52,507 nucleotides of DNA from contig JAHBYC010000018.1 of the NCBI GenBank assembly GCA_019636175.1, positions 1-52,507 on the forward strand, read 5' to 3'. The translations under genes and the position numbers were made by a program. Under the pieces are notes generated by a model. That model worked only from the letters and a program-made list of their open reading frames with translations. It ran no database searches and had not been told where the DNA came from. This DNA comes from Caulobacter sp. (GTDB lineage Bacteria; Pseudomonadota; Alphaproteobacteria; Caulobacterales; Caulobacteraceae). Shown piece by piece: positions 1-52,507 of this stretch. The first letter of the stretch is position 1. Each line of letters starts with the position of its first letter.

Positions 1-118
1 TCCGATCCACCACCACTTCGAGAAGCTGGGATGGGCGGAATCGACCGTCGTCATCCGCTTCTGGATCGTCGCCCTGATCCTGGCCTTCATCGGCCTTTCG
101 ACCCTCAAGCTGAGATAG
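1..118 (+). CDS. mraY: MraY C-terminal end (partial)
   Basis: The reading frame is open from base 2 to a TAG stop and encodes 38 residues beginning [11 protein letters not shown] and ending STLKLR. The PIHHHFE stretch followed by one hydrophobic helix is the typical C-terminus of phospho-MurNAc-pentapeptide translocase, the membrane enzyme that makes lipid I. murD starts 18 bases downstream, as in other dcw clusters. The rest of the gene lies outside the window. Confidence 0.9.
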
Positions 119-136
119 GGGAGGCAGGACCGCGCC

Positions 137-1552
137 ATGATCCCCGCCGTCGGCTTTGAAGGGCGCACCGTCGCCGTGTTCGGTCTGGGCCGAACCGGTC
201 TGACCGCCGCGCGCGCCCTGATCGCCGGCGGGGCCAGCGTCGCCCTGTGGGACGAGAACGAGAAGGGACGGGCGGCCGCGTCGGCGGAAGGTCTGCCCCT
301 GGTCGATCTCAAGACCGCCGACTGGTCGGAGTTCGCCGCCCTGATGCTGTCGCCGGGCGTGCCGCTGACCCATCCCGAGCCGCACTGGACGGTGCGGATG
401 GCCCAGGAGGCCGGGGTCGAGATCCTCGGGGACGTCGAGCTGCTGGCCCGGGCCATCAACGCCGCGCCGGTGCACAAGCGGCCCCGCGTCGCGGCCATCA
501 CCGGCACCAACGGCAAGTCGACCACCACCGCCCTGCTGGACCACATTTTGCGTGGCGCCGGCCGGGACACCCGGATGGGCGGCAACATCGGCCTCGGCGT
601 CCTGGGCCTGCCCCCCATGCACGGCGGGGCGGTCTATGTGCTGGAACTGTCCAGCTACCAGCTGGATCTGACCTCCTCTCTGAAGCCCGACGCCGCCATC
701 CTGCTCAACATCTCGCCCGACCATCTCGACCGGCACGGCGGCATGGAAGGCTATGTGACGGCCAAGAAGCGGATCCTGCTCAACCAGGGCAAGGGCGACA
801 CCGCCGTCATCGGAGTCGACGACGCCTGGTGCCAGCGCATCTGCACCGAGATCACCGCCGCCAATCGCCGCACCATCCGGCCGATCAGCGCCGGCAAGGC
901 GATGGGACGCGGGGTCTATGTGCTGTCGGGCGTCCTCTATGACGCCACCGGCGACCGCACCGTCGAGGTCGCCGACCTGACCCGCGCCCGGTCGCTGCCG
1001 GGCAAGCACAACTGGCAGAACGCCGCAGCCGCCTACGCCGCCGCCCTGGCGCTCGGGGTGTCGGCCGATGACGCCGCCGACGGCCTGATGACCTTTCCGG
1101 GGCTGGCCCACCGGATGGAGACGGTGGCCAAGATCGGCAAGGTGCGCTTCGTCAACGACAGCAAGGCGACCAACACCGACGCCGCCCGCCAGGCGCTGTC
1201 CAGCTATCCCCGCGTCTACTGGATCGCCGGCGGCCGGGCCAAGGAGGGCGGCATCGCCGCCCTGGCCGATCTCTTCCCGCGCATCGAGAAGGCCTATCTG
1301 ATCGGCGAGGCCGAGGCGGCCTTCGCCGCGACCCTGGAGGGCCAGGCCCCGGTCGCCCTGTGCGGACAGATGGAGGCGGCGGTGGCCGCGGCTCATGCCG
1401 ACGCCGCCGCGTCCGGCGAGGAAGCCATCGTCCTGCTGTCGCCGGCCACGGCCTCCTTTGACCAGTACCCGGACTTCGAAGCCCGCGGCGAGGCCTTCCG
1501 GGCCGCCGTCCAGGCTTTGGAGCAGCCCGCCGCCCGCGAGGCCCGCGCATGA
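137..1552 (+). CDS. murD: UDP-N-acetylmuramoylalanine--D-glutamate ligase MurD
   Basis: This cytoplasmic Mur ligase adds D-glutamate to UDP-MurNAc-L-alanine using ATP. The 471-residue protein has an N-terminal Rossmann-like UDP-binding part (VAVFGLGRTG), the ATP-binding loop ITGTNGKSTT near residue 120, the NISPDHLDRHG segment of the central domain, and the C-terminal FVNDSKATN motif. Length fits the family. The ATG is preceded by AGGA with 7 bases spacing. Its last four bases (ATGA) are the ftsW start, so the two are probably translationally coupled within the dcw operon. Confidence 0.97.
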   Translation: MIPAVGFEGRTVAVFGLGRTGLTAARALIAGGASVALWDENEKGRAAASAEGLPLVDLKTADWSEFAALMLSPGVPLTHPEPHWTVRMAQEAGVEILGDVELLARAINAAPVHKRPRVAAITGTNGKSTTTALLDHILRGAGRDTRMGGNIGLGVLGLPPMHGGAVYVLELSSYQLDLTSSLKPDAAILLNISPDHLDRHGGMEGYVTAKKRILLNQGKGDTAVIGVDDAWCQRICTEITAANRRTIRPISAGKAMGRGVYVLSGVLYDATGDRTVEVADLTRARSLPGKHNWQNAAAAYAAALALGVSADDAADGLMTFPGLAHRMETVAKIGKVRFVNDSKATNTDAARQALSSYPRVYWIAGGRAKEGGIAALADLFPRIEKAYLIGEAEAAFAATLEGQAPVALCGQMEAAVAAAHADAAASGEEAIVLLSPATASFDQYPDFEARGEAFRAAVQALEQPAAREARA

Positions 1553-2733
1553 ACGATTTCCATCAGGCCCAGAACCAGCATCTGGTCTCCCGCGCCAAGC
1601 GCACCCGGCTGGCCAACTGGTGGTGGACGGTCGACCATGCCCTGCTGGCCGCCACCGGCCTGCTGATCGTGCTGGGCGTTCTCCTCTCCTTCACCTCCAG
1701 CCCGGCGGCGGCGATCCGTCTCAGGCTGGATGATCCCCTGCACTTCGCCGTGCGCCAGTGCCTGTTCGCGGCCGGCGCGGCGGTGCTGGTCGTGGCCGTC
1801 TCGATGCTGACCACGCGCGGGGTGCGACGGGCCTCGTTCTTCATCTATCTGGCGGCGGTGGCCTGCATGGCCATGCTGCCGTTCCTGGGCCATGAGGCCA
1901 AGGGCGCCACCCGCTGGATCACCTTCGCCGGCTTCACCCTGCAGCCCTCCGAGTTTCTCAAGCCGGCGCTGATCGTGCTGGTCGCCTGGATGTTCGCGGA
2001 AGGGCAGAAGGGGCAGGGGGTGCCGGGGGTGACCATCGCCTTCGGACTCTACTTCATCGCCGTCGCCCTGCTGATTATCCAGCCGGACGTCGGCCAGACG
2101 ATCCTGATCACCATCGCCTTCGGCGCCGCCTTCTGGATGGCGGGGGTGCCGATCAGCTGGATCCCGATCATGGGCGGCGCGGCCGCCGCCGGACTGGGGG
2201 CCATCTATGTGCTGCTGCCGCACGCCCGCAGCCGCGTGGACCGCTTCCTCAGCCCCGAAGGGGCCGACACCCACCAGGTCGACAAGGCAGCCCAGGCCAT
2301 CGCCAACGGCGGACTGTTCGGGCGCGGCCCGGGCGAGGGGGTGATGAAGCAGGGCGTGCCGGACCTGCAGACCGACTTCATCTATTCGGTAGCGGCCGAA
2401 GAATACGGCCTGGTCTTCTCGCTGGCCCTGATCGCGGTCTTCGCCTTCCTGATGGTGCGCGGTCTCTACAAATCCATGCGCCTGTCGGACTCCTTCGAGC
2501 AGGTCGCCGCGGCCGGGCTGTTCGTCCTGGTCGGCCAGCAGGCGATCATCAACATGGCCGTCAACTTGAACCTCGCGCCGACCAAGGGCATGACACTGCC
2601 CTTCATCAGCTACGGAGGCTCCTCGATGCTGGCGATGGGACTGACCATGGGCATGGCGCTGGGTCTCACCCGCCGCCGTCCCGGCGCCTTCGAGAGCGCC
2701 GACCATAGTCCCCTGTCCGGAGCCTACGCCTGA
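1549..2733 (+). CDS. ftsW: Septal SEDS peptidoglycan glycosyltransferase FtsW
   Basis: FtsW polymerises lipid II at the division septum together with its partner FtsI. The 394-residue protein is polytopic with about ten hydrophobic segments. It carries SEDS landmarks: LQPSEFLKPAL in the middle and PFISYGGSSMLA near the end. The extended N-terminus before the first membrane segment (about 25 residues, basic) is typical of FtsW rather than RodA, and the position between murD and murG settles it. The start overlaps murD by four bases. Confidence 0.96.
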   Translation: MNDFHQAQNQHLVSRAKRTRLANWWWTVDHALLAATGLLIVLGVLLSFTSSPAAAIRLRLDDPLHFAVRQCLFAAGAAVLVVAVSMLTTRGVRRASFFIYLAAVACMAMLPFLGHEAKGATRWITFAGFTLQPSEFLKPALIVLVAWMFAEGQKGQGVPGVTIAFGLYFIAVALLIIQPDVGQTILITIAFGAAFWMAGVPISWIPIMGGAAAAGLGAIYVLLPHARSRVDRFLSPEGADTHQVDKAAQAIANGGLFGRGPGEGVMKQGVPDLQTDFIYSVAAEEYGLVFSLALIAVFAFLMVRGLYKSMRLSDSFEQVAAAGLFVLVGQQAIINMAVNLNLAPTKGMTLPFISYGGSSMLAMGLTMGMALGLTRRRPGAFESADHSPLSGAYA

Positions 2734-2737
2734 TCTC

Positions 2738-3835
2738 ATGGCCTCAAGACTTGTCGTAATCGCCGCCGGGGGAACCGGCGGCCACATGTTTCCGGCCCAG
2801 GCCCTCGCGGAGGTGATGACCGCCCGGGGCTGGCGGGTGGTGCTGGCCACCGACGACCGGGGCGAGATGTACGCCGACAAGTTTCCCGCCGACCTGCGCA
2901 TCGTGCTGTCGGCGGCGACCGCGAAGGCCAGCGATCCGATCGGCATGATCAAGGCCGGCTTCACCGTGCTCAAGGGCGTGATGCAGGCCCGGTCGGCCTT
3001 CAAGCGCCTGGACCCGGCGGTGGTCATCGGCTTTGGCGGCTACCCCAGTCTGCCGGCGGTGCTGGCGGCGCTGGGCCAGAAGCGACCCACGGTGATCCAC
3101 GAGCAGAACGCGGTGCTGGGCCGGGTCAACCGCTTCCTGGCTCCCAGGGTGACCGAGGTGGCCTGCGCCTTCCCGACGCTCGAAAAGGCGCCGCCGAAGG
3201 TCAAGGCCCGGGCCCGGGTGGTCGGCAACCCGGTGCGGCCGGACATCCAGGCCCTGTTCGACCAGCCCTATGCGCCGCCGGACCCGACGGCACCGATCAA
3301 GCTGTTGATCACCGGCGGCAGCCAGGGCGCGAGGCTGCTGTCGGAATTGACGCCTGAGGCGATCCAGCGGCTGCCCGAGGACCTGCGCGTGCGGCTGGAT
3401 ATCCAGCAGCAGACCCGCAAGGAGTCGATGGACGCCGCCCGCCGGATCTATGCCAACGCCATGGTCAAGGCCGAGGTCGCGCCCTTCTTCCGCGACATGG
3501 CCGGACGGCTGGGCGCCGCCCATCTGGTGATCGGCCGGGCGGGAGCCTCGACGGTCTGCGAGCTGGCCGTCGCCGGCAAGCCGTCGATCCTGATCCCGCT
3601 GAAGATCGCCGCCGACGACCACCAGCGCTTCAACGCCCGGCTGCTGGAGGACGTCGACGCCGCCGCCGTCGCCCTGGAAGACGAACTGACCGTCGACAGC
3701 TTGGCCGGGGCCCTGAAGGCGCTGCTCACCGATCCCGCCTGGCTGGCCAATATGGCGGCCGGGGCCCGTTCGGCGGCCCGACCCAACGCCGCCGAGGACC
3801 TGGCCGATCTGGTCGAGCGCACCGCCTACAGCTGA
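2738..3835 (+). CDS. murG: UDP-GlcNAc transferase MurG
   Basis: MurG transfers GlcNAc to lipid I to make lipid II at the inner face of the membrane. The 365-residue protein shows the N-terminal loop GGTGGHMFPA (residues about 11-20), the central ITGGSQGARLL loop, and GRAGASTVCELAVAGKP in the UDP-GlcNAc-binding C-terminal domain. Family length is normal. It starts 4 bases after the ftsW stop, and its stop TGA overlaps the ATG of the next gene by one base (TGATG). Confidence 0.97.
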   Translation: MASRLVVIAAGGTGGHMFPAQALAEVMTARGWRVVLATDDRGEMYADKFPADLRIVLSAATAKASDPIGMIKAGFTVLKGVMQARSAFKRLDPAVVIGFGGYPSLPAVLAALGQKRPTVIHEQNAVLGRVNRFLAPRVTEVACAFPTLEKAPPKVKARARVVGNPVRPDIQALFDQPYAPPDPTAPIKLLITGGSQGARLLSELTPEAIQRLPEDLRVRLDIQQQTRKESMDAARRIYANAMVKAEVAPFFRDMAGRLGAAHLVIGRAGASTVCELAVAGKPSILIPLKIAADDHQRFNARLLEDVDAAAVALEDELTVDSLAGALKALLTDPAWLANMAAGARSAARPNAAEDLADLVERTAYS

Positions 3836-4293
3836 TGGCGCGGCGGCTGATCCCTTTCGATCCGGTCGTCCACACCTCCCTTATCCCGCCCTTGGCGCAG
3901 CTTTGGCTGGACAGCTGGCGCTCGACCGGCACGGCGGCGGACGAGGACGTTCGCGTCCGTGACCTGGCGCACCGCATCGCCGAGGAGGTCCAGACGGTCT
4001 GGGACCTGACCCTGGCGTTTGATGACGACGCCCTGACCGGTTTCATGGCCCTGCGCCCGAGGGACAACTGCCTCGACCAGCTGTTCATGGCGCCGGCCGC
4101 CAAGGGGCGGGGATTTGGCGGCGACCTGATCGACCTCGCCAAACAGCGCCTTCCCGGGGGCATGTGGCTGCGCACCGCGGAAGCCAATCACGCCGCGCGG
4201 GCCTTCTATGAGAAGCGCGGCTTTCGTCACTACGACAGCGACGATCATCCAACCCTTGGCTACCGCCGGGTGTTCTACCGCTGGCCGGGGTGA
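3835..4293 (+). CDS. GNAT family N-acetyltransferase
   Basis: This 152-residue protein fits the GCN5-related acetyltransferase fold. The acetyl-CoA-binding motif A appears as LFMAPAAKGRGFGGDLI (residues about 82-98), followed by NHAARAFYEKRGF, the usual last helix and strand. The substrate is not predictable. It starts on the last base of the murG stop, so it is probably translated as part of the same message. A GNAT gene at this point is not a core dcw member. It could modify a cell-wall precursor, the antibiotic target or an unrelated amine, and nothing in the sequence chooses between these. Confidence 0.8.
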   Translation: MARRLIPFDPVVHTSLIPPLAQLWLDSWRSTGTAADEDVRVRDLAHRIAEEVQTVWDLTLAFDDDALTGFMALRPRDNCLDQLFMAPAAKGRGFGGDLIDLAKQRLPGGMWLRTAEANHAARAFYEKRGFRHYDSDDHPTLGYRRVFYRWPG

Positions 4294-4362
4294 TGGGGGG
4301 CTATCGAAGCGGTCGGCCATTTTACCGTGAGGCGGCGACCCACAAAACAGGCGCGCGCTTTT

Positions 4363-4587
4363 TCAGGGCGGCGAAAGCCGGGCAAAATCCCTTGTGGCGT
4401 TGGCTTTGAGGTAGGCCGAGGCTGTGCGGCGGTAGGCCAGGGCGTAGGTCGGCCCGTAGGTCGAGGGGCGGGGATTGTAGGTCGGAACCGCTACGATGTG
4501 GCCGGCGCCGTCTTTGGGCCGCTCGGTTCGGGCGGCCGACGCGAGGCCATTCCCCAACGGCGCCAAATCCTCTAATCCGCCTGTCAT
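4363..4587 (-). CDS. Possible small Tyr-repeat protein divergent from murC
   Basis: A 74-codon minus-strand frame fills the murG/GNAT-murC gap. Its ATG shares the palindrome CATG with the murC ATG. Its second half has Thr-Tyr or Ala-Tyr pairs spaced 4 or 7 residues apart ([17 protein letters not shown]). On the DNA these are five GTAGGYC copies at 4411, 4432, 4444, 4456 and 4477, with spacings of 21, 12, 12 and 21, all multiples of three. About 87 % of third positions are G or C over 46 counted codons, which suits coding in this genome but could also arise by chance at this GC. No family was recognised and no ribosome binding site is obvious. It may be a gene remnant. Confidence 0.25.
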
Positions 4588-6010
4588 GAACGCCCGTCGC
4601 CGCCCCGTGCCCTTCGAACTTGGTCCCGTCCACTTCATCGGGATCGGCGGCATAGGCATGAGCGGCATCGCCGAGATCATGATCCGCATCGGCTACACGG
4701 TGCAGGGCTCGGACATGAAGCGGTCGGCCAATACCGACCGGCTGGAACAGCTGGGCGCGAAGATCTTCATCGGTCACGCTCCGGCCCATGTCGAAGGCGC
4801 TTCGGCCATCGTCTATTCGACGGCGGTCAAGCCGGACAATCCCGAGATGGTCGCCGGTCGAGAACGGCGCCTTCCGCTGGTTCGCCGGGCCGAGATGCTG
4901 GCCGAGCTGATGCGGCTGCAGTTTTCCGTCGGCGTCGCCGGCACCCACGGCAAGACCACCACTACCTCGATGGTCGCGGCCCTGCTCGACGCCGGGGGAC
5001 TGGACCCGACAGTGGTCAACGGCGGCATCATCAACGCCTACGGGGCCAACGCCAAGGTCGGGGAGGGGGACTGGATCGTCGTCGAGGCCGACGAGAGCGA
5101 CGGCACCTTCCTGAAGCTGAAGTCGACCTGCGCCGTCGTCACCAACATCGATCCCGAGCACCTCGACCACTACGGCGATTTCGACGCGGTGCGGCGGGCG
5201 TTCCGCGACTTCGTCGAGAACATTCCCTTCTATGGCTTCGCCGCCGTCTGTCTCGATCATCCCGAGGTCCAGGCCCTGGCCGCCAGTGTCGAGAACCGGC
5301 GCCTGGTCACCTATGGCGTCAATCCGCAGGCCGAGGTCCGGGCGCTGAACGTCACCATGGGACCCGAAGGCGCCCGGTTCGACGTGCAGTTCACGCCTCA
5401 GGAGGGCGAGCGCCGCCTGCTGGAAGGGCTGGTCCTGCCGATGGCCGGCGACCACAATGTCGCCAACGCCCTGGCCGCCATCGCCGTGGCCCATGAGCTG
5501 GGCGTCGATGACGCGGCGATCCGCAAGGGGCTGGCCGGCTTTGGCGGGGTCAAGCGGCGCTTCACCACCACCGGCGTGGTCGGCGGGGTCCGCATCGTCG
5601 ACGACTACGGCCACCATCCGGTGGAGATTTCCAGCGTGCTGAAGGCGGCGCGCGCCGTGACCCAGGCCGGGCGGGTCATCGCGGTCGTCCAGCCGCACCG
5701 CTACAGCCGCCTGCGCGACCTGATGGCCGAGTTCTCGGCCTGCTTCAACGACGCCGACGCGGTGATCGTGGCCGATGTCTATCCGGCGGGCGAGGCGCCG
5801 CTGGAGGGGATCAATCGCGACGCCCTGATCGAGGGGCTCAAGCGGTTTGGCCACCGTCGCGCCCTGGCCCTGGCCAGCCCGGCCGACCTGGCCGGGATGA
5901 TCGCGGCGGAGGCCCGGAGCGGCGACACCGTCGTGTTGCTGGGCGCCGGAGACATCACCAGCTGGGCCTACGCCCTGCCGGGGCAGCTGGAGGCGCTGGC
6001 GGCGTCGTGA
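4586..6010 (+). CDS. murC: UDP-N-acetylmuramate--L-alanine ligase MurC
   Basis: MurC adds the first residue, L-alanine, to UDP-MurNAc. The 474-residue protein has the N-terminal [12 protein letters not shown] loop, the ATP loop [11 protein letters not shown] near residue 120, EADESDGTF, and DDYGHHPVE in the last third. The ATG at 4586 puts the first conserved glycine loop about 20 residues in, as expected. An in-frame GTG at 4496 would add 30 non-conserved residues. No clear Shine-Dalgarno precedes 4586, but TCTAATC lies 10-16 bases upstream, so a very short leader is possible. The gap before it suggests its own promoter. The end overlaps the next gene (GTGA). Confidence 0.95.
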
Positions 6011-6282
6011 CCCAGTCGCCCCTGGCCTTTCTGAAGGCGATCGAGAATGAGGCGCGCCGTCGTCGCATTCCGCTGAAGCATCTGCCGCGGCTGGATCGCG
6101 GCCGTGCCTATACCGATGGCTTCTGGCTGGATATCGCCAGCCCGCCGGCGACGGTTCGCTATGAAATGTTCCACTGGGAGCGCAACGTCCGGACGCCCGT
6201 GTTCGAGACCTATGACCCCGCCGAGGCGGTTCGCCTGATCCTCTGGCACGCCGACACCTGCGCCCGGAAGGCCAGCCACTGA
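6007..6282 (+). CDS. Small conserved-looking protein coupled to murC and murB
   Basis: The gene encodes 91 residues with a GTG start overlapping the murC stop (GTGA) and a TGA stop sharing one base with the murB ATG (TGATG). Such double coupling argues that it is a real gene translated with murC and murB. The protein is charged and soluble: an Arg-rich N-terminal helix ([13 protein letters not shown]), a tryptophan and tyrosine-rich middle ([16 protein letters not shown]) and a C-terminal helix. No signal peptide, membrane segment or recognised motif is visible. Its function is unknown. The location suggests a role linked to the two Mur enzymes, but that is inference only. Confidence 0.75.
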
Positions 6283-7190
6283 TGACCGATATCACCCTGG
6301 ACAACCTGCCCGAGGTTCGCGGCAAGCTGCTGCGCGACGAGACCCTGGCGCCCTTCACCTGGTTTCGGGTCGGCGGGCCGGCGCAGGTGCTGTTCATCCC
6401 CGCCGATGACGAGGACCTTTCGGATTTCCTGCGGGACCTGCCGGACGAGATCCCGGTGACGGTTCTGGGGGTCGGCTCCAATGTGATCGTGCGCGACGGC
6501 GGCGTTCCCGGCGTGGTCGTCCGCCTGGCCGGCAGGGCCTTCAGCGAGGTCGTCGTCGACGCCGAGGACAACCAGATCATCGCCGGCGCCGGAGCGCTGG
6601 ACGCGGCGGTCGCCCGCGCCGCCGCCGCGGCGGGTCTGGCCGGACTGGAATTCTACGCCGGCATTCCCGGGACCATCGGCGGCGCCCTGACCATGAACGC
6701 CGGCTGCTATGGCTCGGAGACGAAGGACGTGCTGGTCGCCGCCTGGGGCTACAATCGCCAGGGCGAACTCTGCACCTTCAGCGTCGAGGACTTCGGCTAC
6801 AGCTACCGTCACAGCCAGGCGCCCGCCGACATCATCTGGATGCAGGCGGTGTTCCGCGCCACGCCCGACGAGCCGGCGGCGGTCAAGGCGCGGATGGACG
6901 AGATTACCGCCCGCCGCGAGACCACCCAGCCGATCCGCGAGAAGACCGGCGGCTCGACCTTCAAGAACCCGCCCGGCCATTCCTCCTGGAAGCTGGTCGA
7001 CGACGCCGGCTGGCGCGGCAAGCCGCACGGCGGGGCGATGTTCTCGCCCCTGCACAGCAACTTCATGATCAACACCGGCGAGGCGACGGCCGCCGATCTG
7101 GAAGGCCTGGGAGAAGCGGTGCGGGCCGACGTCCTGGCCAAGACCGGGGTACAGCTCGACTGGGAGATCAAGCGGATCGGACGGTCGTAG
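6282..7190 (+). CDS. murB: UDP-N-acetylenolpyruvoylglucosamine reductase MurB
   Basis: MurB is the FAD-dependent reductase that makes UDP-MurNAc. The 302-residue protein has the FAD-binding [14 protein letters not shown] segment (about residue 65), [18 protein letters not shown] (about 127-144), and GGSTFKNP, which holds the catalytic serine, followed by a C-terminal domain. Length is normal for the family. It starts on the last base of the upstream stop. It is the last gene of this plus-strand run and is followed by a convergent regulator gene 49 bases away. Confidence 0.96.
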
Positions 7191-7239
7191 GAGGGCTGAG
7201 GGCGTTGGTCGAGGCGCCGGACGACGGGGGTGGTGTTCT

Positions 7240-8292
7240 CTATCCTCCGACGGCGTCCGTCCTGATCCCTTGCCGGGCTTTCCAGGCGCCGGGGCTTAAC
7301 CCGGTCCAGCGCTTGAAGGCGCGGGAGAAGGCGCTGGGTTCGGAAAAGCCGACAAGATAGGCCGTCTCGTTCACTGAAGCCCGGCCGCCGCTCAGGTATT
7401 CCATGGCCATGCGGCGCCGCAGCTGGTCGATCAGCTCGTCGAAGCCGGCCCCCTCGGCCCGCAGACGACGATAAAGGGTGGGCCTGGTGAGCCCCAGGGC
7501 GCTGGCGATGCTGGTCATGTCGGGCTCGCCCCGGTGCAGGATCGGAAGCACCGCCGCCTCGACCCGTCCTCGCACGGTCTCGCCCGAACGCAAGGCGTCC
7601 AGCAGGCTGTCGGCATGGCGGGTCAGCACGCCGAAGACATAGCGGTTGGGCTGATGCAGCTCGATTGTCAGCCAGGACGGATCGATCCGCAGCGCGTTCC
7701 AGTGACTGTCGAAGGTGACCGGAACCTTCAGCACTCGTTCAAAGTGATCGCCATAGGCGGGGCGGGGGTGAGTGAAATGGGCCGCCCTGGCAAAGGTCGC
7801 CTCGGGAAAATGCCGGGCGGTTTCGCAGATGAAACGCGACCAGGTGGACTCGGTCATTTCCGGAAAGCTGCCTGGGTCCTGCCGGGTGTCGACCATCCAC
7901 AGTCCGGAGTCATGGGTGACCAGCTGGAAGCGGGGACCGCGACCCGGCAGCGACACCTCCGCGGCGAGCCTGACGTAGCGGTTCAGTTCGTTCAGGGCCT
8001 CACCCATCGTCGGCGCCGCGTAGCAGATCAGGCCGACTATCGAGATGTCGCGAAAGTCCCGGCTCGCGCCGAGCTCCAGCGGCAGCCAGGGCATGTCGCA
8101 CCGCTGTTGGGCCGCCCGCATCATCGCCCTGTATCGGGCCATCGGCACCCGGGCGTCCGGATCGTCGAGCGCCTCCGCCGAGAGGCCGGCGGCCGCCAGC
8201 AGACCGGCGGCGTCGGCGCCATTGGCCGTGGCGAACTGGAAGAGATTGCCGACGTATCCGGCCGAGACCGTCGCGCGGTTCATGTCAGCCAA
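7240..8292 (-). CDS. AraC family transcriptional regulator
   Basis: The 350-residue protein has the N-terminal ligand-sensing domain of the AraC arabinose-binding type (roughly residues 20-210) and a C-terminal double helix-turn-helix of about 95 residues (SIASALGLTRPTLYRRL, then VNETAYLVGFSEPSAFSRAFKRWTG). This architecture is common in regulators of lipid or aromatic metabolism. Two starts are possible: TTG at 8292 with GGGAG spaced 7 bases, or ATG at 8283 with poorer spacing. It is divergent from the DUF2306 gene at 8428, and the 135-base gap between them is the likely shared regulatory region. It interrupts the dcw cluster. Confidence 0.88.
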   Translation of the reverse strand: MADMNRATVSAGYVGNLFQFATANGADAAGLLAAAGLSAEALDDPDARVPMARYRAMMRAAQQRCDMPWLPLELGASRDFRDISIVGLICYAAPTMGEALNELNRYVRLAAEVSLPGRGPRFQLVTHDSGLWMVDTRQDPGSFPEMTESTWSRFICETARHFPEATFARAAHFTHPRPAYGDHFERVLKVPVTFDSHWNALRIDPSWLTIELHQPNRYVFGVLTRHADSLLDALRSGETVRGRVEAAVLPILHRGEPDMTSIASALGLTRPTLYRRLRAEGAGFDELIDQLRRRMAMEYLSGGRASVNETAYLVGFSEPSAFSRAFKRWTGLSPGAWKARQGIRTDAVGG

Positions 8293-8427
8293 CAGCTGGC
8301 TCCCGAGGTCATCATTATGGTCGCCGCGGTCATAGGCCGTCGCCGGAGCGGGACGCTAGCCTGCCGCGAGATCATCCCTCGCCGCAAGGACCCATTCGTC
8401 CTCGGCCCTGAACGGTCCGTGCTCCCC

Positions 8428-9246
8428 ATGACCACTCCGTCCGCCATTTCAAGGACCTCCGCCGACGGCGCGGCCAGCGCGCTGCGCTTGGCCGGGCGCT
8501 TCTGGTATCTCACCGTTGTGGTCGGGCAGCTTCTGTTCCTGATCTATGTGGCGGCCTTCTACGGCGGGGCGGCGGCCGGCGCGAACTTCGAGAAATGGAA
8601 CGAGGTTCTCGTCGGCGGCTATGTCGCGGGCGGCCATGTCGGCAACCTCGCCCTGGCCAGCCACCTGCTGCTGGCGGTGGTGATCACCGCCGGCGGCCTG
8701 CTGCAACTCATCCCCTGGCTGAGGGCCAGGGCCCTGGCGTTTCACCGGTGGAATGGCCGGGTCTACCTTGGTCTCGCCGTACTCGCCGCCCTGACCGGCC
8801 TCTACATGGTCTGGACCCGGGGAACGGCGGGCGGTCTGGCCATGCGGGCCGGTATCAGCGTCAATGGCCTGCTGATCCTGGCTTGCGCCGCCCTGGCCTG
8901 GATCAACGCCCGGCGGGGAAGGATAGACGCCCATCGGCGCTGGGCGATGCGGTCGTTCATCCTGATCAGCGGAGTCTGGTTCTTCAGGGTCGGGCTGATG
9001 GCCTGGATTCTGGCCCATCAGGGACCTGTCGGCATAGGGGACGATTTTGACGGTCCGTTCGTGCGGTTCTGGGCCTACGGCTGTTATCTCGTGCCCCTGG
9101 GCGTGCTCGAGATCTATCTGCGGGTCCAGTCACAGGCCGGGGCGCGGACACGGCTGGCCGCGGCGCTTGGCCTGACCCTGTTGACGCTGTTTCAGGCGCT
9201 CGGGATCTTCGGCGCGTTGGTGGGCATGTGGTTACCGAGGTTGTAA
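8428..9246 (+). CDS. DUF2306 multi-pass membrane protein
   Basis: This 272-residue protein has about seven hydrophobic segments. The first follows a 22-residue cytoplasmic tail. The core resembles DUF2306: SHLLLAVVITAGGLLQL, then a conserved FHRWNGRVYL stretch and HRRWAMRSFILI further on. Family members have no firm function. A far longer open frame extends upstream through the regulator, but the ATG at 8428 begins where the membrane protein begins. The divergent AraC-type gene is its most likely regulator. The gene converges on the thioesterase gene 31 bases away. Confidence 0.75.
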   Translation: MTTPSAISRTSADGAASALRLAGRFWYLTVVVGQLLFLIYVAAFYGGAAAGANFEKWNEVLVGGYVAGGHVGNLALASHLLLAVVITAGGLLQLIPWLRARALAFHRWNGRVYLGLAVLAALTGLYMVWTRGTAGGLAMRAGISVNGLLILACAALAWINARRGRIDAHRRWAMRSFILISGVWFFRVGLMAWILAHQGPVGIGDDFDGPFVRFWAYGCYLVPLGVLEIYLRVQSQAGARTRLAAALGLTLLTLFQALGIFGALVGMWLPRL

Positions 9247-9277
9247 CGCCGGAGGGCCGGGCCACGCAGGCCGGGCG

Positions 9278-9709
9278 TCAGGCCAGCATCTTTTCGCTCT
9301 TCACCAGCCGGCAGGTCGCCGTCGCGCGGGCGACCATGGCGTTTTCCGCGTCCCAGAGTTTTCCCTCGAGAAAGCCGATGCTGCGGCCCAGCTGGACCAC
9401 CTGGCCTTCGCCGACCAGCCGGCCGGCCCGGGCGGGGGCGAGGAAGGAGACGGTCATGTCGATGGTCGGGGTGAACATCCGGCCCTCGCCCATGATGAAG
9501 GCGGCCGGACCCATGACGTCGTCGAGCATGGCGGCGAGAAAGCCGCCCTGGATGTAGCCGGCCGGATTGAGAAACTGCGCGCGGCCCTCGAAGCCGATGC
9601 GCACCCAGCCCCTGGCCGGGTCCGCGTCGAGCAATTCCCAGCCCAGAAGTTCGGCGCAGGGCGGGCGGGGAAGGCCGTCGAGCGCGTGAGGAGGGGCGTG
9701 AGGCGGCAT
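9278..9709 (-). CDS. PaaI-like hotdog-fold thioesterase
   Basis: The 143-residue protein matches the 4HBT/PaaI hotdog family, which hydrolyses acyl-CoA or aryl-CoA thioesters. The core motif is AGYIQGGFLAAMLDDVMG, with an Asp in the helix and QGG in place of the more common HGG. The strand MTVSFLAPARAGRL follows. The ATG at 9709 has GGAG spaced 6 bases. A GTG at 9733 would add 8 residues and cannot be excluded. It is divergent from the M28 peptidase gene at 9821, which leaves a short shared promoter region. The substrate is unknown. Confidence 0.8.
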   Translation of the reverse strand: MPPHAPPHALDGLPRPPCAELLGWELLDADPARGWVRIGFEGRAQFLNPAGYIQGGFLAAMLDDVMGPAAFIMGEGRMFTPTIDMTVSFLAPARAGRLVGEGQVVQLGRSIGFLEGKLWDAENAMVARATATCRLVKSEKMLA

Positions 9710-9820
9710 GGCGGTCTCCGGTTGCGCCGACACTGTCGCAGACCCCTGCCGCCAGGTTCTGTCAGCATCTGCATGTGACCTTCACTTGACTCCCGACGCC
9801 CGGTGTCGCACCGCCGAACC

Positions 9821-11236
9821 ATGAGCAGACACCTCCTCGCCCTCGCGGCCGGCATCGCCCTTCTCGCCAACATCGCTCCTGCCCAGGCGCAGGCCCAGAC
9901 GACGCGGCAACCCACCTTCAAGACGGCCGAGGCCCTGCGGGACAGGGCGCTGAAGGACGACACCGCCTGGACGGTGGTCGAGTCGCTGACCACCGACGTC
10001 GGGCCCCGACTGGTGGGCTCGCCCGGCATGGCGCGGGCCAAGGACTGGGCGGTCAAGCAGTTCGAGGCGCTGGGCTTCAGCAACATCAAGGTCGAGGAAT
10101 TCGCCAAGTCCAGCTGGACCCGGGGCGCGGAGTCGGCCTCCATCGTCGCGCCCTATGAGCTGCCGCTGTCGATCATCGGTCTTGGCCGCACCGTCCCGAC
10201 GCCGAAGGGCGGGGTCGAGGGCGAGATCGTGGTGTTCGACGCCTATGCCGACCTGATCGCCGCGCCGGAAGGCTCGCTGAAGGGCAAGATCGCCGTCGTC
10301 GTCCAGCCGATGACCCGCACCCAGGACGGCTCGGGCTATGGCGCGGCCGGCATCGCCCGCCGGTCCGGCGCCTCCGAGGCGGCGAGGCGGGGGGCCATCG
10401 CCTATCTGACCCGCTCGATCTCGACCTCGGACCTGCGCAGCCCGCACACCGGCGTGCTGTCCTACACCGAGGGCCTGCCGAAGATCCCCGCCGCGGCGCT
10501 GGGCGTGCCCGACGCCGAGCTCTTGCAGCGGCTGGCGAAGAAGGGGCCGGTGCGCATCCGGATGAAGCTGGAATCCTCGGTCGACGAGAAGGCCGTGGCC
10601 TGGAACATCTCGGGCGACATCGTCGGCTCGAGCCGGCCCGAGGAGGTGATCGTCATCGGCGGCCACCTCGACAGCTGGGATGTCGGCACCGGCGCCATCG
10701 ACGACGCCTCCGGCATCGCCATCACCACCGCCGCGGCCAAGCTGATTGGCGACCTGCCCACCCATCCTGCCCGCACCATCCGCGTGGTGATGTGGGGCAG
10801 CGAGGAAAGCGGCGGCGCCAGCGAGGCCTATGCCGAGGCCAACAAGGAGGCCATGGGCCAGTTCATCGTCGCCGGCGAGAGCGACCTGGGCGCCGACCGC
10901 ATCTACGCCATCCAGCTGCCCAAGGGCGCGCTGGCCGCGCCGCAGATGGCCGATCTGCCGGCCCTGATGGCGCCGCTGAAGATCATCGTCAGCCGTGAGC
11001 CGGCGCCCTTCGCGGGGTCCGACACCGAGGGGCTGCAGGCGGCCGGCGTGCCGGTGATGTCGCTGCGTCAGAGCGCCCTGCGCTATTTCGACCTGCACCA
11101 TTCGCCTGACGACACCCTGGACAAGATCGATCCGGCGCAGCTGAACCAGAACGTCGCCGCCTGGGTGTCGGTACTGTTCCTGATTGCCGACAGCGATATC
11201 GACTTCCGCGCTCTGAACAGCGGTTCGGCCAAATGA
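9821..11236 (+). CDS. Secreted M28 family metallopeptidase with PA domain
   Basis: A cleavable signal peptide is evident ([23 protein letters not shown]), so the 471-residue enzyme acts in the periplasm or outside. An inserted protease-associated domain (about residues 120-250) precedes the zinc peptidase core. Zinc-ligand and catalytic motifs are [27 protein letters not shown] and the late histidine in DLHHSPDDT. These fit M28 aminopeptidases or carboxypeptidases. A GTG at 9803 would add 6 residues before the signal sequence. Its stop overlaps the ddl ATG (ATGA), so it is probably co-translated with ddl. That is an unusual partner, and a role in recycling wall or nutrient peptides is only a guess. 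Confidence 0.88.
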
Positions 11237-12198
11237 GCGGCAAGCTTGCCGGTCACCACGTCGCGGTCCTGCTGGGCGGTCTCTCCTCGGAGCGGGAGGT
11301 CAGCCTGGTCTCGGGCGAGGCCTGCGCCAGGGCCCTGGAAAACCTTGGCGCCCGGGTCACCCGGGTCGACGCCGGTCGCGACCTGGCCCAGGTCCTGACG
11401 GCCCTGAAGCCGGATGTCTGCTTCAACGCCCTGCACGGCGAATGGGGCGAGGACGGCTGTGTGCAGGGGGTGCTGGAGACCCTGGGCCTGCCCTACACCC
11501 ACTGTGGCGTGCTGGCCTCGGCCCTGGCCATGGACAAGGCCAAGTCCAAGGCGGTGCTGGCGGCGGCGGGAGTCACCGTGCCCGGCGGCGGACTGTTCAA
11601 CCGTTTCGAGGCGGCGCGGGATCACGTCATGGCGCCGCCCTATGTGGTCAAGCCCAACGCCGAGGGCTCCTCGGTCGGGGTCTTCCTTGTCTTTGACGGC
11701 GCCAACCGGCCGCCACAGGACATCGTCGCCCCGGAATGGACCTTCGGCGAGGAGGTGATGATCGAGCCGTTTATCGACGGTCTCGAGCTGGCCGTGGCGG
11801 TGATGGACGGCAAGGCGCTGACCGTCACCGAGATCGTCCCGACCACCGGCTTCTACGACTACGAGGCCAAGTACGGGGAGGGCGGATCGGAGCATGTGGT
11901 GCCCGCCCGGATGCCCGAGGAAGACTTCCAGGCGGCCCTTCGCATGGCCGAGCTGGCGCACGCCGCAATTGGTTGCCGAGGCGTGACGAGAAGTGACCTG
12001 CGTTATGATCCTGTTAAGCGCAATTTGGTTCTCTTGGAGGTCAATACGCAGCCTGGAATGACGCCCACCTCCCTCGTACCGGAGCAGGCGGCTCATCTGG
12101 GTGTGACGTTTGATGACCTGGTTTGCTGGATTGTGGAGGACGCGTATGCCCGCGGCGGTGCGGGGGGGAGGACGCAAGAGCGTCAGCCCTCGGGCTAA
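11233..12198 (+). CDS. ddl: D-alanine--D-alanine ligase Ddl
   Basis: Ddl makes the D-Ala-D-Ala dipeptide for the peptidoglycan stem. The 321-residue ATP-grasp enzyme shows the N-terminal [11 protein letters not shown] loop, [11 protein letters not shown] for ATP and substrate binding, RSDLRYD, and [13 protein letters not shown] near the end. The last 15 or so residues ([16 protein letters not shown]) are not conserved and come from overlap with ftsQ (53 bases). From about 11965 to 12145 its codons turn AT-rich compared with the rest of the gene, which suggests that the DNA also holds a promoter for ftsQ. Confidence 0.96.
12014..12028 (+). promoter_or_regulatory. Candidate CtrA site of an ftsQA promoter inside ddl
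   Basis: TTAA-N7-TTGG lies 118 bases before the ftsQ ATG, within ddl. It differs from the CtrA consensus TTAA-N7-TTAA at two positions. The surrounding DNA is unusually AT-rich for this genome. In Caulobacter crescentus the ftsQA promoter is known to be CtrA-activated, so a conserved counterpart here is reasonable. No convincing -10 element was identified. Confidence 0.45.
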
Positions 12199-13054
12199 AG
12201 GCCCCGGTGGTCCAAAGTCTCGTCCCGCTGCTCCCGCCCGGGGGCAGGCGGCCGGAAAGCTGCGCGCGGCGCGCGGCATCGGTCTTTCACCGAAGATTGC
12301 CCTGGGCGCGGCGGGCGGCGTGCTGCTGATGGGGCTGGTCGTGGCCCTGGCGACCGGCCATCGGGCCGAGCATCTGGCCGACGCCACGGTTCAGGCCCTG
12401 GCCGACAAGACCGCCGGCTGGGGCTTCACGGTTCAGGAAATCCATGTCGCCGGCGCGACCCCCGCGGGCGAGGAAGCGATCCGCGCCGTCCTGGCCCCGG
12501 CCAAGGGCCAGGCGATCCTGGGGCTGGACCTGGGCACGGTTCGCGAAGGCGTCGAGAACATCGGCTGGGTGCGCCACGCCAAGGTCGTGCGGCTGCTGCC
12601 TAACACCCTGATGGTCCAGGTCGACGAGCGGTCGGCCATGGCCGTCTGGCAGAAGAACGGCAAGCTGGTGGTCATCGACGGCACCGGCCGGCTGATCCCC
12701 GAGGCCGACCCCGCCGCCTTCCCCCAGCTGCCGCTGGTGGTCGGCGCCGGCGCCGAGACCGAAGCCGCCGGCCTGCTCAAGGCCGTCGCCGGCCGGCCGC
12801 GCCTGAAGTCGCGGATCGAGGCCCTGGTGCGGGTCGACGAGCGGCGCTGGGATATCCACCTGAAGGACCGCTCCATCATCCTGCTGCCGGCGGTCGATGA
12901 GGAAAGCGCCCTGATCGAACTGGATCTGCTGGACCGACGCGACCGGATCCTCGAGGCGGGGCTGGAAAGAATTGATCTTCGCGAACCCGGCGCGCCTGCC
13001 TTCCGCAGACGCGACGCGACCCTGGCGGGCACGCCCGTCGCGGGGGGAGTGTAG
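12146..13054 (+). CDS. ftsQ: Cell division protein FtsQ
   Basis: FtsQ is the bitopic inner-membrane scaffold of the divisome. The 302-residue protein has a long basic, proline-rich cytoplasmic tail (residues 1-50), one membrane helix (about 51-70), a POTRA domain (about 85-160, [11 protein letters not shown] onward) and a beta domain ending in an Arg-rich tail. The ATG at 12146 has GGAGGA spaced 5 bases. Translation from 12110 would add 12 residues and has no such site. The gene overlaps the end of ddl by 53 bases. Confidence 0.93.
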
Positions 13055-13075
13055 GATGATGGGGATGACCGGGCC

Positions 13076-14416
13076 GTGCTGAAAACCGCATCGCGCAACG
13101 ACAACAAGGGCCGTCAGGCCAAGGACAATCTCAAGGCCGCCCTGTCGCGCCAGAGCCTGGTCGCGGCCGTCGATCTGGGGGCCTCCAAGGTCGCCTGTTT
13201 CGTGATGAAGCCCGACGGCGTCCGCAAGGGCGACCGCACCCTGACCGCCGCCGGCGTCGGCTATGTCCAGTCGCGGGGGGTCAAGGGCGCCGCCATCGCC
13301 AGCATGGATGACGCCGCCGAGGTGATCGCCCTGGCCGTCGAGCGGGCCGAGGGCGTCGCCGGCCTGTCCGTGCAGGGGGTCACCGTGGCCACCGCCGGCG
13401 GGCAGTTGGCCTCCTGCCGGGTATCGGCCCGGGTGTCCCTGGGCGCGCGGCCGATCAGCGACAACGACTGCTCCCGGGCCCTGGCCGCGGCCCTGGCCGA
13501 GATCCGCCTGCAGGGGCGCAAGCCGATCCATCTGCTGCCCGTCGCCTGGTCGGTGGACGGCCAGAAGGGGGTTCGCGACCCGCGCGCCATGTTCGGCAAG
13601 TCCCTCGGCCTTGAACTGCTGGTGGTGTCGATCGCCGAGAACACCTTCCAGACCCTGAGCCATTGCGTCGAGCGGGCGCATCTGGAGTTCGAGGGCGTGG
13701 TCGCCGCGCCGTTCGTCTCGGCCCTGGCGGCGCTGGAAGAAGACGAGATGGAGCTGGGCTGCATCTGTATCGACATGGGCGGCGGCTCGACCTCCGCCGC
13801 CGTCTTCCAGGGCGGCAGCCTGGTGCATGTCGACAGCCTGCCGGTCGGCGGCGAGCATGTGACCCAGGACATCGCCCGGGGCCTTTCGACCTCGCGCGCC
13901 GGCGCCGAGCGCATCAAGACCCTGCACGGCAGCGCCATCGCCTCGGCCAATGAGGACCGCGAGATGATCGAGGCGCCGCCGCGCGGCGACGATCCCGGCG
14001 CCGGCCCGGTCATCGCCCCGCGCAGCCTGCTGAAAGGCATCATCGCCCCCCGTGTCGAGGAGACCCTGGAACTGCTCCGCGACCGGCTGAAGAACGCCGG
14101 CGTGATGATCGAGCCGGGCGCCAGCGTGGTGCTGACCGGCGGCGCCAGCCAGCTGGCCGGGGTGCGCGAGGTCGCGGTGCGGGTGTTCGACCGGCCGGTC
14201 CGCCTGGGCCGTCCGCGCCGGGTGCCGCATCTGGCGGACGCGGTCACCGGACCGGCCTTCTGCGCCGCCGCCGGCATTCTGCACCGCGCCGCCTTCGGGC
14301 CGCGCGAGGCGGTGTCGCCCAGGCTGCTGGCCACGATCAGGAAGCCCCGCGCGCCGATCGACCCCAATGCCTCGGGCCTGGTGAAGGCCGTCAGCTGGCT
14401 GAGAGACAACCTCTAA
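13076..14416 (+). CDS. ftsA: Cell division protein FtsA
   Basis: FtsA is the actin-like ATPase that tethers FtsZ to the membrane. The 446-residue protein has the phosphate loops VDLGASKVACFV (about residue 32) and CIDMGGGSTSAAVF (about 230), and the adenosine motif VVLTGGASQLAGV (about 348). The C-terminal amphipathic helix, GLVKAVSWLRDNL, is intact. The only in-frame start is a GTG, 21 bases after the ftsQ stop. The protein carries a basic N-terminal extension before the first strand. Confidence 0.95.
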   Translation: MLKTASRNDNKGRQAKDNLKAALSRQSLVAAVDLGASKVACFVMKPDGVRKGDRTLTAAGVGYVQSRGVKGAAIASMDDAAEVIALAVERAEGVAGLSVQGVTVATAGGQLASCRVSARVSLGARPISDNDCSRALAAALAEIRLQGRKPIHLLPVAWSVDGQKGVRDPRAMFGKSLGLELLVVSIAENTFQTLSHCVERAHLEFEGVVAAPFVSALAALEEDEMELGCICIDMGGGSTSAAVFQGGSLVHVDSLPVGGEHVTQDIARGLSTSRAGAERIKTLHGSAIASANEDREMIEAPPRGDDPGAGPVIAPRSLLKGIIAPRVEETLELLRDRLKNAGVMIEPGASVVLTGGASQLAGVREVAVRVFDRPVRLGRPRRVPHLADAVTGPAFCAAAGILHRAAFGPREAVSPRLLATIRKPRAPIDPNASGLVKAVSWLRDNL

Positions 14417-14501
14417 CCTGTCCGATCCTTAACTTGTCCGGACCGGGTCGCGCCCGTCCAATGGACCCCTGTTCGCGGGGGCGGATGAAACAGGTGGGAC
14501 G

Positions 14502-15239
14502 TTGGCGGAGGTCAAGTTCAGGCTGGACGCCGGTTTGCAGCCGGCGGAGTACGCGCCGGTGTTCCGGCGGTATGGCCGCCTGCACATCCCCGGCATTCTG
14601 GTCCCGGAAGACGCCATCGCCCTGAATCAGGCCATCGCCGGCTCGCGGGCCTGGCGGCGCAGTATCCGCCAGAGCGACGACGGGACCGACCTCGATGTCC
14701 CGCTGGACGAGTACCTAGCCCTCGATCCGGCCGAGCGCGCCGCCCTCGAGCACCGGGCCCACGAAACCGCCCGCGACGCCTTCCGCTACATGTTCGATAC
14801 CGTTCGCATCGGTCAGGACCTGGAGGCCGGCCGTCCCGTCGAACCGGCGCTGACCGCCATTCAGGCCTTCGTCAACAGCCCTCGGTTTCTCGATTTCCTG
14901 CGCGCCCTGACCCAGGACGATCGCATTGTCTATTGCGACGCCATGGCCACCCGCTATCTGCCGGGTCACTTCCTGACCGCCCATGACGACGCCGCGCCGG
15001 GCAAGCATCGGCTCTACGCCTACGTCCTCAACCTGACCGCCCGCTGGCGGGCTGACTGGGGCGGCATCCTGATGTTCCTCGACGAGGAGGATCACGTGGC
15101 CGAGGGCTACACCCCGGCCTTCAACGCCCTGAACATCTTTCGCGTCCCGCAGCGCCACGCCGTGTCGATGGTCGCTCCTTACGCGGGCGAACCCCGACTT
15201 TCGATCACCGGCTGGATCCGGTCGGAGATGCCGGCCTAG
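14502..15239 (+). CDS. 2OG-Fe(II) oxygenase family protein
   Basis: The 245-residue protein fits the prolyl-hydroxylase-like 2-oxoglutarate/Fe(II) oxygenases. The full metal triad is present: H161 and D163 in TAHDDAAPGKH, and H219 in PQRHAVSMV. The likely 2OG-binding arginine is R232 in PRLSITGW. The core strand RADWGGILMF lies between. The start is TTG with GGTGGG just upstream. It sits between ftsA and ftsZ, where few genomes place such a gene. The substrate could be a protein side chain or a small molecule, and the sequence does not say which. The following gene is a shortened relative. Confidence 0.85.
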   Translation: MAEVKFRLDAGLQPAEYAPVFRRYGRLHIPGILVPEDAIALNQAIAGSRAWRRSIRQSDDGTDLDVPLDEYLALDPAERAALEHRAHETARDAFRYMFDTVRIGQDLEAGRPVEPALTAIQAFVNSPRFLDFLRALTQDDRIVYCDAMATRYLPGHFLTAHDDAAPGKHRLYAYVLNLTARWRADWGGILMFLDEEDHVAEGYTPAFNALNIFRVPQRHAVSMVAPYAGEPRLSITGWIRSEMPA

Positions 15240-15295
15240 CCACCGCTCCAGGCCTGATGTTAAACTCTCGTAATGTTTGAGCGGGGGCTCTCAGC

Positions 15296-15697
15296 GTGAA
15301 CGAGACCGGGCCGGTAAGGCGCGAAGGCTTCCTCGATGCCGAGGCGCTTGCCGCCTTGCTGCACGATCCGGGCAGCCTCGACACGGCCGCGATCAGCGCT
15401 CTGGCCGGACAGGCTCAGGCCCCCGAGGTCCGAACGCTGTCGCTGAGCCCGGGCGAGGGCCTTGCTGATCTGCTGCCACAGGGCGCGGTCTCGGGTTTTC
15501 TGCTCGATCTCGATCCCGCGGGCTGGCGGTCGGAGTGGGGTGGTCTGCTGCTGTTCCAGGGGGACGGCAAGCGGGTCAGCGGCTTTCGCCCGGTTCCCGG
15601 CGCCCTGACCCTGTTTCCCGCGTCGGCAAGGCCGCTGATCAGCCTGATCACGCCGCAGGGCGGGCGCCGGCTGTCGATCCTGGGATGGTGGTCCTGA
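15296..15697 (+). CDS. Degenerate 2OG-Fe(II) oxygenase-like protein
   Basis: Residues 66-133 of this 133-residue protein align with the C-terminal half of the upstream oxygenase (SEWGGLLLF against ADWGGILMF, and RRLSILGWWS against PRLSITGWIR). The segment with the HxD motif is missing and the distal histidine is replaced by proline (P113), so it cannot bind iron in the usual way. The 2OG-contact arginine is kept. The frame is intact over 400 bases, starts at GTG and ends cleanly, so it may be a functional non-catalytic partner and not simply a decaying copy. No other family was recognised in residues 1-60. Confidence 0.7.
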   Translation: MNETGPVRREGFLDAEALAALLHDPGSLDTAAISALAGQAQAPEVRTLSLSPGEGLADLLPQGAVSGFLLDLDPAGWRSEWGGLLLFQGDGKRVSGFRPVPGALTLFPASARPLISLITPQGGRRLSILGWWS

Positions 15698-15727
15698 CCC
15701 GGTCGTCGCGACGCGATTGTCGCCGCT

Positions 15728-15868
15728 GACTCACTTCGGACTCATCTATCCCCGAAAAGGCCCGAATCTCCACAGATGTGGATGGCGTCATACAGTCGTC
15801 GTGATTCGCGCAAGCCGTTACAGCACAACAAAATTTCGGATCGCGGGGGCTCGACTGAGACGCGACTC
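15728..15868. promoter_or_regulatory. Cluster of five GANTC methylation sites before ftsZ
   Basis: GANTC occurs at 15728, 15739, 15764, 15803 and 15864, with a sixth at 15960 near the start codon. At this GC about one per 320 bases is expected. GANTC is the CcrM methylation and GcrA-linked site of Caulobacterales. In C. crescentus such sites in the ftsZ promoter tie its expression to DNA replication. The 253-base gap also holds AT-rich stretches and the CtrA box that follows. Confidence 0.65.
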
Positions 15869-15880
15869 ACGCTAATCGGA

Positions 15881-15918
15881 TTAACCGCCGATTAACCGTG
15901 CCAGTCGTCTAGTTAACC
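15881..15918 (+). promoter_or_regulatory. CtrA box in the ftsZ promoter
   Basis: A perfect full CtrA box, TTAA-N7-TTAACC, spans 15881-15897. A third half-site, TTAACC, lies at 15913-15918. GCTAATC at 15871-15877 may be the -10 region. CtrA bound here would cover the transcription start and repress, as reported for ftsZ in C. crescentus. Confidence 0.8.
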
Positions 15919-15950
15919 GGTCGTAAGCCATATCTGCGGGTGGGTCGCCG

Positions 15951-17573
15951 ATGGGCAAGGAATCGACTGCAGAAGGACGCGGGGTCCCCGAGATGAAACT
16001 GTTCGCTCCTCAAACCACCGAGCTGAAGCCGCGCATCGTGGTCTTTGGCGTCGGCGGCGCCGGCGGCAACGCGGTCAACAACATGATCGAGGCCGGCCTC
16101 GAAGGGGTCGAGTTCGTCGTCGCCAATACCGACGCGCAGCAACTCGCCTTCTCGAAGACGCCCCTGCGGATCCAGCTGGGCGTGCAGGTCACCCAGGGTC
16201 TGGGCGCGGGCGCCCATCCCGAGGTCGGCATGAGCGCGGCCGAGGAATCGACCGCCGAGATCGGCGAGCATCTCGACGGCGCCCACATGGTGTTCATCAC
16301 CGCCGGCATGGGCGGCGGCACCGGCACCGGCGCGGCGCCGATCATAGCCAAGAGCGCCCGTGAGCGCGGCATCCTGACGGTCGGCGTGGTCACCAAGCCT
16401 TTCCACTTCGAGGGCCGTCACCGCATGCGTCTGGCCGACGCCGGCATCGCCGAGCTGCAGCGCTATGTCGACACCCTGATCGTCATTCCCAACCAGAACC
16501 TGTTCCGCATCGCCAACGAGAAGACGACCTTCGCCGAGGCTTTCGGCATGGCCGACCAGGTGCTGCATTCGGGCGTGCGCTCGATCACCGACCTGATGGT
16601 GCTGCCGGGCCTGATCAACCTCGACTTCGCCGACGTCCGCACGGTGATGACCGAGATGGGCAAGGCGATGATGGGCACCGGCGAGGCCTCCGGCGAGGAC
16701 CGCGCCCTGATGGCCGCCCAGAACGCCATCGCCAATCCGCTGCTCGACGAGGTTTCTCTGAAGGGCGCCAAGGCCGTGCTGGTCAACGTCACCGGCGGTC
16801 TCGACATGACCCTGCTGGAAGTCGACGAGGCGGCCAACGCCATCACCGAACAGGTTGACGCCGAGGCCAATGTGATCTTCGGCGCCGCCTTTGATCCGGC
16901 CCTCGACGGGGTGATCCGGGTGTCGGTGGTCGCGACCGGCATGGACGGCGCCTCGATGGCCGCCATCGAGCCCAGCGGCTCGCGGGTCAATGCCCGGGCC
17001 AAGCCGCTGATCGCCGGCGAGATGCGCCCGGCGCCCGAACCTGAAGTCCGGCCCGAGCCGGTCGCCGCCGCGCCGGCTCCCGCGCCGGTTCGCGAGCATG
17101 CCTGGACCATGGCCGCCGAGGCCCGCGACTCCGATCCCCGGCCCGAGCCGGTGACGATCCCGGCTCCGGCGCCGGCCGCGGTGGAAGCCGCGCCGCAATA
17201 CGCCGCCCAGCCGGCTCCGCCGGTCGCCGCGCCGGCCGCGCCGCAATCGGACCTCGGCCTGTTCGAGGCCCCCGCCGAACGTCGCACCGCCGCCGAGCAG
17301 CGCACCCTGATCGTCGATCCGCTGGTCGATGAGGTCGAGGACGACGACAGCCTCTATGTCGACCAAGAGCCCCGCGAGGAGCGCAAGGGCGGCTGGATGA
17401 GCCTGTTCGGCGGTCGTCGTCAGGCCTCCTACGACGCGCCCCCGGCGCCGACCCGCGCGGCCTTCGGCGGCGGCGGCGCCGCCGCGGCCCGCCAGCCGGT
17501 CGAGGATACGGCGGTCGAGGAGGACTCCGACGATCTGGAAATCCCCTCCTTCCTGCGCCGCCTGGCCAACTGA
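15951..17573 (+). CDS. ftsZ: Cell division protein FtsZ
   Basis: FtsZ is the tubulin-like GTPase that forms the division ring. The 540-residue reading has the N-terminal GTP-binding core ([15 protein letters not shown], residues 31-45), the tubulin signature GGGTGTG (121-127), and the T7-loop region NLDFADV. A long Ala/Pro-rich acidic linker runs from about 345 to 525, and the C-terminal peptide [11 protein letters not shown] binds FtsA. The linker is long, as in Caulobacter. The ATG at 15951 is used here. An ATG at 15993 ([12 protein letters not shown]) would match Caulobacter FtsZ more closely at the N-terminus. Neither has an ideal ribosome binding site. Confidence 0.97.
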
Positions 17574-17623
17574 TCCTTTGAACGCGGCCGCGGCGCGGTC
17601 CCGTTCGTCCGGCAAGAGCAAGA

Positions 17624-17661
17624 GTCCGTTGCGGCGAAAGCCGCGGCGGACTTAAGCTTTT
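17624..17661 (+). terminator. Intrinsic terminator after ftsZ
   Basis: A 12-base-pair stem (17624-17635 with 17640-17651, two G-U pairs) closed by a GAAA tetraloop is followed by TTAAGCTTTT. It lies 50 bases after the ftsZ stop and just before the next start. It probably ends the dcw transcript. Confidence 0.78.
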
Positions 17662-17664
17662 GTG

Positions 17665-18168
17665 ATGGCCGCCGATACGACATTGCTGATGCGCCAGGCG
17701 GCGGCCGCTGACGGTCCGGCGCTGCAGGCGATCCTCTACGACACCTTCGAAAGCACCTGGCGGCCGCAGCTGACGCCCGAGGCGGCGGCGGCGTTCCGCG
17801 CCGAGCAGCGTCCGGCGGACTATGTCGGCCGGCGCGGCCTTGAGTTCTGGCTGATCGAGCGGGACGGGGAGGTCGTCGGCTTCGTTGACTGGGAGGACGA
17901 CTTCGTCAACGCGCTGCATGTTCTGGCCGCCCATGCGCGGACCGGCATCGGGGGACGGTTGATGGACAAGGCCGAGCAGGAGATCGCCGCCGCCGGCTTT
18001 GCGGCCGCGCGGCTCGAAACCGACACTTTCAACGTCCGGAGCCAGGCCTTCTACGCCGCCCGGGGCTATCGCGAGGCGGACCGCTATCCCGACCATGAGT
18101 GGAACAGCGGTCTGGTGACCCTGCTGCTGGTCAAGCCGCTGGCGCCGGCGGAGGCAGATCATGCCTGA
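17665..18168 (+). CDS. GNAT family N-acetyltransferase
   Basis: This 167-residue protein is a GCN5-related acetyltransferase with motif A as LHVLAAHARTGIGGRLMDKAE (split by the RTGIGG acetyl-CoA loop) and the ending NVRSQAFYAARGYREADR. The substrate is unknown. The ATG at 17665 directly follows an alternative GTG at 17662, and neither has a strong ribosome binding site. The start lies immediately after the ftsZ terminator, so its promoter may overlap the terminator or lie in the end of ftsZ. The gene overlaps the downstream Nudix gene by 8 bases. Confidence 0.82.
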   Translation: MAADTTLLMRQAAAADGPALQAILYDTFESTWRPQLTPEAAAAFRAEQRPADYVGRRGLEFWLIERDGEVVGFVDWEDDFVNALHVLAAHARTGIGGRLMDKAEQEIAAAGFAAARLETDTFNVRSQAFYAARGYREADRYPDHEWNSGLVTLLLVKPLAPAEADHA

Positions 18169-18574
18169 ACCGAGGCTGGGCGTCGGCGTGGCGATCGTCA
18201 GGGGCGGCCGACTGCTGCTGATCCGGCGCCTGAGGCCGCCGGAGGCCGGCTGCTGGGGACTGCCCGGCGGCAAGGTCGACTTTCTCGAGCCGGTGGAGAC
18301 CGCCATCCGGCGGGAGGCGCGGGAAGAGCTGGGCGTCGATCTGGGGCCCCTGCGCCTGCTGTGCGTGACCGACCAGCTGCATCCCGAGACGCCCGAACAC
18401 TGGGTGGCCCCGGTCTATCTGACGGGCGAGATCAACGGCGAGCCGACTATTCAGGAGCCGGAGAAACACGACGGGCTGGACTGGTTCGGCCTGGACGCCC
18501 TGCCGACGCCCCTGACCATGGCGACGATCCGGGCCGCGCGGGCGCTCAAAGAGCCGGATTCAAGCCTCGCGTGA
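18161..18574 (+). CDS. Nudix hydrolase
   Basis: The 137-residue protein has a full Nudix box: GGKVDFLEPVETAIRREA continuing to REELGV, matching GX5EX7REUXEEXGU with all metal-binding glutamates. Nudix enzymes split nucleoside diphosphates linked to another group. The exact substrate (oxidised nucleotide, NDP-sugar or other) cannot be read from the sequence. It overlaps the GNAT gene by 8 bases and the two are probably one operon. The gene reaches normal small-Nudix length. Confidence 0.88.
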   Translation: MPEPRLGVGVAIVRGGRLLLIRRLRPPEAGCWGLPGGKVDFLEPVETAIRREAREELGVDLGPLRLLCVTDQLHPETPEHWVAPVYLTGEINGEPTIQEPEKHDGLDWFGLDALPTPLTMATIRAARALKEPDSSLA

Positions 18575-18660
18575 ATCCTTCACGACGGGCGGGAAAAGTG
18601 AGCATGATCAAGGGCTTGAAAGGGTAACAATTCGAAACAGGACTTGCTTTGCTGCATTGC

Positions 18661-18710
18661 GGTGTAGGTCCTAGAACACCGACAAGGCGTGGTGCGGTCA
18701 GTTCGACCGC
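18661..18710 (+). promoter_or_regulatory. Structured leader before lpxC
   Basis: Two inverted repeats lie in the 159-base gap before lpxC: GGTGT/ACACC (18661-18665 with 18676-18680) and GCGGTC/GACCGC (18694-18699 with 18705-18710, five-base loop). They could form hairpins in the lpxC leader. Upstream, CTTGCTTTG near 18641 is a possible -35 element. The assignment is tentative. Confidence 0.3.
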
Positions 18711-18733
18711 CAGCATAATTTGAAGGTCGGTCC

Positions 18734-19630
18734 TTGTCCGTTTCGGCTTACCATCAGCATACCGTCGCCGGCCCCGCCATTTTCGCGGGACTGGGCCTGC
18801 ATACGGGCGAGCATGTCCGCGTCGCCATCCGGCCGGCCGCGCCGGACGCCGGCATCGTGTTCGTGCGCACCGACGTCAAGGATCGTGACAACCGCGTGCC
18901 GGTTTCCGCCGAGGCGGTGGTGAAGACCCAGCTAGGCACGGTGATCGGCAACGACGCCGGCGTGACCGTCTCGACCATCGAGCATCTGATGGCCGCCATG
19001 GCGGCGCTCGGCATCGACAACGCCGTCGTCGAGCTGGATGGCCCCGAGGCCCCGATCCTGGACGGTTCTTCCCAGCCCTTCATCGAAATCCTCGACCATG
19101 TCGGCCGTCGCCGTCAGGAAGCGGCGCGCCGCTACATCGAGATCCTCGACACCGTCGAGGTTGTCGAGGGCGACAAGCGCGCCAGCCTTTCGCCCTGCGA
19201 ACACTTCGAGGTGGCCTTCGAGATCAAGTTCGACGCGGCGCCGATCGGGCGCCAGCGGGTGGACCTGGTGGTCGATGAGGCTTCGTTCCGCGAGGAGCTG
19301 GCGGCCTGCCGCACCTTCGGCTTCATCCGTGAGGTCGAGGCCCTGCGCGCCATGGGCCTGGCCCGGGGCGGCTCGATGGAGAACGCGGTGGTTCTGGACG
19401 GCGACCGGATCCTCAACCCCGAAGGCCTGCGCCGTCCCGACGAGTTCGTGCGTCACAAGGCGCTGGACGCGGTCGGCGACCTTTATGTGCTGGGCATGCC
19501 GATCCTGGGCCGTTTCGACGGCCTCTACGCCGGCCATGGCCTGAACAACCTGGTCGTCCGCGCCCTGATGGCCAACCCGGACGCCTGGCGCGTCCGCACC
19601 TGGACCCAGGAACTGGCCCAGGCGGTCTGA
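18734..19630 (+). CDS. lpxC: UDP-3-O-acyl-N-acetylglucosamine deacetylase LpxC
   Basis: LpxC is the zinc deacetylase that commits precursor to lipid A. The 298-residue protein has the zinc ligand in STIEHLMAAM (about residue 77), the second metal site in HKALDAVGDLYVLG (about 235-248) and the catalytic histidine in YAGHGLNNLVVRAL (about 262). The start is TTG with AAGG about 8 bases upstream, and the first conserved HQHTV follows at once. Length is normal. Its location after ftsZ, separated by the GNAT and Nudix genes, matches gene order in related alphaproteobacteria. Confidence 0.96.
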   Translation: MSVSAYHQHTVAGPAIFAGLGLHTGEHVRVAIRPAAPDAGIVFVRTDVKDRDNRVPVSAEAVVKTQLGTVIGNDAGVTVSTIEHLMAAMAALGIDNAVVELDGPEAPILDGSSQPFIEILDHVGRRRQEAARRYIEILDTVEVVEGDKRASLSPCEHFEVAFEIKFDAAPIGRQRVDLVVDEASFREELAACRTFGFIREVEALRAMGLARGGSMENAVVLDGDRILNPEGLRRPDEFVRHKALDAVGDLYVLGMPILGRFDGLYAGHGLNNLVVRALMANPDAWRVRTWTQELAQAV

Positions 19631-19637
19631 TCGCGCC

Positions 19638-19670
19638 CGCCGCCGGCGCTTGCGTCGCGGCGGCGTGTTT
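19638..19670 (+). terminator. Likely intrinsic terminator after lpxC
   Basis: An 8-base-pair GC stem, CGCCGCCG (19638-19645) with CGGCGGCG (19658-19665), is followed by TGTTTCTTCT. It starts 8 bases after the lpxC stop. Confidence 0.6.
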
Positions 19671-19741
19671 CTTCTCCACTCGCCACATTTGCGCCCGCCC
19701 CCTCGTGGTGTAGATACGGTTCCCACGGCGCGGGGGCGCGC

Positions 19742-20671
19742 GTGATTGATTTGTTGATGCGAGGGTTCGTGCAGCCTGCTTCCTGGAGCCGCAAGGCCAT
19801 TTTCGCCGCCGCCGTCGCGGGGGCCCTGGTCGTTACCGGCTGCGCCGGTCAGAAGCCCAAGCCGCGGCTGGCCTACATCGAGCGCCCGGTCGAGCTGCTC
19901 TACGCCACCGGCGCCGACCGCATGGATCACAAGCGCTGGACCGACGCCATCGCCTACTTCGAGGAGGTGGAGCGCCAGCACCCCTATTCGGAATGGTCGC
20001 GCCGGGCGATGCTGATGACGGCCTACGCCAACTATCAGTCCAACAACTATTCCGCCGCCATCGACAACGCCGATCGCTTCATCAACCTGTACCCGGGCAA
20101 TCCCTCGACGCCCTACGCCTTCTACCTGAAGGCCGTCTGCTACTTCGAACAGATCGTCGACGTCGGCCGCGACCAGGCCGCCACCGAGCAGGCCCTGGCG
20201 GCGTTGCGCGAGGTGCAGCTGCGCTATCCCGACAGCGAATACGCCAAGGACGCCGCCTACAAGATCGACATGGTCGAGGACCAACTGGCGGGCAAGGAAA
20301 TGGCCGTCGGCCGCTGGTACCTGCGCGAGGGCCAGACCATCGCCGCCATCGGCCGCTTCCGCACCGTGGTCGACAAGTACCAGACCACCTCCCACGCGCC
20401 GGAAGCCCTCTACCGGCTGATCGAGGCCTATCTGACCATGGGCCTGACCGGCGAGGCCCAGCGCACCGGCGCGGTTCTCGGCTACAACTATCCGGGCGAT
20501 ATCTGGTACCGCGACGCCTACAAGCTGCTCAACGACAAGGGTCTGCAGCCGGCCGTCGCGCCGCTGACCCCCGGCGCCAAGCGCAGCATGCTGCAGAAGC
20601 TGTTCGGCCAGAAGGGCACCGCCCTGCCGCCGCCGAAGGAAGACGACGCCCCGCCGCCTCCGGCGTCCTGA
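19742..20671 (+). CDS. bamD: Outer membrane assembly lipoprotein BamD
   Basis: BamD is the essential lipoprotein of the BAM complex, which inserts beta-barrel proteins in the outer membrane. The 309-residue precursor has a lipoprotein signal with lipobox VVTGC (cysteine 34). Five TPR-like helical repeats follow: AIAYFEEVERQHPYSEW, AIDNADRFINLYPGNP, ALAALREVQLRYPDSEY and later units. The C-terminus is a proline-rich tail. A GTG at 19742 has a G-rich site upstream. An ATG at 19757 would shorten the signal peptide by 5 residues and is also plausible. Confidence 0.94.
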   Translation: MIDLLMRGFVQPASWSRKAIFAAAVAGALVVTGCAGQKPKPRLAYIERPVELLYATGADRMDHKRWTDAIAYFEEVERQHPYSEWSRRAMLMTAYANYQSNNYSAAIDNADRFINLYPGNPSTPYAFYLKAVCYFEQIVDVGRDQAATEQALAALREVQLRYPDSEYAKDAAYKIDMVEDQLAGKEMAVGRWYLREGQTIAAIGRFRTVVDKYQTTSHAPEALYRLIEAYLTMGLTGEAQRTGAVLGYNYPGDIWYRDAYKLLNDKGLQPAVAPLTPGAKRSMLQKLFGQKGTALPPPKEDDAPPPPAS

Positions 20672-20703
20672 GGCGCAGCGGCTCGGGCCCTTTGACATCC
20701 GCT

Positions 20704-20718
20704 GATTCGGGGCGATTC
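20704..20718. promoter_or_regulatory. Paired GANTC sites before recN
   Basis: Two GATTC sites, at 20704 and 20714, lie 10 bases apart and directly before the recN ATG at 20727. TTTGACA at 20691-20697 is a possible -35 element. No LexA-type GTTC-N7-GTTC box was seen. Confidence 0.4.
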
Positions 20719-20726
20719 TGTCCGCC

Positions 20727-22421
20727 ATGCTGATCGGCCTCACCATTCGCGACGTCGTGCTGATTGAGCAGCTCGACCTGACCTTCGGGCCGGGCCTTAC
20801 GGCGCTGACCGGGGAGACCGGCGCGGGCAAGTCGATCATTCTCGATGCGCTGGGTCTGGCGACCGGCGCGCGGGCCGACGCCGGGCTGGTGCGTCGCGGC
20901 GCGAGCCAGGCGGCGGCGGTGGCCATGTTCGCCCTGCCGCCGGATCACGCGGTCTGGGCGGTGCTGGAGGAAAAGGGCCTCGACTACACGCCGGACGAGG
21001 ATCTGGTGCTGCGCCGGCAGCTGTCGGCCGACGGTCGCTCCCGCGCCTTCGTCAACGACCAGGCGACCAGCGTGGCGACCCTCAAGGAGATCGGCGGCCT
21101 GCTGCTTGAGGTGCATGGTCAGCATGAGACCGTCGGACTGCTGGACGCCCGCACGCACGGACGACTGCTGGACGCCTATGGCCAGGTGTCGTCCGAGGCC
21201 GTGGCCGCCGCCTGGAGCGGCTGGCGGGCGGCGCGGCAGGCGCTGCAGGCGCTGAAGGACCAGGCCGACAGGGCCGCCGCCGAGATCGAGGAAATCACCC
21301 TGCGTCTGTCGGAGCTGGACCAGCTCGATCCGCGCGAGGGCGAGGAGGCCGACCTGGCCGAGGAGCGGGCCCTGCTGGGCGCGGCGGAAAAGGCCCTGGC
21401 GGACATTGCCGCGGCGCGTGATGCGGTCGAGGGCGGGCAGATTTCCAGCCGTCTGGCCCAGGCCTTCCGCGCCCTGGAGCGCGCCCGGGAACGCGCCGTG
21501 CAGGCCGGGGCCGGGGAGGGCGGCGCGGCCCTGACCCGCCTGACCGCCGCCCAGGACTACATCGATCGCGCCGCCAATGAGGCGCAGGAGGCCGCCGCCG
21601 CCATCGACGCCGCCGCCGGCGCGTTTGATCTGGACCCGCAACGGCTGGAGCAGGCCGAGGAGCGATTGTTCGCCTTGCGCGCCATGGCCCGCAAACTGTC
21701 GGTCAGTGTGGAGGAATTGCCGGCGCTGCGGGTGCGCTTCGCCCGCGATCTGGCGGCGTTCGAATCGACCGGCGAGGACCTGAAGGCGGCGGAGGCCGCC
21801 GAGGCCTGGGCGCGGGAAGGCTATTTCACCGCCGCGGCCCGGCTGTCGACGGAGCGGCGTGCGGCCGGGGACCGGCTGGCCAGCGCGGTCGAGGCGGAGC
21901 TGACCCCGCTGAAGCTGGAAAAGGCCCGGTTCCGCGTGGCGGTCGAGGCACTGCCGGAAGAGCGGGCCGGACCGTCGGGTCTCGACCGGATCGCCTTCGA
22001 GATTTCCACCAACCCGGGCGCCCCCTTCGGGCCCCTGGAATCCATCGCCTCGGGCGGCGAATTGGCCCGCTTCGCCCTGGCGCTGAAGGCGGCTCTCGCT
22101 GGCCGCGACGGCGTGCAGCCGTTGATGATCTTCGACGAGGTCGACCAGGGGGTCGGGGGCGCGGTCGCCGACGCCGTGGGGCTGCGGCTGAAGCGACTGG
22201 CCAGCGGCGCCCAGGTCCTGGTGGTCACCCACAGCCCGCAGGTCGCGGCGCGGGGCGACGCCCACTGGCGGATCGCCAAGGCCGGAGACGCCGAAGCCGT
22301 TCGCACCGCCGTGGAGCCGCTGGACCCCGAGGCCCGGGAGGAGGAGATCGCCCGGATGCTGTCAGGGGCCGAGATCACGGCTGAAGCCCGGGCTGCGGCG
22401 CGAGCGCTGATCGGCGCATAG
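20727..22421 (+). CDS. recN: DNA repair protein RecN
   Basis: RecN is an SMC-like ATPase acting in double-strand-break repair. The 564-residue protein has the Walker A loop GETGAGKSIILDAL (about residue 30), a long alanine- and glutamate-rich coiled coil (about 160-380), the ABC signature IASGGELARFALALK (about 433) and Walker B LMIFDEVDQGVGG (about 468). Length is normal. The start ATG is followed by the typical MLIGLTIRDVVLIEQL. It sits between bamD and ligA, an order common in this order of bacteria. Confidence 0.96.
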   Translation: MLIGLTIRDVVLIEQLDLTFGPGLTALTGETGAGKSIILDALGLATGARADAGLVRRGASQAAAVAMFALPPDHAVWAVLEEKGLDYTPDEDLVLRRQLSADGRSRAFVNDQATSVATLKEIGGLLLEVHGQHETVGLLDARTHGRLLDAYGQVSSEAVAAAWSGWRAARQALQALKDQADRAAAEIEEITLRLSELDQLDPREGEEADLAEERALLGAAEKALADIAAARDAVEGGQISSRLAQAFRALERARERAVQAGAGEGGAALTRLTAAQDYIDRAANEAQEAAAAIDAAAGAFDLDPQRLEQAEERLFALRAMARKLSVSVEELPALRVRFARDLAAFESTGEDLKAAEAAEAWAREGYFTAAARLSTERRAAGDRLASAVEAELTPLKLEKARFRVAVEALPEERAGPSGLDRIAFEISTNPGAPFGPLESIASGGELARFALALKAALAGRDGVQPLMIFDEVDQGVGGAVADAVGLRLKRLASGAQVLVVTHSPQVAARGDAHWRIAKAGDAEAVRTAVEPLDPEAREEEIARMLSGAEITAEARAAARALIGA

Positions 22422-22465
22422 CTCTTGCTTCCAGGCCTCTCGCGATGGCGCTTCGGAGCCGCTAG

Positions 22466-24568
<2,103 letters not shown>

Positions 24569-24665
24569 CAGACGAACACTGTTCTCTGGACGGGGCGCCC
24601 GCGCCGTGCATACAATCTCAACGACAATTGAAAGGCGCGCGCGCCATCGTTGAATTGGGGCCCCT

Positions 24666-25469
24666 ATGGCAAACGTGGTTCTGACGGATGGCCTTCGGGC
24701 TGAATACGAAAGACTGTTCGACAGCTGCGCGATCAGGCCGGAACGGCAAGGCCTGGTCGAGAGCCTCGTCAATCAGCTTGAGGGGCACCGGGGGCGCTAT
24801 CAGGCGGTTGGCAATGGACTGGGCATTCCATGGGCCTTCATCGCCGTGGTCCACAACATGGAATCCAGCCAAAGCTTCAACGGGCACCTGCATAATGGCG
24901 ATCCCCTGACCGCACGGACCCGGCAGGTCCCGGCAGGCCGGCCGAAATCCGGTTCGCCGCCCTTCACCTGGGAACAGAGCGCCGCTGACGCCCTGACGCT
25001 CAAGGGCCTGTCAGCCAGCACGGACTGGACGTTGGCCGGGCTGCTCTATCAGCTGGAGCGCTACAATGGATGGGGATACCGGACCTATCATCCCCACGTC
25101 CTGTCGCCCTATCTGTGGAGCTTCACCAACCACTACAGTTCCGGAAAATATGTCGCGGATGGGCGGTGGTCTGAAACGGCGGTGTCCAAGCAGTGTGGCG
25201 CGGTCGCCTTGCTTCGTCGCATGGCCGAGCGAGGTCTGACCACCTTTATCGATCAACAGGCCCCGGCCAACGCCACGCCGATGATCGCCCGGTATGTCAC
25301 CGCCAAGCCGTCCGATCCCGGCCTGCTGGCCCGCGCCATGGCCCTGCAGACCTGGCTAAACACCCATCCCGGTATTTTTCTCAAGGTCGACGGGTTTGCG
25401 GGAAACAGGACTTCGGAGGCCTATCGGCTGGTGTCCGGCCATTATCTTCCCGGCGATCCGAGGGGCTAG
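24666..25469 (+). CDS. Muramidase-like protein with peptidoglycan-binding tail
   Basis: The 267-residue protein has a lysozyme-like N-terminal part in which VVHNMESSQSFNGHLHNGDP (around residues 62-80) supplies a candidate catalytic glutamate, E66. The WGYRTYHPHVLSPYLWSFTNHY stretch is split across residues 130-155 and typical of one bacterial and phage-linked family. The last 45 residues resemble a small peptidoglycan-binding domain (LQTWLN ... KVDGFAGNRTSEAYRL). No signal peptide is visible, so release would need lysis, a holin or another export route. The gene stands alone and ends in a CTAG shared with the convergent gene. Substrate assignment to peptidoglycan is inferred from family resemblance. 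Confidence 0.65.
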   Translation: MANVVLTDGLRAEYERLFDSCAIRPERQGLVESLVNQLEGHRGRYQAVGNGLGIPWAFIAVVHNMESSQSFNGHLHNGDPLTARTRQVPAGRPKSGSPPFTWEQSAADALTLKGLSASTDWTLAGLLYQLERYNGWGYRTYHPHVLSPYLWSFTNHYSSGKYVADGRWSETAVSKQCGAVALLRRMAERGLTTFIDQQAPANATPMIARYVTAKPSDPGLLARAMALQTWLNTHPGIFLKVDGFAGNRTSEAYRLVSGHYLPGDPRG

Positions 25470-26128
25470 CCTGACGCCTGGCCCTGCTTCCTGCCGCCCA
25501 GATCCGCCAGCGCCGAGAGGGCGACGACGACGAGGTAGACGATCAGGGCGGTCCGTCCATAGGCGGCGATGGGGCCGCTCGGCTCGGTCATGCTGGCGAA
25601 GATCTGCAGGCCGACCAGGAAGGTGATGAACAGGAGCGCCGGCCAGGCCGAACGGTCCCAGGCGCCGCGACTCCACAGCCAGGCGCCGCCGCCCAGGGCG
25701 ATCAGCCCCATCTCCAGCATCGCCTCCTGCAGCGGGTAGTTCCACAGGCCAAGGCCGACCTTGTCGCCGCCGAACCACAGCTCCAGATCGGGTCGGTGCA
25801 CCAGCCAGTCGAGCGCCCAGTGGGAGAAGACCACCAGCCCCACGGCGATCGCCGCCCGCATGGGCAGCTTTAGCAATATCCGGCAGAGCAGCAGGGCGGC
25901 CACCGACCAGGCGATCGCCGCCGGCAGGCTGTGGGTGAAGGGCATGTAGTAGAGGTCGAGCGGACTGCCCGGCAGGCTGGGGTCGAACCGCACCTTTTCG
26001 ACGCCGGCCATCAACAGGGCCGACCAGCCGATGTCGACAAGCTGGGCGCCGGCGACCAGGGTCCAGAGCGGAGCGCGGGGCTCGATGGCCTTGGCGGCCA
26101 GGGCGGTGGCGTAGTGTCCGACGAACAT
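25466..26128 (-). CDS. Multi-pass membrane protein, possible YdjM-type metal hydrolase
   Basis: The 220-residue protein has about six hydrophobic segments. Histidines and aspartates are placed as in membrane-bound YdjM-like proteins: MFVGHYATALAAK at the start, PFTHSLPAA near residue 63 and FSHWALDWLVH near 102. Members are annotated as metal-dependent hydrolases without proven activity. The ATG at 26128 begins directly with the conserved FVGHY. The stop codon overlaps that of the convergent muramidase-like gene in the four bases CTAG. Function is uncertain. Confidence 0.6.
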   Translation of the reverse strand: MFVGHYATALAAKAIEPRAPLWTLVAGAQLVDIGWSALLMAGVEKVRFDPSLPGSPLDLYYMPFTHSLPAAIAWSVAALLLCRILLKLPMRAAIAVGLVVFSHWALDWLVHRPDLELWFGGDKVGLGLWNYPLQEAMLEMGLIALGGGAWLWSRGAWDRSAWPALLFITFLVGLQIFASMTEPSGPIAAYGRTALIVYLVVVALSALADLGGRKQGQASG

Positions 26129-26203
26129 GGCGGTCTCCCCCGAGACTTTTGGTCAGCTTGGCGCCGATAACACCGGTCTGGCAACCTTCTGTCGGCCGGG
26201 GGC

Positions 26204-27262
26204 TCAGGCGTCCGAGACCGGCGGTTTGGCCGCGGCCGCCGCCAGCTGGGCCGCGCGGGCGTCTTCCTCGGCGCCGCGCAACAGGTCGTCGGCGGCGTCG
26301 TTGTGATTGTCGACCGGCGGGGCCTCGTCCGGCTCGGCGGCCTTCTTCGGCGGCTTGAGGCCCAGGGCCTGGCGGGCGGCGTCGCCCTCCTGGTCGAACA
26401 GGGTGCGGACGCGCAGATCGCGCTGCGGGAAGGGAATTTCGAAGCCGCCGTTCCGCAGGGCGCCCTCGATGGCCCAGGTGTAGGCGGCATGGGCGGCGTT
26501 GGGACGCTTGACCGACTCCAGGGCCGGCCAGACGACCAGTTCGAACTTCAAGCCGGAGTCGCCAAAGCCGATCAGCCAGACCTGGCTCTTGCGCTGGGGC
26601 GTGTCGGGCTGGGTGAAGGGCACCTCGTGGGCGGCCTTGAGCACCGCGTCGCGCACCGCCTCCTTGTCCGAACCGTAGGCGACGGAAAACGGCACATGCA
26701 TGCGGCGGGCGGTGTTCTGGTGGGTCCAGTTGATGACCGGCGCCTCGATCAGCTTGCTGTTGGGCACCAGGATGTCGATGTCGTCATTGTTGCGCAGGCG
26801 GGTGGCTCTTGGCCCGATCTCGGCGACCACGCCCCGCTCGCCGGTCTGCAGTTCCAGATAGTCGCCGATCTGCACCAGACGGTCGAACACCAGCAGCAGG
26901 CCGGAGATGAACTCCTTGACCACCCCCTGCAGGCCGAAGCCAAGACCGACGCCCAGGGCCCCGGCGAACAGGCTGAGGGACGAGAGGTCGAGGCCGATCG
27001 CCGAAAAACCCAGAAAGGCGCCGATGACGATCAGGCCGTAGGTGGACAGCTTTTCGACGATGTAGATGGTCGGCGCCGCCTGCGGGCGCTTGTCACGGAT
27101 GCGGTGCAGCAGCCGGCCGGACCAGCGCGACGCCAGCCAGCCCAGCACGATCAGGACGACGCCGGTGACCAGGCCGCCGAGGGTCACGGTCGAGGCGCCC
27201 AGGGTAAGCAGCTTGAACCCGTCCAGGTTCATCAGTTCCCGGGGAATGAAGTCTGGGGTCAT
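26204..27262 (-). CDS. MscS-family mechanosensitive ion channel
   Basis: The 352-residue protein has three membrane segments (about residues 18-115), of which the pore-lining one is SLFAGALGVGLGFGLQGVVKEF, split by the usual Gly/Ala pattern. The MscS beta domain follows (GDYLELQTGERGVVAEIGPRA split at residue 150, and DIDILVPNSKLIEAPVINWT), then an alpha-beta C-terminal domain and an acidic tail. It should open under membrane tension after osmotic downshock. ATG at 27262 is used, and an ATG at 27304 would add 14 residues. It is divergent from tamA with about 120 bases between. Confidence 0.9.
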   Translation of the reverse strand: MTPDFIPRELMNLDGFKLLTLGASTVTLGGLVTGVVLIVLGWLASRWSGRLLHRIRDKRPQAAPTIYIVEKLSTYGLIVIGAFLGFSAIGLDLSSLSLFAGALGVGLGFGLQGVVKEFISGLLLVFDRLVQIGDYLELQTGERGVVAEIGPRATRLRNNDDIDILVPNSKLIEAPVINWTHQNTARRMHVPFSVAYGSDKEAVRDAVLKAAHEVPFTQPDTPQRKSQVWLIGFGDSGLKFELVVWPALESVKRPNAAHAAYTWAIEGALRNGGFEIPFPQRDLRVRTLFDQEGDAARQALGLKPPKKAAEPDEAPPVDNHNDAADDLLRGAEEDARAAQLAAAAAKPPVSDA

Positions 27263-27385
27263 GTCGCGACTTTGGCCGCCCGGGGTTGCGACGGCAAGGT
27301 TCATCACCGGATCGCCGCCTTGGGCGTGACAACCCGCGCGAGGCTCGCTAGACCAAGGATCGGGGCGCTGAGCAGGAAAAACGGA

Positions 27386-29194
27386 TTGGCGACCCACCGC
27401 CTTTGTCTTCTGATGCTTTTCACCGCCGGCCTCCTGGCGCCGGTGGCCGCCGCACGCGCCGAGGAGCCGAACGCGGCGGTGCAGGGGGTGCAGGACGAGG
27501 ATCTGCGCGACCAGATCCGCGCCGCCATCGGCACGGCGGAACACGCCGCCACATCCCGCTTCGAGGCCCGGCGCCGGGGACGGGACGCGGCCGAGTCGGC
27601 CATCGCCGTGCTGCGCTCGGAGGGCTATTACGCCGGCGAGGCCCAGTCCGATCTTGCCGACCGGGAGGACGACGACAGCGAGGCGCCGCCTAGGGCGGTG
27701 GTCAAGGTCACGCCCGGCCCGCGGTTCCGCATCGCCCGGCCGTCGATCGACTGGGTGAACGATCCCCCTTCGCCGGAAGTGCAGGGCGCGGGCAGCCTGG
27801 CCATGGCGCTGCGGCGCGGCGCGCCGGGACGGGCCGAGGATGTGATCGCCGCCGAGGGGCGCATCCTGTCGGCGATCCAGCAGCGCGGCCATGCCGACGC
27901 CAAGGCGATGCCGAGGGAAGTCATCGTCGACCATGCCGACAAGACCGTGCGGCCGACCTTCCGCATCGACGCCGGACCCCTGGTGCGGCTGGATTCGGTG
28001 GTGCTCGACTACCAGGGCCGCACCCGGCCCGAATGGATCGCCCGGCTGACCCCGTGGAAGCCCGGGACCATCTATGCGCCCGACGAACTGGCCGAGCTGG
28101 AGCGGCGACTGCGGGAAACGGGGGCCTATGAGTCGGTGCAGGTGTCCCTGCAACCGGCCGACCAGCTGACCGAGGACGGCCTGAGGCCGGTCCTGCTGAC
28201 CTTGCGCGACCGCCCGAGGCGCTCGCTGGAAGTCGGCGCCGGCTATTCGACCAGCGAGGGGGCGGGTCTGGATGTCACCACCACCCGCTACAACGGCTGG
28301 AGACGGGCCGACACCCGGGTCATCGCCCTGCGGCTGGCCGAGATCCAGCAGCGGCTGGACTATCGCGTCTCGCTGCCCCACTGGCGCAAGCCGCGCCAGA
28401 CCCTGACGGTGACCGCCAGCGCATACAACGAACAGACCGACGCTTATGATCAGACGGGGGCCAGCCTGACCGCCGACGTGACGCGGCGCAGCGGCGTCAA
28501 CGCCTATGTCACCTATGGCGCCGCGATCTCGGGCGGACGGGTCGCGGAGATTCTGACCATCGGCAACGTTGTGCTGCGCGGGGTCGACCGCAACCTGTTC
28601 GACATTTCGCTGCTGGGGGCCGTCGCGCTGGATCATTCCGATGATCCGCTGGATCCCAAGCGGGGTTGGCGGGTGGAAGCAAGGGCAGAGCCGATCGCCA
28701 CCTTCGGCGACGCCCAGCTGGCCTATCTGAAGCTGCAGGGCCAGGGCAGCTATTACCTGCCCTTGATGGACGAGGATCGTCTGGTGCTCGCCACGCGGGT
28801 CAAGCTGGGGGTCATCGCCGGGGCCGATCCGGGCGATGTGCCGGCCGCCCGGCGCTTCTATTCCGGCGGCGGGGGATCGGTGCGCGGCTATGGCTATCAG
28901 GCGGTGGGGCCGCGCATCAGCTCGACCCCGCTGGGCGGCACCTCCCTGGCCGAAGGGTCCGTCGAGCTGCGCTACAACATCACCGAACGCTGGGGCGTGG
29001 TCGGCTTCGTCGACATCGGGGCCGTGGGCGCCGACAGCTTCCCCGCCGGGCGCGATTTCAGCGCCGGGGCCGGCATCGGCGTGCGCTACAACCTGGGCTT
29101 CGGCCCGATCCGCGCCGATATCGCCATCCCGCTGGATCCCCGCGACAATGATCCGGCCTTCCAGATCTACATCAGCATCGGTCAGGCGTTTTGA
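27386..29194 (+). CDS. tamA: Translocation and assembly module protein TamA (Omp85 family)
   Basis: TamA is an outer-membrane Omp85 barrel that works with TamB in outer-membrane biogenesis. The 602-residue precursor begins with a signal peptide (MATHRLCLLMLFTAGLLAP, cleaved near residue 25). POTRA-like domains cover about 30-270 and a 16-strand barrel follows, with the Omp85 lid motif GSVRGYGYQAVGPR (about 490) and a C-terminal aromatic residue (GQAF). A TTG start with AGGA spaced 8 bases fits the signal peptide. The open frame continues far upstream without a credible start. It overlaps tamB by four bases. Confidence 0.92.
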   Translation: MATHRLCLLMLFTAGLLAPVAAARAEEPNAAVQGVQDEDLRDQIRAAIGTAEHAATSRFEARRRGRDAAESAIAVLRSEGYYAGEAQSDLADREDDDSEAPPRAVVKVTPGPRFRIARPSIDWVNDPPSPEVQGAGSLAMALRRGAPGRAEDVIAAEGRILSAIQQRGHADAKAMPREVIVDHADKTVRPTFRIDAGPLVRLDSVVLDYQGRTRPEWIARLTPWKPGTIYAPDELAELERRLRETGAYESVQVSLQPADQLTEDGLRPVLLTLRDRPRRSLEVGAGYSTSEGAGLDVTTTRYNGWRRADTRVIALRLAEIQQRLDYRVSLPHWRKPRQTLTVTASAYNEQTDAYDQTGASLTADVTRRSGVNAYVTYGAAISGGRVAEILTIGNVVLRGVDRNLFDISLLGAVALDHSDDPLDPKRGWRVEARAEPIATFGDAQLAYLKLQGQGSYYLPLMDEDRLVLATRVKLGVIAGADPGDVPAARRFYSGGGGSVRGYGYQAVGPRISSTPLGGTSLAEGSVELRYNITERWGVVGFVDIGAVGADSFPAGRDFSAGAGIGVRYNLGFGPIRADIAIPLDPRDNDPAFQIYISIGQAF

Positions 29195-32100
29195 GCGGGC
29201 CCGAAGACAAACCCGAAACCGCGCCGGCCCCCGCCGATGGCAAGACGAGGGCGGCCCTGCGCCGTTGGCTGCCTCGCAACGCGGCCGGCTGGACGATTGC
29301 GATCTCGGTGATCGTGGTGGTGCTGGTGGGCGCCCTGTCTCTGGGCGTCCGCTACGGCATCAACACCGTTCCCGGCCTGGCTTTCGTCGAGGCCCAGGTC
29401 AATGGACTTAAGATCGGCCGCTATGGACGGCTGAAGATCGAGGGCGTCAGCGGCGACATCTGGCGCAACGTCTCCATACGCCGGCTGATCATCTACGACG
29501 AGAAGGGAACCTGGCTCGAGGGCCGGAACCTGACCATGCGGTGGCGGTATCTGGAGCTGTTCGCGCGACGGTTCCACGCCGACGCCATCAGCGCCGAAAA
29601 CGTGACCGTGCTGCGCCAGCCTACCCTGACGCCGAAGGAGAAGTCCGGGGCCCTGCCGGTGACCGTTCTCATCGATGGACTGAAGGCGCGGATCGAGACG
29701 CGCGAGGCCTTCAGCCAGGTCGCCGGCGATTTCGATCTCGACGGTCGGCTGGCGATGCGCCGGAAGGGCGGGACCAGCGGACGCTTTGTCGCTGTCAGCA
29801 GGCTGCACCGGGGCGACTTTGCCGACGTCGACTTCGCCATCGGGGAGACCGACGCCCTGCTGGTCAACGCCAAGGCGGCTGAGGCGCGGGGCGGGGCCCT
29901 GGCCGGGGCGCTGGGCCTGCCCGCCGACCAGCCTTTCATGCTCGACGCCCAGGCGCGCGGCACGATGGGGGCGGGGCGTTTCAACCTCCTGATCGAGACC
30001 GGCGACAGCCAGCCGGCCAAGGCTGACGGCAGCTGGTCGGCGGCGGGGGGCAAGGCCAGCGGCTACGTGCGCCTCGACGCCTCGAAACTGACCCGCGACC
30101 TGGCGGGGATGCTGGGACCGCAGGTGAAGTTCGACATCGTCGGCAATCCGGCGAAGGGCGACCTCTACAACCTCGACGCCCGGCTCGAGACCGAGACCCT
30201 GTCCCTGGCCATCGTCGGCCCGGCCAATATCGGCAAGCAGTTCGCCGGCCCGGGTGGGGTGAAGGTGACCGCCTCAACGACTTCACTGGGGCGGCTGACG
30301 CAGGATGTGGTGACCGGACAGGCACGGTTCGACGGCAGGTTCGGCGGCGACCTGGGCAGCTTTACCCTCGCCGGCGATCTGCGGGGGACCGAGGTCTCGG
30401 TCGCCGACTATCGTCTGGCCTCGGTCGGCGGGCCGGCGTCGCTGACCCTCGCCAAGGGGGAACTGTCGCTCAACGCCAACCTGACGGGGGCGGGCGGCCA
30501 GGGTCAGGGCTATCTCGCCGCCCTGCTCGGACCTCGCCCCACGGCGCGGATGGAAGGCGCGCGCCTGAAGGACGGCCGGCTGCTGCTGCGGCAGGTGAAG
30601 GCCGACGGCGCCGGGCTGAAACTGGAGGCCAGCGGGTCCCGCGGCCTGCTGGGGGGGCTGTCTTTCAAGGGCACGGCGCAGGTCTCCAACTTCGGGGCGG
30701 TGAAACTGGGCGGACGCGGCGCGGTCAGCGGCTCCTGGTCGGCGGACCAGTCGGGACCGAACAAGCCCTGGAACTTCACCGTCGACGCCAGGGGCTCGAA
30801 CCTGGCTCTGGGCTATGACGAGCTGGACAGGCTGCTGGGCGATGGTCCCCGGCTGCGGGCCCGGGCCAGCCTGCAGGGTGGGGCGGTCGATGTCGCCGAG
30901 GCCAAGCTCGACGCCGCCCACGCCAACGCCACCGGTTCGGGCCGGCTGGGCGCCAAGGGCGACCTGGGCTTCAAGCTGGCCTGGAACGCCGAGGGGCCTT
31001 TCCGGGTCGGGCCGGTGGAGGTAGCGGGCAAGGCCAAGGGCGGCGGGACGCTGGCCGGCACGCTGTCGGCGCCGAGGGCCGACCTGACCGCTCACTTCGA
31101 CGAGATCGACATTCCCCGGCTGCCGCTGCGCAACGCCGATGCGACTCTGACCTTCATGCAACGGCCCGGCGGCGGCGACGGGGCCTTCGCCCTGACCGCC
31201 GAGAGCCCCTCGGGCCCGGCGCGGCTGAAGACCGATTTCGCCATCGCCGACAACGGGGTCGACCTGTCGGCGCTGGATCTGGATGCTGGGGGCGTCAAGG
31301 CCCAGGGGGCCGCGGCGCTGCGGCGCGGTCGCCCGTCCTCGGCCGACCTGACCCTGGCGGTCGGGCCGGGCGTGGTGCTGGACTCCGGGTCCCTGGCCGG
31401 TTCGGCGAAGATCACCGACGCGGCGGGCGGAACCCGCGCGGTGCTGAACCTCACCGCCGACAATGCCGTTTTCCGTGACGCCGGCGGCCTGTCGCTGGAG
31501 AAGGCGGTGATCACCGCGGACGGCCCGCTGAATCGCCTGCCGATGCGGATCAAGGCCAGCGGGGACTCGCCGGCGGGGCTGTACGACCTCGATCTCAACG
31601 GCGTGCTGACCGAGCTGGGCGGCGCCAATGGCGGCGAGGCCGGACGCTGGCAGGCGACCTTCGACGCCACGGGCAAGCTGGGGGCGGCGCAGATCCGCAC
31701 GACCGAGACGGCGCGGCTGTCGGTCGGCGGCGGACTGACCGAGGCGAGGCTGCGACTGGCGACCAGCGCCGGCGGCAAGGGCGCCAATCCCGGCGCGGCC
31801 AGCCTGGACGTGCGGGTCGCCCGGGGCGACGCCACCATCGACGGTGATTTCAACGACCTGCCGCTGGCGGCGATCAACCAGGACCTGGCAGGCCGGTTCG
31901 ACGCCGAGCTGCATCTGCGCGGCAAGGGCGAGAACCTGACCGGACAGCTGGACGCCAAGGTCCGCAATGTGCGGGCGCGGGGTTCGGCCAAGATGCTGAC
32001 CCTCGACGGCGATGTGCAGGCCAGGCTCGACGACCGCTACATCACCGTCCTGGCCAAGGCCTCGAGCGCCCAGGGCCTGAAGGCCGACGGCAGCTTCGTC

Positions 32101-33441
32101 TTCCCGGCCGTGGCCTCGGCGGCGCCGCTGCACCTGGCCATCGATCGCAGCCGCCCGGTGCAGGGCAAGTTCAGCGCCGACGGCGAGATCAAGCCGCTGT
32201 GGGACCTGCTGCTGGGCGGCGATCGCTCGCTCAGCGGTCGGGTGCAGCTGAGCGGCAGCCTGGGCGGGACGCTCGCCGACCCCCGGCTGCTGGGCAAGGC
32301 CAGCCTCAGCGGCGGCGCCTTCGAGGATGGGCCGACGGGCCTGAAGCTGCGCAATGTCAGCCTGGCCGCCGCCTTCGCCGACAACGCCATCGACGTCAGC
32401 CAGTTCAGCGCCAACGACCCCGGCGGCGGCAAGGCCGAGGGCTCGGGCCGGATCAGCCTGCTGCGGGAGGGGACCAGCAGCTTCAAGCTCGACCTGACCC
32501 GCTTCCAGGTCATCGACAACGACATGGCCACGGTGCAGGCCAGCGGCCAGACCACGGTCAACCGCGCAGCCGACGGCAACGTGCGGCTGGAAGGCGCCCT
32601 GCGCATCGACCGGGCCGAGATCGCCGCCGAACCGCTGAGCCCCAGCGGGGCGACGCCGATGGACGTCATCGAGATCAACAAGCCGCAGACCGCCGCCAGC
32701 CGGCGTGCCGCGGCGGCCAAGGAGAAGGAGGCGGCGGGGCCCGCCGTGACCCTGGATGTCACCTTCAAGGCGGCGCGGGGCATCTTTGTCCGCGGCCGGG
32801 GTCTGGATGTGGAGCTGTCGCTGGACGCCCATGTCACCGGCACCAGCAACAACCCGGTGCTGACCGGCACGGCCAATGTGGTGCGCGGCGACTATGACTT
32901 CGCCGGCAAGCGGTTCGAGTTCGACGAGCGCGGTGAAATCCGCCTGTCGACCGACCCGGAGAAGATCCGGCTGAACCTGACCGCCACCCGCGAGGACCCC
33001 AGCCTGACCGCGGTGGTCAGGGTTCAGGGCACGGCCGCCAAGCCCGAGATCACCCTGACCTCGACTCCGGAGCTGCCGCAGGACGAGGTGCTCAGCCGGG
33101 TGCTGTTCGGATCATCGGCGGCGCAGCTGTCTCCCTTCGAGGCGGCGCAGCTGGCCTCGGCCCTGGCCAACCTGGCCGGCGGCGGCGGCTTCGACGTGAT
33201 CGGCAACATCCGCCAGCTGGCGGGGCTGGACCGGCTGACGCTGGGCGGCACCGAACTGACCGGGGTGACCGTGGCCGGCGGCAAGTACCTGACCAACGAC
33301 GTCTATCTGGAACTGATCGGCGGCGGCCGCGACGGCGGCGCGGTGCAGGTCGAATGGCGGGTGCGCAAGAACCTGTCGATCGTCTCCCGTGTCGGCGGCG
33401 CCGACAGCAAGATCTCGGTGCGCTGGCGGCGGGATTACTAG
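29191..33441 (+). CDS. tamB: Translocation and assembly module protein TamB (DUF490)
   Basis: The 1416-residue protein has a short cytoplasmic start, one N-terminal membrane anchor (about residues 33-53, AGWTIAISVIVVVLVGALS), a very long beta-rich periplasmic body of repeated groove-forming strands, and the conserved C-terminal DUF490/TamB domain (about 1090-1416). The C-terminus ends RVGGADSKISVRWRRDY. TamB-like proteins bridge the two membranes and are linked to phospholipid transport and barrel assembly. It starts with TTG inside the tamA stop (TTGA), so the pair is coupled. Size fits the family. Confidence 0.93.
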   Translation: MSGPEDKPETAPAPADGKTRAALRRWLPRNAAGWTIAISVIVVVLVGALSLGVRYGINTVPGLAFVEAQVNGLKIGRYGRLKIEGVSGDIWRNVSIRRLIIYDEKGTWLEGRNLTMRWRYLELFARRFHADAISAENVTVLRQPTLTPKEKSGALPVTVLIDGLKARIETREAFSQVAGDFDLDGRLAMRRKGGTSGRFVAVSRLHRGDFADVDFAIGETDALLVNAKAAEARGGALAGALGLPADQPFMLDAQARGTMGAGRFNLLIETGDSQPAKADGSWSAAGGKASGYVRLDASKLTRDLAGMLGPQVKFDIVGNPAKGDLYNLDARLETETLSLAIVGPANIGKQFAGPGGVKVTASTTSLGRLTQDVVTGQARFDGRFGGDLGSFTLAGDLRGTEVSVADYRLASVGGPASLTLAKGELSLNANLTGAGGQGQGYLAALLGPRPTARMEGARLKDGRLLLRQVKADGAGLKLEASGSRGLLGGLSFKGTAQVSNFGAVKLGGRGAVSGSWSADQSGPNKPWNFTVDARGSNLALGYDELDRLLGDGPRLRARASLQGGAVDVAEAKLDAAHANATGSGRLGAKGDLGFKLAWNAEGPFRVGPVEVAGKAKGGGTLAGTLSAPRADLTAHFDEIDIPRLPLRNADATLTFMQRPGGGDGAFALTAESPSGPARLKTDFAIADNGVDLSALDLDAGGVKAQGAAALRRGRPSSADLTLAVGPGVVLDSGSLAGSAKITDAAGGTRAVLNLTADNAVFRDAGGLSLEKAVITADGPLNRLPMRIKASGDSPAGLYDLDLNGVLTELGGANGGEAGRWQATFDATGKLGAAQIRTTETARLSVGGGLTEARLRLATSAGGKGANPGAASLDVRVARGDATIDGDFNDLPLAAINQDLAGRFDAELHLRGKGENLTGQLDAKVRNVRARGSAKMLTLDGDVQARLDDRYITVLAKASSAQGLKADGSFVFPAVASAAPLHLAIDRSRPVQGKFSADGEIKPLWDLLLGGDRSLSGRVQLSGSLGGTLADPRLLGKASLSGGAFEDGPTGLKLRNVSLAAAFADNAIDVSQFSANDPGGGKAEGSGRISLLREGTSSFKLDLTRFQVIDNDMATVQASGQTTVNRAADGNVRLEGALRIDRAEIAAEPLSPSGATPMDVIEINKPQTAASRRAAAAKEKEAAGPAVTLDVTFKAARGIFVRGRGLDVELSLDAHVTGTSNNPVLTGTANVVRGDYDFAGKRFEFDERGEIRLSTDPEKIRLNLTATREDPSLTAVVRVQGTAAKPEITLTSTPELPQDEVLSRVLFGSSAAQLSPFEAAQLASALANLAGGGGFDVIGNIRQLAGLDRLTLGGTELTGVTVAGGKYLTNDVYLELIGGGRDGGAVQVEWRVRKNLSIVSRVGGADSKISVRWRRDY

Positions 33442-33459
33442 GGTTTTCCCGGTTTCCGC

Positions 33460-33635
33460 TTTCCCGGCGAAGGCCGGGATTCAGATTCATCCGCGGGGGT
33501 CGGGAATATGGTCCTGAACAGCCGGGGCCCAGATCCATGCATGGGACTTGGAGCACGGTCCTGAATGGCCGGTTCTTTGGCAACTGGGCCCCGGCCTTGG
33601 CTGGCGCCGCCCTTCGGGTCGCCGGGGAAGCGGGT
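33460..33635. repeat. Dispersed palindromic repeat, copy A
   Basis: The gap after tamB is filled by a REP-like mosaic. It has a hairpin near 33461-33480, two units containing GGTCCTGAA (33510 and 33557), CTGGGCCCCGGC at 33584, and a 28-base segment (33599-33626). That segment is present as an exact inverted copy at 34168-34195. Copy B lies on the other side of the DUF1428 gene. Confidence 0.8.
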
Positions 33636-33670
33636 GAGGGGTGCCGGGGTCTGACAGGCCCCGACCGGCC

Positions 33671-34024
33671 CTAGAACCGCGTCAGCTCGGTGAAGCCGCC
33701 GAAGATCATGCGTTCGGGATCGAAGGGGGCGGCGGTCTCGCAGTCCTGCATCCTTGGGTCCTGCATGACCCTGGCGTTGATTTCGTCGCGCTTTTCCCGG
33801 GATTCGTAGGTGATCCAGGAGAAGATGACGACCTCGTCGTCCCGGGCCTGAACCGCGCGGGGAAAGCTGGTCAGCTTGCCGTAGGGCACGTCCTCGGCGA
33901 CGCATTCGACATAGGACAGGGCGCCAAACTCCATCCAGATCGACCCGGCGCGTTCGGTGAGCGCCTTGTAGGCGTCCAGCCTGTCCTTCGGGATCGCCAG
34001 CACAAATCCATCGACATAGGCCAT
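33671..34024 (-). CDS. DUF1428 family protein
   Basis: This 117-residue protein starts MAYVDGFVLAIPKDRLDAYK and contains WMEFGALSYVECVAEDVPYGK and FSWITYESREKRDEINARVM in sequence, which match DUF1428 (the YbaA-like dimeric alpha-beta barrel fold). The family has no assigned biochemical function. No signal peptide is visible. It is a single gene with palindromic repeats on both sides. GGAGG lies close upstream of the ATG (minus strand, near 34031), a good ribosome binding site. Confidence 0.85.
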   Translation of the reverse strand: MAYVDGFVLAIPKDRLDAYKALTERAGSIWMEFGALSYVECVAEDVPYGKLTSFPRAVQARDDEVVIFSWITYESREKRDEINARVMQDPRMQDCETAAPFDPERMIFGGFTELTRF

Positions 34025-34154
34025 GGGGTTTCCTCCGGTTGCCAGCCAAGGACGCGCGAGACGCGGTCGATCCTACAACAGGACTGGGCTCACCGCCTTC
34101 CTTGGGAAACGGATGACGTTGGCGAGGCGTCTGTTGGCCGTGAAGCAGGTCTTC

Positions 34155-34291
34155 CTATTCCCGCCTTCCCGGCGACCCGAAGGGCGGCGCCAGCCAATGC
34201 CGGGATCCAGTTTCACCCACGGGATAGGGAGCATGGTCCTGAAGGGCCGGTGCTCAGTCGGCTGGGCCCCGGCGTTCGCCGGGGAAGCGGA
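34155..34291. repeat. Dispersed palindromic repeat, copy B
   Basis: Copy B shares with copy A the 28-base inverted segment (34168-34195), ATGGTCCTGAA (34233), GGCCGGT, and CTGGGCCCCGGC near 34262. It ends in GCCGGGGAAGCGG, the inverted partner of its own start, so the whole element can fold as one long hairpin. It lies just beyond the 3' end of the histidine kinase gene. Confidence 0.8.
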
Positions 34292-34302
34292 GGAAGCTGG
34301 CT

Positions 34303-36066
34303 TCAGGCGGCCTGTTCGGCGTCAGTGGGGCGGGGGGCGGTGCTGACGGCGGCGGAGACGTGGTCGATCAGGGCCTGCATCTCGACCGGCTTGGTGATGA
34401 AGACATCGACCCCGACCTCGGCCCACTGGCGGCGGTGCTCCGACATGGCGTTGGCGGTCAGGGCCAGGATGGGGGTGGCGACATTGGGGCCGTCGCCGGC
34501 GCGGATGCGGGCCGAGGCCTCGACCCCGCCCATCACCGGCATCTGCATGTCCATCAGGATGACGTCGTAGGGAGCCAGCAGGGCCATGGCCACGGCCTCG
34601 GCGCCGGTGCCGGCCACTGTGACCTCCGCGCCCAGGGGCTCCAGCATCAGCCGCACGATGCGCTGGTTGACCTCGTGATCCTCGGCCAGCAGCACCCGCA
34701 CCGCGCCCTCGGCACGGCCCTCGGCGACGCGGTCGACGGCTCCGGCCGCTCCGGCGGCGGCCTCGGCCAGGACCAGGGGGATTTCCAGCCGGAAGGTCGA
34801 GCCAACGCCCAGCTGGCTGCGCACGGTCAGGGTGCCGCCCATCAGCTCGGCCAGGCGGCGGCTGATCGACAGGCCAAGGCCGGTGCCGCCATGGGCCCGG
34901 GTGACGCCGGTGCTGCCCTGTTCGAAGCTGGAGAACACCCGGGCGGCGGTCTCCTCGTCCATGCCGCTGCCGCTGTCCTCGACCTCGACCCAAAGGCGGG
35001 GGGCGGTCTCGCCATCGGCCTCGATGCAGCCGCCGCGCACGACGATGAAGCCGCGGCGGGTGAACTTGGTGGCGTTGGACAGCAGGTTGGAAATGATCTG
35101 CTGGAAGCGCAGGGGGTCGGTGATCACCCGGTCGGGCAGGTCGCCGGGCTCGAAGGCCAGGGTCACCCCGGCCGGGGTCTTGGCGCTCCACAGCCGGGTG
35201 GCCGCCTGCAGCTTTTCGACCAGATCGAAGGGGCCGGGATCGACCTCCAGCTTGCCGGACTCGATGCGCGACAGGTCGAGCACGTCGTTGAGCAGGCCCA
35301 GCAACACCTCCGAGGCGTTGGCCAGCATGGCGACATGGTCGGCCTGGTCGGGGGTTAGCTCGGTGCGCCGCAACAGGCTGCCGGCGGCGACCACGGCGTT
35401 CATCGGGGTGCGGATCTCGTGGCTGATGGTGGCCAGGAAGTCGCTCTTGGCGGCGTTGGCCTGCTGGGCCTGGTCCAGCGCCGCGGTCATCCTGGCGTTG
35501 GTCTCCTGGATGCGTTTGACCGCCAGCCAGGCGTGCAGCACGAACACCGCCCCGCCGCAGGAGATCAGCGCCATCTGGCCCAGGTCGACCCCGGGCGAGA
35601 TCAACCCCAGGACCAGGGGCGCGCCGAGCAGATAGCCGATATGAGGCCCCAGCACCGGCTTCAGGCCCAGCGGCGTGGGGGCCATCTGCAGGGCGTTGTT
35701 GATGATCGAGCCGGTCATCGACAGGATGGCGAAGACCTTGCCGGCAGGGGAGCCCTGGAACCACAGATAGAGGGCCAGGCCCGAATAGAGGGCGGCGTTG
35801 GCCGCCATGCTGAACAGGAACAGGTTGCGCCGCATGCGGCTGATCGGGGCGGGCGTCGCGGCGCGCAGCGGCTCGGCCAGCAGGTGGTCGATCAACTGGC
35901 CGGCGGTGACGGCGGCGAACCAGATCAGCGGAACGAAGCCGCCGATGAGGAACCAGCTGATGGCCCCGATGAACAGGGCGAACCCGATCCGCGCCCGCAG
36001 GTCGCGCCCGCGATTGGCCGCCATGGCCCGCAGATCGGCTTCGTCACTGGCGCTGATGGTCGTCAT
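34303..36066 (-). CDS. Membrane hybrid sensor histidine kinase with receiver domain
   Basis: The 587-residue protein has about six membrane segments (residues 25-190) with no periplasmic sensor domain. Next come a HisKA dimerisation domain with the phospho-acceptor histidine in SHEIRTPMN (about residue 216), an ATPase domain (NLLSNATKF, DSGSGMD, HGGTGLGLSI), and a C-terminal receiver domain with the acceptor aspartate in ILMDMQMPVMGG (about 500). It probably feeds a separate phosphotransfer protein or works alone. The ATG at 36066 follows a G-rich Shine-Dalgarno. An ATG at 36093 lacks one. No cognate regulator is adjacent and the signal is unknown. Confidence 0.93.
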   Translation of the reverse strand: MTTISASDEADLRAMAANRGRDLRARIGFALFIGAISWFLIGGFVPLIWFAAVTAGQLIDHLLAEPLRAATPAPISRMRRNLFLFSMAANAALYSGLALYLWFQGSPAGKVFAILSMTGSIINNALQMAPTPLGLKPVLGPHIGYLLGAPLVLGLISPGVDLGQMALISCGGAVFVLHAWLAVKRIQETNARMTAALDQAQQANAAKSDFLATISHEIRTPMNAVVAAGSLLRRTELTPDQADHVAMLANASEVLLGLLNDVLDLSRIESGKLEVDPGPFDLVEKLQAATRLWSAKTPAGVTLAFEPGDLPDRVITDPLRFQQIISNLLSNATKFTRRGFIVVRGGCIEADGETAPRLWVEVEDSGSGMDEETAARVFSSFEQGSTGVTRAHGGTGLGLSISRRLAELMGGTLTVRSQLGVGSTFRLEIPLVLAEAAAGAAGAVDRVAEGRAEGAVRVLLAEDHEVNQRIVRLMLEPLGAEVTVAGTGAEAVAMALLAPYDVILMDMQMPVMGGVEASARIRAGDGPNVATPILALTANAMSEHRRQWAEVGVDVFITKPVEMQALIDHVSAAVSTAPRPTDAEQAA

Positions 36067-36167
36067 GGAGAGCCCCCCTGAAGGAAAGCTCATAGCGGCG
36101 GCGACTTAAGGAGCGGTTGAAACGAAGAGCGGTGTTACGGGTGCAGGGGCGGGGGCCCCACCGCAGT

Positions 36168-36213
36168 CCTTCTCCCGGACCCGGGAGAAGGTGGCGCGAA
36201 GCGCCGGATGAGG
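36168..36213 (+). repeat. REP-like element (CCTTCTCCC ... GGATGAGG family)
   Basis: A stem CCTTCTCCCGG/CCGGGAGAAGG is followed by a second small hairpin GGCGCGAAGCGCC and GGATGAGG. Four relatives lie at 41734-42163. A partial inverted piece (CCTCATCCGACCTGCGC) follows at 36270. Confidence 0.85.
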
Positions 36214-36436
36214 ACAGCGCCAGCCTTGGGCGATAGTCCTGAATCCCAACCTTCCAACCCCCGCGCCGCCCTCATCCGACCTGCGCGCGCGGCAGCGGGA
36301 CCTGACGGCGGCGTGCTGGGCGCTGGGGAGTGTGGTGCGGTTGATGGTGCGGGGGTAGGGGGGCTGTTTCCCACGCGGAGGCTCAAATAGAGGCCATGGA
36401 AGGGCTCCTCCGCGCATCTTCAACTGCAACGCTAGA
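36214..36436. other. Non-coding stretch before the low-GC gene
   Basis: No gene is supported here. The stretch holds the partial REP piece near 36270 and an 8-base inverted repeat CGCGGAGG/CCTCCGCG (36374-36381 with 36407-36414, 25-base loop) just past the 3' end of the minus-strand 1259-residue gene. The inverted repeat could act as a transcription end or stability element. It has no T-tract. Confidence 0.5.
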
Positions 36437-39400
36437 TCATCTGCGGAGGTTTTCTTGCGCCGTATCCAGATCGACCCATTTGGCGTGACTTTCCCAATTG
36501 TCCCCGATGCTTTCTAGAAGAGAGGCTGTTCGGGGCCAGCGTTGAGCGGTCTTCGCCCAACCGTAGTAGGAAGCGGCAAGTTCACGTTCTTGATCGCCCC
36601 CGCTATCTGGGTTCCGCCAATGGACACCCCGCATATTGAACCGCTCTGTATTTATGCCGCGTTCAACATCGACCGCCTTCAATTCTTCGATTAGGTCGCG
36701 AACCGCCTCGTGTGGCCAGGCGCCATCGCTCCCAAGCGGTGCGTGGGCGAGCAAGTGGCCAATGTAGATGTCGGTGACCGTGGCCAACTTCGCCTGTGCG
36801 CCGAGATTTCTTGCGCGGAGAACCCACTCCCGAAGTTGCTCGAGATTCACTGCATCCCCGGCATGACCCGGCATGACCTTCAGCTGCGACAGAAGGCGAT
36901 AGCTAGTCTCCGCCCGGGCTACCTCAGCCGCAGATGGAGGGGGCCTTTCCTTCTCACCCGCGTCGGACTCTTTGTCGTCATTGGGGACAAACACGTCGCG
37001 AATGAACATCAAGAAAATCTCTGGGTCTGAAGCCGCCATTTCATGAATGATCAACTTCTCGTCTTCGTGCTCAAGAAGTTTGAAATATGCGTATTCGCGC
37101 CTCGCAATATCAATTCTCGGAACTTCCGGATTATTTCGCAGGGCCTCAAAGGTTTGGCTGAAATGGTAGGTCAGCATTTGATGCGTGCGATCTGGGTGCG
37201 CGTTAAGTTCATCAATGCTGTCATCGAGCAGTTGCAGAAGTAATTCCGGTCGAACTTCCTTCAATTGGCTATAGATCGCTTCAATAGCCGCCGTAGGCCG
37301 ACCAACTGAGCGGTAGTTGTCGATCAGTCGACTGGTAGTTGCCATGTCGCCTTTGAACGACCAAGACGATTTCTGGAGCCAGTACGCCGCGCGCACATCC
37401 TGCCCAAAGCGTTCCGCAAAGTCCCAAGTGTCTGGCTCGTCAGGCAGGCCCGAGAGGGCCGACGCAATAGCCTCAGCAGACCATTGTTGCGTCTTGGCAA
37501 TTCCTGAGAACAGTTCCTTTGCTGCAGAATTTCTTGCAAAATAGCAGTTTAGGAGTGCTCGGGCGAATTGGAGTAGAGCTCCGTCGCTCGATGGAATAGT
37601 CGCAATCAAAAGTTCTTGGATTTCTCCATCGTTCTGAATGGCCGCGGAGGTCGCTTGTGCGACAGCCCAGGGCAACTTTGCGTTCCGCGCGAGCTCCAAG
37701 ATCGAAGCGCGGCCCCCAGGGCCGTCCGCAATAGCCGCCACCGCGTCTTTTCGCGCTTTGGCGACCGCTTCTTCGTCACGCCGGTCTTTGCCAGGGATTT
37801 CTGGAAACCAGTCATCGAATAGCCACCGGACCTTTTCCAGCGGTTGGCTAGGTTCGTACCGTTCGACGAGATCGTCGATCGGTTTGAGCTCTTGTTCGGT
37901 GAGAGCCCATTTTGCGTCCGAAAAGCTCCTATGCCTGTGAAGAAAATCGCGGAGAGCCGTCCACAGGCCGATACGAGCGGGTTCGTCAGCCTGCTCTAAG
38001 AAATCGGAAATCCGCGCCGCTAGCTCAGATCGGCTGTCGGATGAGAAATGGTCGAACCGCCTGGCGAGGGTAGCAAGACGATTAGGATCATTGCCTGCTA
38101 TCCGAATGGCACGACCAACGACTTCGTTCTGCATCGCCCACACTGCTGAATAAGTGAGGCGGCCTTGAGATGTGCCGACATCCCGAAATTTTGGCCTAGA
38201 CGTAGGGGACGAGACATCGCGTTGACTGGGTAAGATTTTAGTTAGCAGCTCCCAGCCGATACTTGGTTCAGAAGCAAGAATTTCGTCCAGCGCTGCCAGT
38301 CGCGCTTCGGGGCCAGCCATCGTTTGCGGCATCCACGGCAGAAATATCTCGCGCAAACTGCCGATCGGACGGTTCCCAAGATCGCCGCCCGGATCGATAC
38401 GCGCCAATCCGGCTAGCACCAGGGTGACACGTCGAAAATACCGCGGGTCCCAAGCTAGCGTCTCCAACGCGAACAGCAGTCCAGTGTGTGGGCTGGAGGG
38501 CCCAAATATCCCCTGGTTGCGGTCCTTGAAAATTCCCGAAAGCATCGCCTCATCGCCCTCGAGCATCTTCTCGAGGGCCTTAAGCAAAGGGTCGGGTGCC
38601 GCCTCCATCAAGACCGGCAGTTGCCCTCGCAAACTCTCGATCAACCGATGGTCAGCGGCCAGCCCCGGCAGTTTTTCAACGATGCGGTTGACCCAATCTT
38701 GAGGGCTGCCAGCCTCCATGACGACGCCAGCTTGCTCATGGAGAACCGCCAATACGAGCAGAGTGTTGGCGATGCCATCCCGCAGCCATGAACTGAATTG
38801 GGCTAGGCGCTCGCTTTCCCGCTCGTACGGCGCGTCCGGGTCCGGCACAGGATTGGGTTCCGAGAATACGAGAGTCGCTGCCTGCTCCAATCTCGCGAAA
38901 TCCGTCTCAGTAAGCAGGTGTCCCAAGTGAATGAAGGCATCCACCGGCGCGCGCATGGTCCAGACGGTCCCCGCCTGGTCGATTGGTGGGTCTTGCAGGC
39001 GCTTCAGTGGTAGCAAGTCGCGCTCTATCGCGACATGATCCTTCGCCCCTCCGGTCAATAGTTGGAGGATGTCGCGATCGGGGGTGTTTCGTGTGTCCCA
39101 AGCCCCCGCGAGCATAGGCGCGATCAGCACTTCTGCCTTGTGAACCCATGCAGGAAGCTCAACATTTCCAGCAGGAATCTGGCGCCCAAGAATGGTAACG
39201 CTGCGACCAGATGTTCGGGCCAACTCCGTCGCTTTGACCTCGTCAAACCCCATCGTTTGGATCGCCTTCCCAAAGGTGAAGGTATCCGGCCGATTGAGCG
39301 CTTGGTGGTCACGCTTCGGCGTGTCGGCCCCAGCGGAGATCAGCGTAGTGCCCTTGGACGCAAGCAGCCCCGAAAGCTGGTTGGCTTGCGCGCGGGGAAA

Positions 39401-40216
39401 AAAGATCGACGAGCTCCGTGAGGCGAGCAGGCGACCCGCCTCCTCCGTGTCCAATATAATCGTCCGAGATTCCAAGAACAGGCGCGTTTCCGGATCGGCG
39501 TTCCGAATTGCCGCGATTGCGAACGCAATCACTTCTTCTGGCGAATCTGCAGCGTAGCGCAGCGTCGCATCGGTCGTAAGGAGTTGTGAAATTAGTTCTT
39601 CAGCTTGCTTCGAGCGCGACGCCAGAAGTACTTCCTCGGCTAGGCGGGGAGAGAATTTAGCCGAGTACTCATCCCAGAATTCATCAGCGCTGCGGGCGCC
39701 GTACTTCGGGACCAACTGAAGCTCAGAACGCGCATATCGGGCAGCTACCGCCGGCCTCTCCATCAACCACGACGCAAGCTGAACGCCATCGATGTATCGT
39801 ATGTCCTTCCAGCCGGAGCGGAGGGCCGATTGTTCGGTGATCCAGTCCGGCAGCTTCTTGAACTGATTGTCCCAAGTCCACGGAGTGACGAACACAAATG
39901 TTGTGTTCGCACGCTGCGCCGCATCCAGTTCGGTGGTTCTCTTCTTAAGGTCGGTTTCAGCCTTCTTTTGCGCCTTTTCGGAAACACCAAACTCCCAAAC
40001 GGACTCGCCGTCTGGAACGAACGGGGGTGACCCGACAGCGGACAGCCAGCCGTCGAAGCCTCGGACCTGTCCTTTGTTGCCGGATGGAAACCGAAAGGAG
40101 CTGACGCTAGGTGCTGTTGCGCGGATCAGGTCGCTAATCAGTGCGGGAAATTCGACTCGCGCGGAAAGTCGATGTTTGGCCCAGTTCTCGAGGTCTGAGG
40201 GGTCTATCCACTTCAA
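36437..40216 (-). CDS. Large uncharacterised protein with nuclease-like N-terminus
   Basis: The 1259-residue protein is not from a family I can name. Residues 1-160 look like a restriction-endonuclease-like fold. D55 (GFDGW) and E75 (SVWEFG) are followed by a lysine-rich helix (K81, K84, K85), the strand TTFVFVTP (105-112), and WKDIRYIDGVQLASWLMERP, where a strand and helix end such folds. Residues 205-400 have alternating strands and helices recalling a STAND-type ATPase (ADSPEEVIAFAIAAI, TLISAGADTP, ARTSGRSVTILGRQI), but no Walker A loop was found. Residues 400-1259 are helix-rich, repeat-like and without membrane segments. The start is TTG with GAGG spaced 8 bases. GC is about 47 % in 180 counted bases, against 65-70 % nearby, so it was probably acquired. 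A single-gene defence role is an inference. Confidence 0.7.
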   Translation of the reverse strand: MKWIDPSDLENWAKHRLSARVEFPALISDLIRATAPSVSSFRFPSGNKGQVRGFDGWLSAVGSPPFVPDGESVWEFGVSEKAQKKAETDLKKRTTELDAAQRANTTFVFVTPWTWDNQFKKLPDWITEQSALRSGWKDIRYIDGVQLASWLMERPAVAARYARSELQLVPKYGARSADEFWDEYSAKFSPRLAEEVLLASRSKQAEELISQLLTTDATLRYAADSPEEVIAFAIAAIRNADPETRLFLESRTIILDTEEAGRLLASRSSSIFFPRAQANQLSGLLASKGTTLISAGADTPKRDHQALNRPDTFTFGKAIQTMGFDEVKATELARTSGRSVTILGRQIPAGNVELPAWVHKAEVLIAPMLAGAWDTRNTPDRDILQLLTGGAKDHVAIERDLLPLKRLQDPPIDQAGTVWTMRAPVDAFIHLGHLLTETDFARLEQAATLVFSEPNPVPDPDAPYERESERLAQFSSWLRDGIANTLLVLAVLHEQAGVVMEAGSPQDWVNRIVEKLPGLAADHRLIESLRGQLPVLMEAAPDPLLKALEKMLEGDEAMLSGIFKDRNQGIFGPSSPHTGLLFALETLAWDPRYFRRVTLVLAGLARIDPGGDLGNRPIGSLREIFLPWMPQTMAGPEARLAALDEILASEPSIGWELLTKILPSQRDVSSPTSRPKFRDVGTSQGRLTYSAVWAMQNEVVGRAIRIAGNDPNRLATLARRFDHFSSDSRSELAARISDFLEQADEPARIGLWTALRDFLHRHRSFSDAKWALTEQELKPIDDLVERYEPSQPLEKVRWLFDDWFPEIPGKDRRDEEAVAKARKDAVAAIADGPGGRASILELARNAKLPWAVAQATSAAIQNDGEIQELLIATIPSSDGALLQFARALLNCYFARNSAAKELFSGIAKTQQWSAEAIASALSGLPDEPDTWDFAERFGQDVRAAYWLQKSSWSFKGDMATTSRLIDNYRSVGRPTAAIEAIYSQLKEVRPELLLQLLDDSIDELNAHPDRTHQMLTYHFSQTFEALRNNPEVPRIDIARREYAYFKLLEHEDEKLIIHEMAASDPEIFLMFIRDVFVPNDDKESDAGEKERPPPSAAEVARAETSYRLLSQLKVMPGHAGDAVNLEQLREWVLRARNLGAQAKLATVTDIYIGHLLAHAPLGSDGAWPHEAVRDLIEELKAVDVERGINTERFNMRGVHWRNPDSGGDQERELAASYYGWAKTAQRWPRTASLLESIGDNWESHAKWVDLDTAQENLRR

Positions 40217-40466
40217 AGTGTGAGCCTCGTTTCTTCAGATCGTTCTCGGTGGCGTGCAACGGGAAGTAGGGGCGATATCCCTCTCATGCAATGTTTGAGG
40301 CTCTTTCCCGCGTGTCATCCCTCCGCTAACACTGCTCCCCACACCGCGCCGCCCGTCTTGCGCCATTCCGGGCGGTGTTTCGTAATCCTTTCCCGCGTCG
40401 ACGCTCCGCCTGGGGCATGGGTCCGTGGGGCAATGGCGTGGGTGTCTGGTTCAGAGAGGCCATTGC
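40217..40466. other. Divergent intergenic region
   Basis: This gap holds the start regions of the minus-strand 1259-residue gene and of the plus-strand M20 hydrolase gene. Two near-repeats (TTTCCCGCGT ... CTCCGC at 40303 and 40395) and an inverted repeat CCGCCCG/CGGGCGG near 40350-40376 were seen. No coding frame is supported, and no promoter could be assigned with confidence. Confidence 0.4.
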
Positions 40467-41729
40467 ATGCAGGTGACGCCACAGGAGCGTATCGTTCTGG
40501 ACTCCATCGCCGAGCGCGGCGACGAGATCGTCTCTCGGGCGGTGGGCTGGTGCGGGGCCAATAGCGGGAGCCGGAACCTGGAGGGACTTCAAGCGGCGCT
40601 GGGTCTGTTGACCGGGGTGTGGGGCGATGCCTTGCCCGGGGCGGTGCTCAGCCATGAGGCGCTGGCGCCGACCATCGAGATCGCCGCCGACGGGCGGGAG
40701 ATGGAGCACAGCCCGCCGCCGTCGCTGCTGCTGACCATGCGGCCCGAGGCGCCGGTGCAGGTGGTGCTTACTGGTCATTACGACACCGTCTTCCCCGCCT
40801 CCAGCCCGTTCCAGAGCGTGGTCGCCCGCGCCGACGGGGCGCTGAACGGGCCGGGGATCGCCGACATGAAGGGCGGCATCTCGGTGATGCTGGCGGCGCT
40901 GGAAGGGTTCGAGCGGTTCGAGGGGCGCGAGGCGGTGGGCTGGCGGGTGCTGCTGAGCCCCGATGAGGAGATCGGCTCGCTGGGCAGCGGGGCGGTGCTG
41001 AGCCGCATCGGGCGGCTGGGCCATGTGGGGATGACCTATGAGCCGGCCCTGGCCGACGGGACGCTGGCCGGGGCGCGCAAGGGCAGCGGCAATTTCCATG
41101 TGAAGATCACCGGCCGGTCGGCTCACGCCGGGCGGGCCTTCGCCGAGGGGCGCAACGCCATCACCGCCGCGGCGCGGATCGCCGGCGAGCTGGACGCCCT
41201 GAACGGCCAGCGCGAGGGGGTGACGGTGAATGTGGCGCGGATCGACGGCGGCTCGGCCCTGAACGTGGTGCCGGACGTGGCGGTGGTGCGGTTCAACGTC
41301 CGCTATCCCGACGCCGAGGGGGCGAAGTGGCTGGAAGGCGGGGTCGAGCGGGCCTGCGGCTGCGCGGCCAACACCCTGTCGGGGCGCGATGGTCTGGGGA
41401 TCAGCCTGCACGGCGGGCTGACGCGGCCGGCCAAGCCGTTCAACGCGGCGCAGACGGCGCTGTTCGGCAAGCTGAAGGAGGTCGGCGGCCTGCTGGGCCA
41501 GGAGATCGCCTGGTCGCCGTCCGGCGGGGTGTGCGAGGGCAACAACCTGTTCGCGGCGGGCCTGCCGGGGGTGGATACCCTGGGCGTACGCGGCGGGGAC
41601 ATCCACAGCGAGGCGGAGTTCGCCTGGCCGGACAGCTTTGCCGAGCGGGCGCAGCTGTCGGCGCTGATGCTGATGAAGATGGCGAGCGGGGAAGTGGACG
41701 CGCGAGGGATTCGGGGGTTGATGGACTAG
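40467..41729 (+). CDS. M20 family metallohydrolase, possible AstE substitute
   Basis: The 420-residue enzyme belongs to the M20 zinc peptidase/deacylase family (carboxypeptidase G2 and ArgE/DapE relatives). Metal ligands are seen in LTGHYDTVFP (about residue 105), GIADMKGG (about 130) and SPDEEIGS (about 165), with a dimerisation domain inserted (about 205-325) and a final metal histidine in DIHSEAEF. The ATG at 40467 has GAGAGG upstream. It precedes astA and astD in the same orientation. AstE, which cleaves succinylglutamate, is absent, and M20 enzymes cleave N-acyl amino acids, so replacement of AstE is plausible but unproven. Confidence 0.85.
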   Translation: MQVTPQERIVLDSIAERGDEIVSRAVGWCGANSGSRNLEGLQAALGLLTGVWGDALPGAVLSHEALAPTIEIAADGREMEHSPPPSLLLTMRPEAPVQVVLTGHYDTVFPASSPFQSVVARADGALNGPGIADMKGGISVMLAALEGFERFEGREAVGWRVLLSPDEEIGSLGSGAVLSRIGRLGHVGMTYEPALADGTLAGARKGSGNFHVKITGRSAHAGRAFAEGRNAITAAARIAGELDALNGQREGVTVNVARIDGGSALNVVPDVAVVRFNVRYPDAEGAKWLEGGVERACGCAANTLSGRDGLGISLHGGLTRPAKPFNAAQTALFGKLKEVGGLLGQEIAWSPSGGVCEGNNLFAAGLPGVDTLGVRGGDIHSEAEFAWPDSFAERAQLSALMLMKMASGEVDARGIRGLMD

Positions 41730-41733
41730 GTTT

Positions 41734-42163
41734 CCTTCTCCCCTTGGGGGAGAAGGTGGGCCCGAAGGGCTCGGATGAGGGGTTGATGACCGGGGCCGCC
41801 GACATGACTGGTGGGGTTCTCAATCCCTGTCCGCCGGTGTGACCCCTCATCCGGCGCTGCGCGCCACCTTCTCCCGCAGGGGGGGAAGGGACCCTGGCGG
41901 CGGCTTCGCGGCTGGTGCGCTGCATCCCTGGGTCCCGGATCGCGCAAGGCGCGTCCGGGATGACGGGAAGGGGGGAGACCCCTCATCCGGCGCTGCGCGC
42001 CACCTTCTCCCGCAGGGGGAGAAGGAACCCTGGCGGCGGCTTCGACTTTGGGCGCCCGTCGGGGTAGTTAGAGGAAGAAAATTGCTGGAGAGTCGCGCGG
42101 GCGGGGCCGGTGCGACCCCTCATCCGGCCCTTTGGGCCACCTTCTCCCGCAAGGGGAGAAGGG
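41734..42163. repeat. Cluster of four REP-like elements
   Basis: The 458-base gap before astA holds one plus-oriented copy (41734-41780) and three minus-oriented copies (41843-41889, 41979-42025 and 42115-42163) of the CCTTCTCCC/GGATGAGG element. Two copies, with the following CCCTGGCGGCGGCTTCG, form a direct repeat of about 69 bases with a 136-base period. A different hairpin (TCCCGGATCGCG/CGCGTCCGGGA) lies at 41934-41961. Spacers are unequal and arms vary, so this is not a CRISPR. Confidence 0.85.
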
Positions 42164-42187
42164 ACAGGTAAGCGAAAGAAGATCTGC

Positions 42188-43207
42188 ATGTTCGTCGTCC
42201 GCCCCGCGGGGCCTGCTGATTTCGACACCCTGATGGAGCTGGCCGTGCTTTCGGGGCGGGGGTTCACCAGCCTGCCCGAGGACGAGACGACCCTGCGCGA
42301 CCGGCTGGCGCTGTCGGCCCAGAGCTTCGCCGGGGAAGTGGCGCCGCCGGAGGCCTGGTACACCATCATGCTGGAGGACACCGCCGACGGGACCGTGGCC
42401 GGAGTGGCCGGGGTCAAGGCCGGGGTGGGGCTGAAGCGGCCGCATTTCTCGCTGCGGGTGGTGACCCTGGCCCAGTCGAGCCCGACGCTGGACCTGCGGT
42501 TCGATCACCAGGCGCTGGTGATGGTCAATGAATGCGCCGGCTGGTCGGAGGTCGGCAGCCTGTTCCTGCGGCCGGAGAAGCGAAAGGGCGGGGCCGGGCG
42601 GCTGCTGGCCCAGTCGCGCTACATGCTGATCGGCATCGAGCCGGAGCGGTTCGCCGAAATGGTGCTGGCCGAGCTGCGCGGTTATTTCGACGACGAGGGC
42701 AACTGTCCGTTCTGGGACCATGTGGCCAGCCGCTTCTTCCCGCTGGCCTTCGACGAGGCGGACATGATGAGCGCCTCGACCAACGGCCAGTTCATCCTCG
42801 ATCTTGCGCCGCGCCATCCGATCTATGTCAGCCTGCTGCGGCAGGAGGCGCGGGAGGTGATCGGAAAGGTGCACCGCGAGGGCGAGGCGGCGCGGGCCAT
42901 GCTGGAGCGGGAAGGCTTCCGCTTTCAGGGGCTGATCGATCTGTTCGACGCCGGGCCGACGGTCAGCTGTCACCGCGACGACATCAAGACGGTGAAGGAG
43001 GCGCAACGGCTGGCGCTGGAGATCGACAGCGCGGCCGATGACGAGGAGGCCTTCGGCGAGGAGGCCCTGGTCTCGACCACCGCCATCGGCGGGTTCCGGG
43101 CGGTGCGGGCGCCGGTGATGATCAAGGGCGGCCGGGCGGTGATGGGCGCGGCGGCGGCCGAAGCGCTGAAACTGAACGCCGGCGAGGCGGTGAGGGTGAA
43201 GACGTGA
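42188..43207 (+). CDS. astA: Arginine N-succinyltransferase AstA
   Basis: AstA starts the AST pathway by transferring succinyl from succinyl-CoA to the alpha-amino group of arginine. The 339-residue protein has the family's N-terminal MFVVRPAGPADFDTLMELA, the central segment GSLFLRPEKRKGGAGRLLAQSRY (split around residue 120) and the late pair FPLAFDEADMMSA and VSCHRDDIKTV. Length fits. The ATG at 42188 has only a weak AAGAAG upstream. The stop overlaps the astD GTG (GTGA), so the two are coupled. A REP element ends about 25 bases before the start. Confidence 0.94.
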   Translation: MFVVRPAGPADFDTLMELAVLSGRGFTSLPEDETTLRDRLALSAQSFAGEVAPPEAWYTIMLEDTADGTVAGVAGVKAGVGLKRPHFSLRVVTLAQSSPTLDLRFDHQALVMVNECAGWSEVGSLFLRPEKRKGGAGRLLAQSRYMLIGIEPERFAEMVLAELRGYFDDEGNCPFWDHVASRFFPLAFDEADMMSASTNGQFILDLAPRHPIYVSLLRQEAREVIGKVHREGEAARAMLEREGFRFQGLIDLFDAGPTVSCHRDDIKTVKEAQRLALEIDSAADDEEAFGEEALVSTTAIGGFRAVRAPVMIKGGRAVMGAAAAEALKLNAGEAVRVKT

Positions 43208-44658
43208 GCAAGGGCAACTTCATCGGCGGGGCCTGGAGCGCCCGCCTGGGCGAGGCGATGAGCTCGATCGATCCGGCGACCGGCGAGGTCGTCTGGCAGG
43301 GCGCGGCGGCGGCCCCCGAGGAGGTCGCCGCGGCGGTGGCGGCGGCGCGGGCGGCCTTCCACCCCTGGGCCGATCTGTCCCGGGAAGAGCGGGTGGCGGC
43401 GATGCGGCGCTATCAGGCGGCCCTGACCGAGCGGAAGGGCGCCATCGCCGAGGCCATCAGCCTCGAGACCGGCAAGGCGCTGTGGGAATCCACCGCCGAG
43501 GCCGGATCGATGATCGCCAAGGTCGACGCCTCGATCGCTGCCTATGACGAGCGGACGGGGGTCAAGGAGACGGCGACCGGGTTTGGCCGGGCGGTGCTGC
43601 GTCACCGGCCGCATGGGGTGATGGCGGTGCTGGGGCCGTTCAACTTCCCCGGCCACCTGCCCAACGGCCATATCGTGCCGGCCCTGCTGGCCGGGGACAC
43701 GGTGGTCTACAAGCCGAGCGAGGAGACGCCGTGGACCGGCGAGCTGCACGCCCAGGCGCTGGAGGCGGCGGACCTGCCGCCCGGGGTGTTCAACCTGGTG
43801 CAGGGCGGGCGCGACACCGGCGCGGCGCTGATCGACCAGCCCATCGACGGGCTGCTGTTCACCGGATCGGCGGCGGCGGGCGGCTATTTCCGGCGCCACT
43901 TCGCCGACCGGCCGCATGTGATCCTGGCGCTGGAGCTGGGCGGCAACAATCCGCTGGTGGTCTGGGACGCGGTCGATCCGGAGGCGGCGGCGGCCATCGT
44001 CGTGCAGTCGGCCTTCATCACTACCGGCCAGCGGTGCAGCTGCGCCCGGCGGCTGATCCTGCCCGAGGGGCAGGCGGGCGACCGGGTGATCGAGGCGCTG
44101 GTCGGTCTGACCGACCGGCTGGTCATCGGACCGTGGAACGGGGCCGACGAGCCCTTCATGGGTCCGCTGATCAACGCCAGGGGCGCCGATGCGGCGCGCA
44201 AGGCGGCGATGGCCCTGGGCGGCGAGGCGATCCGGACGCCCGGCAAGATCGCGGGCCTGAGCGACGCCTTCATCACGCCGGGGATCATCGATGTCGGCCA
44301 TCACGAGACGCCGGACGAGGAAATCTTCGCCCCTATCGTCCAGGTGCGCCGGGCGGCGACCTTCGACGGGGCCATCGCCCTGGCCAACCACACCCGCTAT
44401 GGCCTGTCAGCCGGTCTGGTGACCGACGACCTGACCCTGTGGGACCACTTCGGCAAGCGCATCCGGGCCGGCGTGGTCAACCTCAACCGCCCCACCACCG
44501 GCGCGGCGGGCACGGCGCCCTTCGGCGGCCTTGGCGACAGCGGCAACCACCGCCCCAGCGCCTATTATGCCGCCGACTACTGCGCCTATCCGGTCGCCAG
44601 CTTTGAGGCCGACCGGGTGGTCTCGACCGTGAGCGAGATGAAGGGGCTGAAGGCGTGA
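43204..44658 (+). CDS. astD: N-succinylglutamate 5-semialdehyde dehydrogenase AstD
   Basis: AstD oxidises succinylglutamate semialdehyde to succinylglutamate with NAD. The 484-residue aldehyde dehydrogenase has the NAD-binding VLGPFNFPGHLPNGH (about residue 140), the catalytic glutamate in LALELGGNNP (about 242), the catalytic cysteine in TTGQRCSCARR (about 279) and the C-terminal AGTAPFGGLGDSGNHRPS. The GHLPNGH and GNHRPS segments point to AstD rather than other aldehyde dehydrogenases, and the position between astA and astB confirms it. The start is GTG. Confidence 0.95.
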   Translation: MSKGNFIGGAWSARLGEAMSSIDPATGEVVWQGAAAAPEEVAAAVAAARAAFHPWADLSREERVAAMRRYQAALTERKGAIAEAISLETGKALWESTAEAGSMIAKVDASIAAYDERTGVKETATGFGRAVLRHRPHGVMAVLGPFNFPGHLPNGHIVPALLAGDTVVYKPSEETPWTGELHAQALEAADLPPGVFNLVQGGRDTGAALIDQPIDGLLFTGSAAAGGYFRRHFADRPHVILALELGGNNPLVVWDAVDPEAAAAIVVQSAFITTGQRCSCARRLILPEGQAGDRVIEALVGLTDRLVIGPWNGADEPFMGPLINARGADAARKAAMALGGEAIRTPGKIAGLSDAFITPGIIDVGHHETPDEEIFAPIVQVRRAATFDGAIALANHTRYGLSAGLVTDDLTLWDHFGKRIRAGVVNLNRPTTGAAGTAPFGGLGDSGNHRPSAYYAADYCAYPVASFEADRVVSTVSEMKGLKA

Positions 44659-44659
44659 T

Positions 44660-44865
44660 CCTCCTCCGACCCGCAGGGGCGGGGGAGGGGGACCGCTCGC
44701 GAAGCGAGGGGTGGAGGGGGCAGCGCCGGTGCCGGACGGATGCCCCGAACGCCGTCGCCGGCGTCCGCGCCAGAACGATTTTACTCCTGACAGACCCGCG
44801 CCGCCCCCTCCACCCCGCGCGTATCCGCGCGCGGTCCCCCTCCCCCACACTACGCGTGGAGGAGG
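44660..44865. repeat. Large inverted repeat spanning the astD-astB gap
   Basis: Arms of about 62 bases (44660-44721 and 44803-44865) are complementary over CCTCCTCC, GGGGGAGGGGGACCGC and GGGGTGGAGGGGGC, with a few mismatches. They are separated by 81 bases. The right arm ends in GGAGGAGG, the astB ribosome binding site, which pairs with CCTCCTCC at the start of the left arm. Confidence 0.85.
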
Positions 44866-44869
44866 AAGG

Positions 44870-46213
44870 ATGACCCCCGCTATTGAGGCCAACTGCGACG
44901 GGCTGGTCGGGCCGACGCACAGTTTCGCCGGGCTGGCGCCGGGCAACCTGGCCAGCGAAATCCACAAGGGCGAGGCCTCCGATCCGCGCGCGGCGGTGAT
45001 CGAGGGGCTCTCCAAGATGCGGCGGCTGCATGACCTGGGGCTGCCGCAGTTCGTGCTGCCGCCGCAGGAGCGGCCGGATGTCGGCTTTCTGCGCGGGCTG
45101 GGCTTTGGCGGACCGGATGCGGCGGTGATCGAGGCGGCCGCGCGGACGGCGCCGGAACTGCTCAATACCGCCTGCTCGGCCAGCGCCATGTGGGCGGCCA
45201 ACGCCGCCACCGTGACCCCCAGCGCCGACGCCGCCGACGGCCGGGTGCATTTCACCCCGGCCAATCTCCTGACCAATCTGCACCGCAGCCTGGAAGGGCC
45301 GCAGACCACGCGCTCGCTGCGGCGACTGTTCGCCGACGAGACCCGGTTCGCCGTTCACGGGCCGCTGCCGGCCCAGCCGCACTTCGCCGACGAGGGCGCG
45401 GCCAACCATGTGAGGCTATGCGCCGATCACGGGGAGGCGGGGGTCAATCTGTTCGTCTACGGCCGCGACGCCTGGGAGCCCTGGTCGGGACGCTATCCGG
45501 CCCGCCAGACCCTGCAGGCCTTCGAGGCGGTGCAGCGGCGCCATGGCGCCGGCGGGGCGGTGTTCGCCCGCCAGGCCCGGGCGGCCATCGAGGCAGGGGT
45601 GTTCCACAACGACGTGGTCTGCGTGGGCGCCCGGCAGTGCCTGTTCTTCCACGAGGCGGCCTTCGAGGACCGGACCGGCATGGAGGCGGCGGTAAGGGCC
45701 GCGGCCCGTGATCATGGCGGGGGCTTCGAGCCGGTGTTCGTCGAGATCGCCGAGGCCGACCTGCCGCTGGCCGAGGCGGTGAAGAGCTATCTGTTCAACT
45801 CGATGCTGGTGTCTCTGCCCGGCGAGGACCGTCTGACCCTGATCGCCCCGATGGAGACGGCCGAGACGCCGCGCGCCCATGCGGCGGCGCAGGGGCTGGT
45901 CGCCGGCAACGGGCCGATCGGACGGGTGGAATACGTCGATGTCCGCCAGTCGATGCGCAATGGCGGCGGACCGGCCTGCCTGCGGCTGCGGGTGGTTCTG
46001 ACCGATGAGGAACTGGCGGCCGCCAACCCGGGCCAGCGGTTTGATCCAGGCCTGCAGGACCGGCTGGAGGCCTGGGCCGAGGCGCGGTATCGCGACCGCC
46101 TGCTGCCGGCCGATCTCGCCGATCCGATGCTGCTGGTCGAGAGCCGGACGGCGCTTGACGAGCTGACGCAGATCCTCGATCTGGGCGGGGACTTCTATCC
46201 GTTTCAGCGGTAG
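44870..46213 (+). CDS. astB: N-succinylarginine dihydrolase AstB
   Basis: AstB removes the guanidino group of succinylarginine to give succinylornithine, two ammonia and CO2. The 447-residue protein has the family start EANCDGLVGPTHSFAGLAPGN, FADEGAANH (with the acidic residue), FHNDVVCVG with the likely catalytic histidine, and NGGGPACLRLRV with the likely nucleophile cysteine, then the ending DPMLLVESRTALDELTQIL. Length is normal. The ATG at 44870 follows GGAGG by 4 bases. Upstream in-frame starts lie in the inverted repeat and are not credible. Confidence 0.95.
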   Translation: MTPAIEANCDGLVGPTHSFAGLAPGNLASEIHKGEASDPRAAVIEGLSKMRRLHDLGLPQFVLPPQERPDVGFLRGLGFGGPDAAVIEAAARTAPELLNTACSASAMWAANAATVTPSADAADGRVHFTPANLLTNLHRSLEGPQTTRSLRRLFADETRFAVHGPLPAQPHFADEGAANHVRLCADHGEAGVNLFVYGRDAWEPWSGRYPARQTLQAFEAVQRRHGAGGAVFARQARAAIEAGVFHNDVVCVGARQCLFFHEAAFEDRTGMEAAVRAAARDHGGGFEPVFVEIAEADLPLAEAVKSYLFNSMLVSLPGEDRLTLIAPMETAETPRAHAAAQGLVAGNGPIGRVEYVDVRQSMRNGGGPACLRLRVVLTDEELAAANPGQRFDPGLQDRLEAWAEARYRDRLLPADLADPMLLVESRTALDELTQILDLGGDFYPFQR

Positions 46214-46226
46214 CGCCGCATCGGGT

Positions 46227-46341
46227 TTGCGTGCTTCGACACGCCGTCTGCGACGGCTACTCAGCATGACGCCTTATGTAGAGCTCACCTATTCCGTCAT
46301 GCTGAGTAGCCCCGCCTCGCGGGGCGTGTCGAAGCACGCAA
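46227..46341. repeat. Long nested palindrome between astB and the LytTR gene
   Basis: Arms at 46227-46270 and 46296-46341 are complementary over TTGCGTGCTTCGACACGCC and GGCTACTCAGCATGAC. Each contains its own small hairpin, which differs between arms (CCGTCTGCGACGG and CCCCGCCTCGCGGGG). The spacer is 25 bases. The element lies between convergent genes, 13 bases past astB and 4 before the regulator stop, so it may end transcription both ways. Confidence 0.85.
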
Positions 46342-46345
46342 CCTC

Positions 46346-47257
46346 TCAACCCCCCCGCAGCCGCGCCAGGGCCTCGGGAAACCGCCGCGACAGGGGGGCC
46401 TTCACGCCGCCAAGGGTGACCGCATAGTCGCCTGACCCTTCCGGCGTAAGTTCTGTTACGCGCCCGGCGTTGACCAGCCAGGAGCGGTGGGTGCGCACAA
46501 GGCCGTGGTCGCCAAGCTGATCTTCGAGGCTCGCCAGGGAAACCCGCATCAGCGGTTTGCGGCCATCGGCCAGATGAAACTCGGCATAGTTGCCGGCCGA
46601 GGAGATGGCGAGAATGTCGGTGACACTGGTCCGGACCAGCCTTGCGCCGTCGCGGATGTCGAAGGTGGTCGGTTCTCCCGGCGCCGATGGGCGCGCCGAC
46701 GGCGGCGAGGCGCCGGCAATGATCCGCTCGCGCAGCAGCCAGAAGCAAAGCAGCACGATGACGTAGTAGAAGGCGTCCTTGCGGAACTCGTAGGGGAACC
46801 GCTCGACCCAGGATCCAAAATCGTAGGTTTCGCCTACCAGGCCGAAGGCGATCTTGCGCAGCAGGACGAAGCCGGAGACGTGCAGCAGCGAGAAGGCGCA
46901 GAGCACCAGGGCATGGACGCCCAGCGTGCGCCACAGTGGGCGGCGATTGAGCGGCAGGCGGCGCAGGGCCATCCAGGGCAGCCAGATCAGGGCCAGGCCC
47001 GCGACGGCGCTCGTCGCCTCGTAGAGGATCACTGGCGCCCGCTCGATATCGGGGGCGTCCTGGAAGGTCGTCAGGGTGTTGATCACATTGAGGGTGATGA
47101 TGAACAGCGCCGCCCCGCCGATGCAGATCAGCGTCGCCCGGCGCTCTGCCGCTTTCGTCCCGTCTGAATCGCCGCTCGTCACAGGAGCGCTCCGTTCGTC
47201 CCTGAGCGGCCGCCGGGAAGCCCCGCGGGGTTTCGCCACGGGTCGGTCTCGCGCCAT
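46346..47257 (-). CDS. Membrane-anchored LytTR transcriptional regulator
   Basis: The 303-residue protein has a basic N-terminal tail, about four membrane segments (roughly residues 43-175) and a C-terminal LytTR DNA-binding domain (about 200-300: ILAISSAGNYAEFHLADG, then VRTHRSWLVNAGRV). There is no receiver domain, so it probably senses through its membrane part and binds DNA directly. It is divergent from the acyltransferase gene at 47296, and only 38 bases separate the starts. Control of that gene and itself is likely but inferred. Confidence 0.88.
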   Translation of the reverse strand: MARDRPVAKPRGASRRPLRDERSAPVTSGDSDGTKAAERRATLICIGGAALFIITLNVINTLTTFQDAPDIERAPVILYEATSAVAGLALIWLPWMALRRLPLNRRPLWRTLGVHALVLCAFSLLHVSGFVLLRKIAFGLVGETYDFGSWVERFPYEFRKDAFYYVIVLLCFWLLRERIIAGASPPSARPSAPGEPTTFDIRDGARLVRTSVTDILAISSAGNYAEFHLADGRKPLMRVSLASLEDQLGDHGLVRTHRSWLVNAGRVTELTPEGSGDYAVTLGGVKAPLSRRFPEALARLRGG

Positions 47258-47295
47258 CCCGTCAGGCCATTACGCAGCTTGCCTGGAGTCATGCC

Positions 47296-48501
47296 GTGAA
47301 TTCAGACCTCTCCGACCGCACCGCCTTGCGCCGCCATGATCTCGACTGGATCCGCGTCGGCGCCTTCGGCCTGCTGATCCTCTATCATGTCGGGATGTTT
47401 TACGTGCCCTGGGACTGGCATGTGAAGTCTCCTCATCCGGTCGAATGGCTGGAGCCGGTGATGATGCTGACCAACCCCTGGCGGCTGACCCTGCTGTTCC
47501 TGGTCAGCGGCGCGGCGACGCGGTTCATGGCCGAAAAAATGAGCCCGGCGACCCTGACGGGGATGCGCACCGCACGGCTGCTGCCGCCGCTGCTGTTCGC
47601 CATGTTCGTGATCGTTCCGCCGCAGTCCTATTTCCAGGTGGTCGAGGCCCTGCCGGGGCAGGCCGGCGACTATCTGCACTTCTGGGGACGCTACGCGACC
47701 GCGTCCGGCCACTGGTGCAAGGACGGTGAATGCCTGACTACCCCGACCTGGAACCACATGTGGTTCGTCGCCTATCTGTTTGTCTACACGCTGGTTCTGG
47801 CCTCGCTGCTGGGCGCGGCGCCGCGCCTGATGAAGCGCGCCGAGGCGGCCCTCGAACGGTTGCCGACCTGGGCGCTGCTGGCGGCGCCGATCGTCTTCCT
47901 GGCCCTGATCCGCGTCGGCATGCTGTCGGCCTTTCCCGAGACGCACGCCCTGTTCAACGACTGGTACAATCACGCCCTGTCGTTCAGCGCCTTCCTGTTC
48001 GGTTTTCTCACCGCGCGGTCCGAACGCGTGAAGCAGGCCTTCATCGCCCTGCGCTGGCCGGCCCTGGCCCTGGCCGTGCTGGGATGGGCCGGCTGGGCCG
48101 GCTATGCCTGGATCTGGCGGGCGGACGGGGCGGTTCCGCCGGAAGCGCTGCGGCTGACCATGCGCGCGGTCTATGCCGTCGACCAGTGGGGCGCCATCGC
48201 CGCCGTCCTGGGGTTCGGCGCGCGCCATCTGACCCGGGGCGGGCCGGTTCTGACCTGGCTGACCCTGGCGGTGTTTCCCTTCTACATCGTCCACCAGACG
48301 ATCATCGTCGTGGCCGGCCACACCCTGGCGAAGCTGGGCCTCTGGCAGCCGCTGGAGGCGGCGATCCTGATCGGGGTCACCGTGGCCGGATGCCTGCTGA
48401 CCTATGTGGTCGTCAGCCGGGTCGGGTTCCTGCGTCCGCTGTTCGGGTTGAAGCTTCAGACGCGATCGGCCGCGGCAAGCCGTCCGCCTGCGCTGGCATA
48501 G
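47296..48501 (+). CDS. Acyltransferase family 3 membrane protein
   Basis: The 401-residue protein has about ten membrane segments and resembles the acyltransferase 3 family, whose members O-acylate sugars, lipids or peptides. It has the conserved early histidine in RRHDLDWIRVGAF, GLLILYHVGMF, and HMWFVAYLFVYTLVL. GTG is the start. Its regulator is probably the divergent LytTR protein. Its last 46 bases overlap the end of the convergent phhA gene. The acceptor is not known from sequence. Confidence 0.83.
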   Translation: MNSDLSDRTALRRHDLDWIRVGAFGLLILYHVGMFYVPWDWHVKSPHPVEWLEPVMMLTNPWRLTLLFLVSGAATRFMAEKMSPATLTGMRTARLLPPLLFAMFVIVPPQSYFQVVEALPGQAGDYLHFWGRYATASGHWCKDGECLTTPTWNHMWFVAYLFVYTLVLASLLGAAPRLMKRAEAALERLPTWALLAAPIVFLALIRVGMLSAFPETHALFNDWYNHALSFSAFLFGFLTARSERVKQAFIALRWPALALAVLGWAGWAGYAWIWRADGAVPPEALRLTMRAVYAVDQWGAIAAVLGFGARHLTRGGPVLTWLTLAVFPFYIVHQTIIVVAGHTLAKLGLWQPLEAAILIGVTVAGCLLTYVVVSRVGFLRPLFGLKLQTRSAAASRPPALA

Positions 48502-49340
48502 CGCTGGGACCCTCTGGTGAAGACGCGGTCCTCAGCGAGGATCGCGTCGATCGGAACGTCCTCGGCGCTCTCGACGGCGGCGTAGATCGGGCCGAAGTCC
48601 TGAAGCGTGGCGTCGAGCAGCGCCTGCAGCGAGGGGATGACGAAATAGACCTGCTGGAAATCGTCGATCCGGTAGGGGGTGCGCATGGTGCGAACCAGAT
48701 CAAAACCGATGCGGTTGGGGGAGGGATCGTCCAGGGCGAAGATCGATTCGGTGCGGGACGAGACAATGCCGGCGCCGTAGATTCGCAGGCCCTTGGGTGT
48801 CTCCAGCAGGCCGAACTCGACCGTGTACCAGTAGAGGCGGGCCAGATTGTGCAGCCGGCCCATCCCCAGGGCCCGTTGGCCGCCCTTGCCATAGGCCTCC
48901 ATGTAGTCGGCGAAGACCGGGTCGGTGAGCATCGGCACATGGCCGAAGACATCGTGGAAGATGTCCGGCTCCTGCAGATAGTCGAGCTGGTCTGGCCGGC
49001 GGATGAACTGGCCCGCGGGGAAGCGGCGATTGGCCAGATGGTCGAAGAAGACGTCGTCGGGCACCAGGCCGGGCACGGCCACCACGCTCCAGCCGGTCAG
49101 ACGCTGCAGCTCGACATTGATGACCTCGAAATCGGGGATGCCGCCACGGTGCAGATTGAGGGCCTCCATGCCGTGCAGGAACTCGTCGCAGGCATAGCCC
49201 GGCAACAGGCCGGCCTGGCGTTCATAGAGGGTGTCCCAGGTCGCGTGGTCCTCGGCCGTATAGGCCGACCAGCCCTGATCGATTGTCCAGTCGGCCCGCG
49301 CGCCCGGAGGCGGGGCCTGATTAAAACCATCGGCGCTCAT
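48456..49340 (-). CDS. phhA: Phenylalanine 4-monooxygenase
   Basis: This iron- and pterin-dependent enzyme converts phenylalanine to tyrosine. The 294-residue bacterial-type protein contains the iron ligands in IFHDVFGHVP (two histidines, about residue 128-133) and the glutamate in YWYTVEFGL (about 174), plus RRFPAGQFIRRPDQLDYLQEPD just before, split by the pterin-binding loop. It lacks the regulatory domain of animal enzymes, as bacterial forms do. No pterin carbinolamine dehydratase gene is adjacent. Its 3' end overlaps the acyltransferase gene by 46 bases. Confidence 0.95.
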   Translation of the reverse strand: MSADGFNQAPPPGARADWTIDQGWSAYTAEDHATWDTLYERQAGLLPGYACDEFLHGMEALNLHRGGIPDFEVINVELQRLTGWSVVAVPGLVPDDVFFDHLANRRFPAGQFIRRPDQLDYLQEPDIFHDVFGHVPMLTDPVFADYMEAYGKGGQRALGMGRLHNLARLYWYTVEFGLLETPKGLRIYGAGIVSSRTESIFALDDPSPNRIGFDLVRTMRTPYRIDDFQQVYFVIPSLQALLDATLQDFGPIYAAVESAEDVPIDAILAEDRVFTRGSQRYASAGGRLAAADRV

Positions 49341-49464
49341 GATGAGAAGGCTACGTCGGGCCGCGGGGAAAGTTCCGCCGGAAATGGCCCGGAATGGCGG
49401 GTCGGGCGGAAAGATGTTGCGTAGAGGCCGCCCTCGGTCCGCGTCATTCCGGCGGGCGCCGCCC

Positions 49465-49794
49465 TCAGTGGGCGACCCGCGGGCGCATGTTGTAGTGGCC
49501 GTCCTGGAAGCCTTCGAAGATCAGCGCCGTGTGCGGGTGACCGACCGGCTCGCCGGTGTCGTCAGGCAGCAGGTTCTGCTCGGACACATAGGCGACGTAG
49601 GTGTTCTGATCGTTCTCGGCCAACAGGTGATAAAAGGGCTGGTCCTTTCGGGGTCGGATGTTCTCGGGAATGGAATTCCACCATTCCTCGGTATTGGCGA
49701 AGGTCGGATCGACGTCAAAGATCACGCCCCGGAAGGGGAAGATCCGGTGCCGAACCACCTGTCCAATCGCGAATTTGGCGAGTCGAGTGTCCAT
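49465..49794 (-). CDS. hspQ: Heat shock protein HspQ
   Basis: The 109-residue protein matches the HspQ/YccV hemimethylated-DNA-binding fold: FAIGQVVRHRIFPFRGVIFD at the start, WWNSIPENIRPRKDQPFYH in the middle (split) and YVAYVSEQNLLPD. In enterobacteria HspQ modulates Lon protease and heat-shock-linked degradation. GAGG lies very close to the ATG. Divergence from ppx leaves a 258-base gap with hairpins. No sigma-32 promoter was convincingly identified. Confidence 0.92.
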   Translation of the reverse strand: MDTRLAKFAIGQVVRHRIFPFRGVIFDVDPTFANTEEWWNSIPENIRPRKDQPFYHLLAENDQNTYVAYVSEQNLLPDDTGEPVGHPHTALIFEGFQDGHYNMRPRVAH

Positions 49795-49923
49795 AGCCTC
49801 AAGAGTTTACGCATCACGCCTGACTGAAACCTGAACGTAGTGATCCGCCGTTGACTGACAACCCCGCCCTTCCTTTGGCGGGAAGCGTGGGCTGGAGCCG
49901 GGCGCGATTTGAAGTGATCAAAC

Positions 49924-49958
49924 CGCGCCGCTCCAGGGCGTTCCGGGCGCGCGTTTTT
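49924..49958 (+). terminator. Terminator-like hairpin with T-tract, no upstream gene
   Basis: CGCGCC (49924-49929) pairs with GGCGCG (49946-49951), and CGTTTTT follows. Another hairpin, CCCGCC/GGCGGG, lies at 49863-49882. No plus-strand gene lies between 48501 and here, so this may end a small RNA or be an attenuator in the ppx leader. No promoter is assigned. Confidence 0.4.
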
Positions 49959-50052
49959 GTCCGATTACCGGTTCCCACCCATCGGAACGCGCACTAGGGT
50001 TGCCTTGAAACCGGGCGCCGATCCACGGCGTTCGCGCAGACAGGTGACAACC

Positions 50053-51156
50053 ATGTCGGAGGCGCCACGCGCCCGTGGCCGACCCGAATCCGGGTCGCGC
50101 GGGCCAGGCGGGCCACCGTGTTACGCGGCGCTCGACCTGGGCACGAACAACTGCCGCCTTCTGGTGGCGACGCCGACCCCCGGCGGCTTCCGGGTGGTCG
50201 AGGCCTATTCACGAATCGTCCGGCTGGGCGAGGGCCTGACCCAGACGGGCCGGCTCTCCGACGCCGCCATGGAGCGCGCCATGGCGGCCCTGGCGGTCTG
50301 CGCCGAGAAGGTGCGGCGGCGCAAATGCGTGCGCTTCCGCGCCATCGCCACCCAGGCCTGTCGGGGCGCCGAGAACGGCCAGCGGTTCATCGACCGCGTC
50401 GCCGAGGAGACCGGACTCCGGCTGCAGATCATCACCCCCAAGGAAGAAGCCCAGCTGTCGGTGGCCGGTTGCGTCAACCTGCTGGACCGGCAGGCCGAGG
50501 CCGCCCTGGTGGTCGATGTCGGCGGCGGTTCGACGGAGCTGTCGTGGGTCGATCTGAAGGGGAGCGGGCTCGATGCGCGGCCGCGCCAGTTCGCGCCCTG
50601 GCGATTGCCGATCAAGGCCTGGCTCTCGGTGCCGATCGGCGTGGTCACCCTGGCCGAGCGGTTTCCCGAAGGCGAGAGGGCGCCGGACGGCTGGTACCGC
50701 TCGATGGTCGAGGCGGTGAAGGAGGTCATCGCCGCCTTCCCGCACGCCGAGCCGATGCGCGAGACCTTCCAGGCCGACCGCGCCCATATGGTCGGCACCA
50801 GCGGCGCGATCACCAGCCTGGCCGGGCTGCATCTGGATCTGCCGCGCTATGACCGAAATCGCGTGGACGGCATGTGGATGACCCGCGACCAGTGCGAGGC
50901 CGCCGCCGATCGCCTGATTCAGCTGACCCCGGCGGAGCGGGCCGCCCAGGCCTGCATCGGTCCCGATCGCGCGGATCTGGTCCTGGCCGGGGCCGCCATC
51001 CTGCAGGCGGTGCAGGAAGTTTGGCCCTGCTCGCGCGTGCGGGTCGCCGACCGGGGTCTGCGCGAGGGCATCCTGCTCAGCCTGATGAGCGAACAGAAGC
51101 CGCGTCGCCGCCGCCGTGGCGGTCGGGGCCGGCGACCTGTAGAAGCCGCCTCATGA
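50053..51156 (+). CDS. ppx: Exopolyphosphatase/guanosine pentaphosphate phosphohydrolase
   Basis: The 367-residue Ppx/GppA protein hydrolyses polyphosphate or pppGpp. The actin-like ATPase-fold loops are AALDLGTNNCRLLV (about residue 26) and VVDVGGGSTELSW (about 155). A conserved VGTSGAITSLAGLH follows at about 245. The C-terminus is very basic (RRRRRGGRGRRP). The ATG at 50053 has AGGTGA spaced 6 bases. An earlier in-frame start at 49957 has none. It overlaps rlmE by four bases (ATGA). Which of the two activities dominates is not decidable here. Confidence 0.9.
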   Translation: MSEAPRARGRPESGSRGPGGPPCYAALDLGTNNCRLLVATPTPGGFRVVEAYSRIVRLGEGLTQTGRLSDAAMERAMAALAVCAEKVRRRKCVRFRAIATQACRGAENGQRFIDRVAEETGLRLQIITPKEEAQLSVAGCVNLLDRQAEAALVVDVGGGSTELSWVDLKGSGLDARPRQFAPWRLPIKAWLSVPIGVVTLAERFPEGERAPDGWYRSMVEAVKEVIAAFPHAEPMRETFQADRAHMVGTSGAITSLAGLHLDLPRYDRNRVDGMWMTRDQCEAAADRLIQLTPAERAAQACIGPDRADLVLAGAAILQAVQEVWPCSRVRVADRGLREGILLSLMSEQKPRRRRRGGRGRRPVEAAS

Positions 51157-51863
51157 GCGATGAAGAACCGCCCCCCCGCCGCCGCATGGTGCGCCCGCCC
51201 TCCGGCGGCCTGGAGGCCGGCCGCCACAAGCCCGCGCGCCTGAAGACCGCCTACAAGCGCACCCCCAGCCAGCAGGCCTGGCTGGAGCGGCAGATCAACG
51301 ATCCGTTCGCGGCCGAGGCGCGCGCCAAGGGCTATCGCAGCCGGGCGGCGTTCAAGCTGACCGGGATCGATGATCGGCTGGGGATTCTGAAGAAGGGTGT
51401 GAAGGTCATCGACCTGGGCTGTGCGCCGGGCGGCTGGGTGCAGGTGGCGCTGGAGCGTGGGGCCGGCAGGGTGGTGGGCGTGGACCTGCTGCATGTCGAT
51501 CCACTGCCGCCCGCTGAATTGATCCAGATGGATTTCACCGATCCGGCATGTCCGTCCAGGCTGATGGAGCTTCTCGGTGGTCAGCCGGACATCGTGCTGT
51601 CGGACATGGCGCCCAACACCGTGGGTCACCGGGAGACCGACCACCTGCGCATCGTCGGGCTGATCGAGATGGCGGCGGACTTCGCCATAGAGGTGTTGAA
51701 GCCTGGCGGCTCCTTCATCGCCAAGGCCTTTCAGGGCGGCGAGACGGCGGAGGTCATCGCCCGGCTCAAGAAGCATTTCGACAAGGTGCAGCACATCAAG
51801 CCCCGCGCCAGCCGGACCGACAGCTCTGAGGTCTTCCTGGCGGCGACGGGGTTCAAGGGCTGA
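51153..51863 (+). CDS. rlmE: 23S rRNA (uridine-2'-O-)-methyltransferase RlmE
   Basis: RlmE (FtsJ/RrmJ) methylates the 2'-O of U2552 in the ribosomal A loop. The 236-residue protein shows the K-D-K-E tetrad: K68 in SRAAFKL, the aspartate in IVLSDMAPN, the lysine in SFIAKAFQG and the glutamate in DSSEVFL. The SAM-binding loop is DLGCAPGGWVQVAL. The first 35 residues are a basic extension. It overlaps ppx by four bases, an arrangement common in Caulobacterales and Rhizobiales. Confidence 0.96.
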   Translation: MSDEEPPPRRRMVRPPSGGLEAGRHKPARLKTAYKRTPSQQAWLERQINDPFAAEARAKGYRSRAAFKLTGIDDRLGILKKGVKVIDLGCAPGGWVQVALERGAGRVVGVDLLHVDPLPPAELIQMDFTDPACPSRLMELLGGQPDIVLSDMAPNTVGHRETDHLRIVGLIEMAADFAIEVLKPGGSFIAKAFQGGETAEVIARLKKHFDKVQHIKPRASRTDSSEVFLAATGFKG

Positions 51864-51874
51864 AGGATCTGGTG

Positions 51875-51889
51875 TATGACATTGTCATA
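51875..51889. promoter_or_regulatory. Palindromic operator candidate of parDE
   Basis: TATGAC-ATT-GTCATA is a perfect inverted repeat 15 bases before the parD ATG. Toxin-antitoxin operons are normally repressed by the antitoxin at such sites. TATGAC itself may serve as the -10 element. Confidence 0.6.
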
Positions 51890-51904
51890 TACATGGAGCC
51901 CTTC

Positions 51905-52183
51905 ATGACCCGTCCGAACCGACCTCTGACAGTCACCCTAGGCCCCTATCTGGAAAAGGCCGAGGCCCGCGTGGCGTCGGGCCAGTACGCATCCGTGAGC
52001 GAGGTCATTCGCGCCGGGCTGAGGGCTTTGGACTGGGAAGACGAGGCCCGGATGGAAGTTCTGCGCCGACGCATTGAGGAAGCCGAGGCGGACCCTCGTC
52101 CCAGCAAGCCGATGAACGAGGTTTTCAACCGACTGGAAGCGAAATACCGGGCCATGAGCGACGCGGCCGATGAAGGCTCATGA
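51905..52183 (+). CDS. parD: ParD-type antitoxin
   Basis: The 92-residue protein has a ribbon-helix-helix N-terminus (RPLTVTLGPYLEKAEARV, then ASVSEVIRAGLRAL) that binds DNA as a dimer. Its charged C-terminus should wrap the toxin. The ATG at 51905 has GGAG spaced 6 bases. A GTG near 51872 would add 11 residues and translate through the operator. It overlaps the parE reading frame by 14 bases, the usual coupling. The partner toxin is frameshifted. Confidence 0.85.
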   Translation: MTRPNRPLTVTLGPYLEKAEARVASGQYASVSEVIRAGLRALDWEDEARMEVLRRRIEEAEADPRPSKPMNEVFNRLEAKYRAMSDAADEGS

Positions 52184-52480
52184 CGTCCTTTTCGGGCCGC
52201 TTGCCGAAGAGGATCTGGAACAGCTAGCCGACTACATTGCAGAGAGGGCCAGCCCCGCGCGGGCCCTGGACTATGTCGTCAGGGTCAGGGCCGCCTGCGA
52301 GCAATTACGACATTTCCCCTTCGTGGGACGGCGCGGGATGAAATCCGGCCTGGCCCGAGGACGATCGGGTTCGAGCGCCGGGTCACGATCGTCTTCTCGG
52401 TCGATGAGGAAGCGGTCCTGATTGTACGGATTCTCTATGGCGGGCGCGATATGGACGCCCTGTTGCGTGAAACGCCCTGA
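52170..52480 (+). pseudogene. parE: ParE-type toxin with one-base frameshift
   Basis: The first 56 residues match the RelE/ParE fold (FGPLAEEDLEQLADYIAER, PFVGRRG). At the GGG run 52335-52337 the frame breaks. The uninterrupted frame runs into unrelated Ser/Arg residues and stops at 52421. The next frame continues the family perfectly (IGFERRVTIVFSV, VRILYGGRDMDALL) to a TGA at 52478-52480. One extra G restores it. The toxin is therefore inactivated, unless this is a sequencing error or programmed slippage. The antitoxin remains intact. Confidence 0.85.
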
Positions 52481-52507
52481 CGCCGGTTGACTTCGTCAGC
52501 GGCCTAA

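What the first reader, a model, noticed from the sequence alone, without database searches (positions are those of the whole stretch)
36437..40216. Single-gene 1259-residue protein with nuclease-like head and degenerate STAND-like middle
Seen: D55, E75 and a lysine-rich helix are followed by the strands TTFVFVTP and IRYIDG, the layout of a PD-(D/E)XK-type nuclease. The middle region recalls a STAND ATPase but no Walker A loop was found. About 850 helical residues follow. Known: phage-defence proteins often join a nuclease effector to a sensor with long helical repeats. Inference: a one-gene defence or DNA-sensing system in which the usual ATP switch has been lost or altered.
Basis: partly seen in the sequence, partly recalled or inferred. 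Interest (0 to 1): 0.82.

Follow-up and report, generated by a model that had tools for sequence, protein, structure and literature searches.

The report
Nuclease immune sensor without ATP switch
This bacterial gene encodes a large protein that looks like a one-piece virus alarm, with a DNA-cutting head on a long sensor arm, related to the known phage-defence protein PD-lambda-4 but with the ATP-binding switch between the two worn away in the relatives examined.

Summary
An intact 1259-codon minus-strand gene (40216..36437) encodes a confidently modelled protein with three parts: a PD-(D/E)XK-type nuclease fold (1-167), an AAA+/STAND-like fold (169-351) with winged helix, and a long alpha-solenoid. 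None of 177 aligned relatives has a Walker A in the P-loop slot, which reads ADSPEEVI here; the Walker-B Asp is Arg in 131. D55, E75 and K85 are kept in all 173 that have the nuclease.

New here: the family is a distant, collinear relative of PD-lambda-4_A, a named anti-phage protein (profile-profile E 2e-15 over 1037 columns); four full-length homologues of that protein all have an intact P-loop. Relatives swap the N-terminal effector (HTH+nuclease, TIR, Cap4-like, SIR2, HEPN-like, or a short motif shared with a small upstream protein), and one clade seems to have dropped the nucleotide-binding domain. The gene is sporadic, low-GC, found on plasmids and viral contigs, and sits where two sister genomes carry other cassettes, one with a methyltransferase and Vsr.

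Best reading: a phage-defence sensor-nuclease working without canonical ATP switching. Defence is strongly implied, not shown. Inactive STANDs are known elsewhere (iSTAND, BrxB), so: new variant of a known kind.

The parts
36437..40216 (-). whole gene, 1259 aa, TTG start, stop at 36437-36439; GC 57.2% against 69.2% for the rest of the window, GC3 0.62 against mostly 0.8-0.9 in neighbours
39716..40216 (-). residues 1-167: PD-(D/E)XK-type nuclease fold
40052..40054 (-). D55, first catalytic acid of the nuclease
   Evidence: 173 of 173 rows with the nuclease; aligns with D55 of PD-lambda-4_A
39992..39994 (-). E75, second catalytic acid
   Evidence: 173 of 173; aligns with Q78 of the FQAK motif of PD-lambda-4_A
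39962..39964 (-). K85, proposed migrated catalytic lysine
   Evidence: 173 of 173; position E75+2 is G (164) or S (9) instead of K
39164..39712 (-). residues 169-351: AAA+/STAND-like nucleotide-binding-domain fold with lid helices
39527..39550 (-). residues 223-230 ADSPEEVI: slot of the P-loop GLSGVGKT of PD-lambda-4_A, motif lost
   Evidence: ungapped hhalign map; E228 in 173 of 176 filled rows; segment 218-232 is 15 residues in 172 of 176
39392..39394 (-). R275: slot of the Walker-B Asp (D301 of PD-lambda-4_A)
   Evidence: R in 131, K in 7, D in 6 of 177 rows; map
38915..39151 (-). residues 356-434: winged-helix-like domain with W373 and D380 in 177 of 177 rows
   Evidence: secondary structure, conservation, CED-4/NRC4 alignments reaching this part
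36440..38791 (-). residues 476-1259: alpha-solenoid, presumed sensor arm
   Evidence: AF2 model pLDDT 90.9; only generic HEAT/importin-like matches in the rows shown
34303..36093 (-). flank: hybrid histidine kinase, site marker, not part of the system
40425..41729 (+). flank: M20 peptidase at the head of the ast cluster, site marker, not part of the system

Best explanation
A single-gene phage-defence sensor-effector related to PD-lambda-4_A. The C-terminal alpha-solenoid binds a phage-derived ligand (inferred; ligand unknown). Binding rearranges the winged helix and the P-loop-less STAND-like domain, which here acts as a rigid coupler or dimer/oligomer interface instead of an ATP/ADP switch (inferred). 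This brings N-terminal PD-(D/E)XK nuclease heads together or uncovers them, so that they cut DNA with D55, E75 and probably K85 (residues shown, activity inferred), stopping the phage or killing the cell (inferred). Shown by computation: nuclease-like fold and kept active-site residues, AAA+/STAND-like fold, loss of both Walker motifs across the relatives examined, homology to PD-lambda-4_A, effector exchange, and mobile, sporadic distribution.
For: Models of both overlapping halves have mean pLDDT 90.9. Foldseek's first three matches for residues 1-640 are Avs3 and Avs4 chains (E 1.1e-4 to 5.8e-4), then SAMD9 and CED-4. VIA places 1-167 on MspJI/FokI and 169-351 on AAA+ domains. D55, E75, K85: 173 of 173; no Walker A in the P-loop slot in 177 rows. 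Profile-profile match to PD-lambda-4_A: E 2.2e-15 over 1037 columns; nuclease block alone 9.6e-5, middle block 1.5e-3, core 5.6e-13; five mismatched-block controls 0.16-0.72. PADLOC PD-Lambda-4_A hits on two of eight members scanned. Effectors exchanged on one core: TIR, SIR2, Cap4-like, HEPN-like. One clade appears to lack the middle domain, which argues that the core can work without NTP switching. Sporadic: 3 of 61 relatives and 10 of 289 class genomes, own genome counted in both. On 23 plasmid records, 11 typed conjugative, and 12 viral contigs.
Confidence: 0.6

Rival explanations
1. A Type IV-like restriction enzyme: the long C-terminal part reads DNA (a modified base or structure) directly, and the nuclease cuts nearby. 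There is no signalling step; the STAND-like fold is a relic used as a spacer.
For: The nuclease folds listed for residues 1-167 are MspJI (modification-dependent, recalled) and FokI. One sister genome has a C5-methyltransferase and Vsr in the same slot, so restriction-type genes use this site.
Against: No known DNA-reading domain was found by Pfam. The same core carries TIR, SIR2 and HEPN-like effectors that do not need a DNA-reading arm. The relationship to PD-lambda-4_A with its full P-loop points to a receptor ancestry.
Confidence: 0.15
2. The inactive STAND domain itself is the sensor, a nucleic-acid receptor as proposed for iSTAND modules; it may bind phage RNA or DNA and release the nuclease, the solenoid being a scaffold.
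For: Passages of PMC12839542 and PMC8195603 propose a sensing, nucleic-acid-binding role for other inactive STANDs. E228 and R345 are kept (173 of 176 and 177 of 177), so the domain is under constraint.
Against: One clade of the same core appears to do without the domain. In the 16-row wide alignment the listed invariant columns are D55 and then only columns from 369 onward, i.e. in the winged helix and solenoid; some of those rows lack the middle, which biases this.
Confidence: 0.15
3. ATP control is kept but moved elsewhere: a partner ATPase or an unrecognised nucleotide site in the same fold drives activation.
For: iSTAND systems work with MoxR ATPases (PMC7159879, passages). The domain is conserved and not decaying.
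Against: No protein family recurs among nearest neighbours beyond 5 of 146 proteins, and none of the 25 families shown is a MoxR or vWA family; 83 of 108 matched families were not shown, so a rare partner cannot be excluded.
Confidence: 0.07
4. Not a defence gene: a housekeeping or regulatory nuclease-like protein.
For: No phenotype is known, and several plasmid copies are named helix-turn-helix regulators or HigA antitoxins.
Against: Sporadic presence, low GC, mobile carriage, effector exchange, PD-lambda-4_A homology.
Confidence: 0.03

Closest known systems
PD-lambda-4 (protein A; PADLOC PDLC03991; Vassallo et al. 2022)
   Same: Same length class and collinear from residue 23 to 1180: nuclease-like N-terminus with D55 in register, STAND-like middle, helical C-terminus.
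   Different: Four of four full-length PD-lambda-4_A homologues keep a GxxGxGKT Walker A, an Asp Walker B and an F-Q-x-K motif; the finding's family has lost both Walker motifs and has E..G with K85. About 15% identity.
AVAST/Avs STAND sensors (Avs3, Avs4) and animal/plant NLR-type STANDs (CED-4, NRC4)
   Same: N-terminal effector, central STAND, long helical C-terminal part; Avs chains are the first Foldseek matches of residues 1-640.
   Different: Avs proteins use an active STAND ATPase (general knowledge and a passage of PMC12724215); this one has no P-loop, and the solenoid gave no specific match.
iSTAND, iSTAND2 and BREX BrxB/PglW inactive STAND modules
   Same: STAND fold with eroded Walker motifs in a defence setting.
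   Different: Those are parts of multi-gene MoxR-vWA or BREX systems in the passages I read (PMC7159879, PMC8195603, PMC12839542); this is a single gene with nuclease and solenoid fused, relatable to PD-lambda-4_A.
MspJI and FokI nuclease domains
   Different: The lysine two residues after the second acid is absent; no target-recognition domain found by Pfam.
DSR1/DSR2-type SIR2 plus helical-repeat sensors (recalled)
   Same: An effector on a helical sensor without an ATPase, as in the SIR2-bearing relative P0248.
   Different: Sequence relation was not tested; the window's protein has a nuclease and a STAND remnant.

Membership tests
PD-lambda-4 protein A | full-length collinear homology | tested here: met
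   hhalign probability 98.5, E 2.2e-15, 1037 columns; block E-values 9.6e-5, 1.5e-3 and 5.6e-13 against 0.16-0.72 for five controls, but middle-block probability only 17%
PD-lambda-4 protein A | direct hit of the PADLOC model on the window protein | tested here: not met
   0 families at E up to 10; two of eight other members hit weakly
PD-lambda-4 protein A | intact P-loop NTPase | tested here: not met
   slot reads ADSPEEVI; 0 of 177 rows have Walker A there
PD-lambda-4 protein A | second gene of the system next to it | not tested
   the partner's identity was not established; PADLOC scans of three window neighbours named no PD-Lambda-4 family
Avs (AVAST) | effector - STAND - helical repeat architecture | tested here: met
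Avs (AVAST) | active STAND ATPase with Walker A and B | tested here: not met
Avs (AVAST) | recognition of terminase or portal protein | not testable with these tools
   needs experiment
PD-(D/E)XK nucleases | core alpha/beta fold | tested here: met
PD-(D/E)XK nucleases | D ... (D/E)-x-K catalytic motif | tested here: inconclusive
   D55 and E75 kept, K at +2 absent, K85 kept in 173 of 173
iSTAND / iSTAND2 systems | inactive STAND domain | tested here: inconclusive
   an inactive STAND-like fold is present, but no comparison with iSTAND profiles was made
iSTAND / iSTAND2 systems | MoxR and vWA partner genes | tested here: inconclusive
   absent from the 25 most frequent families of 146 nearest neighbours; the other 83 of 108 families were not shown

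The most novel reading that the evidence does not exclude
A widespread lineage of STAND/NLR-type immune sensors has given up nucleotide switching in recorded steps: PD-lambda-4_A relatives with an intact P-loop, then this family with the fold kept but both Walker motifs erased, then a clade with the domain deleted and Cap4-, SIR2- or HEPN-like effectors or a short shared motif joined straight to the winged helix and solenoid. If so, the sensor core alone transmits the signal, and NTP hydrolysis is dispensable for this kind of immune receptor.
Probability: 0.45. Interest if true: 0.8.

Novelty: new variant of a known kind. Interest (0 to 1): 0.62.

Why it matters
STAND/NLR immune receptors, from bacteria to animals and plants, are explained by an ATP/ADP switch. 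Here is a large family in bacteria and archaea, whose window member hits no Pfam, PADLOC or significant NCBIfam model, in which the switch is erased while effector and sensor are kept, together with a P-loop-bearing relative and relatives that seem to lack the domain. The set is a natural experiment on whether receptor activation needs nucleotide exchange, and a candidate source of unannotated defence genes on plasmids and prophages.

Tried and rejected
Pfam and PADLOC scans of the window protein gave nothing, NCBIfam one hit of E 0.21, PDB-by-sequence nothing under 0.8; a profile search of the PDB gave nothing under 0.1. A scan of viral contigs with the single sequence found nothing; the profile found 12. 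The viral structure library gave no match under 0.001. The solenoid matched only generic HEAT/importin-like proteins in the rows shown; that no Avs chain was listed there is not used as evidence.

P-loop lookalikes: among 159 sequences [AG]-x4-GK[ST] occurs 22 times, against 8.0 expected from shuffles. Seven start with G and lie at 76, 77 or 119 in the nuclease, around WEfG...K85; the rest are scattered. In the 177-row set three such strings lie in the middle segment (P0050, P0084, P0094), downstream of the P-loop slot and not conserved; rejected.

A conserved partner gene: no neighbour family recurs in more than 5 of 146 proteins (AbiEi). A far-neighbour control had no family in more than 1 of 115. 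The output gives no count of proteins with any defence hit, so I claim no enrichment. I gave 146 of 159 near ORFs and 115 of 121 far ORFs; the dropped ones are from viral-contig loci L082-L093, and L083 and L086-L088 had been skipped as near-copies. The ORFs are my own mechanical calls.

Rooting with PD-lambda-4_A: the order in which the switch-less groups split is unresolved. In the first tree the clade lacking the domain sits beside P0070, a long branch. Both trees are quick searches without bootstrap. The direction 'eroded then deleted' is therefore inference.

The idea that GiPD474 (PMC12724215) is this family was dropped: it has a Walker A and a ParA-like domain (passages).

Selection caveats: the 177-row set was gathered with a pattern that asks for G-x-D and a following E, so D55 and E75 are partly preselected. 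I read the starts of all 20 proteins outside every pattern and found no nuclease-type member lacking D or E; of 43 short-N-terminus proteins I printed 25. K85 was not in the pattern. Protein lists are the best 120 of 285 and 120 of 772, so architecture counts are not frequencies.

Full report
WHAT IS THERE. The finding's coordinates are one intact minus-strand ORF of 1259 codons with a TTG start and GAGG eight bases upstream. Its GC is 57.2% against 69.2% for the rest of the window, and its third-position GC is 0.62 where most neighbours have 0.8 to 0.9. That suggests recent arrival. The genome (3.17 Mb, 91 contigs, 87% complete) has one copy. Pfam and PADLOC give nothing, NCBIfam one hit of E 0.21 far below its cut-off, the PDB by sequence nothing under 0.8. 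A protein search lists 73 entries including the window's own; full-length ones reach 46% identity, and the list goes down to 25%.

THE ACTIVE SITE AND THE LOST SWITCH. In 177 aligned relatives from a database clustered at 90% identity, D55, E75 and K85 are present in 173 of 173 rows that have the nuclease; the other four are two TIR proteins and two shorter ones without it. D55 and E75 were partly preselected by the pattern that collected the rows; K85 was not. The residue two after E75 is Gly (164) or Ser (9), so the usual E-x-K lysine is missing and K85 is the candidate replacement. No row has a Walker A in the P-loop slot; the segment 218-232 is 15 residues in 172 of 176 rows, and E228 is kept in 173 of 176 filled rows.

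THE RELATIVE WITH AN INTACT SWITCH. PADLOC's PD-Lambda-4_A model hits two of eight relatives scanned, weakly but in register (P0057, 8.6e-6; P0066, 4.2e-5). I sought that model in 398 genomes of the phylum: 9 have a match. L127 matches it over its whole length with 2561 bits. Four full-length homologues (L127, L128, L129, L133) all have a Walker A (for example ITGLSGVGKTR) and a D-containing Walker B. Profile-profile comparison with the finding's family gives probability 98.5, E 2.2e-15, 1037 columns, collinear from residue 23 to 1180. Blocks tested alone: nuclease 9.6e-5 (probability 58.5%), middle 1.5e-3 (17%), middle plus winged helix 3e-3 (10.5%), core 5.6e-13 (97.9%); five mismatched-block controls give 0.16 to 0.72. 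In the alignment D55 meets D55, E75 meets Q78 and G77 meets K80 of the FQAK motif. The P-loop GLSGVGKT falls without a gap on ADSPEEVI, and the Walker-B Asp falls on R275, which is Arg in 131 and Asp in 6 of 177 rows. So the finding's family is a distant relative of a named defence protein in which both NTP motifs are erased. For PD-lambda-4 I saw passages of Vassallo et al. 2022 (PMC9519451; lambda-4 is not discussed in those shown) and one table passage of PMC10952713 that lists it under P-loop NTPase.

EFFECTOR EXCHANGE. Of 296 distinct proteins collected, sorted by what precedes the core: 167 by pattern plus 6 by reading have the nuclease, some behind a HigA-like HTH. Two have TIR (TIR_2 1.4e-5 for P0073, 26 bits under a cut-off of 28). 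Sixty-six by pattern plus some by reading have a Cap4/DUF4297-like start (STGGGG..FE..VQ; label recalled, no Pfam hit for the one tested, L085). One has SIR2 (PF13289, 3.8e-11) and one a HEPN-like start (DUF4145, 0.0016, below cut-off). Forty-three have a short or truncated N-terminus. Short-start proteins carry a motif like QNHSGTGHNVAGD, and in two loci a 106- or 107-residue upstream protein ends in the same kind of motif, which recalls amyloid or EAD pairing (inference). On a quick tree of the core, TIR lies among nuclease members, and the proteins without the middle domain form one group; the order of splits at the root is unresolved. That they lack the domain rests on N-terminal length and alignment, not on models.

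SETTING. Present in 3 of 61 near relatives and 10 of 289 genomes drawn from the class, own genome counted in both. It is on 23 plasmid records, 11 typed conjugative, and 12 viral contigs. The Cap4-type relative is in 8 of 5426 E. coli genomes (7 nearly whole), in the one I opened beside phage genes, an integrase and tRNA-Thr. Of four plasmid copies opened, one lies among SIR2, abortive-infection, RES-Xre and AbiEii genes. At the window's site, of five sister loci examined two (L121, L122) keep TamB, DUF1428, histidine kinase, M20 and AstA, but between kinase and M20 one has an HATPase, a 315-residue protein, a C5-methyltransferase and Vsr, and the other a 466 + 382 residue pair; the pair has no PADLOC match and the 382-residue protein no Pfam match. 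In two others (L124, L126) TamB lies within about 200 bases of M20, an empty site; L123 has a 3.5-kb gap that I did not read. The only other same-genus copy, in G030 (L125), shows none of these flank genes. No neighbour family recurs in more than 5 of 146 nearest proteins, so the gene appears to act alone.

READING. I commit to a one-gene immune sensor-nuclease working without canonical ATP switching (0.6). Shown: fold, kept catalytic residues, lost Walker motifs, homology, modularity, mobility. Inferred: ligand sensing by the solenoid, nuclease release, cell protection. Inactive STANDs are known in MoxR-vWA and BREX systems (passages of PMC7159879, PMC8195603, PMC12839542). I found no description of this single-gene family in paper searches, which cover open-licence papers only.

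Noticed in passing
window 41732-42170: Repeat element between the M20 and astA genes with many partly palindromic copies across the genome and genus; REP/BIME-like.
   Followed up: no
L121:12147-16265 and L122:2942-5487: The histidine kinase-M20 interval holds other cassettes in two sister genomes: HATPase + 315 aa + C5-methyltransferase + Vsr in one, an unknown 466 + 382 aa pair in the other; a possible defence hotspot.
   Followed up: partly
L092:7555-7878 and L096:9579-9899: A 106- or 107-residue protein with a hydrophobic start and a C-terminal QNHSGTGDN motif, matching the N-terminal motif of the next gene, a core-only relative; looks like an effector-receptor pair joined by an amyloid-like motif.
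   Followed up: partly
L129:538-5259: One PD-lambda-4_A homologue (1573 aa) also begins with an HTH-like stretch, as some members of the finding's family do; a parallel fusion.
   Followed up: no
plasmid hits H1-H15: Most of these copies are annotated as helix-turn-helix regulators or a HigA-family antitoxin, a label that hides a protein of about 1350 residues with nuclease and STAND-like parts.
   Followed up: partly
L086:644-4189 and E. coli hits H22-H29: A 1182-residue relative with Cap4/DUF4297-like head, at least 99% identical in 8 of 5426 E. coli genomes and in four IMG/VR contigs (L086, L087, L088, L093), annotated hypothetical in E. coli.
   Followed up: partly
window 36106-36429: A 107-codon minus-strand ORF without family match that overlaps DNA similar to stretches of sister genomes; probably not a gene.
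   Followed up: partly
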